Below are positions 1-64,000 of a DNA stretch of 64,000 bases, piece after piece. The number at the start of each line of letters is the position of its first letter. The stretch's first letter is position 1. Under the pieces are notes generated by a model. The model was given only the letters and a program-made list of their open reading frames with translations. It searched no databases and was not told the origin of the DNA. Origin of the DNA: Klebsiella quasipneumoniae subsp. quasipneumoniae (lineage in GTDB: Bacteria > Pseudomonadota > Gammaproteobacteria > Enterobacterales > Enterobacteriaceae); the NCBI RefSeq assembly GCF_020525925.1, contig NZ_CP084876.1, forward strand, positions 1,426,001 through 1,490,000, written 5' to 3'. A program made the translations under genes and the position numbers.

Positions 1-10
1 AGCCCGGCCA

Positions 11-26
11 GGCGGGGAGCCCCGCC
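11..26. terminator. GC-rich hairpin after ypdB
   Basis: A 7-bp perfect stem (GGCGGGG at 11-17, CCCCGCC at 20-26) lies just past the ypdB stop codon at 29-31 on the minus strand. There is no T run inside the window, so this could be a terminator or a processing/stability hairpin before a downstream gene (ypdC in E. coli) that would lie outside the window. Confidence 0.4.
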
Positions 27-28
27 GT

Positions 29-766
29 CTACAGATTCATCAGCTGGCGAAACTCTTTCACTTTACTGCGACTGACCGGAACCTGAAACTCCAGGTCGCG
101 CAGGCGTAGCACATAGGTATTGTTAAACCACGGCTCAATTTCCCGAATTTTGCTGAGATTCACACAGTACGAGCGGTGACAGCGAAAGAAATGTGCGGTG
201 GGCAGTTTGCTGCAGAATTCGGTAATGTTCATCGGCATGACGAATGACTCCCGGCGAGTGTAGACGAAGGTCATCTTCTCGTGCGCCTCGGCATAATAGA
301 TATCATGAATGCTGGTGACGATGATCCGCTCATCTTTTATCAGATTGATGGTGTCGTTTTCCCGAGGCGCCACGCTGGTTAACCCGGAAGCGGCGTTATT
401 TTGCTGCTGCCAGGCGGCGGTCAGCTTCTGCAGCATATTGATGATGCGCGACTCCTGGTAGGGCTTCAGAATGTAGTCAAACGCCTCCAGCTCAAAGGCT
501 TCCACGGCGTGTTCTTTCCACGCGGTGATAAAGACGATAAAAGGCTTATGGGCGAACTGGCTGATGTTCTGCGCCAGCAGAACGCCGTCCAGCGATGGAA
601 TATTGATATCGAGAAAGATGGCGTCGACCTTGTTGTGCTGGAGAAATTTCAGCACGTCCAGTCCGTCGTCAAAGCTGCCGACGATCTCCATCTGGCTGTG
701 GGTGTTGATAAGCCAGGAGAGTTCCTGTTGGGCCAGAAACTCATCTTCCACAATGATAACTTTCAT
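29..766 (-). CDS. ypdB: LytTR-family response regulator YpdB (PyrR)
   Basis: 245-residue cytoplasmic response regulator of the YpdA/YpdB pyruvate-sensing system. The N-terminal receiver domain (about 1-120) has the acidic pocket E7/D8 and phospho-acceptor D53 in FLDINIPS. The C-terminal LytTR DNA-binding domain (about 140-245) contains the FFRCHRSYCVN segment. Nearly identical to E. coli YpdB, whose known target is the transporter gene yhjX. The start at 766 (MKVIIVED) matches E. coli and follows a GGAGAAAAG ribosome site; an in-frame ATG at 781 would add five residues and overlap the ypdA stop. It is encoded directly downstream of its kinase, so the two are co-transcribed. Confidence 0.96.
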   Translation of the reverse strand: MKVIIVEDEFLAQQELSWLINTHSQMEIVGSFDDGLDVLKFLQHNKVDAIFLDINIPSLDGVLLAQNISQFAHKPFIVFITAWKEHAVEAFELEAFDYILKPYQESRIINMLQKLTAAWQQQNNAASGLTSVAPRENDTINLIKDERIIVTSIHDIYYAEAHEKMTFVYTRRESFVMPMNITEFCSKLPTAHFFRCHRSYCVNLSKIREIEPWFNNTYVLRLRDLEFQVPVSRSKVKEFRQLMNL

Positions 767-777
767 CTTTTCTCCGC

Positions 778-2475
778 TCATGACAACAGAGACTCCGTCA
801 GCGCCTGCGGCGTAGAGTGATTGGGGACATAAAAAGCGATCTCCGTTCCTGGCGTCAGGGTGCGGATATGCAGCCCCTCGCCATAGAGAAGTTTCACCCG
901 ATGATGAACGTTGAGCAGGCCGATTTTGTTACCCGGCATTTCATCGGCTTCCACGCGGGCGACCACGGCGGGATCGATGCCGTTGCCGGTGTCGCGAACG
1001 CTGATGCGAACCCGATTACCGCACTCATTGATGCCGATCGTCACTACGCCTTTCCCTTTACACGGCTGAATGCCGTGCACAATGGCATTTTCCACCAGAG
1101 GCTGGATAAGCAGGCTTGGGATCACGCAGCTGACGTCGTCGTCAATATCATAGATAACCGTCAGTTTGTCGCCGAATCGCGCCTGTTCAATGGCGATGTA
1201 ATCTTTGATCTGATACAGCTCTCGTTTGATATCAATCTGCTCATCGTCTTTTAATTCGATGTTATAGCGCAGATAGCGCGACAGATTAAAAATGAGCTGG
1301 CGCGCGGTGTCCGGATTAAGGCGAATCGAGGAGGAGATCGCGTTCAGGGCATTGAATAAAAAGTGCGGGTTAATCTTGCTTTGCAGAGCGCGCAGCTCCG
1401 CTTTGTTGGCCATCTCCCGTAGCTGTTCGGCGCGGGAAACCTCCAGCTGGGTGGAGATGATTTGTGACAGGCCTATCGCCATCTCCTGCAGCGTCGAGGT
1501 GATGCGATGGGCGTGGCAGTAATAGATTTTTAGCGTACCGGTGACCACCCCTTTTTCCCACAGCGGAATGACCATCAAGGAGTGGATCTCCGGCGTGCGG
1601 TGGGCTTCATCATTGTTTTTAATAATGATTTTTCCATAACGGATGGCCTGTCGGGTGGTGGGACTGATGACATCGTTATGATGTTGATAGTTGGCTTCAC
1701 CGACGCCCACGTAGGCCAGCACGTGTTCCGTATTGGTGATCGCCACCGCGTCGGCGGTAATGTCGCGGCGGATAATGTCGCAAACCTGGCGCAGAGAATC
1801 GCTGTTGACCTGACGGAACAGCGGCAGGGTTTTGTTGGCAATGTCGAGCGCCAGTTTCGCCTGCCGCGCGGCGCTGGCCTCCTTTTCCCCTTCCACGCTC
1901 TGCACCAGCAGCACGATAAAACCGATGCAGACGCTGCCGAGGATCATCGGGATACCAATTTTCGAGACAATATCCACGCCGAGGCTGAGGGAAGGGGCCC
2001 AGATCACCACCAGGATCATGGTCAGAGTCTCGCAGACCATTCCGGCCAGAATGCCGATTTTCCAGCGTTGATCGCGGGCCACTTTGCGGTTAATCAACCC
2101 CGACAGCAGGCCGGCGATGATGCTGGTGATAAAGCAGGGCACGGCGGTCACGCCGTCAATATCAATCAGATAGCGGTGCACACCGGCAATCACCCCGACA
2201 ATGGCCCCCACCCAGGGACCAAACAGGATCCCGCCGGACATCACGGCGATGATGCGCACGTTTACCAGCGATCCTTCCACCGGCACACCGGACCAGGTAC
2301 TGAAGAGCGCGAACAGCGAGAAAATGGCGGTGACAGCCAGCAGCTCTTTCGGCGTATGCGCCGACTTATGCAACAGTTCGCGGAACAGGCGCAGGCGAAT
2401 GAGAAAAAACAGGCAAATAAGCATCAGGGCCGCACGATCATAGACCGCCAGCATCATAGTAAAGATTTCGTGCAT
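778..2475 (-). CDS. ypdA: Sensor histidine kinase YpdA (PyrS)
   Basis: 565-residue LytS-type membrane kinase that senses external pyruvate and phosphorylates YpdB. The first about 200 residues hold a 5TM-LYT membrane region with several hydrophobic segments. A GAF-like domain follows (about 220-350), then the His_kinase module with the phospho-acceptor in [14 protein letters not shown] (near 370) and an HATPase domain with [15 protein letters not shown] and DTGNGID near the C terminus. Length and sequence match E. coli YpdA. It is divergent from alaC across a 383-bp gap and is the promoter-proximal gene of the operon. YpdAB forms a nutrient-sensing network with BtsSR in E. coli; this is known of the family, not visible here. 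Confidence 0.96.
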
Positions 2476-2858
2476 GGGTGCGCCGCGTCAGTGGCCAGAA
2501 AAGGACATGATAAAAAACCTGACGACAGAAGACCAGCCGCAGAAAAATAATGAGGAAAAGGCGCACTTTTAAAAGGGGATTGAGGGGTGGGGAGGCGATG
2601 TACCGCCAGACGCCAGAAGAAACGATAAATACCCGTGATAGAAAAGATATCAATATGTTACCACTTGCAGACAAAACGGTATTCATTCCGCAGCGTACTG
2701 CCGTATTTAGCGCAGACGATACCCGTTTTTAACGCCAGTGATTATTTTTCGTCAGGGCACTCGACAACGTGATTTTTTTCAGGTTATTTTCTAAACGAGC
2801 CGCAACAGCGGCAGCGTCGCTCGGACGGTCCGGGCGCTAACGTTAATCAGAGGAACCT
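2476..2858. other. ypdA-alaC divergent intergenic region
   Basis: 383 bp between two divergent genes. It must hold both promoters. It is AT-rich in the middle (about 2700-2800), but I see no RNA gene, riboswitch or convincing operator. The only clear element is the alaC ribosome site AGAGGA at about 2849. Confidence 0.5.
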
Positions 2859-4073
2859 ATGGCTGAATCCAGTCCTGAACGCCGTTTTACGCGTATCGAT
2901 CGTCTCCCCCCGTACGTTTTTAATATTACTGCCGAACTGAAAATGGCTGCGCGCCGGCGCGGCGAAGATATTATCGATTTCAGTATGGGCAATCCCGATG
3001 GCGCGACGCCGCCGCATATCGTGGAAAAACTCTGCACCGTCGCCCAGCGGCCTGACACCCATGGTTACTCTACCTCGCGGGGGATCCCACGCCTGCGTCG
3101 CGCTATTTCGCGCTGGTATGAAGAACGCTATAACGTCGATATCGATCCGGAATCGGAAGCGATCGTCACCATTGGTTCGAAAGAGGGGCTGGCGCACCTG
3201 ATGCTGGCGACGCTGGATCATGGCGACACCGTGCTGGTGCCGAACCCCAGCTACCCGATCCATATCTACGGCGCGGTGATTGCCGGGGCGCAGGTGCGCT
3301 CGGTGCCGCTGGTGGAAGGGGTGGATTTCTTTAACGAACTGGAACGCGCCATCCGCGAGAGCTATCCGAAGCCGAAGATGATGATCCTTGGCTTTCCCTC
3401 AAATCCGACCGCGCAGTGCGTCGAGCTGGATTTCTTTGAAAAGGTTGTCGCCCTGGCGAAGCAGTATGACATCCTGGTCGTCCACGATCTGGCCTATGCC
3501 GATATCGTGTATGACGGCTGGAAAGCGCCCTCCATCATGCAGGTGCCCGGCGCGCGCGATGTCGCCGTCGAGTTCTTTACCCTGTCGAAAAGCTATAACA
3601 TGGCCGGCTGGCGCATTGGCTTTATGGTCGGCAATAAGACCCTGGTGAACGCGCTTGCCCGCATCAAAAGCTACCATGACTACGGCACGTTTACGCCGCT
3701 GCAGGTGGCGGCGATCGCTGCCCTGGAGGGCGATCAGCAATGCGTGCGGGATATCGCTGAACAGTATAAGCGCCGCCGCGATGTGCTGGTGAAAGGGCTC
3801 CATGAGGCCGGCTGGATGGTGGAGTGTCCGAAAGCGTCCATGTACGTCTGGGCGAAAATTCCGGAACCTTATGCCGACATGGGCTCGCTGGAGTTCGCGA
3901 AAAAGCTGCTTAACGAAGCGAAGGTTTGCGTTTCTCCGGGGATTGGCTTTGGCGATTATGGCGATACCCATGTCCGCTTCGCGCTGATCGAGAACCGGGA
4001 CCGGACGCGTCAGGCGATCCGCGGCATTAAGGCGATGTTCCGCGCGGATGGCTTGCTGCCCGTCGCGAGCTAG
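2859..4073 (+). CDS. alaC: Glutamate-pyruvate aminotransferase AlaC
   Basis: 404-residue fold-type I PLP aminotransferase that makes alanine from pyruvate with glutamate as amino donor. The PLP-binding lysine is K244 in [15 protein letters not shown], and the substrate-binding Arg lies in the C-terminal [11 protein letters not shown] segment. Length is close to E. coli AlaC (412). The ATG has a good AGAGGA ribosome site 6-7 nt upstream. It is monocistronic, ending at a strong terminator. Sitting opposite the pyruvate-sensing ypdA gene is conserved synteny and fits a shared link to pyruvate. Confidence 0.95.
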
Positions 4074-4100
4074 CGCTTCGGCGAATACGCTATAACAAAA

Positions 4101-4129
4101 ACGGGAGCCTCTGGGCTCCCGTTTTTTTT
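4101..4129 (+). terminator. Intrinsic terminator of alaC
   Basis: Perfect 9-bp stem ACGGGAGCC (4101-4109) and GGCTCCCGT (4114-4122) with a TCTG tetraloop, followed by a run of T to 4129. It lies 28 bp after the alaC stop. Confidence 0.95.
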
Positions 4130-4143
4130 GACACCGCTGCAGT

Positions 4144-4215
4144 CTAGATCATCAGGGCAAAAGTACCGGCCCAAACGATGACCATAAAAGAGAGGCCCAT
4201 AAAGAAGTATTTCAC
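4144..4215 (-). CDS. ypdK: Small inner-membrane protein YpdK
   Basis: A 23-residue protein with a GTG start at 4215 and a TAG stop at 4144-4146. Its sequence, MKYFFMGLSFMVIVWAGTFA followed by LMI, is a single hydrophobic helix. It differs from the E. coli YpdK I recall at one position (Leu for Ile at residue 8). A GGAG ribosome site lies upstream (about 4223-4226). In E. coli ypdK sits next to alaC, and the position is conserved here. YpdK is one of the small membrane proteins detected by tagging in E. coli; its function is unknown. It is convergent with alaC and nearly touches the alaC terminator. Confidence 0.9.
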   Translation of the reverse strand: MKYFFMGLSFMVIVWAGTFALMI

Positions 4216-4552
4216 GACTCATCACTCCACGCGCTTATGCGACGTTCAAATGAATTAATTGTTCTGTTTTTCAAGGGCTGTCGCTGGTGAAATCTCACCC
4301 TGCGGCAGCTCGCAATTCTGTGCGTTAAGTGCTCCAGATGGCGCTAATGTACGCCTAAAAAATCAGGGAAACAAGAGGCATTTTTTTATTAATTTTTAGT
4401 TACTTACGAGTGTCGTGATTCGGCGACACATTAATTTCGCCTGGTAATAAATTTAGCGCCAGCGACGCTGCGAAAACGGGTTTCTCATCAGGGCGATTAG
4501 CGGGGCTAGTCAGGCTTGGCGCGCGGCATTCACGTTGCCACGCGCCACCGGT
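4216..4552. other. Intergenic region downstream of the cynX-type gene
   Basis: 337 bp with no coding potential beyond the ypdK leader. E. coli K-12 carries lpxP at this place; no trace of it is visible. The stretch about 4370-4450 is AT-rich and may hold the ypdK promoter. A hairpin at 4518-4546 (GGCGCG paired with CGCGCC, and GGCA with TGCC, one bulge) probably ends transcription of the minus-strand transporter gene. Confidence 0.45.
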
Positions 4553-5749
4553 TTAATGCAGATCAGAGGCGCGCTGTCGCCACTCGGCAGGGTAGTGTGC
4601 CGGGATAAAGCGCAGCGTGATCGCCATGAGTAACAGGACACAGAGCGCATGCCAGGACCAGTCAAGGGTGTAGTTCCCGCTCAGGCTACGCAGCAGGCCG
4701 GAAAGCCAGGGAGACAGGCCGGCGATAATAAATCCGATACCCTGCATAAAGGCTACCAGCCGGCCGGCCACCGTCGGTTGTCCGGCGTGATCGAGGGCCA
4801 GCACCAGGCACAGAGGAAACGCGCCGCCCAGACCGACGCCGCAGGCGAGAGCCCAGAGCGCGGAGAAGTGCTGCGGCAGCCAGATGAAGCCGCAGAAGCC
4901 AATCAGCTGGAGCGCCAGAGCAAACAGAAGAAGCTGGCGCCGGTCATCCTGGCGAGCCAGCGCCGGCAGCAGCAGCGCGCCCGCGGTTTGCCCAACCGTC
5001 AGCAACGCCAGCAGCGAGCCGCTGTACTGGGCGCTGTCGCCAAGCTGCATATAATAGGGCGGCAGCCAGGCGATCAGACTGGCGTAGCCGGCATTGATCA
5101 GTCCGAAATAGAGCCCCAGCGTCCAGGCGCGGCGCTGGCCAATAATCGCTACCCGGGGGGCGGCGCTGGTCTGATGCGGAGCACGGGGCAGGTGCCGGCA
5201 AATCGCCAGCCAGCTGAGCAGGGCGAGGAGGGCGGGGAGCGCCCACCAGGCCAGCGCATCCCGCCAGGCTGTGCTGTGCGACGCCAGCCACGGCGTTAAC
5301 GCGGCGCCTAACCCGCCACCGCCCATTAGCGCAGCTGACCATAGCCCCATTACCAGCGGCGTCCGTCGGGCGAATAAGCGCTTAATCACCGCCGGGATGG
5401 CAGCCTGGATGATGCCGATGCCAACGCCTCCTGCCAGGGCGCTGGTGAGCAGTAGGCCGCTATTCGGGGCGATTTCCCGCAACAGGGCGCCCGCCGCGAT
5501 AATCAGCAGGCTTAGCGCAATGCTACGGTTTTGACCGACATGACGATCGACCCAGCCGCCGGCCAGCGCCAGCACGCCCATCGCTACCACCGGCAGGGCG
5601 GTCAGTAGCGCGGCCAGGGTATAGCTCATCCCGCTGGCGGCGCGGATCTCCGGAAGCAAAGGGCCGATGGAGGTGAGCAGCGGCCGCATATTTATGCCGA
5701 TCAGCACCAGGATCCCCAGCGTCAGATTCTGTCGCAACACGGCTTTCAT
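4553..5749 (-). CDS. cynX: CynX-family MFS transporter
   Basis: 398-residue major facilitator of the cyanate transporter (CynX/NimT) family, with about 12 hydrophobic segments. It shares long identical stretches with E. coli CynX, for example INMRPLLTSIGPLLPEIR near the N terminus and GGAFPLCLVLALDH in the C-terminal half. The start at 5749 is chosen because its ATG overlaps the TGA of the upstream deaminase gene (ATGA), indicating translational coupling. In E. coli cynX is the last gene of cynTSX; here no cyanase or carbonic anhydrase gene is present and the partner is a deaminase. The real substrate is therefore uncertain and may be a nucleobase-like compound; that is inference. Confidence 0.85.
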   Translation of the reverse strand: MKAVLRQNLTLGILVLIGINMRPLLTSIGPLLPEIRAASGMSYTLAALLTALPVVAMGVLALAGGWVDRHVGQNRSIALSLLIIAAGALLREIAPNSGLLLTSALAGGVGIGIIQAAIPAVIKRLFARRTPLVMGLWSAALMGGGGLGAALTPWLASHSTAWRDALAWWALPALLALLSWLAICRHLPRAPHQTSAAPRVAIIGQRRAWTLGLYFGLINAGYASLIAWLPPYYMQLGDSAQYSGSLLALLTVGQTAGALLLPALARQDDRRQLLLFALALQLIGFCGFIWLPQHFSALWALACGVGLGGAFPLCLVLALDHAGQPTVAGRLVAFMQGIGFIIAGLSPWLSGLLRSLSGNYTLDWSWHALCVLLLMAITLRFIPAHYPAEWRQRASDLH

Positions 5750-6204
5750 GGCTGCTGTTCCGCCCACCGCTGATAAACTGCCAGCCCCTCCGGCTGGGGG
5801 CGATGATGGATCGGCAACGTCTGCTGCGCCAGCGGCTGCTGCAACTGCTGATAAATCGCGGCGGTAGATAGCTGAAAAGGCTCTCCGTCCTGATTGCTGT
5901 TGGCGAAAAATACTTCCCGCACGCCGGTTAAATAGAGTGCGCTAAGACACATCGGACAAGGCTGTCCGCTGGCGTAAATAACGCATTCGCGCAGAACTTC
6001 GCTTCCCAGCCTGGCGGCAATATCGCGAACGGCATTCAGTTCGGCATGCGCCGTTGGGTCGCCGCTCAGATGAAAGGTGTTGACGGCTTCGGCGACAACC
6101 TCGTTATGGCGCACCATCACGGCGCCAAAGGGGCGACCACCGTGGGTTGTGTTGTGTTTTGCCAGCGCTAAGGCGCGCTGGAGATAGCGATCGTGAGCGG
6201 ACAT
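5746..6204 (-). CDS. Nucleoside/guanine deaminase-like zinc enzyme
   Basis: 152-residue cytidine-deaminase-fold protein with a complete zinc site: H53-A-E55 (proton shuttle Glu) and P-C83-P-M-C86. It resembles guanine deaminase (GuaD) and tRNA-adenosine deaminase-type enzymes. Length and the RPFGAVMV segment fit the free-base/nucleoside group better than TadA. Hydrolytic deamination of a purine or related base is expected; the substrate cannot be fixed from sequence. The start at 6204 is set by AGGAG five bases upstream; an in-frame GTG at 6210 lies inside that site. It is first in an operon with the cynX-type transporter and divergent from the cynR-type regulator. Confidence 0.85.
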   Translation of the reverse strand: MSAHDRYLQRALALAKHNTTHGGRPFGAVMVRHNEVVAEAVNTFHLSGDPTAHAELNAVRDIAARLGSEVLRECVIYASGQPCPMCLSALYLTGVREVFFANSNQDGEPFQLSTAAIYQQLQQPLAQQTLPIHHRPQPEGLAVYQRWAEQQP

Positions 6205-6279
6205 AGTCACTCCTGCATAAGATGATGTTCAAGGTAAAAGAGGCAACGGGTCGTGCGTAGAGGGTACGTAACTTGTTTC

Positions 6280-6297
6280 ATAAGTTAAAAGACTTAT
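6280..6297. promoter_or_regulatory. Candidate LysR-type operator for the CynR-like regulator
   Basis: Perfect inverted repeat ATAAGT (6280-6285) and ACTTAT (6292-6297), spaced by six bases, in the 132-bp gap between the divergent deaminase and regulator genes. An overlapping imperfect repeat (AACTT ... AAGTT) begins near 6270. Position and form fit a LysR-family binding site; not tested. Confidence 0.55.
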
Positions 6298-6336
6298 TTA
6301 TGATGAACCCTAGTTGAATTACTTATAGGTAAGCGG

Positions 6337-7245
6337 ATGCTCCTGCGCCATCTTTCCTACTTTATCGCTGTGGCAGAACACCGTAGCTTTACCCGCGCCG
6401 CCGCGGCGCTGCACGTCTCCCAGCCGGCGCTGTCACAGCAGATCCGCCAGCTGGAAGCCATGCTGGAGGTTCAGCTTTTCGACCGCTCTGGCCGTTATAT
6501 CCGGTTAACCGATGCCGGAGAGATCTGGCTGGAGTATGCCCGCCGGGCGTTACGCGATCTTGAGGAGGGGCGGCGCGCTCTGCATGACGCTGAGGATCTG
6601 CAGCGCGGCAAACTCCGCATTGCCATGACGCCGACCTTCACCACCTATATGCTGGGACCGCTGGTGGAAAACTACTATCGACGCTACCCCGGCGTGAAAT
6701 TGCTGATCCAGGAGATGAACCAGGAGCGCATGGAAATGATGTTGCTGCAGGATGAACTGGATGTCGGCATCGCCTTTGACGACAGTCGTTCCCCGGATAT
6801 TGTCGTTCAGCCGCTGCTGACGGAAACCCTCGCGCTGGTGGTGAGCCGCACGCATCCTCTGGCCAGAGAGAACGCGCTCAGGCTGCAGGCGCTCGACGCG
6901 CAGCCGCTGATTTTACTGAGCAGCGAGTTTGCCACCCGGGAGCAGATCGATCGTTATTGTCGTCGTCATCGGCTCGAACCTGACGTGCAGATGGAGGCCA
7001 ACTCTATCGGCGCCGTTCTGTCGGTCATTCGGCGAACGCCCCTTGCGACACTGCTGCCGGCGGCGATCGCCGGGCAGTATGATGATGTGGTGGCGATTGA
7101 GCTGGAACCCGCGCTGCTGCAGCGAACGGCCTGTTTGCTCCAGCGCAGGGATGCGTGGCAGAGCGCCGCGGCACGCGAATTTATCGTCCTGGCGCGGGAG
7201 ATTGCGCTAACGCTTGAGCAGGAAAACCGCCTGCCTCCTGCCTGA
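6337..7245 (+). CDS. cynR: CynR-type LysR transcriptional regulator
   Basis: 302-residue LysR regulator. The N-terminal winged HTH (about 1-60) includes [20 protein letters not shown]. The C-terminal effector domain (about 90-295) contains [17 protein letters not shown], closely matching E. coli CynR throughout. CynR activates cynTSX in response to cyanate or azide in E. coli; here the divergent target is the deaminase-cynX pair, so either the inducer or the pathway has changed. The start at 6337 gives the usual MLLRHLSYF opening of the family. Confidence 0.88.
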
Positions 7246-7275
7246 AGGTGTGCGTCGCTCGGCGGCGAGCCAGGA

Positions 7276-8136
7276 TTAACGATGGGCTGCGTTGCTGGTG
7301 TCGGCCTCGTCGGGCAGGGCATTCTCTCTAAGCATGACTTCCTCCTTAAGCCTTTCCAGCACGTGATGAAAGAGCTGGGTCTTGTCAGGCTCAGCCATTT
7401 GCTGCAATTTCACATTAAATAAACTATGGGACAGAATAAGATCGTGGATAAATTCCAGCAGTACCTCACTTTGCGGAAGTGAGGTTAATTCCTGATGGAT
7501 ATAACCGGTTTGTTGCCGTAGCGGATTTTTTGTGACATCCATCGGTCGGGCGCTAATGCTATGGGCAAATATTTTCTCAATTGCCTGACTGGTAATATAG
7601 AGCCGATTCAATGACAGGATGGGGTTTTCGGCTTCCTGCGGAATGAAGTGACAATAAACAAACGGTTTCTCAGGCAGCATCATGCTGAACCTGTTTTCAC
7701 GATGAATATCGTTAGGCGCCTCCAGCAACGCCATTAAATTCCGGCTGTGCGGATGCCAGAGTCCTGAAGCTGTGACCTTGACGTTGAACTGCGTGACGGT
7801 ATTCCCGCTCTGGGTTTCCATGACGGGAATATCGCCATCAATCCGCAAAATGCTATGGATATGGGAGTGTGGCGACCAGTAGGTTTCAAGCGTCTCAGAT
7901 GAATTGAGTGGATTAAATGTGTTGGTTACCTCTTTTTCCTGATGAGAAAGGACGGCGAGTTTTAGTGTTCCCCGCGTCGGGTTAAGCTTCAGGCATAGAT
8001 TGATCGCACCGATATCATGCCAGTGAAGAATGTCTTCAATTTCACAGTTTAATAATTTTTGCGCCCGGGAAAGGGAACAATACTCCATTGGCGGTAAATT
8101 ATTTAATTTCCAGATATTCCGTTCTGTTATATTCAT
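7276..8136 (-). CDS. Hypothetical protein, 286 residues
   Basis: I do not recognise this protein. It is soluble (no signal peptide or membrane segment). Its N terminus (about 18-50, SLSRAQKLLNCEIEDILHW onward) reads like a helix-turn-helix of the kind found in phage and excisionase-type regulators; the rest has no motif I can name. The C-terminal 50 residues are charged and helical (LFHHVLERLKEEVMLRE). The gene is visibly more AT-rich than the core genes nearby, suggesting acquisition by transfer. The start at 8136 has a weak ribosome site; an internal ATG at codon 17 is an alternative. It stands alone, convergent with cynR. Confidence 0.65.
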   Translation of the reverse strand: MNITERNIWKLNNLPPMEYCSLSRAQKLLNCEIEDILHWHDIGAINLCLKLNPTRGTLKLAVLSHQEKEVTNTFNPLNSSETLETYWSPHSHIHSILRIDGDIPVMETQSGNTVTQFNVKVTASGLWHPHSRNLMALLEAPNDIHRENRFSMMLPEKPFVYCHFIPQEAENPILSLNRLYITSQAIEKIFAHSISARPMDVTKNPLRQQTGYIHQELTSLPQSEVLLEFIHDLILSHSLFNVKLQQMAEPDKTQLFHHVLERLKEEVMLRENALPDEADTSNAAHR

Positions 8137-8504
8137 AAGAATTGTTTATTGCAGAAAAATAGCGGTCAGTATTAGCAATGAAAATCTGATGGTCATGTGC
8201 TTTTTTTTTGTTAACGTCGCTGGTCTGATTGATGAAATTCATTCATGTTGGGAATATTATATCAATAAGATGATTATTCTTATTGTTACGTCAGCCATTC
8301 ACTTGATGGTGTAATCCTATCATTTATTTCGCTCGAGAAAAATAGTTTGCTTAGCGCCTGAATACAACACTTTTTTTGTTTTTTTATTAACGACCTCGAC
8401 GAGAGGGAACGCATCATGAAGAGAATGTGGATCTTGAAATCAATGCCTGGACGACAGGGATAACGCAAACGGATGCTCGCGGCATCCGTTTGCGGCGGCC
8501 AAGC
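8137..8504. other. AT-rich intergenic region
   Basis: 368 bp of AT-rich sequence between two minus-strand genes. It probably carries the promoter of the hypothetical gene (toward 8136). It also holds a 15-codon reading frame (8416-8463, plus strand) with a purine-rich stretch before it, which I do not call a gene. The hairpin at 8464-8494 is listed separately. Confidence 0.4.
8464..8494. terminator. 13-bp perfect hairpin after the WbuC-family gene
   Basis: CGCAAACGGATGC (8464-8476) pairs perfectly with GCATCCGTTTGCG (8482-8494) around a 5-nt loop, ten bases downstream of the minus-strand stop at 8505. No long T run follows, but its position and strength fit transcription termination. Confidence 0.6.
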
Positions 8505-8987
8505 TTACCGGGTTACAGAGGGATAGCGATCTCCTGGCTGCGCGATGGCATACCAGGCCATCATCTCCGCGGTACCCGGCTGACCTTCTGCTGGCGCCCA
8601 GTCCATAGTGTCGATTTCAGCAAGCGGTTGATAAGCGCCTTGTTTGACTTCAAATACCATTCCACCAGCGTCGAGTGAGAGCACCGTATGCCAGGTGCCA
8701 GGCTCCATTTCCAGCGCCATGCAGGTTTCACCCAGCACCACCCGGTTAGTGATCGCGCCATGATCATCAAAATTTAGCACCACAAAGCGACCTTTCAGCG
8801 GCAGCAAAAGTTCAAAGGTATGTCGGTGCCGGTGCGGGCGGATATAGGTGCCGGGTTCCATAGCGATAGCCAGACGCTGCACCGGGTCGCTCAGCTCAGG
8901 GTGAAAATTGCGATGGGCACGTAAGCGCGGGGAACTGGCCGCCGCTTCGCTCTGCTGCTGCATATCGCTAAGGGTGATCTGTTTCAT
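8505..8987 (-). CDS. WbuC-family cupin metalloprotein
   Basis: 160-residue single-domain cupin. Metal-ligand candidates are in GTYIRPHRHRHTFELLLPLKG (about 48-66) and in the second cupin motif MEPGTWHTVLSL. The family is named after WbuC, a protein of O-antigen clusters whose reaction is not settled. No sugar genes flank this copy, so its role is unknown. The start at 8987 (MKQITLSD) follows AAAGGAG about 12 bases upstream; a longer in-frame start at 9074 would add 29 residues unlike the family. Confidence 0.8.
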   Translation of the reverse strand: MKQITLSDMQQQSEAAASSPRLRAHRNFHPELSDPVQRLAIAMEPGTYIRPHRHRHTFELLLPLKGRFVVLNFDDHGAITNRVVLGETCMALEMEPGTWHTVLSLDAGGMVFEVKQGAYQPLAEIDTMDWAPAEGQPGTAEMMAWYAIAQPGDRYPSVTR

Positions 8988-9105
8988 ATCAACGCCTGGC
9001 TCCTTTGTTGTCCAGAGAGTGTTGCATCGGCTGGGCGGCAGGTTGACGACCAGGCCACGCGATATTGTACGCATAAAGCGTGTTGCTGTCGGTTAATTGT
9101 CGAGG

Positions 9106-10117
9106 CTATAGAGTGCAGGAGGGCTTCTGCCAGGCAACCACGCAATTCCTACCTGCTTTTTTTGCCTGGTACAGGGCGCCGTCGGCACGGTTAAGTCATT
9201 CATTCTATACCGTTTTAGGATCCTCCGTTGTGGCAAGACCGATACTGATCGTAACGCTTTAGGCCAGTTTAACCCTGCTGCTGACGTCGCCTGGGTTGAT
9301 AATGGTCTGGCGGGTCCGCTCGGCGATGAGTTGCGCCTTCTGTTGGCCCACGTCAGACAGTAATAGCGCAAATTCCTCGCCGCCTGTTCTGGCCACAATA
9401 TCATCTCTGCGAACCTGATCCTGAAGTACCCCGGCCACATACTGAATAACAAGATCTCCCTGAAAGTGACCATATTTGTCATTGATGCGCTTGAAATGAT
9501 CGATGTCGCATAACAAGTTAGACAATGGTTTTGCACAGAGACCCGTTGCATTTTTTTATCAGCACAAGGTAAAAATAACGGCGGTTATACAGCTGCATCA
9601 GATAATCACGAATCGAGTTCTGATAGGCATTCTCATATTTATTGTTGGATAATTGATAAAGATTAAACGCATTAAGGAAAATAATGATAATAAAGATCAG
9701 AGTGCCCAGCGTTTCGAAAAGCCTCGCTTTATAACCTGTGTTCTCGCTAGCGACATCTGCGGTTGTTAAGAAAGAGAAGGTTAAGATATAAACGAAGTAG
9801 TAAAAATAGATTCCTGTCCAGAATATATTTCTGAAGCGGGTTAATGCCATCGTCGTGAAAAAAAAGAACGTCCATATGTAAGCCATTATATTACTGGCTA
9901 AGCGAATCGTTGGTTCATACAGGTGGATTGAGGAAAATCCAACAATCAGGACGATAGCTAAGGTCAGGCTTACACAGGCAAAGGTAATAATAATGTGATT
10001 ATGGGAGGCCAGCAGGCGATGCGAACGAAACTTGAATACTAATGCCGCGGTGATGATTTAGGTGAGTGTTAACGCGTTGCGGTAAAAATAGATGAGTCTG
10101 ATGGCCTGTTCATTAGG
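9106..10117 (-). pseudogene. Decayed membrane-anchored diguanylate cyclase (GGDEF)
   Basis: Fragments of one gene in shifting frames. The 5' part (about 9518-10117) encodes several hydrophobic segments (RSHRLLASHNHIIITF, MAYIWTFFFFTTMALT) followed by the start of a GGDEF domain (YLMQLYNRRYF). A frameshift near 9520 leads to a second frame with CDIDHFKRINDKYGHFQGD and the signature GGEEF. Another shift near 9262 leads to VTISIGLAT ... ADGALYQAKKAGRN, the usual GGDEF ending, with two in-frame stops, finishing at 9106-9108. A further stop (10058-10060) breaks the membrane region. So at least two frameshifts and three stops: not a functional c-di-GMP synthase. Confidence 0.88.
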
Positions 10118-10385
10118 TCATACCTGTCAGGGCAAGAAAACTATGTTTTTATGATCGTGAATATCAATATTTTGAATGTCTGTCGGGAGTGAGCAGTATG
10201 CTTTTCGTGCGGTCGCTGAGGACGATGTCATTACGTTTTACAACTCGTCTTTTCCTGTGAGTTGTTCATTTTAGTCGCAAAATTATAACTGGTGTTTTCC
10301 TCTTTTTAAAAAGAGGAATGGCGCCACAGGTTTTATATCTATAAATAAATCACTTTGTGCGTTAACAGGAAGGGGGCATTGATGA
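10118..10385. other. Junction region with a 22-bp perfect palindrome
   Basis: 268 bp of AT-rich DNA between the GGDEF pseudogene and the first island-type sequence. At 10297-10318 there is a perfect palindrome, each 11-base half TTCCTCTTTTT and its complement, with no spacer. The hsdM fragment begins abruptly about 70 bp later. It could be a terminator (A/T at its centre), a protein-binding site or an excision scar. Confidence 0.45.
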
Positions 10386-10781
10386 TCAGGTCGGTACCTT
10401 CTGTTCTTCACCAAAGGCCAGCCAACTAAAGAGGTATGGTTCTACGAGCACCCGTACCCGGATGGGGTGAAGAACTACAGCAAAACCAAACCGATGAAGT
10501 TTGAAGCGTTCCAGGCGGAAATCGACTGGTGGGGGAATGAAGCTGACGATTTTGCCAGCCGCGAAGAAAACAACCAGGCGTGGAAAGTGGGCATCGACGA
10601 CATCATTGCCCGCAACTTCAACCTTGATATCAAGAACCCGTATCAGGGTGAAACCATCAGCCACGATCCGGATGAACTGCTGGCGCAGTACCAGACGCAG
10701 CAGGCGGAAATCGGCGAGCTGCGTAACCAGCTGCGCGATATCCTCGGAGCCGCGCTGGCGGGCAACAAGGGGGCGAACTGA
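10386..10781 (+). pseudogene. hsdM: 3' fragment of hsdM (type I methyltransferase subunit)
   Basis: About 130 codons of the C terminus of a type I restriction-modification methyltransferase. The frame opens after a stop at 10383 and reads LLFFTKGQPTKEVWFYEHPY, the conserved post-catalytic region of HsdM, ending in QLRDILGAALAGNKGAN. The AdoMet-binding and NPPF catalytic parts are missing, so no methyltransferase can be made. Its stop overlaps the hsdS start by one base (TGATG), preserving the original operon spacing. A methionine at 10467 could start an internal remnant, but no function is expected. Confidence 0.88.
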
Positions 10782-10888
10782 TGGCCGTTGAGAAACTGAT
10801 CACCGACCACATTGATATCTGGTCCTCTGCACTGCAAACCCGCTCCATGGCCGGGCGCGGCAGTAACGGTAAAATCGACCTCTATGGT

Positions 10889-11102
10889 ATGAAGAAACTG
10901 CGCGAGCTGATTCTGGAACTAGCGGTGCGCGGCAAACTGGTACCGCAGGACCCGAATGATGAGCCAGCGTCAGAGCTGTTAAAGCGTATTGCCGCAGAGA
11001 AAGCGGAGCTGGTAAAACAGGGTAAAATTAAAAAGCAGAAGCCGTTGCTTAGGATTAGCGAGGATGAAAAGCCGTTTGAGCTGCCGGAGGGGTGGGAGTG
11101 GA
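10889..11102 (+). repeat. hsdS conserved region, copy 1
   Basis: Encodes the helical spacer before TRD1 (LRELILELAVRGKLV ... KPFELPEGWEW). It is a diverged direct repeat of 11759-11970. Such repeats are the usual sites of recombination that swaps hsdS target domains. Confidence 0.75.
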
Positions 11103-11758
11103 TCACTTTAAGTGAGATTGCCACGATTAATCCAAAGATAGAAGTAACAGATGATGAGCAAGAAATTTCTTTTGTCCCAATGCCATGTATTTCTACCCGA
11201 TTTGATGGTGCTCATGACCAAGAAATAAAAAAATGGGGTGAGGTGAAGAAAGGCTATACGCATTTCGCGGACGGGGATATTGCGTTAGCAAAAATAACAC
11301 CTTGCTATTGAAAATAGTAAGGCGGTGATTTTTAAGGGATTAAAAGGTGGTGTTGGAGTAGGTACAACAGAATTACATGTTGCTCGTCCGATAAGTTCAG
11401 AGCTAAACCTTCATTATATTCTTCTTAATATAAAATCACCTCATTATTTAAGTATGGGGGAATCAATGATGACTGGTTCTGCCGGTCAAAAACGAGTCCC
11501 AAGAAGTTTCTTTGAAAACTATCCAATACCGTTTCCACCAAATACAGAGCAGGCCAGAATAGTAGGGACTTTTTCGAAACTAATGTTCCTCTGCGACCAA
11601 CTGGAACAGCAATCTCTAACCAGTCTGGACGCACATCAGCAACTGGTGGAAACCCTGCTGGCAACGCTGACTGATAGCCAAAATGCCGAAGAACTCGCCG
11701 AAAACTGGGCGCGAATCAGCCAGCATTTCGACACGCTGTTTACCACGGAAGCGAGTAT

Positions 11759-11970
11759 TGATGCGCTTAAGCAAACTATTCTACAACTGGCGGTGATGGG
11801 TAAACTTGTGTCGCAAGATCCTAACGACGAACCTGCTTCTGAACTGCTAAAACGTATTGAGCAGGAAAAAGTGCAACAGATTAAAGAAGGCAAAATTAAA
11901 AAACAAAAACCGTTGCCGTCAGTAAGCGATGATGAGAAGCCGTTTGAGTTGCCGCAGGGGTGGGAATGGT
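11759..11970 (+). repeat. hsdS conserved region, copy 2
   Basis: Encodes the helical spacer before TRD2 (LKQTILQLAVMGKLV ... KPFELPQGWEW), a diverged direct repeat of 10889-11102 with shared segments such as QDPNDEPASELLKRI. Confidence 0.75.
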
Positions 11971-12549
11971 GTCGACTGCCTGATCTTGGTGAATTAGCTA
12001 GAGGTAAATCGAAACACCGACCTAGAAATGATCCTGCATTATACGTAGATGGTAACTTTCCTTTAGTGCAAACAGGGGATGTTTCACGTTCCAATGGGTC
12101 GATTAAGACATTTACTGCGTTGTATAATGAGTTAGGTGTTAAGCAGAGTAGAATTTGGCCAAAAGGGACTTTGTGTATCACTATCGCTGCAAATATTGCT
12201 GATTCTGGAATGTTAGAATTTGACGCTTGTTTTCCTGATAGTGTTGTAGTTTACTCCCCATATATTACCGATATTCCTGTTAAGTATTTTGATTTCTTTA
12301 TGAGAACAATGAAGTCTTCGCTAGAGAAATATGCCCCCTCAACTGCTCAAAAAAATATCAATTTAGATATTCTTAGCCAAGTATTTGTGCCATGCCCGCC
12401 ACTCAATGAGTTCGGACGTATTGTTTGCAAAGTAGAAATTTTATTTTCTCTTTTGGACACCCTCAAATCCCGTCTGCAATCCGCCCAGCAAACCCAGCTC
12501 CACCTGGCGGACGCGCTCACCGACGCAGCATTAAATTAAGGAACAGACG

Positions 12550-13650
12550 ATGCCGGTTCATCATGCAATCTGGCGAGTGGGGGAGAACCCTCAACCGCTG
12601 ACCATCAGCAAACTCGCCAGCGAGCAACTGTTGGAGAAGATGATTTTAAACGATCCGACGATTCTCTCCGATCAGTGGATGATCATCGGCCATCAGGAAA
12701 ATACGCTCGATAAAGGGCGTATCGACCTGCTGGCGATTGCGCCGGATGCCTCGCTGATCCTGATTGAGCTCAAGCGCGACCGCACGCCGCGTGAAGTGGT
12801 CGCGCAGGCGTTGGATTACGCTTCCTGGGTGGATGATTTAACCGCCGATCGTTTGTCGCAAATTTATGAAAAATTCTCCGGCGGCGGCAATCTGGGCGAT
12901 GCATTTCAGCAACGCTTCAATGCTGAACTTGAAGACGACGCCATCAACAAGTCACACCAGATAATCATCGTCGCGGCAGAGCTGGACCCTTCTACCGAAC
13001 GCATCGTCGACTATTTGAGTAAATACGGAATCTCGATTAACGTACTGTTCTTCAAGGTGTTCCAATATGGTGACGAGCAGTTCCTGAGCCGAACCTGGCT
13101 TATCGATCCTGGCGAAACGCAAACCAATGCCGCACAGGCCACGGCTACCAGCGCCAACGCGAAAGAACCCTGGAACGGCGAGTTTTACGTCTCGTTTGGC
13201 GATTCAAACAGTCGCGTCTGGGAAGAGGCGCGTCGCTATGGTTTTATCAGCGCGGGGGGCGGGAGTTGGTACAGTCAGACCTTAAAACAGCTTCAGCCTG
13301 GCAACCGCGTCTGGGTGAAAATACCGGCAACGGGTTACGTCGGCGTCGGTATTGTACAGAGCGGCGTTGAGCCTGCCGGCAGCTTCACCATCAACACTGA
13401 CGACGGTGAAAAGCGGGCGATGGATGTGCTTAAGTACAGCGATCTCTATCACCTGAATGCGGATGACCCCGACAAGTCTGAGTATTTTGTCCCAGTGAAG
13501 TGGCTGGAAACCCGCAGTGAGCAAGAGGCGGTAAACGAAGTCGGATTCTTCGGCAATCAAAACACAGTGTGTAAGCCCACCACGCCGAAATGGCGTCACA
13601 CCGTCGAAAAATTAAAACTCTATTTTAAAAGCTGGGATATTCAAGTGTAA
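12550..13650 (+). CDS. PD-(D/E)XK nuclease with a C-terminal PUA/EVE-like domain
   Basis: 366-residue protein. The N-terminal half (about 20-170) has a NucS/DUF91-like nuclease core with D59, E73-L-K75 and Q86-x3-Y90, the PD-(D/E)XK arrangement. The C-terminal half (about 190-366) starts GEFYVSFGDSNSRVWEEA and contains GNRVWVKIPATGYVGVGIV, which resembles PUA/EVE-type folds that read modified bases. Nuclease plus modified-base reader would make a type IV-style restriction enzyme; the second domain is assigned by eye and is uncertain. It starts 10 bp after hsdS, so it rode in the type I operon, yet its frame is intact. A terminator follows at 13668. Confidence 0.75.
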   Translation: MPVHHAIWRVGENPQPLTISKLASEQLLEKMILNDPTILSDQWMIIGHQENTLDKGRIDLLAIAPDASLILIELKRDRTPREVVAQALDYASWVDDLTADRLSQIYEKFSGGGNLGDAFQQRFNAELEDDAINKSHQIIIVAAELDPSTERIVDYLSKYGISINVLFFKVFQYGDEQFLSRTWLIDPGETQTNAAQATATSANAKEPWNGEFYVSFGDSNSRVWEEARRYGFISAGGGSWYSQTLKQLQPGNRVWVKIPATGYVGVGIVQSGVEPAGSFTINTDDGEKRAMDVLKYSDLYHLNADDPDKSEYFVPVKWLETRSEQEAVNEVGFFGNQNTVCKPTTPKWRHTVEKLKLYFKSWDIQV

Positions 13651-13667
13651 AATCTCAAACTAACGAG

Positions 13668-13686
13668 AGGCCTGAAAAGGCCTTTT
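13668..13686 (+). terminator. Terminator after the nuclease gene
   Basis: AGGCCT (13668-13673) pairs with AGGCCT (13678-13683) around a GAAA tetraloop, followed by TTT. Short, but placed 17 bp after the stop, separating the hsdMS-nuclease remnant operon from the ATPase-helicase operon. Confidence 0.7.
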
Positions 13687-13847
13687 GTCATTTCTTCACC
13701 GGATAGATTCTTATCGAGACGCGCAAGGGAGAGTCGCGCCCGCCTGTTTTACGCTAGCGGTCTGCTAGTGACAGCCAGCTCGCAGGGAGTGAGCTGACCG
13801 TGTTTAACGCCCTACCGAGGGGCGTAAATTGCATACAGAGGTTAATG

Positions 13848-16800
13848 ATGGCTAAAGCGCACTCCACGCCGCTCAACGATATTGCGATTATCGCTGCGAA
13901 TTTAAAAGACCGTTATAAAAACGGCTTCCCTGTTTTGAAAGAAATTGTGCAAAACGCGGATGATGCGCAGGCATCATCCTTAATCTTTGGCTGGAGCCCG
14001 GGCATTGCCGGATCCGATCATCCATTACTGGGTGATCCTGCGCTTTTCTTTATCAATAATGCGCCGCTGACACTCGAAGATGTAGAGGGGATCCTCTCCA
14101 TTGGCATTGGCACCAAACCGGGCGACGAAAATGCGGTGGGGAAATTTGGGCTCGGTATGAAAAGCCTGTTCCATCTCGGTGAAGTATTCTTTTACCAGTC
14201 TTTTGACTGGCATACCGCCTCGGCCAAATCAGACGTTTTTAACCCCTGGGACAGTTACAGGTCTGCCTGGGCCGAGGTGAGCGTGCAAGATAAAGTTCGT
14301 CTTGAGGATGAAGTCCGCGCAATTACCCAAAATGAGTGTGATGGTTATTTCGTTGTCTGGGTTCCGCTGCGTTCAGAGAGTATCTATCAGGCCCGGCAAG
14401 ATGATGAAAACTTTATTATTGTTGGCGAAGACTATCGTTATGAGGTGCCTGATTTTATCACTGACCGGCGATTAGGGGATAAGCTCGCCAGCCTTTTACC
14501 GCTGATGAAAACCTTGCAGGACATTGAGCTGGTTGTGAAAACAGGGCAGGGGTATCAGCGTCAAATACATATCTCGCTGCCTGAAAAGGCGACTCGCCCA
14601 CAATTTACCAATCTTAATGGTGCTGGGGAATGGCAAGGCAACATTAGCGTTCAGCATGCTGGATTGCCGGACCCTCAGCAAAAATACTACGTCGGGCATG
14701 AGGTTTTGCTGAATACGCCTGAGTTTTCTGCCCTGAAATCACAACGCACCTGGCCATTCAGTTATTCACGAGAAGGTAAGAAGACCGCGGATAAAGCGCT
14801 GCCTCATGCCGCTGTGGTGATGCTGGCGGAGAAAGTACCTGAAGGAGAGGCAACGCTGACGGTGGAATGGGCGGTGTTTTTACCTTTAGGTGAGCAGGAC
14901 ACCGCGCAGCATGCGCAGAAACAAAAATTCTCTCTTTCTGGTCAATACTCGTATCAAATTATTCTGCACGGCTACTTTTTCATTGATGCCGGGCGAGTGG
15001 GTATCCAGGGGTTGGCTACACTCACCAGCGCCACGCCGTTATTCAATGCCCCTGATTCTCCTGCTCAGGAACAACTGGTTCAGGAATGGAACCGCTGTCT
15101 TGCTACTCAGGGAACGTTGCCGTTATTACCGAAAGCGCTTGCCTCTCTTATGTCGCTTATTCACGCCGGAGATGCGGAAAAAGCGGCAATTTCGGATGGT
15201 GTGCGTAGAGCTTTGCGCAACAATAATGCCTGGCTCCATTGGGTAACGTTGTACCATCTGTGGGTATGCGAACTAACGCGGGATGGAAGTCAGTGGTATT
15301 TAGTTGATGCGAACACTCCCGTTCGTCTATTGCCTGCCACACCTTCAGGTGAAGCGCATCGCCCCTGGGAAGTGCTGCCCGCGCTGGAAAGCCTGGGTGT
15401 AACGCATAGATTTATCGATGAAACGCAGCCGAATATCTATAACGAATTTAAAAGTAAGTGGCAGTTGTCAGAGATTCAGGCGTTGCTACAGGCCATACCG
15501 TCAATGGTGTTTACAGCACCAAAGCTCACGAACTATCTCAATCAACTGCTGAAAGCGTTGCCGATTGCGTCGGATAATTATTCCCGTGACCTGATGTCGT
15601 TGCTCAGGAAAACGTTCTCTGACGTGCCGTTGGTGGAGCTTTCACGAAACCAGACGGCGATCGGTGAATTGATGGCGCTCATTCGGCCGACCTGGCGTTA
15701 CAGAATTGCCATTGACCGTCAGGAGCAGGCCCTGTGGGAAACGCTTGGCCGTACGGTTATGGATACGCTGCTGGTGCCCGCTTTTCTCGATAACAGTAAA
15801 GAGCCCGCCAGTGCCTCTTTAAACTGGGAGACCGTCGGGAGCCTGCTGCAGGCGATGCAGGCGCAGGCTTCTGCCAGCGATGACTTTGAAAAACTGGTGC
15901 GGGATTTTATCGGCAAACTCTCCGCTCCCGATCGACTGGAGTTGTACCGCCGGTTTGATATATTGAAGATCTTTAAGGTTTCGCAGCCCACCGGTGCGCC
16001 ATACCTTGAAACGCGCCGTCATCTGCTTGACTTAAAACAAAAGCGCAGAGTCTTCAAACGTGGAGGCAGCGCCAACTTTGGCGTGGGGTTAAGCGCATTG
16101 TTGCAGCAGGCGCTGATCGAAAAAGAGGTCGTCCTGATCACCAATGATATTAATCAGACCCTATTTGGTGGTTCAGAATATTCAGAAGCGCAGGAGTGTG
16201 ACAGCGAGGGTGTGGTCCATCTGCTTGAGCTTCACCCTCGTCTGGATTTGCCGGCAAAACGCATTGACTTGCTTAATAAAATGGCTGCGGACGGTGACAA
16301 ATTCGGCCCCAGAGAGCGGCTTGCCTATCGCTATCTGATGCACGGTAATTCGGCTGATACCGGCGAGACTGAATTGTGGAAAGCGGGTAAGGCGCATCCT
16401 GTATGGGCAAAAATACTTTCTGATGCTAATTCACAACAGCGTAAGTGGACCATTATTTCGCCAGAGATTGAGCAGAACCTCGGGCTGACTCCCGGATTCG
16501 AGAAGGCGCTCAGGCTTGATAGTGTAACGCCGGATCATGTGATCCAGCGCTTCAAAGAAAGCCTAGAATATCTGGAGTTTGATGACTTATCTGCAGAAGA
16601 TGCGGAAGAAGTTCTGTTGCACATTGGGCGCGCTATGGGTGAAACAATGTGGCGGCAGATGGCGCTTCATCGTAGGGAAGGCAAAGAGGGGTACATATCC
16701 CTTGATGAGCGTTGTTTCTTACGTGGGGGGCGCATTGAACTGCCCACTGAATTGAATGACAACGTGACGTTCATCCAGTCCGCCAGCCAACCGGAAGTGC

Positions 16801-19800
16801 AGGAGCAGCAGCGCAAATATCTGCCAATGGTGAACGCTGAGCATGCAATCATGCTGGCTTTATCTGAGCCGAATCCGGGACAATTCTGCGATTTTATCCT
16901 GCAATTGTTAATGCAGCCGACGAATGACGTGTCTTCAGAGAGAGCGTTCAACAACCTGCGCAGCCAGAAATGGCTTTTGCACCGTGGTGTGGCGATAGCA
17001 CCAGAAAATATTCTGGATATCAGCGCGAAAGACTATCCGGAGATCGCGAAGCTGACTGAAGCGACGCCGCGCATCGCTCTGCTTGAGGATATTGTTCTAT
17101 CAGATGACGCTAACCGTGCGCTGAGTCCATGGGTCGTGCGAGGTAAGGCTGCGTTTTACAAAGCGCTCACTGTGGCAGGTACACTTCCGCTTTATGCTAT
17201 CGGCAGCAGCTTACGTCTCACTGACACGATTATTCTTCAGGCCAGTGACAGATCTTACGCGTTTGATAACTTTGACGGCTGGCGGCTTTTAATTGAGTGC
17301 CTCAAAGGTGCTGAGTCACTTGAGGGCAATGAGGCCATCAATGCGCTGAGTTTTGCGCATCCGGTGACAGACAAGATAGTTTCCAGCTACCGACGTCTTG
17401 TCGACAGCATGAATCCAACCCAAGGCGTTGAATTGCGTAAAGCGCTGTTAAGCTCGCTGTGTCATACCCATTCAGAACCCTCCAGCGTACTGCGTTCAAT
17501 GCAGCTCAGGACGGCAGCGGATACCTGGGCGTTAGCCACCGATCTCTGTTATGGCGTAACGGGCGCAGAACGTAGTGCTGTTCTACATGATGACGACTGG
17601 GCGTATTTGTCCCCCTGGCTGCAGGCTAATGACTTGTCGGTAGACAGTACTGAGTCCGAAGGGCATCTCAGTCATGTTGAGTATTCTGCCAGTGTCTTAA
17701 GGGAATACTTTGCGCCCTGGGAACGTTGGGTTCCACGTAAGGCAATCGCTGCGCTGCTGGCCTTGCTGGCGGGGAATCGTAAGGTTCGTAAGCTGTGTGA
17801 AAGTTACCTGGGGCTGCAAAGTTATGCCCTGTTCGTGAATGAACTGTCGCAAGACAGTAAACCCTTAACCAACCATGACGCTCACTTTGCTGGGTTAACG
17901 CTCTTACAGTGTATTGAGAAATATGCCTTTGCCGTGAAGGTTTACGAAGAAAACACGTTGCAGGTTCACTCACTGTTCCAGGAACGTTTGACCGTGGCGC
18001 TGGCAACTGATCTGGATACGATCTTTGTGGGTCAGCACGGCTACGCTTTTTATACCGGCCAGGCACCGCAAATCTTCATTCGCCGATTTTCCCCAGACCA
18101 GTACACGCCTCAGCAACTTTTGGCGATTCTGAAACGCAGCACCAGTTGGCTGCAGGAAGGTATTTATCTGCAGAGGGCAAGGCTGGACACGCTCTGGCAA
18201 TCCTTTGAGCAGGCCGAGCAGCTGGATGTGAATATCGCTCGCGTCACAATTCTGAATAGCATCGTAGAACGCCTGAAAACGCTGGGCCTTAAAAACTCTC
18301 AGCTTAACGTTTTAATGAGAGCCTATGAGAGTGAGCTTCACTCTCTTGCTGAAAGTAGTGACGGCAAGTCGCTCCACAGCCCGAGGCTCACTGAAATTGT
18401 CTATGACATTGCGAATGCCATCCGAGATCGCCCTGAGCTGCAGGCTGAAATATTAACAGCGGTCAGAAAGCGTATAGAGGATGCTCAGTATCAGCCATCA
18501 AGCGTTCCTTTTGAGCTGTTCCAGAATGCCGATGATGCGGTAGAAGAGTTGTTTACGCTGGATAGCGATGCCCGTCATGAGCGGGGGCACCAGAAATTTA
18601 TGGTGAAAGAGCAAAACGGCGGGTTGTCGTTCTTCAACTGGGGTCGAGAAATAAACCGCTTCCAGAGCGTGAAAAATGAGCAAGTCGAGAATGTTCATGA
18701 TGGCTACAAAAACGATCTGAAAAAAATGCTGGCGCTTTACCAGTCAGATAAAGAGCAGGGCGTTACCGGCAAGTTCGGTCTTGGCTTCAAAAGCTGTCTG
18801 CTGGTGTCTGATAATCCTTACCTATTGTCGGGGCGGCTGGCGACTAAAATAGCGGGTGGAATTGTGCCCGAGTCCTGTGACGCTGAAAGCTATAAACAAC
18901 TAAATCAACTCACTGAAAGTGCCGCGATAAATGGCTTGTCACCAACTCTTGTGTATTTGCCACTGCGCCAGCATATGCAAGCGGAAATGGTGTTAAAAGA
19001 TTTTACTCTGTATGCAGGTTTACTAAATCTTTATGCACGTAACTTGCGCCAGATTGTCATTGATGAGCATGAATGGCGCTGGGAGCCTGCTCAGTATAAA
19101 CGTATTCCTGGTCTGTCATTGGGCAAGGTTATGTTGCCGAACAGCAAGGGTGTTCAGTCACCAGTGCGAGTGGCGGTTTACCAGACCGAAATCGATTATG
19201 AACGCTGCCATCTAGTTTTCCAGGTCACGCGCAGGGGCCTGAGAGGTTTTGACACTCATATTCCGCGATTGTGGAATTTGTCTCCGTTGATGAGTGATAC
19301 CCGGCAGGGTTTTTTGATTAACGCTGGATTTGAGGTTGATATTGGTCGGCGCCAGTTGGCTATTGAAGCTGAACGTAACCGGGGCATAATTCAGAAAGCA
19401 GGGGCGAAAGTTCATTCTCTGCTGGAATTGCTCTGGCGTGAAACTGAGTATAACTGGGAGGCGCTGGTTGCTGAGTGGGAACTAAGCCCAGAATTAACTC
19501 ATAGTCAGTTTTGGGAAAGCATATGGGACGTAATGTCTACAGGCATCAGTAACGACGCTACCGCGATGGAAAATGAAAAGTTGCTACAGCAACTTTACGA
19601 AAGCGAAAACGGCATCATGAGCTTCTATCGCTCATATCCCGCGCTGCCCAACGGATTTAAAGAGCAGGCTGCCGGGCTGATAAAGTGGAGCGACAGAGTG
19701 CGTTGTGCGGATGAACTGGTTTCTCGTCTGGCGAGTTCACTGATTTATCTCCCTGCGTTTCAGGCATTGCACAGTGCACAGTGCCTGGTAGCAGACACGA

Positions 19801-21353
19801 CGGGAGGCAAACTTAAAGTCGAAACTAAACTGTCGCTTGAATCGTTATTAAGTGCGTCATTGCCGGATAAACAGGGCGTTGATATCCAACATTTGGTTCC
19901 ACGGGATGCTGAGAAGCTGGCAGTCGTATTTAACGAAGAGTTCGATAAGCGACTAGGTGAACTGACAGGCTGGCAGGATAAAATTGAGGCTTTCAGAAAA
20001 CAGCTGACGAACTTGCATGTGCTGACACAAGCAGGCTCTACACGCCCGATTAGCCAAATTTTGCTCGGTAACACTCCTTGTGCCGAAAAAAATGAACGGT
20101 TGATCTCTGGGTTTGCCCCTGCCGATGCCATCATTTCATCATCTTATTCTACGCAGGCGTGTGAATTTATTGTTTATTGCAAGCGCAGAAGTCAGGGATA
20201 TGTTTTTGAGGATTTAGTCAAATGGGCAAAGCGCAAAGACCTGGCGGCTGATAATCAAAAGCGGCAGGCATTTTGTCGTTTTCTGATTGAAGGCATAGAA
20301 GGTGAAAAACTGGCGGGTATGCTGATGGAAGAGATACCGCCAGAGTGGTTGCTTGAGCTTAAGCTGCGTCCAGGTGCATTTCCGGCAGACTGGCACTGGA
20401 GCAATAATGACATTGCCTCTCTCCTGCAGGGACGGTTGCTGACTAATAGCGACAGAACAAGGGCATGGGAGCGCGAGATTCGCGAGACACCGAAAGAATA
20501 CGAACCGTTGGTGACGCCTGCTGAGGCGATGCAAAAAATACACCGCTGGTGGGAAGAGAACCAGCAGGAGGAGTTGGCGAAATACAATACCCGACTCTAT
20601 CCGGAAGGTTGGTTTGACTGGGAAGCTTTAAAAAATGACTCTGACGATCAGAGTTCGCGTCTGGCGTTATTGAAACTGCTTTATCTTGGCTCATGCCAGA
20701 CCATTGGCCGGACTCAGGAAGAGCAACACCGTGCCGCGATTGAGCATTTTGAGGACAAAGGCTGGTGGGATACGTTTGTTAATCCTGATGCTGCGCAGCA
20801 GTGGCTGGATGTGATGGATGAATATCTAAACGAGTCTTTTGACGGTGATAGGTATCGTATCTGGTTGCAGATATTACCGTTGTATCGTTTTTCCAGACAC
20901 TTAGATACCTATCGCGAACTGCTGGATATGTCGGAAGCGTTCCTTGAGGATATTGGGGATTTACTGCGACCGGCATCCAGTTCCAGGCTTTCGGGAACCG
21001 GGATAGGTGTCGTTCCAGAATTACGTGCAACGCTTGGAACCGGGGTGAACTTCATTTTCCGTGAACTCGTGCGTAATAACGTGTTTACCGACTCTAATAT
21101 TCATCAATATTGCTTCTCTGCACCAGAGCGCGTCAGACGTCTGTTGTGGGCGATGGAGTTTGAAGAAATAAATGTTAAGCAGTCGTCTGCCAGTGATTCT
21201 ATTCTGCTGTGGACGTTTTTCAGCAAACACCTTGGTGAGGAAAATGCGACCTTTAATCATTGTTTCGACATACCGCTGCGCATTTTAACCAGTGACGAGA
21301 AAAGCTCGCTTCGCATTGAAATATTTGGGCAGGATCCCCTGGAGTACGTATGA
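13848..21353 (+). CDS. Giant sacsin-like protein with two HSP90/GHKL ATPase sites
   Basis: 2501-residue intracellular protein without membrane segments or signal peptide. Two separated GHKL nucleotide-binding sites are visible. Site 1: E32-IVQ-N36-AD-D39 (N box) and GKFGLGMKS (98-106). Site 2: E1556-LFQ-N1560-AD-D1563 and GKFGLGFKS (1641-1649). The N-box Glu, Asn and Asp needed for Mg-ATP binding are present in both, so both may be active. This NADDA/GKFGLG pattern is that of sacsin and MORC-like HSP90 ATPases. The remaining 1400 residues between the sites and about 850 after them have no motif I can name. The start at 13848 has AGAGG six bases before it; an adjacent ATG at 13845 and a GTG at 13800 are alternatives. 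The stop overlaps the helicase start (ATGA). Likely a defence ATPase; inferred from context. Confidence 0.85.
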   Translation: MAKAHSTPLNDIAIIAANLKDRYKNGFPVLKEIVQNADDAQASSLIFGWSPGIAGSDHPLLGDPALFFINNAPLTLEDVEGILSIGIGTKPGDENAVGKFGLGMKSLFHLGEVFFYQSFDWHTASAKSDVFNPWDSYRSAWAEVSVQDKVRLEDEVRAITQNECDGYFVVWVPLRSESIYQARQDDENFIIVGEDYRYEVPDFITDRRLGDKLASLLPLMKTLQDIELVVKTGQGYQRQIHISLPEKATRPQFTNLNGAGEWQGNISVQHAGLPDPQQKYYVGHEVLLNTPEFSALKSQRTWPFSYSREGKKTADKALPHAAVVMLAEKVPEGEATLTVEWAVFLPLGEQDTAQHAQKQKFSLSGQYSYQIILHGYFFIDAGRVGIQGLATLTSATPLFNAPDSPAQEQLVQEWNRCLATQGTLPLLPKALASLMSLIHAGDAEKAAISDGVRRALRNNNAWLHWVTLYHLWVCELTRDGSQWYLVDANTPVRLLPATPSGEAHRPWEVLPALESLGVTHRFIDETQPNIYNEFKSKWQLSEIQALLQAIPSMVFTAPKLTNYLNQLLKALPIASDNYSRDLMSLLRKTFSDVPLVELSRNQTAIGELMALIRPTWRYRIAIDRQEQALWETLGRTVMDTLLVPAFLDNSKEPASASLNWETVGSLLQAMQAQASASDDFEKLVRDFIGKLSAPDRLELYRRFDILKIFKVSQPTGAPYLETRRHLLDLKQKRRVFKRGGSANFGVGLSALLQQALIEKEVVLITNDINQTLFGGSEYSEAQECDSEGVVHLLELHPRLDLPAKRIDLLNKMAADGDKFGPRERLAYRYLMHGNSADTGETELWKAGKAHPVWAKILSDANSQQRKWTIISPEIEQNLGLTPGFEKALRLDSVTPDHVIQRFKESLEYLEFDDLSAEDAEEVLLHIGRAMGETMWRQMALHRREGKEGYISLDERCFLRGGRIELPTELNDNVTFIQSASQPEVQEQQRKYLPMVNAEHAIMLALSEPNPGQFCDFILQLLMQPTNDVSSERAFNNLRSQKWLLHRGVAIAPENILDISAKDYPEIAKLTEATPRIALLEDIVLSDDANRALSPWVVRGKAAFYKALTVAGTLPLYAIGSSLRLTDTIILQASDRSYAFDNFDGWRLLIECLKGAESLEGNEAINALSFAHPVTDKIVSSYRRLVDSMNPTQGVELRKALLSSLCHTHSEPSSVLRSMQLRTAADTWALATDLCYGVTGAERSAVLHDDDWAYLSPWLQANDLSVDSTESEGHLSHVEYSASVLREYFAPWERWVPRKAIAALLALLAGNRKVRKLCESYLGLQSYALFVNELSQDSKPLTNHDAHFAGLTLLQCIEKYAFAVKVYEENTLQVHSLFQERLTVALATDLDTIFVGQHGYAFYTGQAPQIFIRRFSPDQYTPQQLLAILKRSTSWLQEGIYLQRARLDTLWQSFEQAEQLDVNIARVTILNSIVERLKTLGLKNSQLNVLMRAYESELHSLAESSDGKSLHSPRLTEIVYDIANAIRDRPELQAEILTAVRKRIEDAQYQPSSVPFELFQNADDAVEELFTLDSDARHERGHQKFMVKEQNGGLSFFNWGREINRFQSVKNEQVENVHDGYKNDLKKMLALYQSDKEQGVTGKFGLGFKSCLLVSDNPYLLSGRLATKIAGGIVPESCDAESYKQLNQLTESAAINGLSPTLVYLPLRQHMQAEMVLKDFTLYAGLLNLYARNLRQIVIDEHEWRWEPAQYKRIPGLSLGKVMLPNSKGVQSPVRVAVYQTEIDYERCHLVFQVTRRGLRGFDTHIPRLWNLSPLMSDTRQGFLINAGFEVDIGRRQLAIEAERNRGIIQKAGAKVHSLLELLWRETEYNWEALVAEWELSPELTHSQFWESIWDVMSTGISNDATAMENEKLLQQLYESENGIMSFYRSYPALPNGFKEQAAGLIKWSDRVRCADELVSRLASSLIYLPAFQALHSAQCLVADTTGGKLKVETKLSLESLLSASLPDKQGVDIQHLVPRDAEKLAVVFNEEFDKRLGELTGWQDKIEAFRKQLTNLHVLTQAGSTRPISQILLGNTPCAEKNERLISGFAPADAIISSSYSTQACEFIVYCKRRSQGYVFEDLVKWAKRKDLAADNQKRQAFCRFLIEGIEGEKLAGMLMEEIPPEWLLELKLRPGAFPADWHWSNNDIASLLQGRLLTNSDRTRAWEREIRETPKEYEPLVTPAEAMQKIHRWWEENQQEELAKYNTRLYPEGWFDWEALKNDSDDQSSRLALLKLLYLGSCQTIGRTQEEQHRAAIEHFEDKGWWDTFVNPDAAQQWLDVMDEYLNESFDGDRYRIWLQILPLYRFSRHLDTYRELLDMSEAFLEDIGDLLRPASSSRLSGTGIGVVPELRATLGTGVNFIFRELVRNNVFTDSNIHQYCFSAPERVRRLLWAMEFEEINVKQSSASDSILLWTFFSKHLGEENATFNHCFDIPLRILTSDEKSSLRIEIFGQDPLEYV

Positions 21354-24010
21354 AAATGACATTTCAGCAGGGCCAACAAGTACGGCATGAACGCTTTGGG
21401 CTGGGGACGATTGAACTCCTGAGGGAAAATACCGCACTCATTCGTTTCGAGTCGAGTTTTGAAGAGCGTCCTCTTTCCGAGCTGGAACCAGTACGCAGCG
21501 CACAAGATGCTTTAGCTGAAGGTAATTATGACGATCTGCGTGAAGTCCTTGCGCGCAGTCAGGCGCTTGCGATCCGCTCCATCAATGATAGTTGGGGGGT
21601 GTTCTCCACTTCACGTATCAACCTGCTGCCGCATCAGTTATGGGTATGTCACCGCGTGTTACGGCAATGGCCGGTACAAAAGCTGATTGCTGATGACGTA
21701 GGGTTGGGGAAAACCGTTGAGGCAGGGCTGATCCTTTGGCCGCTGCTGGCGAAAAAACGTGTACAGCGTCTGTTGGTTTTAGCGCCTGCATCGTTAGTAC
21801 CGCAGTGGCAGGAGCGTTTGCGGCAGATGTTTGATATTCGTTTGTCCCTCTACTCCACGGAAATTGATACTGAGCGATCAGATTACTGGAATACGCATCC
21901 CTGGGTGGTCGCTTCATTGCCGACACTGCGAAAAGATATTAATGGCAGGCACGAGCGAATGCTCAAAGCAGACGACTGGGACTTGCTGATCATCGATGAA
22001 GCACATCACCTTAACTCGCTAGAAGATTCGGGGGCGACTCAGGGCTATCGATTTGTGCAGAAGCTTATCGATCACGGTAAGTTCGCCTCGCGGCTTTTTT
22101 TCACAGCTACCCCGCATCGCGGGAAAAATTACGGCTTCTTTGCCCTGCTGAGGCTTTTACGTCCAGACTTGTTTGACGTGAATAAGCCATTTGAAACTCA
22201 GCAGCATCATGTTCGGGATGTTGTGATTCGCAATAATAAGCAAACCGTCACGAATATGGACGGTGAACGTTTGTTCAAGACCGTCAACGTGACCTCACAG
22301 ACCTATCATTTTTCTGAGGCTGAACAGTCATTCTATGACCGGCTCACACGATTTATTCTTTCAGGGCAGGCCTACGCTTCGTCGCTGAGCTCCGCAAACC
22401 AGCAGGCTGTGCAACTGGTGTTAACTGCAATGCAGAAACTGGCGGCAAGTTCGGTAGCGGCAATTTATGCCGCAATAAATGGGCGTATTGCTAGGCTCGG
22501 GGAAAATCAGAAAAAGCTACAGGCGCTGAGTGATGAAATGAATGCCATCATGAGTGATTCTCAGGCCCCGGATCTCGATGATGCCTACATTGCGCTTGAA
22601 AGCGAATATGTTCAAATGTCTGCTTCGGTTCAACTTATGCAGAATGAGCTGCCCATGCTTGAAGAGCTGCAGGCGTTGGCGGGGAATGTAGAATCGGAAA
22701 CGAAAATCCAGACCCTACTTAATGTCCTGGAAACCACGTTTCTTAATCGCACCGTCGTATTCTTTACTGAATATAAAGCGACACAGGCTCTGCTAATTAA
22801 TACTCTGAATGCTCGCTTTGGCTATGGCTGTGTCAGCTTTATCAATGGCGAAGGACGGCTGGAAGGGATTTACAATAAACAAGGTGTCAAAACGTCATGG
22901 AGTATGGATCGATACCATGCTGCGGAGCAATTTAAAAGCGGGCAGGTACGCTTTATTGTTTGTACAGAAGCCGGTGGTGAAGGTATTGATTTGCAGGACA
23001 ACTGTTATTCCATGATTCATGTTGATCTGCCGTGGAATCCGATGCGTCTTCACCAGCGTGTAGGGCGACTCAATCGCTATGGCCAAAAACATCAGGTTGA
23101 AGTTATTACTTTACGCAACCCCGATACTGTAGAGTCCAGAATTTGGGATCTATTAAACAGCAAAATAACCACAGTTATGCGTTCTTTGGGCGACGCGATG
23201 GAGGAACCGGAAGATCTGTTGCAGCTTATTCTTGGGATGAGTGATAAAGGGTTTTTCAATTCACTTTTTGCTGATGGCCTGATACAAAAACCAGAGACTC
23301 TAAATACATGGTTCGATTCCAGAGCAGGGACCTTCGGAGGTCAGTCGGCGGTCAGCGTAGTTAAGGGGCTCGTTGGTCATGCTGATAAATTCGAATATCA
23401 GAATTTACAGGAAGTCCCTAAGTTGGATCTAAATAACATGTATAGTTTTTTAGAAAATATGCTCAAATTGAATGGCCATCGTCTTGAGAATGAGGGGGGG
23501 ACACTTTCTTTCGTTACACCGAAAGAGTGGATAACCCAGTTTGGGATTAAGAAAAAATATAATAACATGACGTTTGACAGAATATCTGAAGACAAGTCAC
23601 TTGAAGTGCTTGGCGTTGGGCACGTTATTTTAAATAATGCGATCGCGCAGGCAGAGAAATTCAATGCGTCAACGGCGGTAGCTCGGGGAATTTCTGCGCC
23701 TTTACTCATTTATATTCTTCGCGATCAAATTACTGGTGACAGTAATGTACATTCATTCACCGTTGTAGGTGTATTACTGAATGACGAACCGAAAGTTCTG
23801 GTGAACGACGACCTTGTCCATCAATTATCTGTTATTTATGAAGGTATGCCTAAGGGATCACCAGTTGTAAAACTTGATAGTACCTATCAAATTGATTCTG
23901 CCAGTGATCTTAAAATTGCAGAGATATCGTTAGAACAGGCAATTGCTTCGTTAAATTTGCCTTACGAAAAAGTCAGTTGGAACCACACAGCAACATTTAT
24001 ACCTCAATAA
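21350..24010 (+). CDS. SNF2-type DEAH helicase/translocase
   Basis: 886-residue superfamily 2 ATPase. Walker A is DDVGLGKT (115-122), motif II DEAH (216-219), motif III LFFTATPHRG, and the C-terminal RecA lobe ends in motif VI HQRVGRLNR (568-576). These spacings match RapA/DrmD-like SNF2 proteins, with an insertion between lobes (about 330-440) that looks helical. The N terminus (1-50) resembles an SH3-like beta barrel (QQVRHERFGLGTIELL). The C-terminal 250 residues have no named motif. The ATG overlaps the upstream gene's TGA, so the two proteins are translationally coupled and probably form a complex that moves on DNA. It is intact and followed by a strong terminator. Confidence 0.88.
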   Translation: MKMTFQQGQQVRHERFGLGTIELLRENTALIRFESSFEERPLSELEPVRSAQDALAEGNYDDLREVLARSQALAIRSINDSWGVFSTSRINLLPHQLWVCHRVLRQWPVQKLIADDVGLGKTVEAGLILWPLLAKKRVQRLLVLAPASLVPQWQERLRQMFDIRLSLYSTEIDTERSDYWNTHPWVVASLPTLRKDINGRHERMLKADDWDLLIIDEAHHLNSLEDSGATQGYRFVQKLIDHGKFASRLFFTATPHRGKNYGFFALLRLLRPDLFDVNKPFETQQHHVRDVVIRNNKQTVTNMDGERLFKTVNVTSQTYHFSEAEQSFYDRLTRFILSGQAYASSLSSANQQAVQLVLTAMQKLAASSVAAIYAAINGRIARLGENQKKLQALSDEMNAIMSDSQAPDLDDAYIALESEYVQMSASVQLMQNELPMLEELQALAGNVESETKIQTLLNVLETTFLNRTVVFFTEYKATQALLINTLNARFGYGCVSFINGEGRLEGIYNKQGVKTSWSMDRYHAAEQFKSGQVRFIVCTEAGGEGIDLQDNCYSMIHVDLPWNPMRLHQRVGRLNRYGQKHQVEVITLRNPDTVESRIWDLLNSKITTVMRSLGDAMEEPEDLLQLILGMSDKGFFNSLFADGLIQKPETLNTWFDSRAGTFGGQSAVSVVKGLVGHADKFEYQNLQEVPKLDLNNMYSFLENMLKLNGHRLENEGGTLSFVTPKEWITQFGIKKKYNNMTFDRISEDKSLEVLGVGHVILNNAIAQAEKFNASTAVARGISAPLLIYILRDQITGDSNVHSFTVVGVLLNDEPKVLVNDDLVHQLSVIYEGMPKGSPVVKLDSTYQIDSASDLKIAEISLEQAIASLNLPYEKVSWNHTATFIPQ

Positions 24011-24028
24011 ATTATTTTATTATAGATA

Positions 24029-24064
24029 CCAACTCCACCTTTAAAACAAAGGTGGAGTTGGTTT
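24029..24064. terminator. Strong bidirectional terminator
   Basis: 14-bp perfect stem, CCAACTCCACCTTT (24029-24042) with AAAGGTGGAGTTGG (24048-24061), 5-nt loop, T run on the plus side and A-rich sequence on the other. It separates the convergent helicase and integrase genes. Confidence 0.93.
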
Positions 24065-24068
24065 ATGA

Positions 24069-25258
24069 TTATTCCTTATGGAGACGCATTTCACAATTTT
24101 GAATATAATCACCATACCACTTCATCATTTCCCTACGACCATCCAGATACTGGGCATGGTTATAAGTACCACGAATCGAGTTTTTATCTACATGTGCTAG
24201 CTGTGTTTCAATCCAGGCCGTGTTAAAACCTTGCTCATGAAGAATGGTACTCATAGTGTGGCGAAAACCATGGCCGGTAGCTCTTTTATCATATCCAATT
24301 CTCTTCAAAACCATGTTAACACTGGCTTCACTCATCGGTTTATTAACATCATTTCGTCCAGAGAAAATAAACTGATAGCTTCCAGTGAGTTGTTTCAGTT
24401 GCTGAAGGGCTTGCAAGGATTGGCTAGATAGCGGGACGAGATGCGTTCGCTTCATCTTCATCCTGTTTTAGGTATTTCCCAGAGACTGTTTTCGAAGTCA
24501 ATTTCGCACCATTCAGCCATTCGTAACTCTACTGTTCTTAATCCAGTTAGCATCACCAAACGAGTCGCGAGCAGAGTTATTAAACTACCTGAATAATTTG
24601 ATAATTTCTGTAAAAATTCAGGTAATTCAGGCACTGTCAGAAAGGGATAATGATGTTTTTCATATCCTTGCAATGCGCTGGCAAGATCTGCGGCTGGATT
24701 GTATTCAGCACGCCCCGTGACTATTGCGTATCGAAAGACTTCACTGCAGCGTTGGCGAACTTTACTGGCTAACTCTGGCGCGCCACGTTTTTCTATACGC
24801 TGAAGAACGGATAAAAGCTCTAGCGGCTTGATTTCGTTAACAGGCCTGGAACCTAAATGAGGGAAAACATTATTTTTGAATCCACGATTAACATAATCGG
24901 CATAGTTTTTTGACCATCCAGAGATTTTCGCGTTGTACCACTCTGTAGCTATTGCCTCAAAGGTATTTGTGATTGATCGTTTTTTGGCGAGTAGTTCTGC
25001 TTTTTTTACTTCACCTGGATCTTGATCGTTAGCCCGAATTCTCCTTGCGTCATCGCGCCTGGTTCGTGCATCAGCCAGAGAAATATCTGGGTATGTACTA
25101 AATGATAATTTTTTCTCTTTACCAGCAAATCTGTATTTCATCCGCCAGTATTTTGAACCGTTAGGGTTAACCTGGAGATACAGTCCACCACCGTCAGCGA
25201 GTTTATAGGCTTTGTCTCTGGGCTTTGCAGTCTCGACCTGACGCGCATTTAAGGGCAT
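24069..25258 (-). pseudogene. Frameshifted P4-type tyrosine integrase
   Basis: The 5' part (24458-25258) gives the N-terminal arm-binding domain (MPLNARQVETAKPRDKAYK ...), the core-binding domain, and the first catalytic Arg in TGLRTVELRMAEW, then stops after EIPKTG. The 3' part (24069-24461) continues in another frame with MKMKRTHLVPLS, HGFRHTMST (HxxR), QLAHV and the tyrosine region GTYNHAQYL. A single-base loss near 24460-24470 explains the break. The active site is thus split over two frames and the enzyme is probably dead. It reads away from the 3' end of argW, the normal placing for an integrase of a tRNA-borne island. Confidence 0.9.
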
Positions 25259-25433
25259 TTGGGGGCCTCATTTTTCATTGAACAGGATAAGCCCCCACTA
25301 AGGCCCCCAAACGTTTATTGATTCACGTTGAGATGGGTAGATATCGGTTGACATCACACAGCCAGAACAGAGGGTTTATCACTGATTATAAGGGGATTTT
25401 ATTGAATTCGGTAGACGTCAGGAGAGTTGTATA

Positions 25434-25508
25434 TGGCGTCCCCTGCAGGAATCGAACCTGCAACTAGCCCTTAGGAGGGGCTCGTTATATCCATTTAACT
25501 AAGGGGAC
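25434..25508 (-). tRNA. argW: tRNA-Arg (CCT anticodon), argW
   Basis: On the minus strand the 75-nt gene folds as a cloverleaf: acceptor GTCCCCT with AGGGGAC, anticodon stem AGCCC/GGGCT around the loop CTCCTAA (anticodon CCT, bases 25473-25475), TpsiC arm CAGGTTCGATTCCTG, and an encoded CCA at 25434-25436. Location next to yfdC matches E. coli argW, a well-known integration site (CPS-53/intS). Confidence 0.95.
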
Positions 25509-25597
25509 AAGGCGGCACGAGTATAGCGTTTTTCGCCCGCCTGAGTAAGAGCTATACCGTCTGACTGCTTAAACCCTCGCCATTCTAAGCGCTTTTT

Positions 25598-26527
25598 TTA
25601 TGCCCGGTCGGCATTTTTGGCTTTTGCAGCAGCCTGCGCGCGGGCTTCCGCTTTTCGCTTGTTGCTCATGTCGTTACGGATCTGCGCATGGCTCAGCAGT
25701 GCGAAGATGAAGGTCCCGCCGCAGATATTACCCGCCAGCGTCGGAAGGGCGAAAGGCCAGATGAAGTCGCTCCAGGGAAGGCTTCCGTTAAATACCAGAT
25801 AGAGGATTTCCACCGAGCCCACCACGATATGGGTGGTATCCGCCAGGGCGATGAGCCAGGTCATCAGAATGATCACCACGATCTTGGCGGCGCCGGCAAG
25901 GGGAAACATCCAGACCATGGTGGCGACCAGCCAGCCGGAAATAATCGCATTGGCGAACATCTCCGTCGGGCTGTTTTTCATCACATCTTCGGCGATGCTG
26001 ACGAAGGCCTGGCGGGTCGGCTCATCAAAAACAGGCATATAATTGAAGGCCCATGCGGCCACCGCGGTGCCGATGAGATTGCCCGCCAGCACCACAGACC
26101 ATAGCCGCATGAGTAAACCGACGTTTCCGGGGGTGGGATTGTGCATCACCGGCAGTACGGCGGTGACCGTATTTTCCGTGAACAGCTGCTGGCGGGCCAT
26201 AATTACGATAATAAAGCCGAAGGTATACCCGAGGTTCTCGAGTAAAAACCCTCCCGGGATCCCCTCCAGCTTGACGTGAAAAATCCCTTTCGCCAGCAGG
26301 GAGGCGCCCATCGACAGACCGGCTGCAATCGCCGACCACAGCAGGGCCAGCGCATCGCGCTCCATCTCTTTTTCCCCTTCCTGGCGAATATGTTCATGGA
26401 TCGCCATCGCCCGAGAGGGAAGGCGATCTTCGTCAACTTCTATCTCTTCACCGCGCTGTTTTTCTTCACTTTCGACCTCGCGTTCGTCATCCGCAGGCTT
26501 TAATTTGTTATCGTCTGGTTCATCCAT
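25598..26527 (-). CDS. yfdC: FNT-family inner membrane protein YfdC
   Basis: 309-residue member of the formate/nitrite channel family. About 70 acidic, soluble N-terminal residues (DDNKLKPADDEREVESEEKQ) are followed by six hydrophobic helices, and a basic Ala-rich tail (KRKAEARAQAAAKAKNADRA). Length matches E. coli YfdC (310). The transported substrate is not established. It stands alone just beyond argW and marks the start of conserved core synteny on this side of the island. Confidence 0.92.
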   Translation of the reverse strand: MDEPDDNKLKPADDEREVESEEKQRGEEIEVDEDRLPSRAMAIHEHIRQEGEKEMERDALALLWSAIAAGLSMGASLLAKGIFHVKLEGIPGGFLLENLGYTFGFIIVIMARQQLFTENTVTAVLPVMHNPTPGNVGLLMRLWSVVLAGNLIGTAVAAWAFNYMPVFDEPTRQAFVSIAEDVMKNSPTEMFANAIISGWLVATMVWMFPLAGAAKIVVIILMTWLIALADTTHIVVGSVEILYLVFNGSLPWSDFIWPFALPTLAGNICGGTFIFALLSHAQIRNDMSNKRKAEARAQAAAKAKNADRA

Positions 26528-26816
26528 TTCACGGCCCTCGCTGACAATTTATCTAGTTAAAGCGTAGCGGCTTTCCCTGGCGACTGGCTGGGGATACTCT
26601 TAAATCGCAAAAATGGTTACGCCAGATTTTTATCGCTCCGCTAGAATAGGAGCCCCGCGATCTCGTTATTCCCAGGCTATGATCAAATCAACAACTTGGG
26701 TGATATAGACATCGTTCAACGTGCTGTTACAATCGCTCACATCTGTACGGGCGGAAACGTTGTCTTTCCGTCATGGATGGCAACTCGCGATAGCCATAAA
26801 AACCAGGGAGACATCT

Positions 26817-27578
26817 ATGAATTATCGCCTGTCGGCGCTTGCGCTTGGCGCCACATTGCTGGTGGGATGTGCCAGTTCCAGCTCTGGCGATCGGCCGCAG
26901 GGGCGCTCAGACCCGTTAGAAGGGTTTAACCGCACGATGTTTGACTTCAACTTTAACGTGGTTGATCCTTACGTGCTTCGTCCCGTCGCGGTGGCATGGC
27001 GTGACTATGTTCCGCAGCCGGCGCGCAATGGCTTAAGCAACTTCACCAGCAACCTGGAAGAGCCGGCGGTGATGGTGAACTCCTTCCTGCAGGGCGACCC
27101 GTATAAAGGTATGGTCCACTTTACCCGCTTCTTCCTGAACACCATCCTCGGGATGGGGGGTCTGATCGATGTCGCCGGGATGGCTAATCCGCAGCTGCAG
27201 CGCGTTGAACCGCATCGTTTCGGCAGTACGCTCGGCCACTATGGCGTCGGCTATGGTCCGTATGTGCAACTGCCATTCTACGGCAGCTTTACCCTGCGTG
27301 ACGAAGGCGGCGATATGGCCGATGGCCTCTATCCGGTGCTTTCCTGGCTGACCTGGCCGATGTCAATCGGCAAATGGGCGGTAGAAGGGATTGAGACGCG
27401 CGCTCAGCTGCTGGATTCCGACGGCCTGCTGCGTCAGTCTTCCGATCCTTACATTCTGGTGCGTGAGGCTTACTTCCAGCGTCATGACTTTATCGCCAAC
27501 GGCGGTAAGCTGACCCCGGCGGACAATCCGAACGCCCAGGCCATTCAGGATGAACTGAAAGATATCGATTCACAGTAA
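26817..27578 (+). CDS. mlaA: Phospholipid-asymmetry lipoprotein MlaA (VacJ)
   Basis: 253-residue outer-membrane lipoprotein that removes phospholipids from the outer leaflet and passes them to MlaC in the Mla retrograde pathway. The signal peptide ends at the lipobox LVG-C18; the mature part has the family motif DPLEGFNRTMFDFNF and the hydrophobic donut-forming helices. The ATG at 26817 follows a GGGAG site; upstream in-frame starts give no signal peptide. Monocistronic, convergent with fadL, sharing its terminator. Confidence 0.95.
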   Translation: MNYRLSALALGATLLVGCASSSSGDRPQGRSDPLEGFNRTMFDFNFNVVDPYVLRPVAVAWRDYVPQPARNGLSNFTSNLEEPAVMVNSFLQGDPYKGMVHFTRFFLNTILGMGGLIDVAGMANPQLQRVEPHRFGSTLGHYGVGYGPYVQLPFYGSFTLRDEGGDMADGLYPVLSWLTWPMSIGKWAVEGIETRAQLLDSDGLLRQSSDPYILVREAYFQRHDFIANGGKLTPADNPNAQAIQDELKDIDSQ

Positions 27579-27587
27579 TCTGCGAAT

Positions 27588-27621
27588 AAAAAAAGGGTGA
27601 ACATAATGTTCACCCTTTTTT
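27588..27621. terminator. Bidirectional terminator between mlaA and fadL
   Basis: Stem GGGTGAACA (27595-27603) with TGTTCACCC (27607-27615), TAA loop, flanked by A and T runs so the stem can extend to 14 bp. Works for both convergent genes. Confidence 0.95.
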
Positions 27622-27636
27622 GTTGCGCGCTGCTTA

Positions 27637-28959
27637 TCAGAAGCGGTAGTTGAAGTTGGCGCCGTACAGCCAGGCGGTCCCTTCGGAGCGGAAGGTATAC
27701 GGGCCTTCCTTGATTTCCACATGCTGCCCGTGCATATAGGAAATCCCGACGTCAACCGACGCATCCTTGTTGAACGCGTAGGTGGTACCCGCGCTCAGCC
27801 ACAGGCGATCCTGGTCCGGAATGGAAATGGAGCGATTGTTGGCCGGTACCGGGCTGTCGTCGAAGGCGATACCGGTGCGGAAGGTCCAGTTATCGTCGTA
27901 ATAATAGGTCGTCCCCAGCGCTACGCGGTAGGCGTCCTTAAAGCCTTCCTCTTTATAGAACAGCGTCTGGCCGTTGCTGCCGGTGGCTTTCAGCTCCTGG
28001 AACTGGCTCCAGCTGGTGTAGGTCAGACTATAGTGGACCGCCCACTGCGGCGCCACGCGGTTATAGCCCGACAGTTCCCACATTTCCGGCAGGTTAAGGG
28101 TCAGTGAACCGTCGGTGGTCTGGCCGTTAGTACCCGCCGGCAGACCGAAGTTGCCAAGGATCTGGTTATAGGCCGCTGGCAGACTGCTGCGATAGTTACC
28201 GTCGAAATCGATCTTGACCTCGGAACGGTAGGTTAAACCGTAGCGGTTGTTCTTATCCAGCTCATAGAGGATACCGGCGTTCCAGCCAAAGCCCCACGCA
28301 TTGCCGTTAAGATGGGCGATCTGCGTGTCGGCTGGGATCTTCGCCACCTGGCCTGCCAGCGCCGGCGGCAGCGCGCCAGAGCCAGCGACAATCTGGCCCA
28401 GATCGCCTGCATAGCGCTCGATCTTCGCCTTAGCGTAGACCGCATCGAAACCTAAGCCAAAGCTCCAGTTGCTGTCGAGGCGATAGGCGCCGCTCAGGTT
28501 GAAGTTAGCCGTAGTCAGGTCGGTTTTACCGCCCATGCTGCCGGCCGCATAATCATCGTTATACTCTGTTGCCAGGCCGTAGTTGGAGGTGATGGACGCC
28601 CCCCAGCCGAACTGATCGTTAATCGGCGCGACAAAGTGGAAGTTGGGTACCCACGCCGTCGGGGCGATATTGTCCGCATTCAGGCTTTTGCCGGTGGGGG
28701 AAGTCCCGGAGACATTGACGCCCGGGTCGACAAAAACGGCGCCCGCCGACATAGTCGGACGGTCAAACATCATAATTAATGCCGGGTTACGACTGGCATT
28801 GCCTGCATCGTCTGCGATAGCCCCTTCACCGGAATAGGCCCGACCCAGCCCTGATGAAGAGAATTCGTTGAGCTGGAAGCCTGCTGACCAGGCCTGGGTG
28901 GAAACAAGTGCGACAGCCACTGCAAGGGCAGATTGGGTAAAGCGGGTTTTCTGGCTCAT
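27637..28959 (-). CDS. fadL: Long-chain fatty acid outer-membrane transporter FadL
   Basis: 440-residue beta-barrel that imports long-chain fatty acids. It has a signal peptide ([20 protein letters not shown], cleaved before AGFQLNE), the N-terminal hatch segment [18 protein letters not shown], a barrel of alternating strands and an aromatic C terminus (NFNYRF). It is highly similar to E. coli FadL, with differences in the long loop about residues 185-205. The start at 28959 is preferred because GAGG lies 8 bases upstream; the in-frame ATG at 28965 is too close to it. Repressed by FadR in E. coli, and both operators are visible upstream. Confidence 0.95.
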
Positions 28960-29050
28960 GCCCATAACCTCATTGAGTTATTTTTTTTTAAACTATGTTA
29001 CATGCCGTAACAGAAGCGCGGAAGTGTAGGGTCTGCGGTACAACAGAGAA

Positions 29051-29062
29051 ATCAGACCAGTG
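29051..29062 (-). promoter_or_regulatory. FadR operator II of fadL
   Basis: On the minus strand reads CACTGGTCTGAT, matching the downstream FadR site of E. coli fadL as I recall it. It lies about 90 bp upstream of the fadL start codon. Confidence 0.75.
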
Positions 29063-29069
29063 CGCTGAG

Positions 29070-29086
29070 TATAGGTCTGACCAGAT
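29070..29086 (-). promoter_or_regulatory. FadR operator I of fadL
   Basis: On the minus strand reads ATCTGGTCAGACCTATA, a near-consensus FadR site (core TGGTCNGACC). Together with 29051-29062 it forms the tandem arrangement that represses fadL when long-chain acyl-CoA is absent. Confidence 0.88.
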
Positions 29087-29332
29087 GAGTTGTTGCAAGT
29101 TTGTTTATGAAGTTTTTCAATTGTGATAACAGAAACGCGATCCAGCTGGCAAAATTGTCGGGGGGAAGGCGACGGAGAAAAGGTGATTTTTGTTTTAGAT
29201 CATTTTTAAGTGTGATTTCTGTCACTTAACGCCGTGATAGCGATTCTCGGCTGGAGGCAAACCGGAGGGCGGGCGTAAAATAGGCACATTAATTGTCTGG
29301 CACCGCAGGTGCATATCCAGAGGAAATCTACG

Positions 29333-29617
29333 ATGAGTAAATGTAGCGCTGATGAAACCCCGGTTTGCTGCTGTATGGATGTTGGGACCATTGTCGACAA
29401 CACCGACTGCACCGCCTCATACAGCCGCGTATTCGCCAACCGTGCGGAAGCAGAGCAAATGCTCGCCGCGCTGAGCGAAAAAGCCCGCAGTGTGGAATCT
29501 GAACCGTGCAAAATTAATCCCGTCTTCGCCGACGTTGACGGCGGCGTAAAGCTGGATATCGATTTTGTGTTTAGCTGTGAAGCCGAATCCCTCATCTTCC
29601 AGCTGGGTCTGCGTTAA
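29333..29617 (+). CDS. yfcZ: YfcZ/YiiS-family protein (DUF406)
   Basis: 94-residue soluble protein of unknown function, matching E. coli YfcZ in position, length and sequence. The N terminus carries a dense cysteine cluster (C4, and CCC in TPVCCCMDVGT), with further Cys at TDCTA, EPCKI and FSCEA. The C-terminal half is a small alpha/beta domain. The start at 29333 follows an AGAGGAAAT site; upstream in-frame ATGs do not. It lies alone between fadL and fadI and has its own hairpin downstream. Confidence 0.92.
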   Translation: MSKCSADETPVCCCMDVGTIVDNTDCTASYSRVFANRAEAEQMLAALSEKARSVESEPCKINPVFADVDGGVKLDIDFVFSCEAESLIFQLGLR

Positions 29618-29630
29618 TCCCTCCGCTTAG

Positions 29631-29660
29631 CGCCCCGTGAACGGGGCGTTATCTTTTCTG
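29631..29660 (+). terminator. Terminator of yfcZ
   Basis: CGCCCCG (29631-29637) pairs with CGGGGCG (29642-29648) around TGAA, followed by a T-rich stretch (TTATCTTTTC). Confidence 0.7.
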
Positions 29661-29733
29661 TTCAATGTGTTTTGGCTCGCAATTTTTCGCTTCCCCGATT
29701 GGCTTAATGTAAAAAATTAGTTAACAATGTTAT

Positions 29734-29750
29734 CAGGTCAGACCACTTGG
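29734..29750 (+). promoter_or_regulatory. FadR operator upstream of fadIJ
   Basis: CAGGTCAGACCACTTGG, a close match to the FadR consensus (core GGTCNGACC), 26 bp before the fadI ATG. E. coli fadIJ is a FadR-repressed operon with a very similar site. Confidence 0.88.
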
Positions 29751-29775
29751 TTGTCTTGGTTAACAGGGGAGAGTT

Positions 29776-31086
29776 ATGAGTCAGGCATTACCGCTTATCA
29801 CCCGTCAGGGCGATCGCATTGCCATTGTCACAGGGTTACGCACGCCGTTTGCGCGTCAGGCGACGGCATTTCATGGCGTTCCTGCCGTTGATTTAGGAAA
29901 AATGGTGGTTGGCGAAATGCTGGCGCGCAGCGATATTCCTGTGGAAGCCATTGAACAGCTGGTCTTCGGTCAGGTCGTGCAGATGCCGGAGGCGCCGAAT
30001 ATCGCCCGGGAAATTGTGCTCGGTACCGGAATGAGCGTGCACACCGACGCCTACAGCGTCAGTCGCGCCTGCGCCACCAGCTTCCAGGCCGTGGCGAATG
30101 TCGCTGAAAGCCTGATGGCCGGCACCATCCGCGCCGGTATCGCCGGCGGTGCCGATTCCTCCTCTGTGCTGCCTGTCGGCGTCAGCAAAACGCTGGCCCG
30201 CGCGCTGGTCGATGCGAACAAAGCCCGCACGCTGAGCCAGAAACTAAAGCTGTTTTCCCGCCTGCGGCCGCGCGACCTGCTGCCGGTTCCCCCGGCGGTG
30301 GCGGAATATTCAACCGGCTTACGGATGGGCGATACCGCCGAACAGATGGCGAAAAGCTGGGGGATAAGCCGGGAACAACAGGATGCGCTGGCGCATCGAT
30401 CACACCAGCTGGCGGCTAAAGCCTGGGAAGAGGGAAAGCTGTCCGCGGAGGTGATGACCGCCTATGCGCCCCCCTTCCGCGAGCCGCTGGAGCAGGACAA
30501 CAACATCCGTAAAAATTCAACCCTCGCAGATTACCAAAAGTTACGCCCGGCCTTCGACCGTAAACATGGCACCGTTACCGCCGCCAACAGCACGCCGCTG
30601 ACGGATGGCGCGGCGGCGGTGATCCTGATGACCGAGTCGCGGGCCAAAGAGCTGGGTCTGACGCCGCTGGGTTATCTGCGCAGCTATGCCTTTACCGCCA
30701 TCGACGTCTGGCAGGATATGCTGCTGGGGCCCGCATGGTCCACGCCGCTGGCGCTGGAGCGCGCTGGCCTGACGCTGGCAGATCTCACGCTTATCGATAT
30801 GCACGAAGCTTTCGCCGCGCAGACGCTGGCCAATCTTCAGTGCCTGGCAAGCGACCGCTTTGCCCGCGAGGTGCTGGGGCGTGCGCAAGCCACCGGTGAG
30901 GTGGATGAGAGTAAATTTAACGTCCTCGGCGGCTCTATCGCCTACGGTCATCCCTTTGCCGCCACCGGCGCGCGGATGATCACCCAGACGCTGCATGAGC
31001 TGCGGCGACGGGGAGGGGGATTTGGTCTGGTGACGGCCTGCGCGGCAGGCGGTCTGGGCGCGGCGATGATTGTGGAGGCTGAATAA
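29776..31086 (+). CDS. fadI: 3-ketoacyl-CoA thiolase FadI
   Basis: 436-residue thiolase, beta subunit of the anaerobic/alternative fatty-acid beta-oxidation complex; cleaves 3-ketoacyl-CoA to acetyl-CoA and a shortened acyl-CoA. Active-site C99 is in SRACATSF; the C-terminal catalytic His and Cys are in [16 protein letters not shown] and [13 protein letters not shown]. Matches E. coli FadI (436). Its TAA overlaps the ATG of fadJ by one base, so the subunits are made in balance. Controlled by the FadR site just upstream. Confidence 0.96.
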
Positions 31087-33230
31087 TGGATACGGTTTCC
31101 GCTTTTAAGCTTGAAGTCCGTGCGGACAACATCGCGGTGATTACCATCGATGCCCCGGGTGAAAAAATGAATACCCTGAAGGCCGAGTTCGGCAATCAGG
31201 TGCGGGGACTGATACGCCAGATACGCGACGATAAGTCGGTGCGCGGCGTGGTATTTATCTCCGCCAAAGCCGATAACTTTATCGCCGGCGCAGATATCAA
31301 CATGATTGCCCGCTGCCGCAGCGCGCAGGAGGCGGAAGCGCTGGCCCGCCAGGGGCAGCAGATTATGGCCGAGATCCATGGCTTGTCGATTCCGGTCATT
31401 GCCGCCATCCATGGCGCTTGTCTGGGCGGCGGACTGGAGCTGGCGCTGGCCTGCCATGGCCGCATTTGTAGCGATGACGAAAAAACCCGACTCGGGTTGC
31501 CGGAGGTACAGCTTGGCCTGCTGCCGGGTTCCGGCGGGACGCAGCGTTTACCGCGGCTGATCGGCGTCAGTACGGCGCTGGATATGATGCTCACCGGCAG
31601 GCAGTTACGGCCGCGCCAGGCGCTGAAGGCCGGTCTGGTGGACGAGGTGGTGCCGCAGACAATTTTACTGCAGACGGCGGTGGAGCTGGCGCTGAAGGGG
31701 CGCCCGGCCAGCCGCGAGGTGCCTGTTCGCGAACGCGTGCTGGCGGGCCCCCTGGGTCGCCATCTGTTATTCCAGTACGTCGGCAAGCAAACGCAGCGCA
31801 AGACCCAGGGCAACTACCCGGCGGTGAAGCGAATTTTGCAGGTCGTCGAGAATGGTCTGGCCCATGGCTGCAGCAGCGGTTACGCCGAAGAGGCCCGCGC
31901 GTTTGGCGAACTGGCGATGACCCCGCAGTCGCAGGCGCTGCGATCGATCTTCTTTGCCAGTACCGATCTGAAAAAAGACCGTGGCGCCGAGGCGGAACCC
32001 GCTCCGCTGAGAAGCGTTGCCGTCCTGGGCGGCGGCCTGATGGGCGGGGGGATCGCCTATGTGACTGCCTGTAAAGGCGGACTGCCGGTGCGAATCAAAG
32101 ATATTCAGCCGGGCGGGATCAACCACGCCTTAAAGTACAGCTGGGATCTGCTGAACAAACAGGTTCGCCAGCGTCGACTGCGCCCCAGCGAGCGCGATCG
32201 TCAACTGGCGCTGATCACAGGCACTACCGACTATCAGGGCTTTACCCATCGCGACGTGGTGATTGAGGCGGTATTCGAGGACCTGGCGCTGAAACAGCGG
32301 ATGGTCAGTGAAGTGGAGCAAAACGGCGGGCCGCAGACTATCTTTGCCTCGAATACTTCGTCGTTACCGATAGGCGATATAGCCGCCCATGCCAGCCACC
32401 CTGAGCGGGTGATCGGCCTGCACTTTTTCAGTCCGGTGGAGAAAATGCCGCTGGTTGAGGTGATCCCGCATAAAGGAACCGATCCGCAGACCATCGCCAC
32501 GGTGGTGCAACTGGCTAAACGTCAGGGGAAAACGCCGATCGTGGTGGCGGACAAAGCGGGCTTCTATGTAAACCGCATCCTCGCGCCGTATATAAATGAA
32601 GCGATGCGCCTGCTGGTGGAGGGAGAACCGGTTGAGGTGATTGATAAGGCGCTGGTGAAATTCGGTTTCCCGGTGGGACCGGTTCAACTGCTGGATGAAG
32701 TGGGTATTGATACCAGCACCAAAATTATTCCCGTGCTGGAGAATGCCTTTGGAGAGCGTTTCAGCCCGCCTGCAAACATCATTGACGCGATTTTGAAGGA
32801 CGATCGCAAAGGTAGAAAAAATAATCGTGGTTTCTATCTTTATGAGACAAAAGGGCGTAAAAGCAAAAAACGGCCCGACCCGGCAGTCTATCCGCTGCTG
32901 GGCATCGACCGCCCCCAGTCGCGGTTGTCTGCGCAGCAGGTGGCGGAGCGCTGTGTGATGATGATGCTTAACGAGGCGGCGCGCTGCTTTGATGAGCAGA
33001 TTATCCGTAGCGCGCGCGATGGTGATATCGGCGCCGTATTTGGTATAGGGTTTCCGCCATTTCTTGGCGGCCCGTTCCGGTATATGGATACTATCGGCGC
33101 GGGTGAAGTTGCCGCGATCCTGCAGCGCCTGGCCGCCCAGTACGGCCCACGTTTTACACCCTGTGACACTTTATTACGCATGGCCGAACAGGGGACCACC
33201 TTTTGGCCAGCGGATGAACGGATGACCTAA
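31086..33230 (+). CDS. fadJ: Multifunctional beta-oxidation protein FadJ
   Basis: 714-residue alpha subunit joining an N-terminal enoyl-CoA hydratase/isomerase (about 1-190; [18 protein letters not shown], and catalytic Glu in [18 protein letters not shown]) to a 3-hydroxyacyl-CoA dehydrogenase (NAD site [16 protein letters not shown] near 315; [17 protein letters not shown]). Works with FadI on fatty acids, mainly under anaerobic conditions in E. coli. Length equals the E. coli protein. No terminator is obvious in the 209-bp gap before sixA. Confidence 0.96.
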
Positions 33231-33439
33231 GTTATGGTCAAAGAAGGTAAATCCGGCTGCGGATGACGCTGTTGATTGGCTGTTTTGTAAACAATCATTG
33301 ACTATACTTACGCCATTGAGGTAAAAAACAGCGTTTCATTCGTTGAATGGATCAGGCACAATGCCCGGCCACCGGGTCACCTGCGTATTGTCTTCGCAGG
33401 CCAAACTACGGTGCTTCTGGTTAACAAAAGCGGTGCAAT

Positions 33440-33925
33440 ATGCAAGTTTTTATTATGCGTCACGGCGACGCTGCCCTCGATGCAGCCAGCGACTCGGTTC
33501 GTCCATTAACCGTATGCGGTTGTGATGAGTCTCGTCAGATGGCAACCTGGCTGAAAGGTCAAAAAGTGGATATTGAGCGCGTTCTTGTCAGTCCCTATCT
33601 GCGTGCGGAACAGACGCTGGATATTGTTGGGGAGTGCATGAACCTGCCGAAACATGTCGACGTGATGCCGGAACTCACGCCGTGCGGCGATGTGGGAATG
33701 GTGAGCGCCTATCTGCAGGCGCTGGCAAATGAAGGCGTGGCGACGGCGCTGGTCGTCTCCCACCTGCCGCTGGTGGGGTACCTGGTCTCAGAGCTGTGCC
33801 CGGGGGAAACGCCCCCGATGTTCACCACCTCGGCTATCGCCTGCGTTAATCTGGACGCCGACGGCAAGGGTGAATACCTCTGGCAGAAAAGCCCCTGCAA
33901 TCTCAAGATGGCCAACGCCATCTGA
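33440..33925 (+). CDS. sixA: Phosphohistidine phosphatase SixA
   Basis: 161-residue histidine phosphatase with the RHG motif at the N terminus (MQVFIMRHGD, nucleophile H8), a second catalytic Arg in SPYLRAEQT and His in VSHLPLVGYL. In E. coli it removes phosphate from the HPt domain of ArcB and acts on the nitrogen phosphotransferase protein NPr. The ATG at 33440 gives the conserved length. The 209-bp upstream gap may carry its promoter (a TTGACT is at 33298). Convergent with smrB, 18 bp apart. Confidence 0.94.
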   Translation: MQVFIMRHGDAALDAASDSVRPLTVCGCDESRQMATWLKGQKVDIERVLVSPYLRAEQTLDIVGECMNLPKHVDVMPELTPCGDVGMVSAYLQALANEGVATALVVSHLPLVGYLVSELCPGETPPMFTTSAIACVNLDADGKGEYLWQKSPCNLKMANAI

Positions 33926-33943
33926 CGACCCCGGAGCTCGCCG

Positions 33944-34495
33944 TCAAGGCAGCTCCGGCGGTTGCCACTCCTCGACCTCAATCAGAATCAGCAGTGCGGC
34001 GTCACCGCCGTACTCTTTTGGCGCCTGATGAAAAGCCATGATGTGTGGATGCTGCGCCAGCCACAGCGGGGTTTGCTGTTTGAGAATGTGCTTACCGTGC
34101 CCGTGCATCACGCAGGCGCAAAACACATGCTCGCGGCGGCAGGCGGCAATCAGCGCGCCCAGTTCCTGTTTGGCCTGCTGCTGGGTGAGCCCATGCAGAT
34201 CGAGAAACAGTTCCGGCGAATAATCCCCACGGCGCAGCTTTTTCAGCTCAAAATGGCTGACGTCGGCGCGGACATATTTTGTCGAGCCTTCGGTATTCAG
34301 TAACGGCTGAAACTCATCGGAAAAATAGTGGCTGTTGTCGGCCTGTTCCTGCAGCAGACGCTTAGGGGCAACCTCGGTGATTTTCTTGCGCTGCGGGCGG
34401 TGAACGATGGTGTCCTGTTTGATCTTCCGCGTGCCGGTCATCAGCTGACGGAACAGCGCCTGATCCTCCTCGCTAAGCGATGTCTTCTTTTTCAT
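33944..34495 (-). CDS. smrB: Ribosome rescue endonuclease SmrB
   Basis: 183-residue protein with a basic N-terminal extension and a C-terminal Smr domain (about 95-180): [10 protein letters not shown] (the DLHG motif) and the HGHGKHILK catalytic loop. In E. coli SmrB binds collided ribosomes and cuts mRNA between them, feeding tmRNA rescue. Divergent from prmB across 167 bp. The ATG at 34495 gives [15 protein letters not shown], matching the family. Confidence 0.94.
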
Positions 34496-34662
34496 TGTCC
34501 GCTCTCATTAATACTTTGCGCTAGTTTACCCGACTCAATATCCCTTCGGGCAAGGAAAACCTGTTTTTTCCCCCGCCACCCCACGCAAGAATGCTGATTT
34601 ATCGCCGTCTTCATGGCACACTAGCCGCCGAATTTATAGCAGAGTGTGCCCTGGAGGATGTC

Positions 34663-35595
34663 GTGGATAAAATTTTTGTTGATGAGGCAGTCAATGAGCT
34701 GCATACCATTCAGGACATGCTGCGCTGGGCGGTAAGCCGTTTCAGCGCTGCTAATATCTGGTACGGTCACGGGACTGACAACCCATGGGACGAGGCGGTA
34801 CAGCTGGTGCTGCCTTCGCTGTATCTGCCGCTGGATATTCCGGAAGATATGCGCACTGCGCGCCTGACCTCCAGCGAGAAACACCGCATTGTAGAGCGGG
34901 TGATTCGCCGCGTGAACGAGCGTATTCCCGTCGCCTATCTGACCAACAAAGCGTGGTTCTGCGGCCATGAGTTTTACGTCGATGAGCGAGTGCTGGTGCC
35001 GCGCTCCCCGATCGGCGAACTGATCAATAACCAGTTTGCCGGGCTGATTACCCATAAGCCGCAGCATATTCTTGATATGTGCACCGGCAGCGGCTGCATC
35101 GCCATTGCCTGCGCCTATGCCTTCCCGGAAGCTGAAGTCGACGCCGTGGATATCTCCCCGGACGCGCTGGCCGTCGCCGAGCACAATGTGGAATCCCATG
35201 GCCTGATCCATCACGTGACGCCGATCCGTTCCGACCTGTTCCGCGACCTGCCGAAGCTACAATACGATCTGATCGTCACTAATCCGCCGTATGTCGATGA
35301 AGAGGACATGGCCGATCTGCCGGAAGAGTATGAGCATGAGCCGGTTCTGGGTCTGGCCTCCGGAAGCGATGGCCTGAAGCTGACGCGCCGCATCCTCGGC
35401 AATGCGCCGGATTATCTCAGCGACGACGGGATTCTGATTTGTGAAGTCGGTAACAGCATGGTACATCTGATGGAGCAGTATCCGGACGTGCCGTTTACCT
35501 GGCTTGAGTTTGATAACGGCGGCGACGGCGTCTTTATGCTGACCAAACAGCAGCTGATTGACGCTCGCGCGCACTTCGGTATTTATAAAGACTAA
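34663..35595 (+). CDS. prmB: Ribosomal protein uL3 glutamine methyltransferase PrmB
   Basis: 310-residue class I AdoMet methyltransferase that methylates a glutamine of ribosomal protein uL3. The AdoMet site is [19 protein letters not shown] and the catalytic NPPY is in [15 protein letters not shown]. The GTG start at 34663 ([10 protein letters not shown]) is chosen because GGAGG lies just upstream and it gives exactly the E. coli length; the longer in-frame frame from 34591 is not conserved. Followed at 42 bp by aroC. Confidence 0.95.
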
Positions 35596-35637
35596 AAAAA
35601 ACAACACGCCAACATAACGACAAAGAATGGAGCCGTG

Positions 35638-36723
35638 ATGGCAGGAAATACAATTGGACAACTCTTTCGCGTCACCACCTTCGGCGAGTCGCACGGCCTG
35701 GCGCTGGGCTGCATCGTTGACGGCGTGCCGCCGGGCATTCCGCTGACCGAAGCCGATCTGCAGCACGACCTCGATCGTCGTCGCCCGGGTACCTCGCGTT
35801 ACACCACGCAGCGTCGCGAGCCGGATCAGGTCAAAATCCTCTCCGGCGTCTTCGAAGGCGTCACCACCGGGACCAGTATCGGGCTGCTGATTGAGAACAC
35901 CGATCAGCGCTCGCAGGATTACGGCGCGATCAAAGATCTGTTCCGTCCTGGCCATGCGGATTACACCTACGAGCAAAAGTATGGTCTGCGCGACTATCGC
36001 GGCGGCGGTCGCTCCTCCGCCCGCGAAACCGCGATGCGCGTGGCGGCCGGGGCGATTGCCAAAAAATTCCTCGCCGCGAAGTTCGGCATCGTCATTCGCG
36101 GCTGCCTGACGCAGATGGGCGACATTCCGCTGGCCATTAAAGACTGGGATCAGGTTGAACAGAATCCTTTCTTCTGCCCGGACCCGGAGAAAATCGACGC
36201 TCTCGATGAACTGATGCGCGGTCTGAAAAAAGAGGGCGACTCCATTGGCGCCAAAGTGACCGTCGTCGCCGACGGCGTACCGCCGGGCCTTGGCGAGCCG
36301 GTCTTTGACCGCCTTGACGCCGATATCGCCCACGCGCTGATGAGCATCAACGCCGTGAAAGGCGTGGAGATTGGCGACGGTTTCGACGTGGTGAAGCTGC
36401 GCGGCAGCGAAAACCGCGATGAGATCACCAAAGCCGGATTCCAGAGCAACCACGCCGGCGGCATTCTTGGCGGCATCAGCAGCGGTCAGCAGATCGTTGC
36501 CAACATCGCGCTGAAGCCGACCTCCAGTATTACCGTTCCCGGTCATACCATTAACCGCTTTGGCGAAGAGGTGGAGATGATCACCAAAGGGCGTCACGAT
36601 CCGTGCGTCGGCATACGCGCCGTACCGATCGCTGAGGCGATGCTGGCGATTGTCTTAATGGATCACTTTATGCGTCAGCGCGCGCAGAATGGCGACGTGA
36701 CGACGACAATTCCACGCTGGTAA
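35638..36723 (+). CDS. aroC: Chorismate synthase AroC
   Basis: 361-residue FMN-dependent enzyme making chorismate from EPSP, the last shared step of aromatic synthesis. Signatures [18 protein letters not shown] (N-terminal) and [18 protein letters not shown] are present with the active-site His and Arg residues. The ATG at 35638 follows GGAG; a GTG directly before it (35635) is in frame but less likely. Starts a tight run aroC-mepA-yfcA-epmC-yfcL (gaps or overlaps of -1 to 31 bp). Confidence 0.96.
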
Positions 36724-36725
36724 CC

Positions 36726-37550
36726 ATGAAAAACACCGTTATCGCCCTGCTGGCGCTGCTGGCCAGCGCCGGCAGCCTGGCCGCCACGCCATGGCAGAAG
36801 ATATCCCAGCCAATTGGCGGCAGCGCGCAGTCGATTGGCGCGTTCTCCAATGGCTGTATCGTTGGCGCCGAGGCGCTGCCGCTGAACGCCGCCGGCTATC
36901 AGGTGATGCGTACCGATCAGCGTCGCTACTTCGGTCATCCGGATCTGGTTCAGTTTATTCAGCGCCTGAGCAATCAGGTGCACAATAAAGGCATGGGGAC
37001 CGTGCTGATTGGCGACATGGGGATGCCGGCAGGCGGCCGCTTTAACGGCGGCCACGCCAGCCATCAGACGGGCCTCGATGTCGATATCTTCCTCCAGCTG
37101 CCGCAGACGCGCTGGACATCGTCCCAGTTGCTGAAGCCGCAGGCCCTGGATCTGGTCGCCAGCGATGGCAAACGCGTGGTGCCGTCGCTGTGGAGTCCGC
37201 AAATCAGCCAGCTGATCAAGCTGGCGGCGGAAGATAGCGAAGTGACCCGCATCTTCGTCAACCCGGCGATTAAACAGCAGCTGTGTCTGGATGCGGGCAA
37301 CGACCGCCAGTGGCTGCGCAAAGTTCGTCCCTGGTTCCAGCATCGCGCCCATATGCACGTCCGTCTGCGCTGCCCGGCGGGCAGCCTGGAGTGCGAAGAT
37401 CAGGCGCCGCCGCCGGCCGGCGATGGCTGCGGTGCGGAGCTGCAGAGCTGGTTCGAGCCACCTAAACCCGGGTCTACCCCACCTGTGAAGAAGACGCCGC
37501 CGCCGTTGCCGCCTTCCTGCCAGGCGCTACTGGATGAGCATGTGCTGTAA
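36726..37550 (+). CDS. mepA: Murein endopeptidase MepA
   Basis: 274-residue periplasmic LAS-type metallopeptidase that cuts D-Ala-mDAP crosslinks in peptidoglycan and is insensitive to penicillin. Signal peptide [20 protein letters not shown]; zinc ligands in [16 protein letters not shown] and in [12 protein letters not shown]. The C terminus is proline-rich ([20 protein letters not shown]), slightly longer than I recall for E. coli. Starts 2 bp after aroC and overlaps yfcA by one base. Confidence 0.95.
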
Positions 37551-38359
37551 TGGATAGTTTTATCGAGTTGTTTTCCGTATCGCCGCTAGTGCTGGTGGTG
37601 CTTTTCTTTGTCGCCATCCTGGCCGGTTTTATTGACTCACTGGCCGGGGGCGGGGGCTTACTGACCGTGCCGGCGCTAATGGCCGCCGGTATGCCGCCGG
37701 CCCAGGCGCTGGCGACCAATAAGCTGCAGGCCTGCGGCGGATCGCTGTCGGCGACCCTCTATTTTGTCCGCCGCAAGGTGGTCAATCTCGCCGATCAGAA
37801 GCTGAATATTCTGATGACCTTTATCGGTTCAACCGCCGGCGCGCTGCTGGTCCAGCACGTGCAGTCCGATATTCTTAAGCAGATCCTGCCGTTGCTGGTG
37901 ATCGGCATCGGTCTCTATTTTCTGCTGATGCCGAAACTGGGCGAAGCGGACCGACAGCGTCGTCTCTACGGCCTGCCGTTTGCGCTGGTCGCCGGCGGCA
38001 GCGTCGGGTTTTACGATGGCTTTTTCGGCCCCGGCGCCGGTTCGTTTTATGCGCTGGCGTTTGTCACTCTGGCCGGGTTTAACCTGGCGAAGTCGACGGC
38101 CCACGCCAAACTGCTCAACGCCACCTCGAACGTCGGCGGCCTGCTGCTGTTTATTATCGGCGGAAAGGTTATCTGGGCCACCGGCTTTGTGATGATGGCC
38201 GGCCAGTTTATTGGCGCCCGCGCCGGCTCCCGGCTGGTGCTGAGCAAAGGGCAATCGCTGATCCGACCGATGATCGTTATCGTTTCGGCGGTGATGAGCG
38301 CGAAACTTCTCTACGACAGCCACGGGGCTGAGATTTTGCAGTGGTTGGGAATTCATTAA
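37550..38359 (+). CDS. yfcA: TSUP-family membrane protein YfcA
   Basis: 269-residue inner-membrane protein of the TauE/SafE (sulfite/organosulfur exporter) family, with about eight hydrophobic helices and the family glycine-rich segments GFIDSLAGGGGLLTVPAL and GFYDGFFGPGAGSF. Substrate not known. One-base overlaps with mepA before it and epmC after it (TAATG) show co-translation in the aroC operon. Confidence 0.93.
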   Translation: MDSFIELFSVSPLVLVVLFFVAILAGFIDSLAGGGGLLTVPALMAAGMPPAQALATNKLQACGGSLSATLYFVRRKVVNLADQKLNILMTFIGSTAGALLVQHVQSDILKQILPLLVIGIGLYFLLMPKLGEADRQRRLYGLPFALVAGGSVGFYDGFFGPGAGSFYALAFVTLAGFNLAKSTAHAKLLNATSNVGGLLLFIIGGKVIWATGFVMMAGQFIGARAGSRLVLSKGQSLIRPMIVIVSAVMSAKLLYDSHGAEILQWLGIH

Positions 38360-38907
38360 TGCAACAGCAACACCATTATCAGCAGCTTATTGACCTCTTC
38401 AACAGCTGCTTTGCCGCAGATTTTAATACTCGCCTGGTGAAAGGCGACGATGAGCCGATCTACCTCCCGGCGGACGATGACACGCCATATCACCGTATCG
38501 TCTTCGCGCACGGTTTTTTTGCCAGCGCTCTGCACGAGATCTCCCACTGGTGCATCGCCGGCAAAGCCCGCCGCGAGTTGGTGGATTTTGGCTACTGGTA
38601 CTGTCCGGACGGCCGCGATGCGATGACCCAAAGCCAGTTTGAGGACGTGGAGGTGAAACCGCAGGCCCTGGAGTGGCTGTTCTGCGTGGCGGCGGGATTT
38701 CCGTTTAACGTCAGCTGCGACAATCTGGAAGGTGACGTTGAACCCGATCGCATCGCCTTTCAGCGCCGGGTACATGCCCGGGTGATGACTCTGCTTGAAC
38801 AAGGGATCCCCGAACGTCCGGCGCGTCTTATTCGCGCATTACAACACTATTATCAAACGCCGCCATTGACGGCAGAACACTTTCCGTGGCCGGAAGACCT
38901 GCACTAA
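38359..38907 (+). CDS. epmC: Elongation factor P hydroxylase EpmC
   Basis: 182-residue non-canonical hydroxylase that adds the final hydroxyl group to the beta-lysylated Lys34 of EF-P. Metal-binding HEISHWC and the conserved [24 protein letters not shown] region (split here at conserved residues) match E. coli YfcM. The ATG overlaps the yfcA stop (TAATG), which fixes the start at 38359 rather than the in-frame 38341. Confidence 0.94.
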
Positions 38908-38938
38908 GGCCACACATTACATGACAAGAGGTAAGATG

Positions 38939-39220
38939 ATGATCGCGGAGTTTGAATCACGCATTCTGGCGCTGATTGACAACATGGTAGACCACGCCAG
39001 TGATGATGAACTGTTTGCCGGCGGTTATCTGCGCGGCCACCTGACGCTGGCGGTGGCTGAGCTGGAAGGTGAGGGCGAACATTCAGCGGAAGCGGTACAC
39101 AGCAAAGTCAGCCATAGCCTGGAGAAAGCCATCGGCGCTGGCGAACTGTCGCCGCCGGACCAAATTCTGGTGCAGGGCATGTGGGAAAACCTGTATCAGC
39201 AGGCGAAAAATCAGGCCTGA
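38939..39220 (+). CDS. yfcL: YfcL family protein
   Basis: 93-residue acidic, helical, soluble protein of unknown function, matching E. coli YfcL (92). Conserved [20 protein letters not shown] and [15 protein letters not shown] segments. AGAGG precedes the two adjacent ATGs at 38936 and 38939; the second gives the family start MIAEFESR. Last gene of the aroC run, followed by REP-like repeats. Confidence 0.92.
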
Positions 39221-39228
39221 TCCATGAT

Positions 39229-39350
39229 GTAGGTCGGATAAGCGTAGCGCCATCCGACACGCTAACGGCGCAACCAGGATTTACCCTGTTTGCGCTGTGC
39301 TTCGCCGGGCTACCGTGTTGGTCGCCCGGATGAGGCCGGGAATGTCGCGC
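39229..39350. repeat. REP/BIME-like element
   Basis: Palindromic unit with arms GTCGGATAAG (about 39233) and CATCCGAC (about 39252), followed by a second, inverted-looking unit (GCCGGGCTACC to GCCCGGATGAGGCCGGG, about 39305-39341). This is the usual form of enterobacterial REP pairs, between convergent yfcL and mnmC. Confidence 0.8.
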
Positions 39351-39379
39351 TTCCCAGGGATTTTTCTCCCCTTGCGCTG

Positions 39380-41368
39380 TTACTTCACCGCTTTTCCCTT
39401 CAGCAGTTTTCTCACCCATAGCCGATTCGGATTCAGCGCCGCCAGGGTGCCGCTATCCAGCGGCAGCGGTTCTGCGCTCATCTGCGCCGCCAGCAGCTCA
39501 GCGCTTAACGGCGCGGTGCAAATGCCTCGCGATCCGAGGGCGCCAAGCATAAACAGGTTATGAAAGACCGGCGCGCTACCGGCGTTATCCTGCCGTTCGT
39601 GGAGGCTGGCGTATTGCGTCAATGTCGCCGCATAGTCCGGCACGTTGCCGACCATCGGCAGATGATCGCGGGTGGCGCAGCGCACGCCGCAGCGGGCGTC
39701 ACTGGCGCTAATATCCACGTCCTGCGGCCACTCCGCGCCCGGGAAGCAGTCGATCAGCCGTTGCCGGTTGTGCTGCTGATCTTCTTCGCTGAAGGTGGTG
39801 TCGGTTTTGCCGCGATGGTAGCTGGCGCCAATGCAGTGCTGCTGATTTTGCGGATTCTGCGGCGTCAGGTAGCCGTCGTAGCACAGCACCTGGCGCAGGG
39901 CGGAAAGCCGCGGGGTAGTGGGTATATGGCTGACCTGGCCGCCAACGGGGTAGACCGGCAACGGCGCGGTTTGCGCAAAATCCGATATGCGGTGGCCGTT
40001 GGCCAGCACGACCGCCTGATGATAGCGCTGCCGGTTGAGCAGCCAGCCATCGCCCTCCGCGCTCAACGTCTCGACCTGATAACCATAATGCACGTGCAGT
40101 CCGCGAGTCGCCGCCAGCGCCAGCAGCTCGGCGGTGAGCTGCTGCGGGCACAGCCAACCGCCGGCCGGATAGGTTATGCCGCCGCAGCCGGTCTCGACGC
40201 CGGTCAGCTCCGCGGCCTGCTCCGCCGTCACCGCGCAGGCGATATCAGGGGGCAGCTCCAGGGCCAGCATCTGATTGATTTTGTGTGCGCTTTTTTCATC
40301 CCAGCCAAGCTGGGTGACCCCGCACCATTGATGATCGAACAGCACCGGCAGCGCGTCGTAGGTGCGGCGGGCGAAGGTAAAGGCGGCCGGGAAAAAGCGC
40401 GCCAGCGCCGGATCGTGCTGGCTTAACAGCGGGTAGAGCGCGCCCTGGCGATTACCGGAGGCGCCCTGCGCCGGGGCGTCGTCCGCACAGTAAAGGGTCA
40501 CCTGCCAGCCGCGACGCAGCAGCGCCAGGGAGAGCAGGGCGCTGGCGATACCGCCGCCGACGATGGCCGCCTCGCGGGCCTCGCTCCCGGGGCGGGCGAA
40601 CCAGGGCGCGCGCGCCGGAAAGGTCAGCGTTTGCGCCATCTCGCCGGTCAGCATCTCCCGTTTGCGGCCGAAGCCTTTGGTTTTACGCAGGGTAAACCCG
40701 GCTTCCTGTAGACCGCGGCGGACAAAACCGGCGGAGGTAAAAGTGGCCAGCGTCCCGCCGGGACGCGCCAGGCGCGCCATGGCATTGAACAGATCCTGGG
40801 TCCACATGTCGGGATTTTTCGCCGGGGCAAAGCCGTCGAGAAACCAGGCGTCCACCTGCTGATTCAGCGAATCATCCAGCTCTCTGGTCAACTCGTTGAT
40901 ATCGCCAAACCACAGATCGAGCGTGACCCGTCCGCCGTCGAGCAGCAGACGATGGCATCCGGCGAAGGCCGAAGGCCATTGCGCCTGCAGCTGTTCCGCC
41001 CATGGAGCCAGCTCTGGCCAGCGCTTGTGCGCCAGGCGGAGATCTTCCGCCTTCAGCGGATATTTCTCAAAACTGATGAAATGTAACCTTTGCAGGGTAA
41101 CGTCCGGGTTATCGCGAACAAAAACGTCAAACGCCTGCCAGAGGGTGAGGAAATTGAGCCCGGTGCCGAAGCCGCTCTCCGCGACGATCAACAGTGGGCG
41201 AGGGTGGCTGGAGAAGCGCTCCGGCAGGCGATTTCCGCCGAGAAAGACGTAGCGTGTCTCTTCCAGACCGTTGTCATTGGAAAAGTAAACATCGTCAAAA
41301 TCTCGGGAAACAGGTGTACCCTCAGCATTGAATTCCAGGTTGGCGGGTTGTATAGCGTTTTGTTTCAC
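39380..41368 (-). CDS. mnmC: Bifunctional tRNA mnm5s2U enzyme MnmC
   Basis: 662-residue fusion enzyme for the last two steps of mnm5(s2)U34 synthesis in tRNA. The N-terminal methyltransferase (about 1-240) has [19 protein letters not shown] and [17 protein letters not shown]; the C-terminal FAD-dependent oxidoreductase (about 260-662) has [21 protein letters not shown]. The GTG start at 41368 ([13 protein letters not shown]) aligns with the E. coli protein (668); upstream in-frame starts add 41 unlike residues inside the fabB promoter. Divergent from fabB. Confidence 0.94.
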
Positions 41369-41443
41369 GTAAGTTACTCGAATCACAAGGCGTAGCGCGA
41401 TCTTAGCGATGTGTGCCTGAGGGCGCAAATTTATACACAAAAT

Positions 41444-41460
41444 GTCTGATCGGACTTGTT
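41444..41460 (+). promoter_or_regulatory. FadR activator site of fabB
   Basis: GTCTGATCGGACTTGTT matches the FadR half-site pattern found upstream of E. coli fabB, where FadR activates transcription. It lies directly before the FabR palindrome. Confidence 0.75.
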
Positions 41461-41461
41461 C

Positions 41462-41479
41462 GGCGTACAAGTGTACGCT
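41462..41479 (+). promoter_or_regulatory. FabR operator of fabB
   Basis: GGCGTACAAGTGTACGCT contains the inverted repeat GCGTAC/GTACGC with a 4-nt spacer, the FabR site that represses fabB and fabA when unsaturated acyl chains are plentiful. Confidence 0.88.
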
Positions 41480-41526
41480 ATCGTGCGACACGAAACTTAA
41501 AATAGTGCGACTTACAGAGGTATTTA

Positions 41527-42747
41527 ATGAAACGTGCAGTGATTACTGGCTTGGGCATCGTTTCCAGCATCGGTAATAACCAGCAGGAAGTCCTGGCATC
41601 TCTGCGTGAAGGACGTTCAGGGATCACTTTCTCTCAGGAGCTGAAAGATTCAGGGATGCGCAGCCACGTATGGGGCAACGTCAAACTGGATACCACTGGC
41701 CTCATTGACCGCAAAGTAGTGCGCTTCATGAGCGACGCCTCCATCTATGCTTACCTGTCCATGGAACAGGCCGTTGCCGACGCAGGTCTGGCGCCGGAAG
41801 CATACCAGAATAACCCGCGTGTCGGCCTGATCGCAGGCTCCGGCGGCGGCTCCCCGAAATTCCAGGTCTTCGGCGCCGATGCCATGCGCAGCCCGCGTGG
41901 TCTGAAAGCCGTGGGTCCGTATGTGGTCACCAAAGCGATGGCTTCCGGCGTTTCCGCCTGCCTCGCCACGCCGTTTAAAATCCACGGCGTTAACTACTCC
42001 ATCAGCTCCGCCTGCGCCACTTCCGCACACTGCATCGGTAACGCGGTAGAGCAGATCCAGCTGGGCAAACAGGATATCGTCTTTGCCGGCGGCGGCGAAG
42101 AGCTGTGCTGGGAAATGGCCTGCGAGTTCGACGCCATGGGCGCGCTGTCCACCAAATACAACGACACGCCGGAAAAAGCCTCCCGCACCTATGACGCCAA
42201 CCGTGACGGCTTCGTTATCGCCGGCGGCGGCGGTATGGTCGTGGTGGAAGAGCTGGAACACGCCCTGGCGCGCGGCGCGCACATCTATGCGGAAATCGTC
42301 GGCTACGGCGCAACCTCCGATGGCGCAGACATGGTAGCCCCATCCGGTGAAGGCGCAGTGCGCTGCATGCAGATGGCGATGCACGGCGTTGATACCCCGA
42401 TCGACTACCTGAACTCCCACGGTACTTCCACGCCGGTCGGCGACGTGAAAGAGCTGGGCGCGATCCGCGAAGTGTTCGGCGACAACAGCCCGGCTATCTC
42501 GGCGACCAAAGCAATGACCGGTCACTCGCTGGGCGCTGCTGGCGTGCAGGAAGCTATCTACTCCCTGCTGATGCTGGAGCACGGCTTTATCGCGCCGAGC
42601 ATCAACGTCGAAGAGCTGGACGAGCAGGCTGCCGGCCTGAACATCGTCACCAAACCGACTGACGCTAAGCTGACCACCGTGATGTCCAACAGCTTCGGCT
42701 TTGGCGGCACCAACGCCACGCTGGTGATGCGTAAATACAACGCCTAA
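41527..42747 (+). CDS. fabB: Beta-ketoacyl-ACP synthase I FabB
   Basis: 406-residue condensing enzyme needed for unsaturated fatty acid elongation. Catalytic C163 ([10 protein letters not shown]), His in [12 protein letters not shown] and in [14 protein letters not shown] complete the Cys-His-His triad. Length equals E. coli FabB. The GAGG ribosome site is 6 bases before the ATG. FadR and FabR sites upstream and a strong terminator downstream show a single-gene unit. Confidence 0.97.
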
Positions 42748-42766
42748 TCGGCACGCGATGCACTGA

Positions 42767-42791
42767 GGGGAGCCACCGGCTCCCCTTTTTT
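42767..42791 (+). terminator. Terminator of fabB
   Basis: GGGGAGCC (42767-42774) pairs with GGCTCCCC (42778-42785) around ACC, then six T. Confidence 0.95.
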
Positions 42792-42956
42792 GTCATCTTG
42801 ACAGGGTAAGAGCCCGCAGGCACACTGCTGGCGGATCCATTAGTCTCTCCACTAATGCGTAAGCGTTTAACGTCAACCAACGCGCCTTAACCCTGATAGT
42901 CAGGTGGAGGGGGCGTGTCGCTTTGCTCGCCTTACTCTGCGAATCTGGAGTAATGC

Positions 42957-44132
42957 ATGTCCGCAGTCACTGAAACAACATCTCATTCATCCGCGAATTT
43001 GTCGCTTTTTCGCATTACGCTCGCCGTCTTTTTGACCTATATGACCGTCGGTTTGCCGCTGCCGGTGATCCCGCTGTTTGTCCATCAGGAGCTGGGATTG
43101 GGTAACACCATGGTCGGCGTAGCGGTGGGGATCCAGTTCCTCGCCACCGTTCTTACCCGCGGCTACGCCGGGCGCCTGGCAGACCAGTACGGCGCCAAAC
43201 GCTCCGTCCTGCAAGGGATGCTGGCCTGCGCCCTGGCCGGCGCGGCCTGGCTGGCCGCTGCGCTGCTGCCGCTGCCGGTGTTAGCGAAGCTGGGCCTGTT
43301 GCTGCTGGGCCGCCTGATCCTCGGGTTTGGCGAAAGCCAGCTGCTGACCGGCAACCTGAGCTGGGGGATGGGGCTGGTGGGGCCGGCCCGCTCCGGCAAA
43401 GTGATGTCATGGAATGGCATGGCGATGTACGGCTCGCTGGCGGTGGGCGCCCCGCTGGGATTGTTAATTTACAGCCACTTTGGCGTGGCGGTCCTGGCCT
43501 GCGTCACCATGGGACTACCGCTTGTCGCCTTGCTCATCAACGGCACGGTGCGCAAAGTGGCGGCGCACGGCGGTGAGCGGCCTTCACTGTGGAGCGTCAT
43601 CGGCATGATCTGGCGGCCGGGTATTGGCCTGGGCCTGCAGGGCGTCGGTTTTGCGGCGATCGGCACCTTCGTTTCTCTCTATTTTGCCAGCCAGAACTGG
43701 CCGATGGCCGGATTTACCCTGACGGCGTTTGGCGGCGCCTTTGTGCTGATGCGGGTGCTGTTTGGCTGGATGCCGGATCGGTTTGGCGGCGTTAAAGTGG
43801 CGATGGTCTCGCTGCTGATAGAGGCGGTCGGTCTGACGCTGCTGGGGCTGGCGCCCGGCGTCTGGGTGGCGCTGGCCGGCGCGGCGCTGACCGGATGCGG
43901 CTGTTCGCTTATTTTCCCCTCGCTTGGCGTGGAGGTGGTGAAGCGCGTCCCGGCGCAGGTGCGCGGCACTGCGCTCGGCGGCTATGCGGCCTTTCAGGAT
44001 ATCTCTTATGGCCTGACCGGGCCGCTGACCGGTCTGCTGGCCACTTCGCTGGGCTACTCGTCGGTATTCCTTGCCGGCGCCCTCTGCGCGGTGCTGGGGA
44101 TCCTCGTCACCCTCATCTCATTTCGCCGCTAG
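42957..44132 (+). CDS. yfcJ: MFS transporter YfcJ
   Basis: 391-residue major facilitator with 12 hydrophobic segments, matching E. coli YfcJ (392) closely ([35 protein letters not shown]). Related to the YhhS efflux proteins; the substrate is unknown. The ATG at 42957 follows CTGGAG. It has its own 209-bp upstream region after the fabB terminator and is convergent with flk. Confidence 0.92.
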
Positions 44133-44218
44133 GTTGTTGTCAGGCCAGAAATCGCCGTAGTCAGCACTGCGGCGTTTGGCATGAAAGGGTGCCGTGAACG
44201 CCGCCAGTGCCTGCTCGG

Positions 44219-45196
44219 CTACAGCAGGAGCCACAGCACCAGGAGCAGGACAACCGCGCCCAGCGCCAGCTGCCAAGGCTTAACGGCCCATGTCCGCCGG
44301 GTCACGGGCTCCTCCTGCGGGATCGCCAGCGTCTCCTGGGCGCGGGCTACCCGCAGCACAAACACCTTATTCAGCAGCGCCAGGATCTGCGCCGGGCTCA
44401 GCGTGGTCTGGGGCGTGACCTGCCAGTTGCGACGGGCAAAGTCGACAATCTTCTGCCACTCCGCGGCCTCCAGCGGCTGCTTGAGCGCCCCCTGCAGCGA
44501 GGTAAGCGTGGGCGCGCTTTGCGCGCTGAGCGTCTGCCGCGCCTGCAGCCAGTACGAAAGCGGCGTGAAGTGCGTCGCCGGGATCAGCTCCCCGGACTTG
44601 ACGCCGCAAAGTTCCAGCATGGACTGCCAAATCAGTTTGCTTGGTTCGCCGGTGGCGGCCGCCAGCTTAGTCACCAGCTGATTGAGCGTGTTGTGCTCGG
44701 CCGGCAGCAGTGGACGAAGGGTCGGCGGGCGCTGCTGCGGCTGCGGGATCGACAGCTGACCGCGCTGCAGCAGATGCAGAATGTTCTCCAGTTGCGACTG
44801 GCTGAGGGCATGCAGCGCCGTTTGCCCATAATGCTGACGAATATAATCGCTCACCGCCTGGCGGTTATTGCCCTGGCCGAGCAGATCGCTGAGCTGCGCC
44901 AGGGTCTGGCGATGATGATGATTGTCCTGCGCGGCGGCCAGGCGCTGGTTGAGACTGGCCTCGGCGGCGCTGAAATGGCGGGCCAGCAGGGGCGTGTCGC
45001 CTTTCAGTCCGAGGTCATGTTTGACGCAGGCCCACACTTCCGCATTCTGCTGCGAGGTCAGCGCCACCAGGCGCGTGATCAGTCGCTCCAGGACGGTGCG
45101 TTGCTGCATGGAAAGCGAAGGTTCGCCGGTGGCGGCAGTGCCTGATGGGCCTCGCCCTGGAGGACGGTCTGGCATATCTGCAAGGGGGTGCGTCAT
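44219..45196 (-). CDS. flk: Flagellar regulator Flk homologue
   Basis: 325-residue protein with a long helical, Gln-rich cytoplasmic part and one C-terminal membrane helix (PWQLALGAVVLLLVLWLLL), the topology of Flk. In Salmonella Flk links P- and L-ring assembly to secretion of the anti-sigma factor FlgM. Two internal repeats of a helical unit seem present (about 30-115 and 170-270). AAGGATG lies before the ATG at 45196. If the host is a non-flagellated Klebsiella, this gene must have another role or be a relic; its frame is intact. Confidence 0.88.
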   Translation of the reverse strand: MTHPLADMPDRPPGRGPSGTAATGEPSLSMQQRTVLERLITRLVALTSQQNAEVWACVKHDLGLKGDTPLLARHFSAAEASLNQRLAAAQDNHHHRQTLAQLSDLLGQGNNRQAVSDYIRQHYGQTALHALSQSQLENILHLLQRGQLSIPQPQQRPPTLRPLLPAEHNTLNQLVTKLAAATGEPSKLIWQSMLELCGVKSGELIPATHFTPLSYWLQARQTLSAQSAPTLTSLQGALKQPLEAAEWQKIVDFARRNWQVTPQTTLSPAQILALLNKVFVLRVARAQETLAIPQEEPVTRRTWAVKPWQLALGAVVLLLVLWLLL

Positions 45197-45306
45197 GATT
45201 CATCCTTTCGATATCGCGGTGCTGGAACCAGGTGATGAGTATGCCTGGCGGCCAGATTATGGCACACTTCCCCGGTTAACTCTCGTTCTCAGACAGGTAC
45301 TGAACT

Positions 45307-46443
45307 GTGAAAATCCTCGTTGATGAAAATATGCCCTATGCCCGTGAGCTTTTTAGCCGTTTAGGCGACGTGCAGGCGATCCCGGGCCGCCCGGTCCCGG
45401 CCGATGCCCTGACCGATGCGGATGCCTTAATGGTGCGCTCGGTCACCCGGGTCAATGAAGCATTGCTTGCCGGCAAGGCCATCAGGTTCGTCGGCACCGC
45501 GACCGCAGGCACCGATCATGTCGATCAGGCGTGGCTGCAGCAGGCGGGGATTGGTTTCTCCGCAGCGCCAGGCTGTAACGCCATTGCGGTGGTGGAGTAT
45601 GTCTTTTCATCGCTGCTGATGCTGGCCGAACGTGACGGCTTCTCGCTGCGCGATCGCACCGTCGGGATTGTCGGCGTCGGTAACGTCGGCGGGCGGCTGC
45701 AAAAGCGTCTGGAGGCGCTGGGCATCAAAACCCTGCTCTGCGATCCGCCGCGCGCTGACCGCGGCGACGAAGGCGACTTCCGCTCCCTTGACGATCTGGT
45801 CCAGCAGGCCGATGTCATCACCTTCCATACCCCGCTGTATAAAGAAGGGCAATATAAAACGCTGCATCTGGCTGATGAGGCGCTGATTAGCCGCCTGAAG
45901 CCCGGAACGATTTTGATCAACGCCTGCCGCGGGTCGGTGGTGGATAACGCCGCGTTGCTGAAACGGCTGGAAGCCGGTCAGTCCCTGAGCGTGGTGCTGG
46001 ACGTTTGGGAGCCGGAGCCGGATCTCAACGTAGAGCTTCTCAAGCGGGTAGATATCGGCACGGCGCACATCGCCGGCTACACCCTTGAAGGGAAGGCGCG
46101 CGGGACGACGCAGGTATTCGAAGCCTATAGCGCCTTTATCGGCCATCCGCAACAGGTGGCGCTGGATACCCTGTTGCCGGCCCCGGAGTTTGGCCGCATC
46201 ACCCTGCATGGCCCGCTCGATCAGCCGACGCTGAAAAGACTGGTTCATTTGGTGTATGATGTGCGCCGCGATGATGCGCCGCTGCGGAAGGTGGCGGGCG
46301 TCGCCGGTGAATTCGACAAGCTGCGTAAAAATTATCAGGAACGTCGCGAATGGTCTTCGCTGTACGTGCAGTGCAGCGATGAGCAGGCGGCGACGCTGTT
46401 GCGCCAGCTCGGTTTTAACGCCGTGCATCATCCTGTTCGTTAA
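45307..46443 (+). CDS. pdxB: Erythronate-4-phosphate dehydrogenase PdxB
   Basis: 378-residue NAD-dependent D-2-hydroxyacid dehydrogenase, second step of the DXP-dependent vitamin B6 route. NAD site [19 protein letters not shown]; catalytic Arg in [10 protein letters not shown] and His in [12 protein letters not shown] context. C-terminal PdxB dimerisation domain from about 290. GTG start at 45307 as in E. coli. First gene of the pdxB-usg-truA run. Confidence 0.96.
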
Positions 46444-46457
46444 TATCTTCTTAATGC

Positions 46458-46487
46458 CCCTGCCGGATACTCCGGCAGGGCCGCTTT
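46458..46487 (+). terminator. Hairpin between pdxB and usg
   Basis: CCCTGCCGG (46458-46466) pairs with CCGGCAGGG (46472-46480) around ATACT, followed by a weak T-rich stretch (CTTTATTT). Likely a partial terminator or attenuator within the operon. Confidence 0.55.
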
Positions 46488-46506
46488 ATTTCTGGAGTAA
46501 ACCACC

Positions 46507-47520
46507 ATGTCTGAAGGCTGGAATATTGCCGTACTGGGCGCAACGGGCGCCGTAGGCGAAGCCCTGCTCGAAACTCTCGCTGAACGCCAGTTCCCGGTGG
46601 GGGAGATTTTTGCTCTGGCGCGCAATGAAAGCGCGGGCGAACATCTGCGTTTTGGTGGCAAGTCGGTGATCGTCAAGGACGCCGCCGAGTTTGACTGGAC
46701 CCAGGCCCAGCTGGCCTTCTTTGCCGCAGGTGTCGAAGCCAGCGCGGCGTATGTCGAAGAAGCGACAAACGCCGGGTGCCTGGTTATCGATCTCAGCGGC
46801 CTGTTTGCGCTGGAGCCGGACGTACCGCTGGTGGTGCCGGACGTGAACCCGTTCGTGTTAGGCGATTACCGCAACCGCAATCTGATTGCGGTGCCCAACA
46901 GTCTGACCAGCCAGCTGCTGACGGCGCTGAAGCCGCTTATCGATCAGGGTGGATTGTCGCGCATTAGCGTCACTAACCTGCTTTCCGCCTCAGGGCAGGG
47001 GAAAAAAGCGGTGGATGCGCTGGCAGGGCAGAGCGCCAAGCTGCTGAACGGCATCCCCATCGATGAAGACGATTTCTTTGGCCGTCAGCTGGCGTTCAAC
47101 ATGCTGCCGCTGCTGCCGGATCGTGAGGGTAGCGTGCGCGAAGAGCGCCGTATCGTCGATGAAGCGCGCAAAATTCTTCAGGATGACGGGCTGATGATCT
47201 CCGCCAGCGTCGTCCAGTCGCCGGTCTTCTACGGCCATGCGCAGATGGTGAACTTTGAAGCGATGCGTCCGCTGGCGGCGGAAGAGGCGCGTGACGCCTT
47301 TACCCGCGGCGAGGAGATCGAACTTTCTGAAGAGGGCGAATTCCCCACTCAGGTTGGCGACGCCTCCGGCAACGCCCGTCTCTCCATCGGCTGCGTGCAT
47401 AATGATTACGGTATGCCGGAGCAAGTCCAGTTCTGGTCGGTGGCGGATAACGTCCGCTTCGGCGGCGCGCTGATGGCGGTGAAGATCGCCGAGAAGCTGA
47501 TTGAGGAGTACCTGTACTGA
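46507..47520 (+). CDS. usg: Semialdehyde dehydrogenase-like protein Usg
   Basis: 337-residue homologue of aspartate-semialdehyde dehydrogenase. The NADP-binding start [17 protein letters not shown] is present, and the position of the catalytic cysteine (in Asd an NC pair) reads [15 protein letters not shown], i.e. Ser in place of Cys, so Asd activity is unlikely. Function unknown. Sits upstream of truA in E. coli too (hence the name). Its TGA overlaps the truA ATG by one base. Confidence 0.92.
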
Positions 47521-48332
47521 TGTCTGAGATGGAGCAACAGCCGGTCTGTAAAATCGCGCTGGGCATCGAGTACGACGGTAGCAAATATTACGGCTGGCAG
47601 CGGCAAAACGAAGTATGCAGCGTGCAGGAGAAGCTGGAAAAGGCGCTCTCGCAGGTGGCGAACGAACCCATTACCGTCTTTTGCGCTGGCCGCACCGACG
47701 CCGGTGTCCATGGCACCGGCCAGGTGGTGCATTTCGAAACCCGGGCGCAGCGTAAAGATGCCGCCTGGACGCTGGGGGTAAATGCGAATTTACCTGGTGA
47801 CATCGCGGTGCGTTGGGTCAAACATGTCCCGGCGGATTTTCACGCCCGGTTCAGCGCCACGGCGCGCCGCTATCGTTACGTCATCTATAATCATCGCCTG
47901 CGTCCGGCGGTATTAAGTCAGGGCGTCACGCATTTTCACCAGCCGCTCGACGCCGCGCGCATGCAGCGTGCCGCACAGTGTCTGCTGGGGGAGAATGACT
48001 TTACCTCGTTTCGCGCGGTGCAGTGCCAGTCGCGTACCCCGTGGCGCAACGTGATGCATATTAACGTTACCCGCTACGGCGCTTATGTGGTGGTGGATAT
48101 CAAAGCGAATGCCTTTGTACATCATATGGTCAGGAATATTGTGGGCAGCCTGATGGAAATCGGGGCCGGAAACCAGCCGGAGAGCTGGATGGCAGAACTG
48201 CTGGCAGCAAAAGACAGGACGCTCGCTGCGGCAACGGCAAAAGCGGAAGGGTTGTATCTGGTGTCGGTGGATTACCCGGCCCATTATGATTTACCGGTGC
48301 TGCCAATGGGCCCGCTGTTTCTGGCGGACTAA
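47520..48332 (+). CDS. truA: tRNA pseudouridine(38-40) synthase TruA
   Basis: 270-residue pseudouridine synthase acting on positions 38-40 of the tRNA anticodon arm. The catalytic D60 is in [18 protein letters not shown]. The one-base overlap with usg (TGATG) supports the start at 47520, though a second in-frame ATG (MEQQ) follows at codon 4. Length equals the E. coli protein. Confidence 0.96.
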
Positions 48333-48358
48333 TAGGGTCATTAAGGGTAAAGACAAAC

Positions 48359-49018
48359 ATGGACTTGATTCACTTTTTAATTGATTTCATCCTGCATATT
48401 GATGTGCACCTGGCCGAGCTGGTCGCCCAGTATGGCGTCTGGGTTTATGCCATTCTGTTTTTGATTCTGTTCTGCGAAACCGGGCTGGTGGTAACGCCGT
48501 TCCTGCCGGGGGATTCCCTGCTGTTCGTCGCGGGCGCGCTCTCGGCCCTGCCCACCAACGATCTGAATGTCCACCTGATGGTATTGCTGATGGTCATCGC
48601 GGCTATCGTCGGCGATGCGGTCAACTACACCATTGGCCGGCTGTTCGGCGAAAAGCTGTTCAGCAACCCGAACTCGAAGATTTTCCGTCGCAGCTATCTG
48701 GATAAAACCCATAGCTTCTACGAACGTCACGGCGGAAAAACCATTATCCTGGCGCGCTTTGTGCCGATAGTCCGAACCTTCGCGCCGTTTGTGGCGGGAA
48801 TGGGGCATATGTCCTATCGTCATTTTGCGGCCTATAACGTCGTCGGGGCGCTGCTGTGGGTGCTGCTGTTCACCTACGCCGGCTATCTGTTTGGCGATCT
48901 GCCGGTGGTGCAGGAGAACCTGAAGCTGCTGATCGTGGCGATCATCGTGCTTTCCGTCCTGCCGGGCGTGATTGAGATTATTCGCCATAAGCGGGCGGCG
49001 GCGAAGCAGGCGAAGTAG
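48359..49018 (+). CDS. dedA: DedA-family membrane protein
   Basis: 219-residue inner-membrane protein of the DedA family, with 4-5 hydrophobic helices, the conserved acidic residue in [17 protein letters not shown] and arginines in [20 protein letters not shown]. DedA proteins are linked to undecaprenyl-phosphate and phospholipid flipping and to membrane energetics. Starts 26 bp after truA; a non-coding gap of 186 bp follows before accD. Confidence 0.94.
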
Positions 49019-49204
49019 TTTAGCCTGCGTTGCGCGTGACGGTGCACGAGCGTCACGCGCAGCGGTTTGACCACTTTTTTATCCCATGTTCCGGGATGAT
49101 ATGATTTAATGTGCAACATTCATGGTCTGTAAGAGGCAAAAATGGCATTATGCGCCCCTTACGACAAAACTGGCATCGACCAGGTTCAGGCAGAAAGGTT
49201 ATCA

Positions 49205-50125
49205 ATGAGCTGGATTGAACGAATTAAAAGCAACATCACTCCCACCCGCAAGGCGAGCATTCCTGAGGGTGTATGGACCAAGTGCGACAGCTGCGGTCAG
49301 GTACTCTACCGCGCCGAGCTGGAGCGCAACCTGGAGGTTTGTCCTAAGTGCGATCACCATATGCGCATGTCGGCGCGTAATCGCCTGCATAGCCTGTTGG
49401 ATGAAGGTTCCCTGGTGGAACTGGGTAGCGAACTTGAGCCAAAAGATGTGCTGAAGTTCCGCGATTCAAAAAAATACAAAGACCGCCTGGCGTCCGCTCA
49501 AAAAGAGACGGGCGAAAAAGACGCGCTGGTGGTGATGAAAGGTACGCTCTACGCGATGCCGGTGGTGGCCGCGGCCTTTGAATTCTCCTTTATGGGGGGA
49601 TCGATGGGTTCCGTCGTTGGCGCACGCTTTGTGCGCGCGGTGGAGCAGGCGCTGGAAGATAACTGCCCGCTGATCTGCTTCTCCGCCTCCGGTGGCGCCC
49701 GTATGCAGGAAGCGCTGATGTCGCTGATGCAGATGGCGAAAACCTCCGCGGCGCTGGCAAAAATGCAGGAGCGCGGATTACCGTACATCTCTGTGCTGAC
49801 CGACCCGACCATGGGCGGCGTATCGGCGAGCTTTGCGATGCTGGGCGACCTGAACATTGCCGAGCCGAAAGCGCTGATCGGCTTTGCCGGTCCTCGCGTC
49901 ATTGAGCAGACCGTACGTGAGAAGCTGCCGCCGGGATTCCAGCGCAGTGAGTTCCTGATTGAAAAAGGGGCGATCGATATGATCGTTCGCCGTCCGGAAA
50001 TGCGTCTCAAGCTGGCCAGCATTCTGGCGAAGCTGATGAACCTGCCGGCGCCGGTTGCCGCTTCGGAAACGCCTCATGAAGGCGTGGTGGTGCCGCCGGC
50101 ACCGGATCAGGAACCCGAGGCCTGA
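49205..50125 (+). CDS. accD: Acetyl-CoA carboxylase carboxyltransferase beta subunit AccD
   Basis: 306-residue subunit that, with AccA, transfers carboxyl from biotin to acetyl-CoA, the first step of fatty acid synthesis. N-terminal four-Cys zinc ribbon C27-x2-C30 and C46-x2-C49, then the crotonase-fold domain with [20 protein letters not shown]. The start at 49205 (MSWIERIKS) matches E. coli; an in-frame ATG at 49142 would add 21 unlike residues. Ends at a terminator. Confidence 0.97.
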
Positions 50126-50134
50126 TAAAGCAGA

Positions 50135-50164
50135 GGGCAGGGCCTGGCGGCGCTGCCCTTTTTT
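50135..50164 (+). terminator. Terminator of accD
   Basis: GGGCAG (50135-50140) pairs with CTGCCC (50153-50158), followed by six T. Confidence 0.8.
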
Positions 50165-50200
50165 ATTCAAACGCGTTAACCGTCAATTCTTGCGGGCATC

Positions 50201-51469
50201 ATGGAAAAAGATCCTATTCCTCAGGCCACGTCGCCCCTGGCTACGTGGCTTTCTTATCTGGAACATCTGCACAGTAAAACCATCGACCTGGGGCTGGCGC
50301 GCGTCAGCGAGGTCGCGCGGCAGATGGATATCGTCAAACCGGCGCCGTTCGTCTTTACGGTCGCGGGCACCAATGGCAAAGGCACCACCTGCCGCACGCT
50401 GGAAACGGTCCTGATGGCGGCGGGCTATAAAGTGGGTGTCTACAGCTCTCCGCATCTGGTGCGCTACACCGAACGCGTGCGCATTCAGGGCGCGGAACTG
50501 CCGGAGGCAGCGCATACGGCCTCGTTTGCGGAGATTGAAGCGGCGCGGGGCGACATCTCGCTGACCTATTTTGAGTACGGCACGCTCTCTGCGCTATGGT
50601 TGTTTAAGCAGGCGCAGCTGGATGTGGTGATCCTGGAGGTGGGCCTCGGCGGCCGTCTCGACGCCACCAATATCGTGGATGCCGACGTCGCCGTGGTCAC
50701 CAGCATCGCCCTCGATCATACCGACTGGCTGGGACCGGATCGCGACAGTATCGGCCGGGAGAAAGCCGGTATCTTCCGTGCCGGTAAACCGGCGGTGGTA
50801 GGGGAGCCGGATATGCCGCACACCATTGCTGAAGTGGCGCGCGAGAAGGGCGCGCTGCTCCAGCGCCGCGGCGTCGACTGGCGCTATGAGGTGGAAGGCG
50901 AGACATGGTCCTTCCGCGACGCGGGCGGGGCGTTAAGCCGCCTGCCTCTGCCTCAGGTGCCGTTGCCGAATGCCGCCACGGCCGTGGCTGCGCTGCGCGC
51001 CAGCGGCCTTGCCGTGGATGACGCTATCCTGCGCGCGGGGATCCGCGACGCGATGCTGCCGGGACGCTTTCAGATAATCAGCGACGCCCCGCGGGTGATC
51101 CTCGATGTGGCGCATAACCCGCACGCGGCGGCTTATCTCGCCGGGCGTCTCAAAACGTTAGCGAAAACGGGACGCGTGCTGGCGGTTATTGGTATGCTGC
51201 ATGATAAGGACATCGCCGGTACGCTGGCCAATCTGACGCCGGAAGTTGACGTCTGGTACTGCGCGCCGCTGGAGGGTCCGCGCGGGGCGACGGCGGAGCA
51301 GCTGGTGGAACATTTGCGTGGCGGCACAGTCTATAGCAGCGTGGCGCAGGCATGGCGCGCGGCCATGGCTGACGCTCAAGCGGAAGATACAGTGCTGGTG
51401 TGTGGTTCATTTCACACGGTAGCGCAGGTAATGGAAGAGATTGACGCGGGGAGAATCGGTGGCGAGTAA
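50201..51469 (+). CDS. folC: Folylpolyglutamate/dihydrofolate synthase FolC
   Basis: 422-residue Mur-ligase-type enzyme that joins glutamate to dihydropteroate and extends the glutamate tail of folates. P-loop TVAGTNGKGTTCRT; central domain ILEVGLGGRLDATNIV; C-terminal Glu-ligase domain with DVAHNPHAAAYLAGR. Length equals E. coli FolC. Overlaps dedD by 11 bases. Confidence 0.96.
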   Translation: MEKDPIPQATSPLATWLSYLEHLHSKTIDLGLARVSEVARQMDIVKPAPFVFTVAGTNGKGTTCRTLETVLMAAGYKVGVYSSPHLVRYTERVRIQGAELPEAAHTASFAEIEAARGDISLTYFEYGTLSALWLFKQAQLDVVILEVGLGGRLDATNIVDADVAVVTSIALDHTDWLGPDRDSIGREKAGIFRAGKPAVVGEPDMPHTIAEVAREKGALLQRRGVDWRYEVEGETWSFRDAGGALSRLPLPQVPLPNAATAVAALRASGLAVDDAILRAGIRDAMLPGRFQIISDAPRVILDVAHNPHAAAYLAGRLKTLAKTGRVLAVIGMLHDKDIAGTLANLTPEVDVWYCAPLEGPRGATAEQLVEHLRGGTVYSSVAQAWRAAMADAQAEDTVLVCGSFHTVAQVMEEIDAGRIGGE

Positions 51470-52154
51470 GTTTCAGAACCGTTTAGTCGGGACAATCGTG
51501 CTGGTGGCGCTGGGGGTGATTATCCTGCCAGGGCTGCTGGACGGGCAGAAAAAGCATTATCAGGATGAGTTTGCCGCGATCCCGCTGGTGCCGAAACCCG
51601 GCGATCGCGATGAACCGGATATGCTGCCGGCGGCGACTCAGGCGCTGCCTTCGCAGCCGCCGGAAGGGGCGGCGGAGGAGGTGCGGGCTGGCGATGCCGC
51701 TGCGCCATCGTTAGATCCGTCGCGTATCCCGGTGAACAGCAACAGCTTCGATGACGTTCAGGAGCCGGTGGTTGCCGCGAAACCGCAGCCTAAACCCCAG
51801 CCGAAGCCGCAGCCGAAGCCGCAACAGCAGGCTGCTACGCCTACCCCTCCGCCGGCTAAGCCTCAGCAGCAGCAACCACCGCAGCAGCAGGCGGCCCTGC
51901 CGGCGCCGACCGGCAAGGCCTATGTGGTCCAGCTGGGCGCGTTGAAGAACGCCGATAAGGTGAACGAGATCGTCGGTAAGCTACGGGCATCGGGCTTCAA
52001 AGTCTATACGTCGCCTTCGACGCCGGTACAGGGTAAAATTACCCGTATCCTCGTCGGCCCGGATGCGTCAAAAGACAAGTTGAAGGGCCAGCTGGGCGAT
52101 CTGCAACAGATCTCCGGGCTCAGCGGGGTGGTGATGGGCTTCACCCCGAACTGA
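51459..52154 (+). CDS. dedD: Cell-division SPOR protein DedD
   Basis: 231-residue inner-membrane protein that locates to the division septum. One N-terminal membrane helix (about 8-25, VGTIVLVALGVIILPGLL), a periplasmic linker and a C-terminal SPOR domain (about 150-231, AYVVQLGALKNADKVNEIV) that binds denuded glycan strands. The linker holds a Lys-Pro-Gln-Pro repeat and poly-Gln stretch (about 51780-51900), different from the E. coli linker. GTG start at 51459 (VASKFQNRL) follows GGGGAG. Confidence 0.93.
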   Translation: MASKFQNRLVGTIVLVALGVIILPGLLDGQKKHYQDEFAAIPLVPKPGDRDEPDMLPAATQALPSQPPEGAAEEVRAGDAAAPSLDPSRIPVNSNSFDDVQEPVVAAKPQPKPQPKPQPKPQQQAATPTPPPAKPQQQQPPQQQAALPAPTGKAYVVQLGALKNADKVNEIVGKLRASGFKVYTSPSTPVQGKITRILVGPDASKDKLKGQLGDLQQISGLSGVVMGFTPN

Positions 52155-52300
52155 TGGTTTTTTTCCGCCATGCGGAGAGAACGCGGCGGGGCTAAACGCC
52201 CCGCAAACCCTGTCTCAGCCGCCCTGAAGAGGCGAAAGGCAGTCTGGCGTTGAATGTTTTTTCAGCGCCATTTTTATTTCTGTAGGGCAAGGAAATCCCT

Positions 52301-52316
52301 ACGCAAACGTTTTCTT
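52301..52316 (+). promoter_or_regulatory. PurR operator (PUR box) of cvpA-purF
   Basis: ACGCAAACGTTTTCTT is a full match to the PurR consensus. A TAGAAT -10-like element follows at 52324-52329, so the repressor would overlap the -35 region. Confidence 0.93.
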
Positions 52317-52372
52317 TTTCTGTTAGAATGCGCCCCGAACTGGACGACAGGGCGTAAAATCGTGGGACGTAT

Positions 52373-52861
52373 ATGGTCTGGATTGATTACGCCATTATGG
52401 CGGTGCTGGGTCTTTCTTGCCTGGTCAGCCTGATCCGCGGCTTCGTTCGCGAAGCTTTATCGTTAGTCACGTGGGGTTGCGCGTTTTATGTCGCCAGCCA
52501 CTACTACGCTGACCTGTCTGTCTGGTTTACGGGCTTTGAGGATGAACGGGTTCGAAATGGGATTGCTATTGCGGCGCTGTTTATCGTGACGCTCATCGTT
52601 GGCGCTATCGTGAACTATGTGATAGGCCAGCTGGTGGAGAAGACCGGTTTGTCAGGTACCGACAGGGTATTGGGGATCTGCTTCGGCGCGCTACGTGGGG
52701 TGCTGATCATCGCCGCTATCCTGTTCTTCCTTGACACCTTTACCGGGATGGCGAAGAGCGATGACTGGCAGCAGTCGCAGTTTATTCCCTATTTTACCCC
52801 CGTCATCAGATGGTTTTTTGAATACCTGCAAAGCTCGTCAAGTTTCTTGCCTAAAGTATAG
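52373..52861 (+). CDS. cvpA: Membrane protein CvpA
   Basis: 162-residue inner-membrane protein with four hydrophobic helices, needed for colicin V production in E. coli and for bile/deoxycholate resistance in several enterics. Same length as E. coli CvpA. First gene of the PurR-controlled cvpA-purF operon; no biochemical link to purines is known. Confidence 0.95.
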   Translation: MVWIDYAIMAVLGLSCLVSLIRGFVREALSLVTWGCAFYVASHYYADLSVWFTGFEDERVRNGIAIAALFIVTLIVGAIVNYVIGQLVEKTGLSGTDRVLGICFGALRGVLIIAAILFFLDTFTGMAKSDDWQQSQFIPYFTPVIRWFFEYLQSSSSFLPKV

Positions 52862-52894
52862 ACTTTGGGTCGTTGCTGAACGAGGAAAAGACGT

Positions 52895-54412
52895 ATGTGC
52901 GGTATTGTCGGTATCGCCGGTGTTATGCCGGTTAACCAGTCGATTTATGATGCGCTAACGGTGCTCCAGCACCGTGGACAGGATGCCGCTGGCATCATCA
53001 CCATTGATGCCAACAACTGCTTCCGGTTGCGTAAGGCTAACGGGCTGGTAAGCGACGTATTCGAAGCCCGCCATATGCAGCGTATGCAGGGCAATATGGG
53101 GATTGGCCACGTGCGTTACCCCACGGCGGGCAGCTCCAGCGCCTCCGAAGCGCAGCCGTTTTACGTCAACTCGCCGTATGGCATCACGTTGGCGCATAAC
53201 GGCAACCTGACCAACGCCCATGAGCTGCGTAAAAAGCTGTTTGAAGAAAAACGCCGCCATATCAATACCACCTCAGATTCCGAAATCCTCCTCAATATTT
53301 TCGCCAGTGAGCTGGATAACTTCCGTCACTACCCACTGGAAGCGGACAACATCTTTGCCGCGATTGCGGCGACCAACCGCCTGATCCGCGGCGCGTACGC
53401 TTGCGTGGCGATGATCATCGGTCATGGCATGGTGGCCTTCCGCGACCCGAACGGCATTCGTCCGCTGGTACTGGGCAAACGTGACGTAGGCGATGGCCGC
53501 ACCGAGTATATGGTGGCCTCGGAAAGCGTGGCGCTTGACACCCTTGGCTTTGAATTCCTGCGCGATGTGGCGCCGGGCGAAGCGGTTTATATTACCGAGA
53601 AGGGCCAGCTGTTTACCCGTCAGTGCGCCGATAACCCGGTTAGCAACCCGTGCCTGTTCGAGTATGTCTATTTTGCCCGTCCGGACTCGTTTATCGACAA
53701 AATTTCCGTCTACAGCGCCCGCGTCAATATGGGGACTAAGCTTGGCGAAAAGATTGCCCGCGAGTGGGAAGATCTGGATATTGACGTCGTTATCCCGATT
53801 CCGGAGACCTCCTGCGATATCGCGCTGGAGATCGCCCGCATCCTTGACAAGCCTTATCGTCAGGGCTTCGTGAAGAACCGCTACGTCGGCCGCACATTTA
53901 TCATGCCGGGTCAGCAGCTGCGTCGTAAGTCTGTGCGCCGCAAGCTCAACGCCAACCGTGCGGAGTTCCGCGATAAGAACGTGCTGCTGGTGGACGATTC
54001 CATCGTCCGCGGCACCACCTCGGAGCAGATCATCGAGATGGCGCGCGAAGCAGGGGCGAAAAAAGTGTATCTGGCCTCAGCCGCGCCGGAAATTCGTTTC
54101 CCGAACGTGTACGGTATCGATATGCCGACCGCCAACGAACTCATCGCCCATGGCCGCGAAGTGGATGAGATCCGCCAGATCATCGGCGCCGATGGCCTGA
54201 TTTTCCAGGATCTCAACGATCTGATCGAAGCGGTGCGCGCGGAAAATCCGGATATTCAGCAGTTTGAATGCTCAGTGTTCAACGGGGTATACGTCACCCG
54301 GGATGTCGACCAGCAGTACCTCGACTACCTCGATTCCCTGCGTAACGATGATGCCAAAGCGGTTCAGCTGCAGAACGAAGTCGAAAACCTCGAGATGCAC
54401 AACGAGGGTTAA
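52895..54412 (+). CDS. purF: Amidophosphoribosyltransferase PurF
   Basis: 505-residue enzyme for the first committed step of purine synthesis (PRPP plus glutamine to phosphoribosylamine). N-terminal Ntn glutaminase with nucleophile C2 (MCGIVGIAG) and the C-terminal PRTase with the PRPP loop [17 protein letters not shown]. Length equals E. coli PurF. Preceded at 33 bp by cvpA, ends at a strong terminator. Confidence 0.97.
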
Positions 54413-54429
54413 GCCGTTCGCGCGTCGCG

Positions 54430-54465
54430 GGCCCGCCGTTCCTGATGGAAGGCGGGCCTTTTTTT
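54430..54465 (+). terminator. Terminator of purF
   Basis: GGCCCGCC (54430-54437) pairs with GGCGGGCC (54451-54458); TTCC/GGAA extend the stem inward. Seven T follow. Confidence 0.95.
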
Positions 54466-54549
54466 CGCCCGGCAACCGTGCGTCAATGGTTGCGCCAACG
54501 GCTATAATCCGGCAAAGTCTGCGGCACGACGCGCAAGGGGTAACTGAAC

Positions 54550-55134
54550 GTGAAACGACTGATTATTGGCATTTCCGGCGCCAGCGGCGCCATCTATGGC
54601 GTGCGGATGCTGCAGGTGCTACGGAATGTGCCGGATATTGAAACCCATTTGATCCTCAGCCAGGCGGCGCGCCAGACGCTGGCGATGGAGACCGACTTTA
54701 CCGTGCGTGAAGTACAGGCGCTGGCTGATGTGGTGCATGATGCCCGCGACATCGCCGCCAGCATCTCCTCCGGCTCGTTTAAAACCGCCGGGATGGTGAT
54801 TTTACCCTGCTCAATGAAAACGCTCTCGGGTATTGTCCATAGCTACACGGATGGTCTGCTGACGCGGGCGGCGGATGTGGTGCTGAAGGAGCGTCGTCCG
54901 CTTGTGCTCTGCGTGCGGGAGACCCCGTTCCATCTTGGCCATCTGCGTCTGCTGGTGCAGGCCGCGGAGCTGGGGGCGGTGATTATGCCGCCGGTGCCGG
55001 CCTTCTACCATCGGCCGCAAAGCCTGGATGATGTTATCAACCAGACCGTCAACCGGGTGCTCGATCAGTTCGACATTAGCCTGGAACAAGACTTATTTAC
55101 TCGCTGGCAAGGAGCTCAGGATTGCACCAAATAG
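54550..55134 (+). CDS. ubiX: Flavin prenyltransferase UbiX
   Basis: 194-residue flavoprotein that makes prenyl-FMN, the cofactor of UbiD decarboxylase in ubiquinone synthesis. FMN site GISGASGAIYGVRMLQVL; SSGSFKTAGMVILPCSMKTLS and the C-terminal RPQSLDDVINQTVNRVLD are typical. GTG start at 54550. The last codons (QDCTK, stop) contain one of the NtrC sites of the next gene. Confidence 0.95.
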   Translation: MKRLIIGISGASGAIYGVRMLQVLRNVPDIETHLILSQAARQTLAMETDFTVREVQALADVVHDARDIAASISSGSFKTAGMVILPCSMKTLSGIVHSYTDGLLTRAADVVLKERRPLVLCVRETPFHLGHLRLLVQAAELGAVIMPPVPAFYHRPQSLDDVINQTVNRVLDQFDISLEQDLFTRWQGAQDCTK

Positions 55135-55139
55135 GTGCG
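55123..55139. promoter_or_regulatory. NtrC binding site 1 upstream of argT
   Basis: TGCACC-N5-GGTGCG, one base from the perfect dyad TGCACC-N5-GGTGCA. It spans the ubiX stop codon. Confidence 0.8.
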
Positions 55140-55152
55140 TGAAATGTACGCT

Positions 55153-55169
55153 TGCGCTGCGGTGGTGCA
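55153..55169. promoter_or_regulatory. NtrC binding site 2 upstream of argT
   Basis: TGCGCT-N5-GGTGCA, a good NtrC dyad centred 30 bp (about three helical turns) from site 1, as in other tandem NtrC enhancers. Confidence 0.7.
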
Positions 55170-55324
55170 AATTTGTCGCCCCGATCAAATCCTCGACATT
55201 TATTTCGTCTTTTTGCGCTCAGGCGCTGCGGTTTCGCCAGTAATGCTGGTATCTTCCCTTTTAAGACAATCCCGCAACTTTATTTTAACAAATTTAACCC
55301 TGTTCCCGGCACGCACCGGGAAGA

Positions 55325-55340
55325 TGGCACAAAAACTGCA
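55325..55340 (+). promoter_or_regulatory. Sigma-54 promoter of argT
   Basis: TGGCACAAAAACTGCA has the invariant GG and GC 10 bp apart required at -24/-12, 62 bp before the argT start and about 160 bp downstream of the NtrC sites. argT is nitrogen-regulated in Salmonella. Confidence 0.85.
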
Positions 55341-55401
55341 GGATTGCTCGGCAATCACCATAACAAGCAACGCACCACATCACGACACTTAAGGGTACTG
55401 T

Positions 55402-56184
55402 ATGAAGAAGACGATTCTGGCTCTCTCTTTACTCGTGGGAATGAGCAGCACGGCCAGCGTGTTCGCTGCTCTGCCGCAGAGCATTCGCATTGGCACTGAC
55501 GCGACCTATGCGCCGTTTTCGTCGAAAGACGCGAAAGGGGACTTTGTTGGCTTTGATATCGATTTAGGCAATGAACTGTGCTCTCGTATTAAGGTGAAAT
55601 GTACCTGGGTCGGCAGTGATTTTGACTCCCTGATCCCCTCCCTCAAGGCGAAGAAAATTGACGCCATCATCTCCTCGCTCTCCATCACCGAGAAGCGCCA
55701 GCAAGAGATCGCCTTCTCTGACAAGCTTTATGCCGCCGACTCCCGTCTGATCGCGGCCAAAGGCTCGCCGATCCAGCCGACGCTGGAGGCGCTGAAAGGT
55801 AAACACGTCGGCGTGCTGCAGGGCTCCACGCAGGAAGCCTATGCTAACGATCGCTGGCGCAGCCAGGGCGTTGACGTGGTGGCCTATCAAAACCAGGACC
55901 TGATCTATTCCGACCTCTCCGCGGGTCGTCTGGATGCGGCGCTGCAGGATGAAGTCGCCGCCAGCGAAGGCTTCCTCAAACAGCCCGCCGGGAAAGATTT
56001 CGCCTTCGCCGGCCCGTCGGTTAAAGACAAAAAGTACTTTGGCGACGGCACCGGTATCGGCCTGCGTAAGGACGACGCCGAGCTGAAAGCCGCGTTTGAT
56101 AAAGCGCTGGGCGAGATGCGCAAAGACGGCACCTACGACAAAATGGCGAAGAAATACTTCGATTTTAACGTCTACGGCGACTAA
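55402..56184 (+). CDS. argT: Lysine/arginine/ornithine-binding protein ArgT
   Basis: 260-residue periplasmic solute-binding protein of the polar amino acid ABC family. Signal peptide [20 protein letters not shown] (cleaved near VFA-ALPQ); family signature [18 protein letters not shown] with a Cys pair; ligand residues in [14 protein letters not shown]. It delivers ligands to HisQMP and is a tandem paralogue of hisJ (about 70% alike by eye). Controlled by the NtrC/sigma-54 elements upstream. Confidence 0.95.
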
Positions 56185-56191
56185 GACTGCC

Positions 56192-56219
56192 GCAGGCCCG
56201 CGCTATCGGGTGGGCCTGC
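56192..56219 (+). terminator. Hairpin after argT
   Basis: GCAGGCCC (56192-56199) pairs with GGGCCTGC (56212-56219), 12-nt loop, no T run. Likely a partial terminator or mRNA-stabilising hairpin that lets argT be expressed above the permease genes. Confidence 0.55.
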
Positions 56220-56385
56220 CGCCATGCTCGTGTAAAAGCCCTGAAAAGGTGCATCGCCAGACGCTGTGGCTCATTTTAGTGCAAAGGCGGCCGCTTTTGT
56301 GGCTAAAAAATGCATAGTTAAGCGTTTGTGATGCAAAAAAATGGCCTTTCTGGTGCATAAATCTTTGCCCTCAAGGGGCGAATAA

Positions 56386-56401
56386 TGGCACGATAACTGG
56401 T
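56386..56401 (+). promoter_or_regulatory. Degenerate sigma-54-like element before hisJ
   Basis: TGGCACGATAACTGGT has a perfect -24 half but GG instead of GC at -12. It may be a weak sigma-54 site; a TAGAAT at about 56424 may serve as a sigma-70 -10 element for hisJ. Confidence 0.35.
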
Positions 56402-56451
56402 GTTAATAGTTCTAATAAACCCGTTAGAATGACAGTCTGTCGAGGATAGTT

Positions 56452-57234
56452 ATGAAAAAACTGGCGTTGTCTCTCTCTTTAGCGCTGGCCCTTTCCAGCG
56501 TTTCCACGGTCTTTGCCGCTATTCCGCAAAAAATTCGTATCGGTACCGATCCGACTTATGCTCCCTTCGAATCGAAGAATGCGCAGGGGGAATTGGTGGG
56601 TTTTGATATCGATCTGGCAAAAGAGCTGTGTAAGCGTATTAATACCCAATGTACCTTTGTGGAAAACCCGCTGGATGCGCTGATCCCCTCTTTAAAAGCG
56701 AAGAAAATCGACGCGATTATGTCTTCGCTGTCGATTACCGAAAAGCGTCAACAGGAAATCGCTTTCACCGACAAACTGTATGCGGCTGATTCGCGTCTGG
56801 TGGTGAAAAAGGGCAGCCCCGTGACGCCGGACCTCGCCACTCTGAAGGGGAAGCGCGTGGGCGTGCTGCAGGGCACGACGCAGGAAACTTATGGTAATGA
56901 GCACTGGGCGCCGAAAGGTATCGAGATTGTCTCCTATCAGGGACAGGACAATATCTATTCCGACCTGACCGCCGGCCGTATTGATGCCGCTTTCCAGGAT
57001 GAGGTCGCGGCCAGCGAAGGGTTCCTGAAACAGCCTATCGGTAAAGATTACCAGTTTGGCGGTCCGTCGATTAAAGACGAAAAGCTGTTCGGCGTCGGCA
57101 CCGGTATGGGGCTGCGTAAGGAAGACAACGAACTGCGTGAAGCGCTGAATAAGGCGTTTGCAGAGATGCGTAAGGACGGCACCTACGACAAGCTGGCGAA
57201 AAAATATTTCGATTTTAACGTATACGGCGAATAA
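56452..57234 (+). CDS. hisJ: Histidine-binding protein HisJ
   Basis: 260-residue periplasmic histidine-binding protein. Signal peptide [20 protein letters not shown] (cleaved near VFA-AIPQ), then [18 protein letters not shown] with the disulfide pair and [14 protein letters not shown]. Same length as argT's product, showing recent tandem duplication in the lineage. Followed by the membrane and ATPase subunits. Confidence 0.96.
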
Positions 57235-57300
57235 TTCTCACGCCTCACCACTGCGCGTCCGATTCACGCGCAGTGGTGGATGACAGACAGGGTAGGCAGC

Positions 57301-57987
57301 ATGCTGTATGGGTTTTCACAGGTTATTTTGCAGGGTGCGCTCGTCACCCTGGAGCTTGCGCTCAGCTCGGTCGTTCTCGCCGTCCTGATCGGGCTGGCGG
57401 GCGCGGGCGCAAAGCTATCGAGCAACCGTCCTCTGGCGCTGGTGTTTGAAGGCTATACCACACTGATCCGCGGCGTCCCCGACCTGGTGCTGATGCTGTT
57501 GATTTTCTACGGCCTGCAGATTGCGCTCAACAGCGTCACCGACGCGTTGGGCATGTCGCAGTTTGATATTGACCCGATGATCGCCGGGATAATTACCCTT
57601 GGCTTTATCTATGGCGCCTATTTTACGGAAACCTTCCGCGGCGCCTACCTGGCGGTGCCGAAGGGGCATATCGAAGCGGCCACCGCCTTTGGCTTCAGCG
57701 GCGGGCAGACGTTCCGGCGCATCCTGTTCCCGGCGATGATGCGCTACGCGCTGCCGGGGATCGGCAACAACTGGCAGGTTATCCTCAAGGCGACGGCGCT
57801 GGTCTCGCTGCTGGGGCTGGAGGATGTGGTCAAAGCCACGCAGCTGGCGGGCAAAAGCACCTGGCAGCCGTTCTACTTCGCCATCGTCTGCGGCCTGATT
57901 TATCTGGTGTTTACCACCCTGTCTAATGGCGTACTGCTGCTGCTCGAACGCCGCTATACCGTTGGCGTGAAGAGGGCTGACCTGTGA
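57301..57987 (+). CDS. hisQ: Histidine/LAO permease subunit HisQ
   Basis: 228-residue inner-membrane subunit with five or so hydrophobic helices and the ABC coupling (EAA) loop GHIEAATAFGFSGGQTFRRI. The start at 57301 (MLYGFSQVILQ) matches E. coli; an in-frame ATG at 57280 adds seven residues. Its TGA overlaps the hisM start (GTGA). Confidence 0.95.
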   Translation: MLYGFSQVILQGALVTLELALSSVVLAVLIGLAGAGAKLSSNRPLALVFEGYTTLIRGVPDLVLMLLIFYGLQIALNSVTDALGMSQFDIDPMIAGIITLGFIYGAYFTETFRGAYLAVPKGHIEAATAFGFSGGQTFRRILFPAMMRYALPGIGNNWQVILKATALVSLLGLEDVVKATQLAGKSTWQPFYFAIVCGLIYLVFTTLSNGVLLLLERRYTVGVKRADL

Positions 57988-58700
57988 TTGAAATTATTCA
58001 GGAGTACTGGAAATCACTGCTGTGGACCGACGGGTATCGCTTTACCGGCGTGGCGATTACCTTATGGTTGCTGATCTCTTCGGTGGTCATGGGGGGCATC
58101 CTGGCGGTCTTTCTGGCAATCGGCCGCGTTTCGAGCAATAAGTTCATCCAGTTTCCCATCTGGCTGTTTACTTACATATTTCGCGGCACGCCGCTGTACG
58201 TGCAGCTATTGGTCTTTTACTCCGGCATGTACACCCTGGAAATCGTCAAAGGCACTGAACTGCTGAACGCCTTTTTCCGCAGCGGGTTAAACTGTACGGT
58301 GCTGGCGCTGACCCTGAACACCTGCGCCTATACCACCGAAATTTTCGCCGGCGCGATCCGCTCGGTACCGGCGGGCGAAATTGAAGCGGCGCGGGCCTAC
58401 GGCTTCTCTTCGGTCAAACTGTACCGCTGCATCATCCTGCCTTCCGCGCTGCGGATTGCGCTGCCGGCCTACAGTAACGAAGTGATCCTGATGCTGCACT
58501 CAACGGCGCTGGCGTTTACCGCCACGGTGCCGGATCTGCTGAAAATCGCCCGCGATATCAACTCGGCCACCTATCAGCCGTTCACCGCCTTCGGCATCGC
58601 CGCGGTGCTCTATTTAATTATCTCGTATGTGCTGATTAGCTTGTTCCGCAAAGCGGAAAAGCGCTGGTTGCAGCATATCAAACCTTCTTCAACGCATTGA
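57984..58700 (+). CDS. hisM: Histidine/LAO permease subunit HisM
   Basis: 238-residue membrane partner of HisQ with the EAA loop [23 protein letters not shown] start overlapping hisQ by four bases. Together HisQ and HisM form the channel used by HisJ and ArgT. Confidence 0.95.
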
Positions 58701-58707
58701 GAACGCC

Positions 58708-59481
58708 ATGTCCGACAATAAATTAAACGTTATCGATCTGCATAAACGCTATGGGGAACACGAGGTGCTGAAGGGCGTCTCGCTGCAGGCGAAAGCCGGG
58801 GACGTTATCAGTATCATCGGTTCATCGGGTTCCGGGAAAAGTACCTTTTTGCGTTGTATTAACTTCCTTGAAAAACCGAGCGAAGGCACGATCGTCGTCA
58901 GCGGCCAGAATATTGGCCTGGTACGGGATAAAGACGGCCAGCTGAAGGTAGCCGACAAGAACCAGCTGCGCCTGCTGCGCACCCGGTTGACCATGGTGTT
59001 TCAGCATTTCAATCTGTGGAGCCATATGACGGTGCTGGAGAACGTCATGGAGGCGCCGATTCAGGTGCTGGGCTTAAGCAAACAGGAAGCGCGCGAACGG
59101 GCGGTAAAATACCTGGCCAAGGTCGGGATAGACGAACGTCAGCAGGCGAAATACCCGGTGCATCTTTCCGGCGGCCAGCAGCAGCGTGTCTCTATTGCCC
59201 GCGCGCTGGCGATGGAGCCGGAGGTGCTGCTGTTTGATGAGCCGACCTCCGCGCTGGATCCGGAGCTGGTGGGCGAAGTGTTACGCATTATGCAGCAGCT
59301 GGCGGAAGAGGGGAAAACCATGGTGGTGGTGACCCACGAAATGGGCTTTGCCCGCCACGTCTCTTCGCATGTCATTTTCCTGCATCAGGGAAAAATTGAA
59401 GAAGAAGGGCATCCGGACGCGCTGTTCGGCGCGCCGAAAAGCCCGCGCCTGCAGCAGTTTCTGAAAGGTTCGCTGAAATAA
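58708..59481 (+). CDS. hisP: Histidine/LAO transporter ATPase HisP
   Basis: 257-residue ABC ATPase. Walker [10 protein letters not shown] (about 39-47), Q loop, signature LSGGQQQR, Walker [14 protein letters not shown] and switch His in [12 protein letters not shown]. Starts 7 bp after hisM. Last gene of the operon; a hairpin follows at once. Confidence 0.97.
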
Positions 59482-59486
59482 ACGGC

Positions 59487-60014
59487 TCACCCGGCGTCCG
59501 CGGGCGCCGGGTGGGATCCACGCTCCAGCCGGTAGATCCAGTCATCGTAATCGACGCCGTTCAGATGATAGGCTTTCTCCAGCACCTGCGTGCGTACAAA
59601 GCCCTGCTTCTCCAGCAGGCGCGATGAGCCACGATTCTCTGCCAAAACCCAGGCATTGATAGCCCGCACCCCCAGCGTACTGAAACCATAATCGCAGATC
59701 GCCTGCAGCGCTTCGCTGGCATACCCTTTTCCCTGAGCCTCGGGCAGCAGCGCATAGCCGACGTCGGCCTCGTGCGGATTTTTAGGGCTGACGCGAAGCC
59801 CAATATCGCCCAGCGCATCGCCGCGCTGATTACGCAGAACATACACGCCGGGATCGGCGCAGCGACTGGCGAACACGCTGCGCAACGCCTCCTCGCTTAA
59901 CATTTCGCCCATAAAACGCATCACCTGCGGATCCTGGCGCAGGCGCAGAAAAAAGGGCCAGTCATCGGTAACAAAGCGGGTAAGCGAAAGGCGAGGCGTG
60001 GTGATGGTCGTCAT
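59487..60014 (-). CDS. GNAT-family N-acetyltransferase (RimJ/RimL-like)
   Basis: 175-residue acetyltransferase of the Acetyltransf_3 type. Starts TTPRLSLTRFVTDDW, has the CoA-binding LLPEAQGKGYASEALQAICDYGF and the C-terminal NRGSSRLLEKQGF. Substrate unknown; relatives acetylate ribosomal protein or small-molecule amines. Convergent with hisP, 5 bp apart. E. coli K-12 has no such gene here as far as I recall, so it is a lineage-specific insertion. Confidence 0.85.
   Translation of the reverse strand: MTTITTPRLSLTRFVTDDWPFFLRLRQDPQVMRFMGEMLSEEALRSVFASRCADPGVYVLRNQRGDALGDIGLRVSPKNPHEADVGYALLPEAQGKGYASEALQAICDYGFSTLGVRAINAWVLAENRGSSRLLEKQGFVRTQVLEKAYHLNGVDYDDWIYRLERGSHPAPADAG
59488..59513. terminator. 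Convergent hairpin between hisP and the GNAT gene
   Basis: CACCCGGCG (59488-59496) pairs with CGCCGGGTG (59505-59513). It begins 7 bp after the hisP stop and lies within the last codons and stop of the minus-strand acetyltransferase gene. No T run on either side. Confidence 0.5.
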
Positions 60015-60229
60015 AAAGCAGTCAATACAAAGAAGGAAAGGCCTACCTTAGCACTTTACTCCGCCTGTTAACACCGGCGAACCGGCCCGCTGTCGATGAA
60101 CTCAGGCGCTTCAGGGCGCGGGTTGCCCGGGATAGGGCGACGCTGCAGCGCCAGGCTGAGACCATCCTGGCGTGGGGCATTAGCCAGCAGAATGGAATCA
60201 GGGGAGCCAATGCCCCCCCTTGTCAGCCA

Positions 60230-61123
60230 TTAACTCAGCACATCCTTTAGCGCTTCGTCGAGATCGTACCAGCGGAAGGCGAAGCCGGCGGCTTCCAGCC
60301 GCTTAGGCAGCGCGCGCTGACCGCCGAGCACCAGGACGGCGGATTCGCCCATCAGCAGGCGGATGGCGGCGGCGGGGACGCGGAAAATCGCCGGTCGATT
60401 GAGCGCATGACCCAGCGCGTGGGCGAACTGCTCGTTATGCACGGGATAGGGCGAAACCATATTGAACGGGCCGCGCAGATCGTTATCCAGCAGCCACAGA
60501 ATGCCGTTAACCATATCGTCGATATGGATCCAGGCCAGGTACTGTCTGCCGCTGCCGATAGGCCCGCCGAGGCCGAGCTTAAAGGCTGGGGTCATTTTGC
60601 CGAGAATACCGCCCCGCGGCGCCAGTACCACGCCGGTGCGCAGCAGACAGACGCGAGTGCGCTCGCTTTGCGCTTCGCAGGCAATTTGCTCCCAGCGGGC
60701 GCAGAGCTTATGGGTAAACTCATTGTGCGGCGGCTCTTCTTCGGTCACCACCCCTTCGCCGAGGTCGCCGTAATAGCCGGTGGCTGACCCGCTGATCAGC
60801 ACGGAGGGAGGGGTGTCGCTGGCGTGGATCAGGCCCACCAACCGCTGAGTGAGATCCCAGCGACTATGGCATAAGCGCTGTTTCTGTTCGGCGGTCCAGC
60901 GTTTATCGGCGATGGGTTCGCCCGCCAGATTGATGACGGCATCGATGTCATTGAGGTGGTGATGGCCCTCGAAATCGCGCCACAGCGTGACGCGCGGATC
61001 GAGACGGGCGCGGGCGGTATCCGGATGCCGGGTGGAGACCGTGACGCTATGCCCGAGCTCCAGCAATCTGGGTATCAGATGTCGGCCAATCAGGCCGGTA
61101 CCACCAGTAAGCAGGATCTTCAT
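60230..61123 (-). CDS. yfcH: NAD(P)-binding SDR-like protein YfcH
   Basis: 297-residue atypical short-chain dehydrogenase (epimerase-like, TIGR01777 type). N-terminal nucleotide site [19 protein letters not shown]; active-site-like [10 protein letters not shown] (YxxxK not conserved); C-terminal DUF1731-type segment ([20 protein letters not shown]). Reaction unknown. The gene is 18 bp downstream of folX on the same strand and probably co-transcribed. Confidence 0.93.
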
Positions 61124-61141
61124 ACCACCTCCCTGACATGG

Positions 61142-61504
61142 TTAGCGCCGCCAGCTCATGGTCATGGATACCGAGTCGGCATAGCGCAGCGCGTGAAGTT
61201 TATCGATCTCCACTTCAGCATATGTGACCCAGTGATGTTCGCATGCGATATTCAGCACATCCTGAGTTAATTTTTCCAGCAGCGAAAAACGACCATTCTC
61301 AAGATGGCTGATGATGCGTTTGGTAATGGTGCGGTAGTTCAACGCATCATTAATGTCCTCGCTGTCGCGCGCTTTATCGGCAGGGTAGTGAATGGCCACA
61401 TTCACCACCACGTCCTGGCGGTTGGCGATCTCTTCCTCTTTAATACCAATAAAAGTACGCAGGCGCAGGTTCTTAATACGAATAATGGCGTCTGGTTGAG
61501 ACAT
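61142..61504 (-). CDS. folX: Dihydroneopterin triphosphate 2'-epimerase FolX
   Basis: 120-residue tunnelling-fold enzyme, homologous to dihydroneopterin aldolase FolB, converting dihydroneopterin triphosphate to the monapterin form (used for tetrahydromonapterin). Conserved [11 protein letters not shown] and LEKLTQDVL with the catalytic Lys/Glu. The start at 61504 (MSQPDAII) follows GGAGG and gives the E. coli length; 61540 would add 12 residues. Confidence 0.95.
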
Positions 61505-61569
61505 TGCAGGCTTCCTCCGTGGTGTAAGTCCTGCAATCATACAACAAAGCGCGACGGGCGAGCAGGGGG

Positions 61570-62199
61570 TTAATAAGACTGAATTTTTAGCATCGCTTCC
61601 ACCGTCGCCGGCCGCTGCTTAATGCGCTCATACCAGTTATGCACCGCCGGATAGTTCGCCAGATCGATCCGCTGGCGGACATGGCAGTTCACCCAGGGCC
61701 AGGCGGCGATGTCGGCGATGCTGTAGTGGTCCCCGCCCAGCCACGGGCTGGATCCCAGGCGGTGATTCAGTACCCCGTAGAGTCGCTGGGTTTCCACCTG
61801 AAAACGCTCAATCGCGTAGGGCACGGTTTGCGGCGCTGAGTGGGAAAAATGCTGATTTTGCCCTAGCATCGGTCCCAGGCCGCCGACCTGCCAGAACAGC
61901 CACTGCAGGGTGGTATAGCGCGCCCGCAGCTCCCCGCTCAGCAGCTTGCCGCTTTTTTCCGCCAGATAGAGCAGAATGGCGCCGGACTCAAAGACGCTCA
62001 ACGGCGCGCCGCCGTCGGCAGGCATGTGGTCGACGATAGCCGGAATTTTGTTATTCGGCGAAATCGCCAGAAACTGCGGATGAAACTGCTCCCCTTTACC
62101 GATATCGACCCGGATTAGCCGATAAGCCAGCTGCGCCTCTTCGAGAAAGAGGGTGATTTTGTGGCCGTTTGGGGTGGGCGCATAGTAGAGATCGATCAT
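61570..62199 (-). CDS. yfcG: Nu-class glutathione transferase YfcG
   Basis: 209-residue GST-fold protein. N-terminal thioredoxin-like half starts [20 protein letters not shown], with the glutathione-disulfide contact residues [10 protein letters not shown] and [13 protein letters not shown]-terminal helical half includes [17 protein letters not shown]. coli YfcG is a disulfide-bond reductase that binds GSSG. The start at 62199 matches E. coli; the frame open to 62322 adds 41 unlike residues. Confidence 0.94.
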
Positions 62200-62331
62200 A
62201 ATATTTCCCGCCGTCGTGGGTCGCAAACTGATCGAGTATAGGTGAAGCTGCGCGACCCGGGAGAAAATCCGCGAGCGGCGCGTCGGTCTGTCGCCAGCCA
62301 CGCAGCGGGCGAGCAGTGACATCGCCTGTAA

Positions 62332-63024
<693 letters not shown>

Positions 63025-63080
63025 TAACCCGCTGCGCTTCCGCTATCATAGAGGCATCGTAACCAGTGGAGATGGAACCT

Positions 63081-63632
63081 ATGAAGCTGATGTTTGCCTC
63101 CGATATTCATGGTTCGCTGCCCGCCACGGAACGCGTGCTTGAACGTTTCGCGCAAAGTGGCGCCAGGTGGCTGATCATCCTCGGCGATGTGCTTAATCAC
63201 GGACCGCGCAACGCGTTGCCGGAAGGCTATGCGCCGGCGGAGGTGGCCGAGCGGCTGAACAGCGTGGCGGAGCGCATCATTGCCGTCCGCGGTAACTGCG
63301 ACAGCGAAGTGGATCAAATGCTGCTTCGTTTTCCCATGACCGCGCCCTGGCAGCAGGTGCTTGGCGAAGGCTATCGCCTGTTTCTGACCCACGGTCATCT
63401 GTATAGCCCGGACAATTTGCCGCCACTTGCCGCTGGCGATGTCCTGGCGTATGGCCATACTCATATTCCGGTTGCTGAAAAACGCGGGGCGATCTCTCTG
63501 TTTAATCCAGGCTCAGTGAGTATCCCGAAAGGGGGATATTCCGCCAGCTATGGGCTACTGGATGAGGGGCGTCTGCAGGTTTTAGCACTCAATGATAATC
63601 AGGTTATTGCAGAGGTCGCAATTTACCCGTAA
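63081..63632 (+). CDS. yfcE: Phosphodiesterase YfcE
   Basis: 183-residue calcineurin-like metallophosphoesterase. Metal-site motifs FASDIHGS, ILGDVLNHGPR, AVRGNCDSEVDQ, FLTHGHLY and YGHTHIPV are all present. E. coli YfcE is a manganese-dependent phosphodiesterase of broad, unsettled substrate. The start at 63081 (MKLMFASD) has GGAACC just upstream; 63066 is in frame but less likely. Confidence 0.95.
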   Translation: MKLMFASDIHGSLPATERVLERFAQSGARWLIILGDVLNHGPRNALPEGYAPAEVAERLNSVAERIIAVRGNCDSEVDQMLLRFPMTAPWQQVLGEGYRLFLTHGHLYSPDNLPPLAAGDVLAYGHTHIPVAEKRGAISLFNPGSVSIPKGGYSASYGLLDEGRLQVLALNDNQVIAEVAIYP

Positions 63633-63689
63633 TTTAGCCCTCAATCATAAAGACGCGCCGCAAGAGCGCTTTTAAAGTAAGGTTTCCTG

Positions 63690-64000
63690 ATGGCGGAACA
63701 GAATCATTTGGCAAGCACAGAATGGGTCGATATTGTTAATGAAAACAATGAGGTGATAGCACAGTCCAGCCGCGAGCAGATGCGCGCGCAGTGCCTGCGC
63801 CACCGGGCGACCTATATCGTCGTTCACGACGGAATGGGGAAAATTCTGGTGCAGCGACGCACCGAGACAAAAGACTTTCATCCGGGCATGCTGGATGCCA
63901 CCGCCGGCGGCGTCGTGCAGGCTGATGAGCAATTGCTGGAGTCGGCCCGCCGCGAGGCGGAAGAGGAGTTAGGCATCGCCGGGGTGCCGTTCGCTGATCA
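63690..64000 (+). CDS. yfcD: Nudix hydrolase YfcD (partial)
   Basis: First 103 codons; the gene runs beyond the window (E. coli YfcD has about 180 residues). [20 protein letters not shown] matches YfcD, and the Nudix box is present as [20 protein letters not shown] followed by ELGI. Relatives of isopentenyl-diphosphate isomerase type; substrate unknown. AAGG lies before the ATG. Confidence 0.95.

Follow-up and report, generated by a model that had tools for sequence, protein, structure and literature searches.

The window analysed here is a stretch of 64,000 nucleotides of Klebsiella quasipneumoniae subsp. quasipneumoniae, and the locus of interest is a pair of genes within an island, set between the following features.

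13848..21353, plus strand: giant sacsin-like protein of 2501 aa, start ATG at 13845 or 13848
21350..24010, plus strand: SNF2-type helicase of 886 aa, kin of RapA, BrxHII and DrmD
12550..13650, plus strand: intact PDC-S11 candidate (PADLOC, 545 bits) with a NucS-like N terminus, a neighbour outside the pair
13663..13688, plus strand: terminator-like stem-loop of 11 pairs upstream of the pair
24028..24062, plus strand: terminator-like stem-loop of 15 pairs downstream of the pair
24072..25261, minus strand: tyrosine integrase of the island, broken, in two frames
25434..25508, minus strand: tRNA-Arg(CCT), likely insertion site of the island

As the original prediction stated, a 2501-residue protein overlaps an 886-residue SNF2 helicase: both frames are open and share 4 bases, the mechanical reading frame of the giant beginning at GTG 13800. 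The terminators proposed on both sides were recovered as the two stem-loops, which are the two longest stems of the region, while the total of terminator-like sites (17 versus 14.0, sd 3.6, in shuffles) is not in excess. The proposed tRNA island likewise holds, with tRNA-Arg(CCT) adjoining the tyrosine integrase; a second copy of the 22-base tRNA piece was looked for and not found. The G+C content is 49.0% in the pair and 56.2% and 58.7% in the flanks. Near the left side of the island, a remnant at 9093-10200 on the minus strand resembles a broken diguanylate cyclase (GGEEF recognised by eye).

A related island, L078, is a 27 kb contig from IMG/VR with 93% identity to the window in the giant and 98% in the helicase. 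In one row it carries the three hsd genes (hsdR, hsdM, hsdS), PDC-S11, the pair and an integrase gene whose frame is open, so that a contig classed as 'viral' displays a defence island with restriction-modification (RM) genes and an integrase. Compared with it, the window has no detectable hsdR, its hsdM is reduced to residues 364-490, and hsdS and the integrase are each split into two frames; the pair is full length, as had been claimed from its open frames among broken neighbours. Both genes of the pair are under purifying selection (dN/dS against L078 of 0.117 for the giant and 0.064 for the helicase), and PDC-S11 is also constrained (0.054) though the adjoining RM genes are broken. E. coli NN5 carries EcoAI-type hsdRMS followed by a PDC-S11-like nuclease gene and other cargo, without the pair. 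As the pair remains open beside broken RM genes and is absent from NN5, it is separable cargo. The single row of L078 could nevertheless suggest that the pair is an accessory, inert alone, of another island system, be it type I RM together with PDC-S11 or some variant of DISARM. Given its constraint beside broken RM genes, the arrangement in NN5, and a commonest neighbour family found in 13 of 78 loci, we judge this unlikely, and reject RM accessory as the main reading.

The giant contains two ATPase domains.

13878..14297, plus strand: first sacsin/HSP90-type ATPase domain, residues ~11-150, with N36 and GKFGLGMKS (Pfam, NCBIfam, sacsin structures)
18435..18947, plus strand: second ATPase domain, residues ~1530-1700, with ELFQNADDA including N1560, and GKFGLGFKS (invariant motifs, TmtA model)

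Sacsin is a human neuronal protein. The giant is matched by Pfam SACS in two stretches (1.8e-26, 93.9 bits for a cut-off of 32.8) and by NCBIfam P_loop_sacsin (103.7 bits for a cut-off of 50), and its profile finds the solved sacsin structures 5v44-5v47 with E values from 1e-23 to 4e-22. Having both a SACS domain and GHKL motifs, it belongs to the sacsin ATPase family. MORC2 structures are reached at no better than E 0.004, where sacsin gives 1e-23; of the earlier label 'sacsin/MORC-like', the first half is therefore retained and the second set aside as much the weaker match by profile. In an alignment of 30 sequences (the window and 29 relatives, 21-91% identity), the key residues of the N-box and glycine-box are invariant at both sites, including E32, Q35, N36 and D39 in the first and E1556, Q1559, N1560, D1562 and D1563 in the second. 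N36 and N1560, like K121 of the helicase, are present where predicted. Among 59 giants longer than 2300 aa from public genomes, 57 contain both motif sets by a pattern drawn from the invariant columns, a stricter pattern undercounting them (24 of 59); in the other two, L012 and L030, it detects the second set alone. Eukaryotic sacsin similarly repeats HSP90-like ATPase modules in one giant chain, but has three of them, whereas the bacterial giant has two sites followed by predicted C-terminal DNA-acting modules, and neither DnaJ nor HEPN domains were found in it by Pfam.

The same ATPase type links the giant to TmtA of PADLOC, which we take to stand for Tiamat. Tiamat is known as a single-gene system and is not known to have a helicase partner. 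Residues 17-129 align to the best TmtA model (E 1e-21), and the second site is matched at 1555-1665 (E 7e-5). These matches are confined to the ATPase domains, with about 80-115 residues per site, while the six TmtA models cover 1302-1655 positions; likeness to TmtA does not extend over most of the length, and membership in Tiamat was rejected.

The helicase displays the motifs of an SNF2 motor.

21350..21499, plus strand: putative Tudor-like N-terminal domain, with a kept V-x-H-x-x-x-G-x-G...R-F pattern
21692..21715, plus strand: motif I, DDVGLGKT (K121), invariant in 19 helicases
21995..22009, plus strand: motif II, DEAHH, A218 nearly invariant and the others invariant

K121 is invariant in the 19 helicases aligned, the window's one among them, and motifs I, II and VI are present in 53 of 54 relatives. 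The nearest solved relative in the PDB is RapA. The plan of BrxHII and RapA, with a Tudor-like N terminus (a single Tudor in BrxHII), an SNF2 core and C-terminal alpha+beta domains, as described in PMC12839542, is probably common to our helicase and that of BREX type 3. In the phylogeny, however, the helicases of the pair form one clade (25 rows against 15 related helicases, support 100/100), and the BREX-3 helicase L190 falls outside it. No PglZ, BrxC or PglX was found among the window ORFs scanned, and with this separate clade BREX type 3 was rejected.

The relationship with DISARM is more intricate. The PADLOC DrmD model PDLC02634 is the best for this helicase and matches it over the full length with 903 bits, yet the NCBI DrmD models give 308.2 bits for a cut-off of 610 and 177 for 950. 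None of drmA, drmB and drmC was found among the window ORFs scanned (those outside 26721-27578 and from 150 aa upwards, each run on one or more of the libraries), and for the DISARM neighbour set as a whole, methylase included, the neighbour ORFs scanned proved to be other genes or without match. The giant is not known among the components of DISARM. DISARM membership was thus rejected on the missed NCBI cut-offs and the core genes not found. The PADLOC name and a drmC annotated in Trichormus at some 4.5 kb from the pair would favour the accessory reading in its DISARM form, while the NCBI scores speak against it. In that Trichormus locus (L002 770-7476, 23192-23847), two large upstream genes have no PADLOC match. 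As a side observation, PDLC02634 'DrmD' may call DISARM parts where the pair's system alone is present.

The giant ends in a C-terminal (CT) module.

20481..21353, plus strand: CT module, residues 2212-2501, predicted HhH-GPD glycosylase-like fold (structure prediction)
21033..21074, plus strand: candidate HhH-like hairpin and next helix, L2396-G-x-G2399...R2405-E2406-L-x-R2409 (fold and motif)

The last ~290 residues are confidently predicted to fold like HhH-GPD DNA glycosylases, the predicted structure having the fold that defines this superfamily; from fold and motif, the L2396-R2409 segment would be the HhH hairpin. G2399, R2405 and E2406 are kept in 54 of 54 sequences and D2474 in 53. 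The catalytic Lys/Asp usual in HhH-GPD glycosylases are absent: with positions placed by motif rather than by superposition, the Lys position holds N in 20 of the 54 sequences, C in 15, H in 13, P in 4 and S in 2, and columns 2421-2428 contain no conserved acidic residue (2427 is E in 12 of 54). At the sequence level, the CT profile had no credible match in the PDB and Pfam, and hhalign against seven HhH-GPD proteins chosen by motif gave 0.3%. Foldseek with both models reached E 0.56 and 2.3 at best. The Ogg family passed its cut-off in 1 of 32 and 4 of 369 genomes, too few members for a profile comparison. The CT module differs from Ogg2, AGOG, MutY and the queuosine salvage enzyme DUF2419 in lacking both the catalytic Lys/Asp and a sequence-level match. 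Separately, an Ogg-like glycosylase gene (L137 531-2034, in the same genome as L010) adjoins a gene resembling DNA adenine methylases, and a QueC-like gene is close by, the last two names being judged from sequence.

Two readings of this module have to be weighed. It may have no chemistry of its own and serve as a reader of bases or lesions or as a docking adaptor, the helicase being the effector that removes or obstructs the complexes of phage replication or transcription. The loss of the catalytic Lys/Asp would agree with this, as would the company of the CT module, which accompanies the helicase in the loci read and is once a gene of its own beside it (303 aa, between giant and helicase, L208 7420-8331, cyanobacterial); kinship with RapA, the closest solved relative, and BrxHII suggests a helicase effector too. 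On the other hand, enzymes of DarT and nuclease type fill the CT position in relatives, as detailed below, and the conservation of R2405, E2406 and D2474 (54, 54 and 53 of 54) would fit a structural role and a working site equally well. We give this adaptor reading a somewhat less than even chance. As for the narrower choice between cutting and merely reading bases, it is near even, the lack of the known catalytic pair tilting it slightly towards reading.

How constant is the pair? A first contig scan with a single protein as query returned no match, and neither did a near-identity search for the pair in 5,426 E. coli genomes. Scanning species genomes by alignment yielded at least 585 candidate stretches, from which the best 80 of 193 relatives were kept, giving 71 loci. 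In 8 of these 71, the giant reaches the contig end or comes within 138 bases of it. All 63 uncut loci of this set have a downstream partner, either the helicase (56) or a DarT/DarG-like replacement (7); the original prediction had asked for the co-occurrence of the two genes to be tabulated. The helicase is next on the same strand in 54 of the 63, within 100 nt in 51 (31 overlapping) and at 677-819 nt in three; in the remaining two it is in two pieces (L055) or starts before the contig end (L061).

The 71 loci of this set (best 80 of 193) come from 12 named phyla and five records without phylum, many being metagenome-assembled genomes, and Deinococcus plasmids add one further phylum. On plasmids, the giant adjoins the helicase in 5 of 5 records with 43.8-50.2% helicase identity (in one by coordinates only), the other plasmid helicases, from 35 rows listed of 51 further records, being at 26-33%. 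A Synechocystis plasmid giant without helicase is cut short beside insertion sequences, and a Haematobacter plasmid giant has neither helicase nor CT module. The shortened Synechocystis giant lies near fragments of a Druantia-type (DruE) helicase (L004 17770-20006). Helicase clusters are named from a Hafnia sp. MAG at 100% identity and from Klebsiella aerogenes at 99%. With at most two candidates scored per genome, the centre genome was the single one of 369 gammaproteobacterial genomes in which the helicase exceeded 400 bits (1517 bits), and the next four reached 354-396 bits. The module is rare and scattered.

The relatives further reveal that the end of the giant varies. In the first search the CT module was found in 94 of 109 proteins; among the other 15, five stop before it and ten, the last ten matches, are sacsin-like rows whose named members are eukaryotic. 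In seven cyanobacterial loci of the 71 (best 80 of 193), a DarT domain stands in the CT place and is followed by a macrodomain gene. Pfam DarT matched the two tails tested (4e-25 and 4e-27) and all seven tails align; the macrodomain gene matches Pfam Macro and, in the three tested, DarG as best NCBI model with 169-177 bits, below the cut-off of 250. A search with one DarT-type protein (best 120 of 231 proteins) gave 114 new identifiers, the query's own protein included. By precomputed Pfam, 37 of these 114 carry DarT and 17 carry DUF3883/NO VEIN, and the CT module is found in 0 of the 37 (query counted) and 0 of the 17. The remaining 60 comprise 50 with the CT module, three that stop early and, assigned by eye, two with a DUF3883-like tail and five with another D...EIK tail. 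DUF3883 is described as a novel REase domain (PMC3710099), and its D...E-V-K motif is kept in 17 of 17 tails. The C-terminal tails of P0297, P0301, P0302, P0303 and P0305 display a GGD...EIK pattern, possibly another nuclease end.

A DUF3883-type query against 386 cyanobacterial genomes gave 10 matches in 8 genomes, of which three concern the DUF3883 end alone and seven are giant loci that were read: four with DarT and a macrodomain gene, one with DUF3883 and neither partner, and two with the CT module and helicase. Among the DarT loci, two repeat L063 (same genome) and apparently L070, which leaves five new loci of the seven. Cyanobacterial relatives carry a DarT or PD-(D/E)XK-type tail in the CT position, with no helicase where the neighbourhood was read. 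Because the CT module is swapped for such tails, the giant appears to be a platform, driven by ATP, whose DNA-acting ends can be exchanged. The 'effector or clamp-like sensor' proposed earlier may accordingly be narrowed to an ATP-operated platform of this kind; the CT module, its coupling with the helicase and the swap for DarT or nuclease-type ends did not figure in the original prediction.

The cyanobacterial variant shares with DarTG a DarT domain and a DarG-like macrodomain gene, but differs in that DarT is fused to an ATPase giant; in the window's pair, DarT had no Pfam match. This resemblance and the mobile setting raise the question whether the pair mainly stabilises its own element by addiction, as DarTG-type toxin-antitoxin pairs can. 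We hold this to be highly improbable: the macrodomain gene was seen solely alongside DarT (in the seven loci from the best 80 of 193 and in the later cyanobacterial loci), in a survey of this one antitoxin family, and in the window the pair is kept even though the integrase is broken.

The surroundings of the pair were compared with those of arbitrary stretches. From 64 loci, 406 flank ORFs of 200-1300 aa were collected and 97 were sampled from 50 loci, four being dropped as the system's own (one helicase piece and three macrodomain genes); the control drew on 217 ORFs in 20 arbitrary stretches of six of the genomes, with 100 sampled and the first 93 used. At a threshold of 1e-10, the 93 flank ORFs match 456 PADLOC families and the 93 control ORFs 91, a ratio that exaggerates the difference because it counts families and not proteins, because the flank sample is longer (47,931 residues for 97 ORFs versus 40,703 for 100) and because the six control genomes are a subset. 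Flank matches include type I RM, CBASS cyclase, DndD and a BREX-type helicase; control matches include mads_3, PDC-M23B, PDC-S02 and PD-T4-6. Representatives of recurrent neighbour families match models of BREX/DISARM-type helicase, type IIG and type I RM, PDC-S68 and Mokosh. A phage gene was rejected, with 0 matches among 50,697 phage records, as was a phage origin via IMG/VR, two of its three loci being weak matches of 381 bases and the strong one, L078, an RM island. Sporadic, mobile and lying in defence-rich neighbourhoods, the pair has the context of a defence system, and the earlier picture of an intact ATPase-helicase operon is supported, as one that is mobile, conserved and set in such a context.

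Kinship with sacsin and HSP90, together with a glycosylase fold and a RapA-like helicase that would suit repair, could also point to a machine for stress response, chaperoning or DNA repair that islands carry. Such a non-defence role appears improbable in view of the rarity of the module (one gammaproteobacterial genome of 369 with a helicase of the clade, two candidates at most being scored in each), its mobile setting with defence-rich flanks, and the DarT/DarG-like and nuclease-type replacements.

The statement that the pair matches no named system also held: none fits in PADLOC 2.0.0 (2023) or NCBIfam 20.0, the name DrmD failing at the level of DISARM membership. Neither the giant-helicase pair nor the exchangeable ends were found in the open-licence literature searched, most subscription journals being outside this scope, including in the portions available of PMC12458937, PMC12629846, PMC13092281 and PMC4425180. 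Kindred systems are known. Prokaryotic MORC/paraMORC operons with SF2 helicases were described in 2008, and the accessible portion of that work (PMC2292703) presents them as laterally mobile conflict operons that likewise combine a GHKL ATPase and an SF2 helicase. Unlike them, the giant is of sacsin type with two ATPase sites in one chain of 2501 aa and an apparently exchangeable DNA-acting C terminus, and a separate nuclease or methylase gene is not a recurrent feature of most of the pair's loci. VcSduA, a GHKL ATPase fused to a nuclease, protects against phages, and the control of its nuclease by the ATPase is the hypothesis of that paper (PMC12137116, in extract). As kindred systems exist and the pair and its exchangeable ends are undescribed in the literature searched, we regard the pair as a conflict system of the GHKL-ATPase kind whose domain plan is new.

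Taken at the sequence level, the swapped DNA-attacking ends suggest an unnamed anti-virus machine, and we consider it rather probable that the pair is an anti-invader module with exchangeable ends. The defence role is backed by context; for the mechanism, we infer that the long ATPase body would sense phage DNA or an infection by-product and shut with ATP like an HSP90 clamp, licensing the DNA-acting end. The glycosylase-fold module would then grip or flip, and perhaps remove, a base as the helicase travels along the DNA, with the result that phage DNA would be stalled or damaged. DarT and nuclease versions would place other DNA-damaging ends behind the same switch. In its most specific form, a sacsin-type double ATPase would sense infection and license interchangeable DNA-modifying ends, the CT module being an enzyme of glycosylase fold whose active site (R2405, E2406, D2474) has been rebuilt and which would excise or flip phage bases as the SNF2 motor feeds DNA; this version we propose only tentatively.

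If the defence reading is true, a widespread unnamed module would be added to bacterial immunity, and its swapped ends, namely glycosylase fold with helicase, DarT with macrodomain, and nuclease-type tails, would offer one switch with several outputs to study. For annotation, library 'DrmD' calls may mislabel the pair's helicase as DISARM. The finding bears on the role of bacterial sacsin relatives and on how GHKL ATPases control DNA-acting partners. Should the CT module indeed remove or flip bases, this would represent ATP-gated base excision as a form of immunity, and prokaryotic kin of human sacsin would act in antiviral defence.
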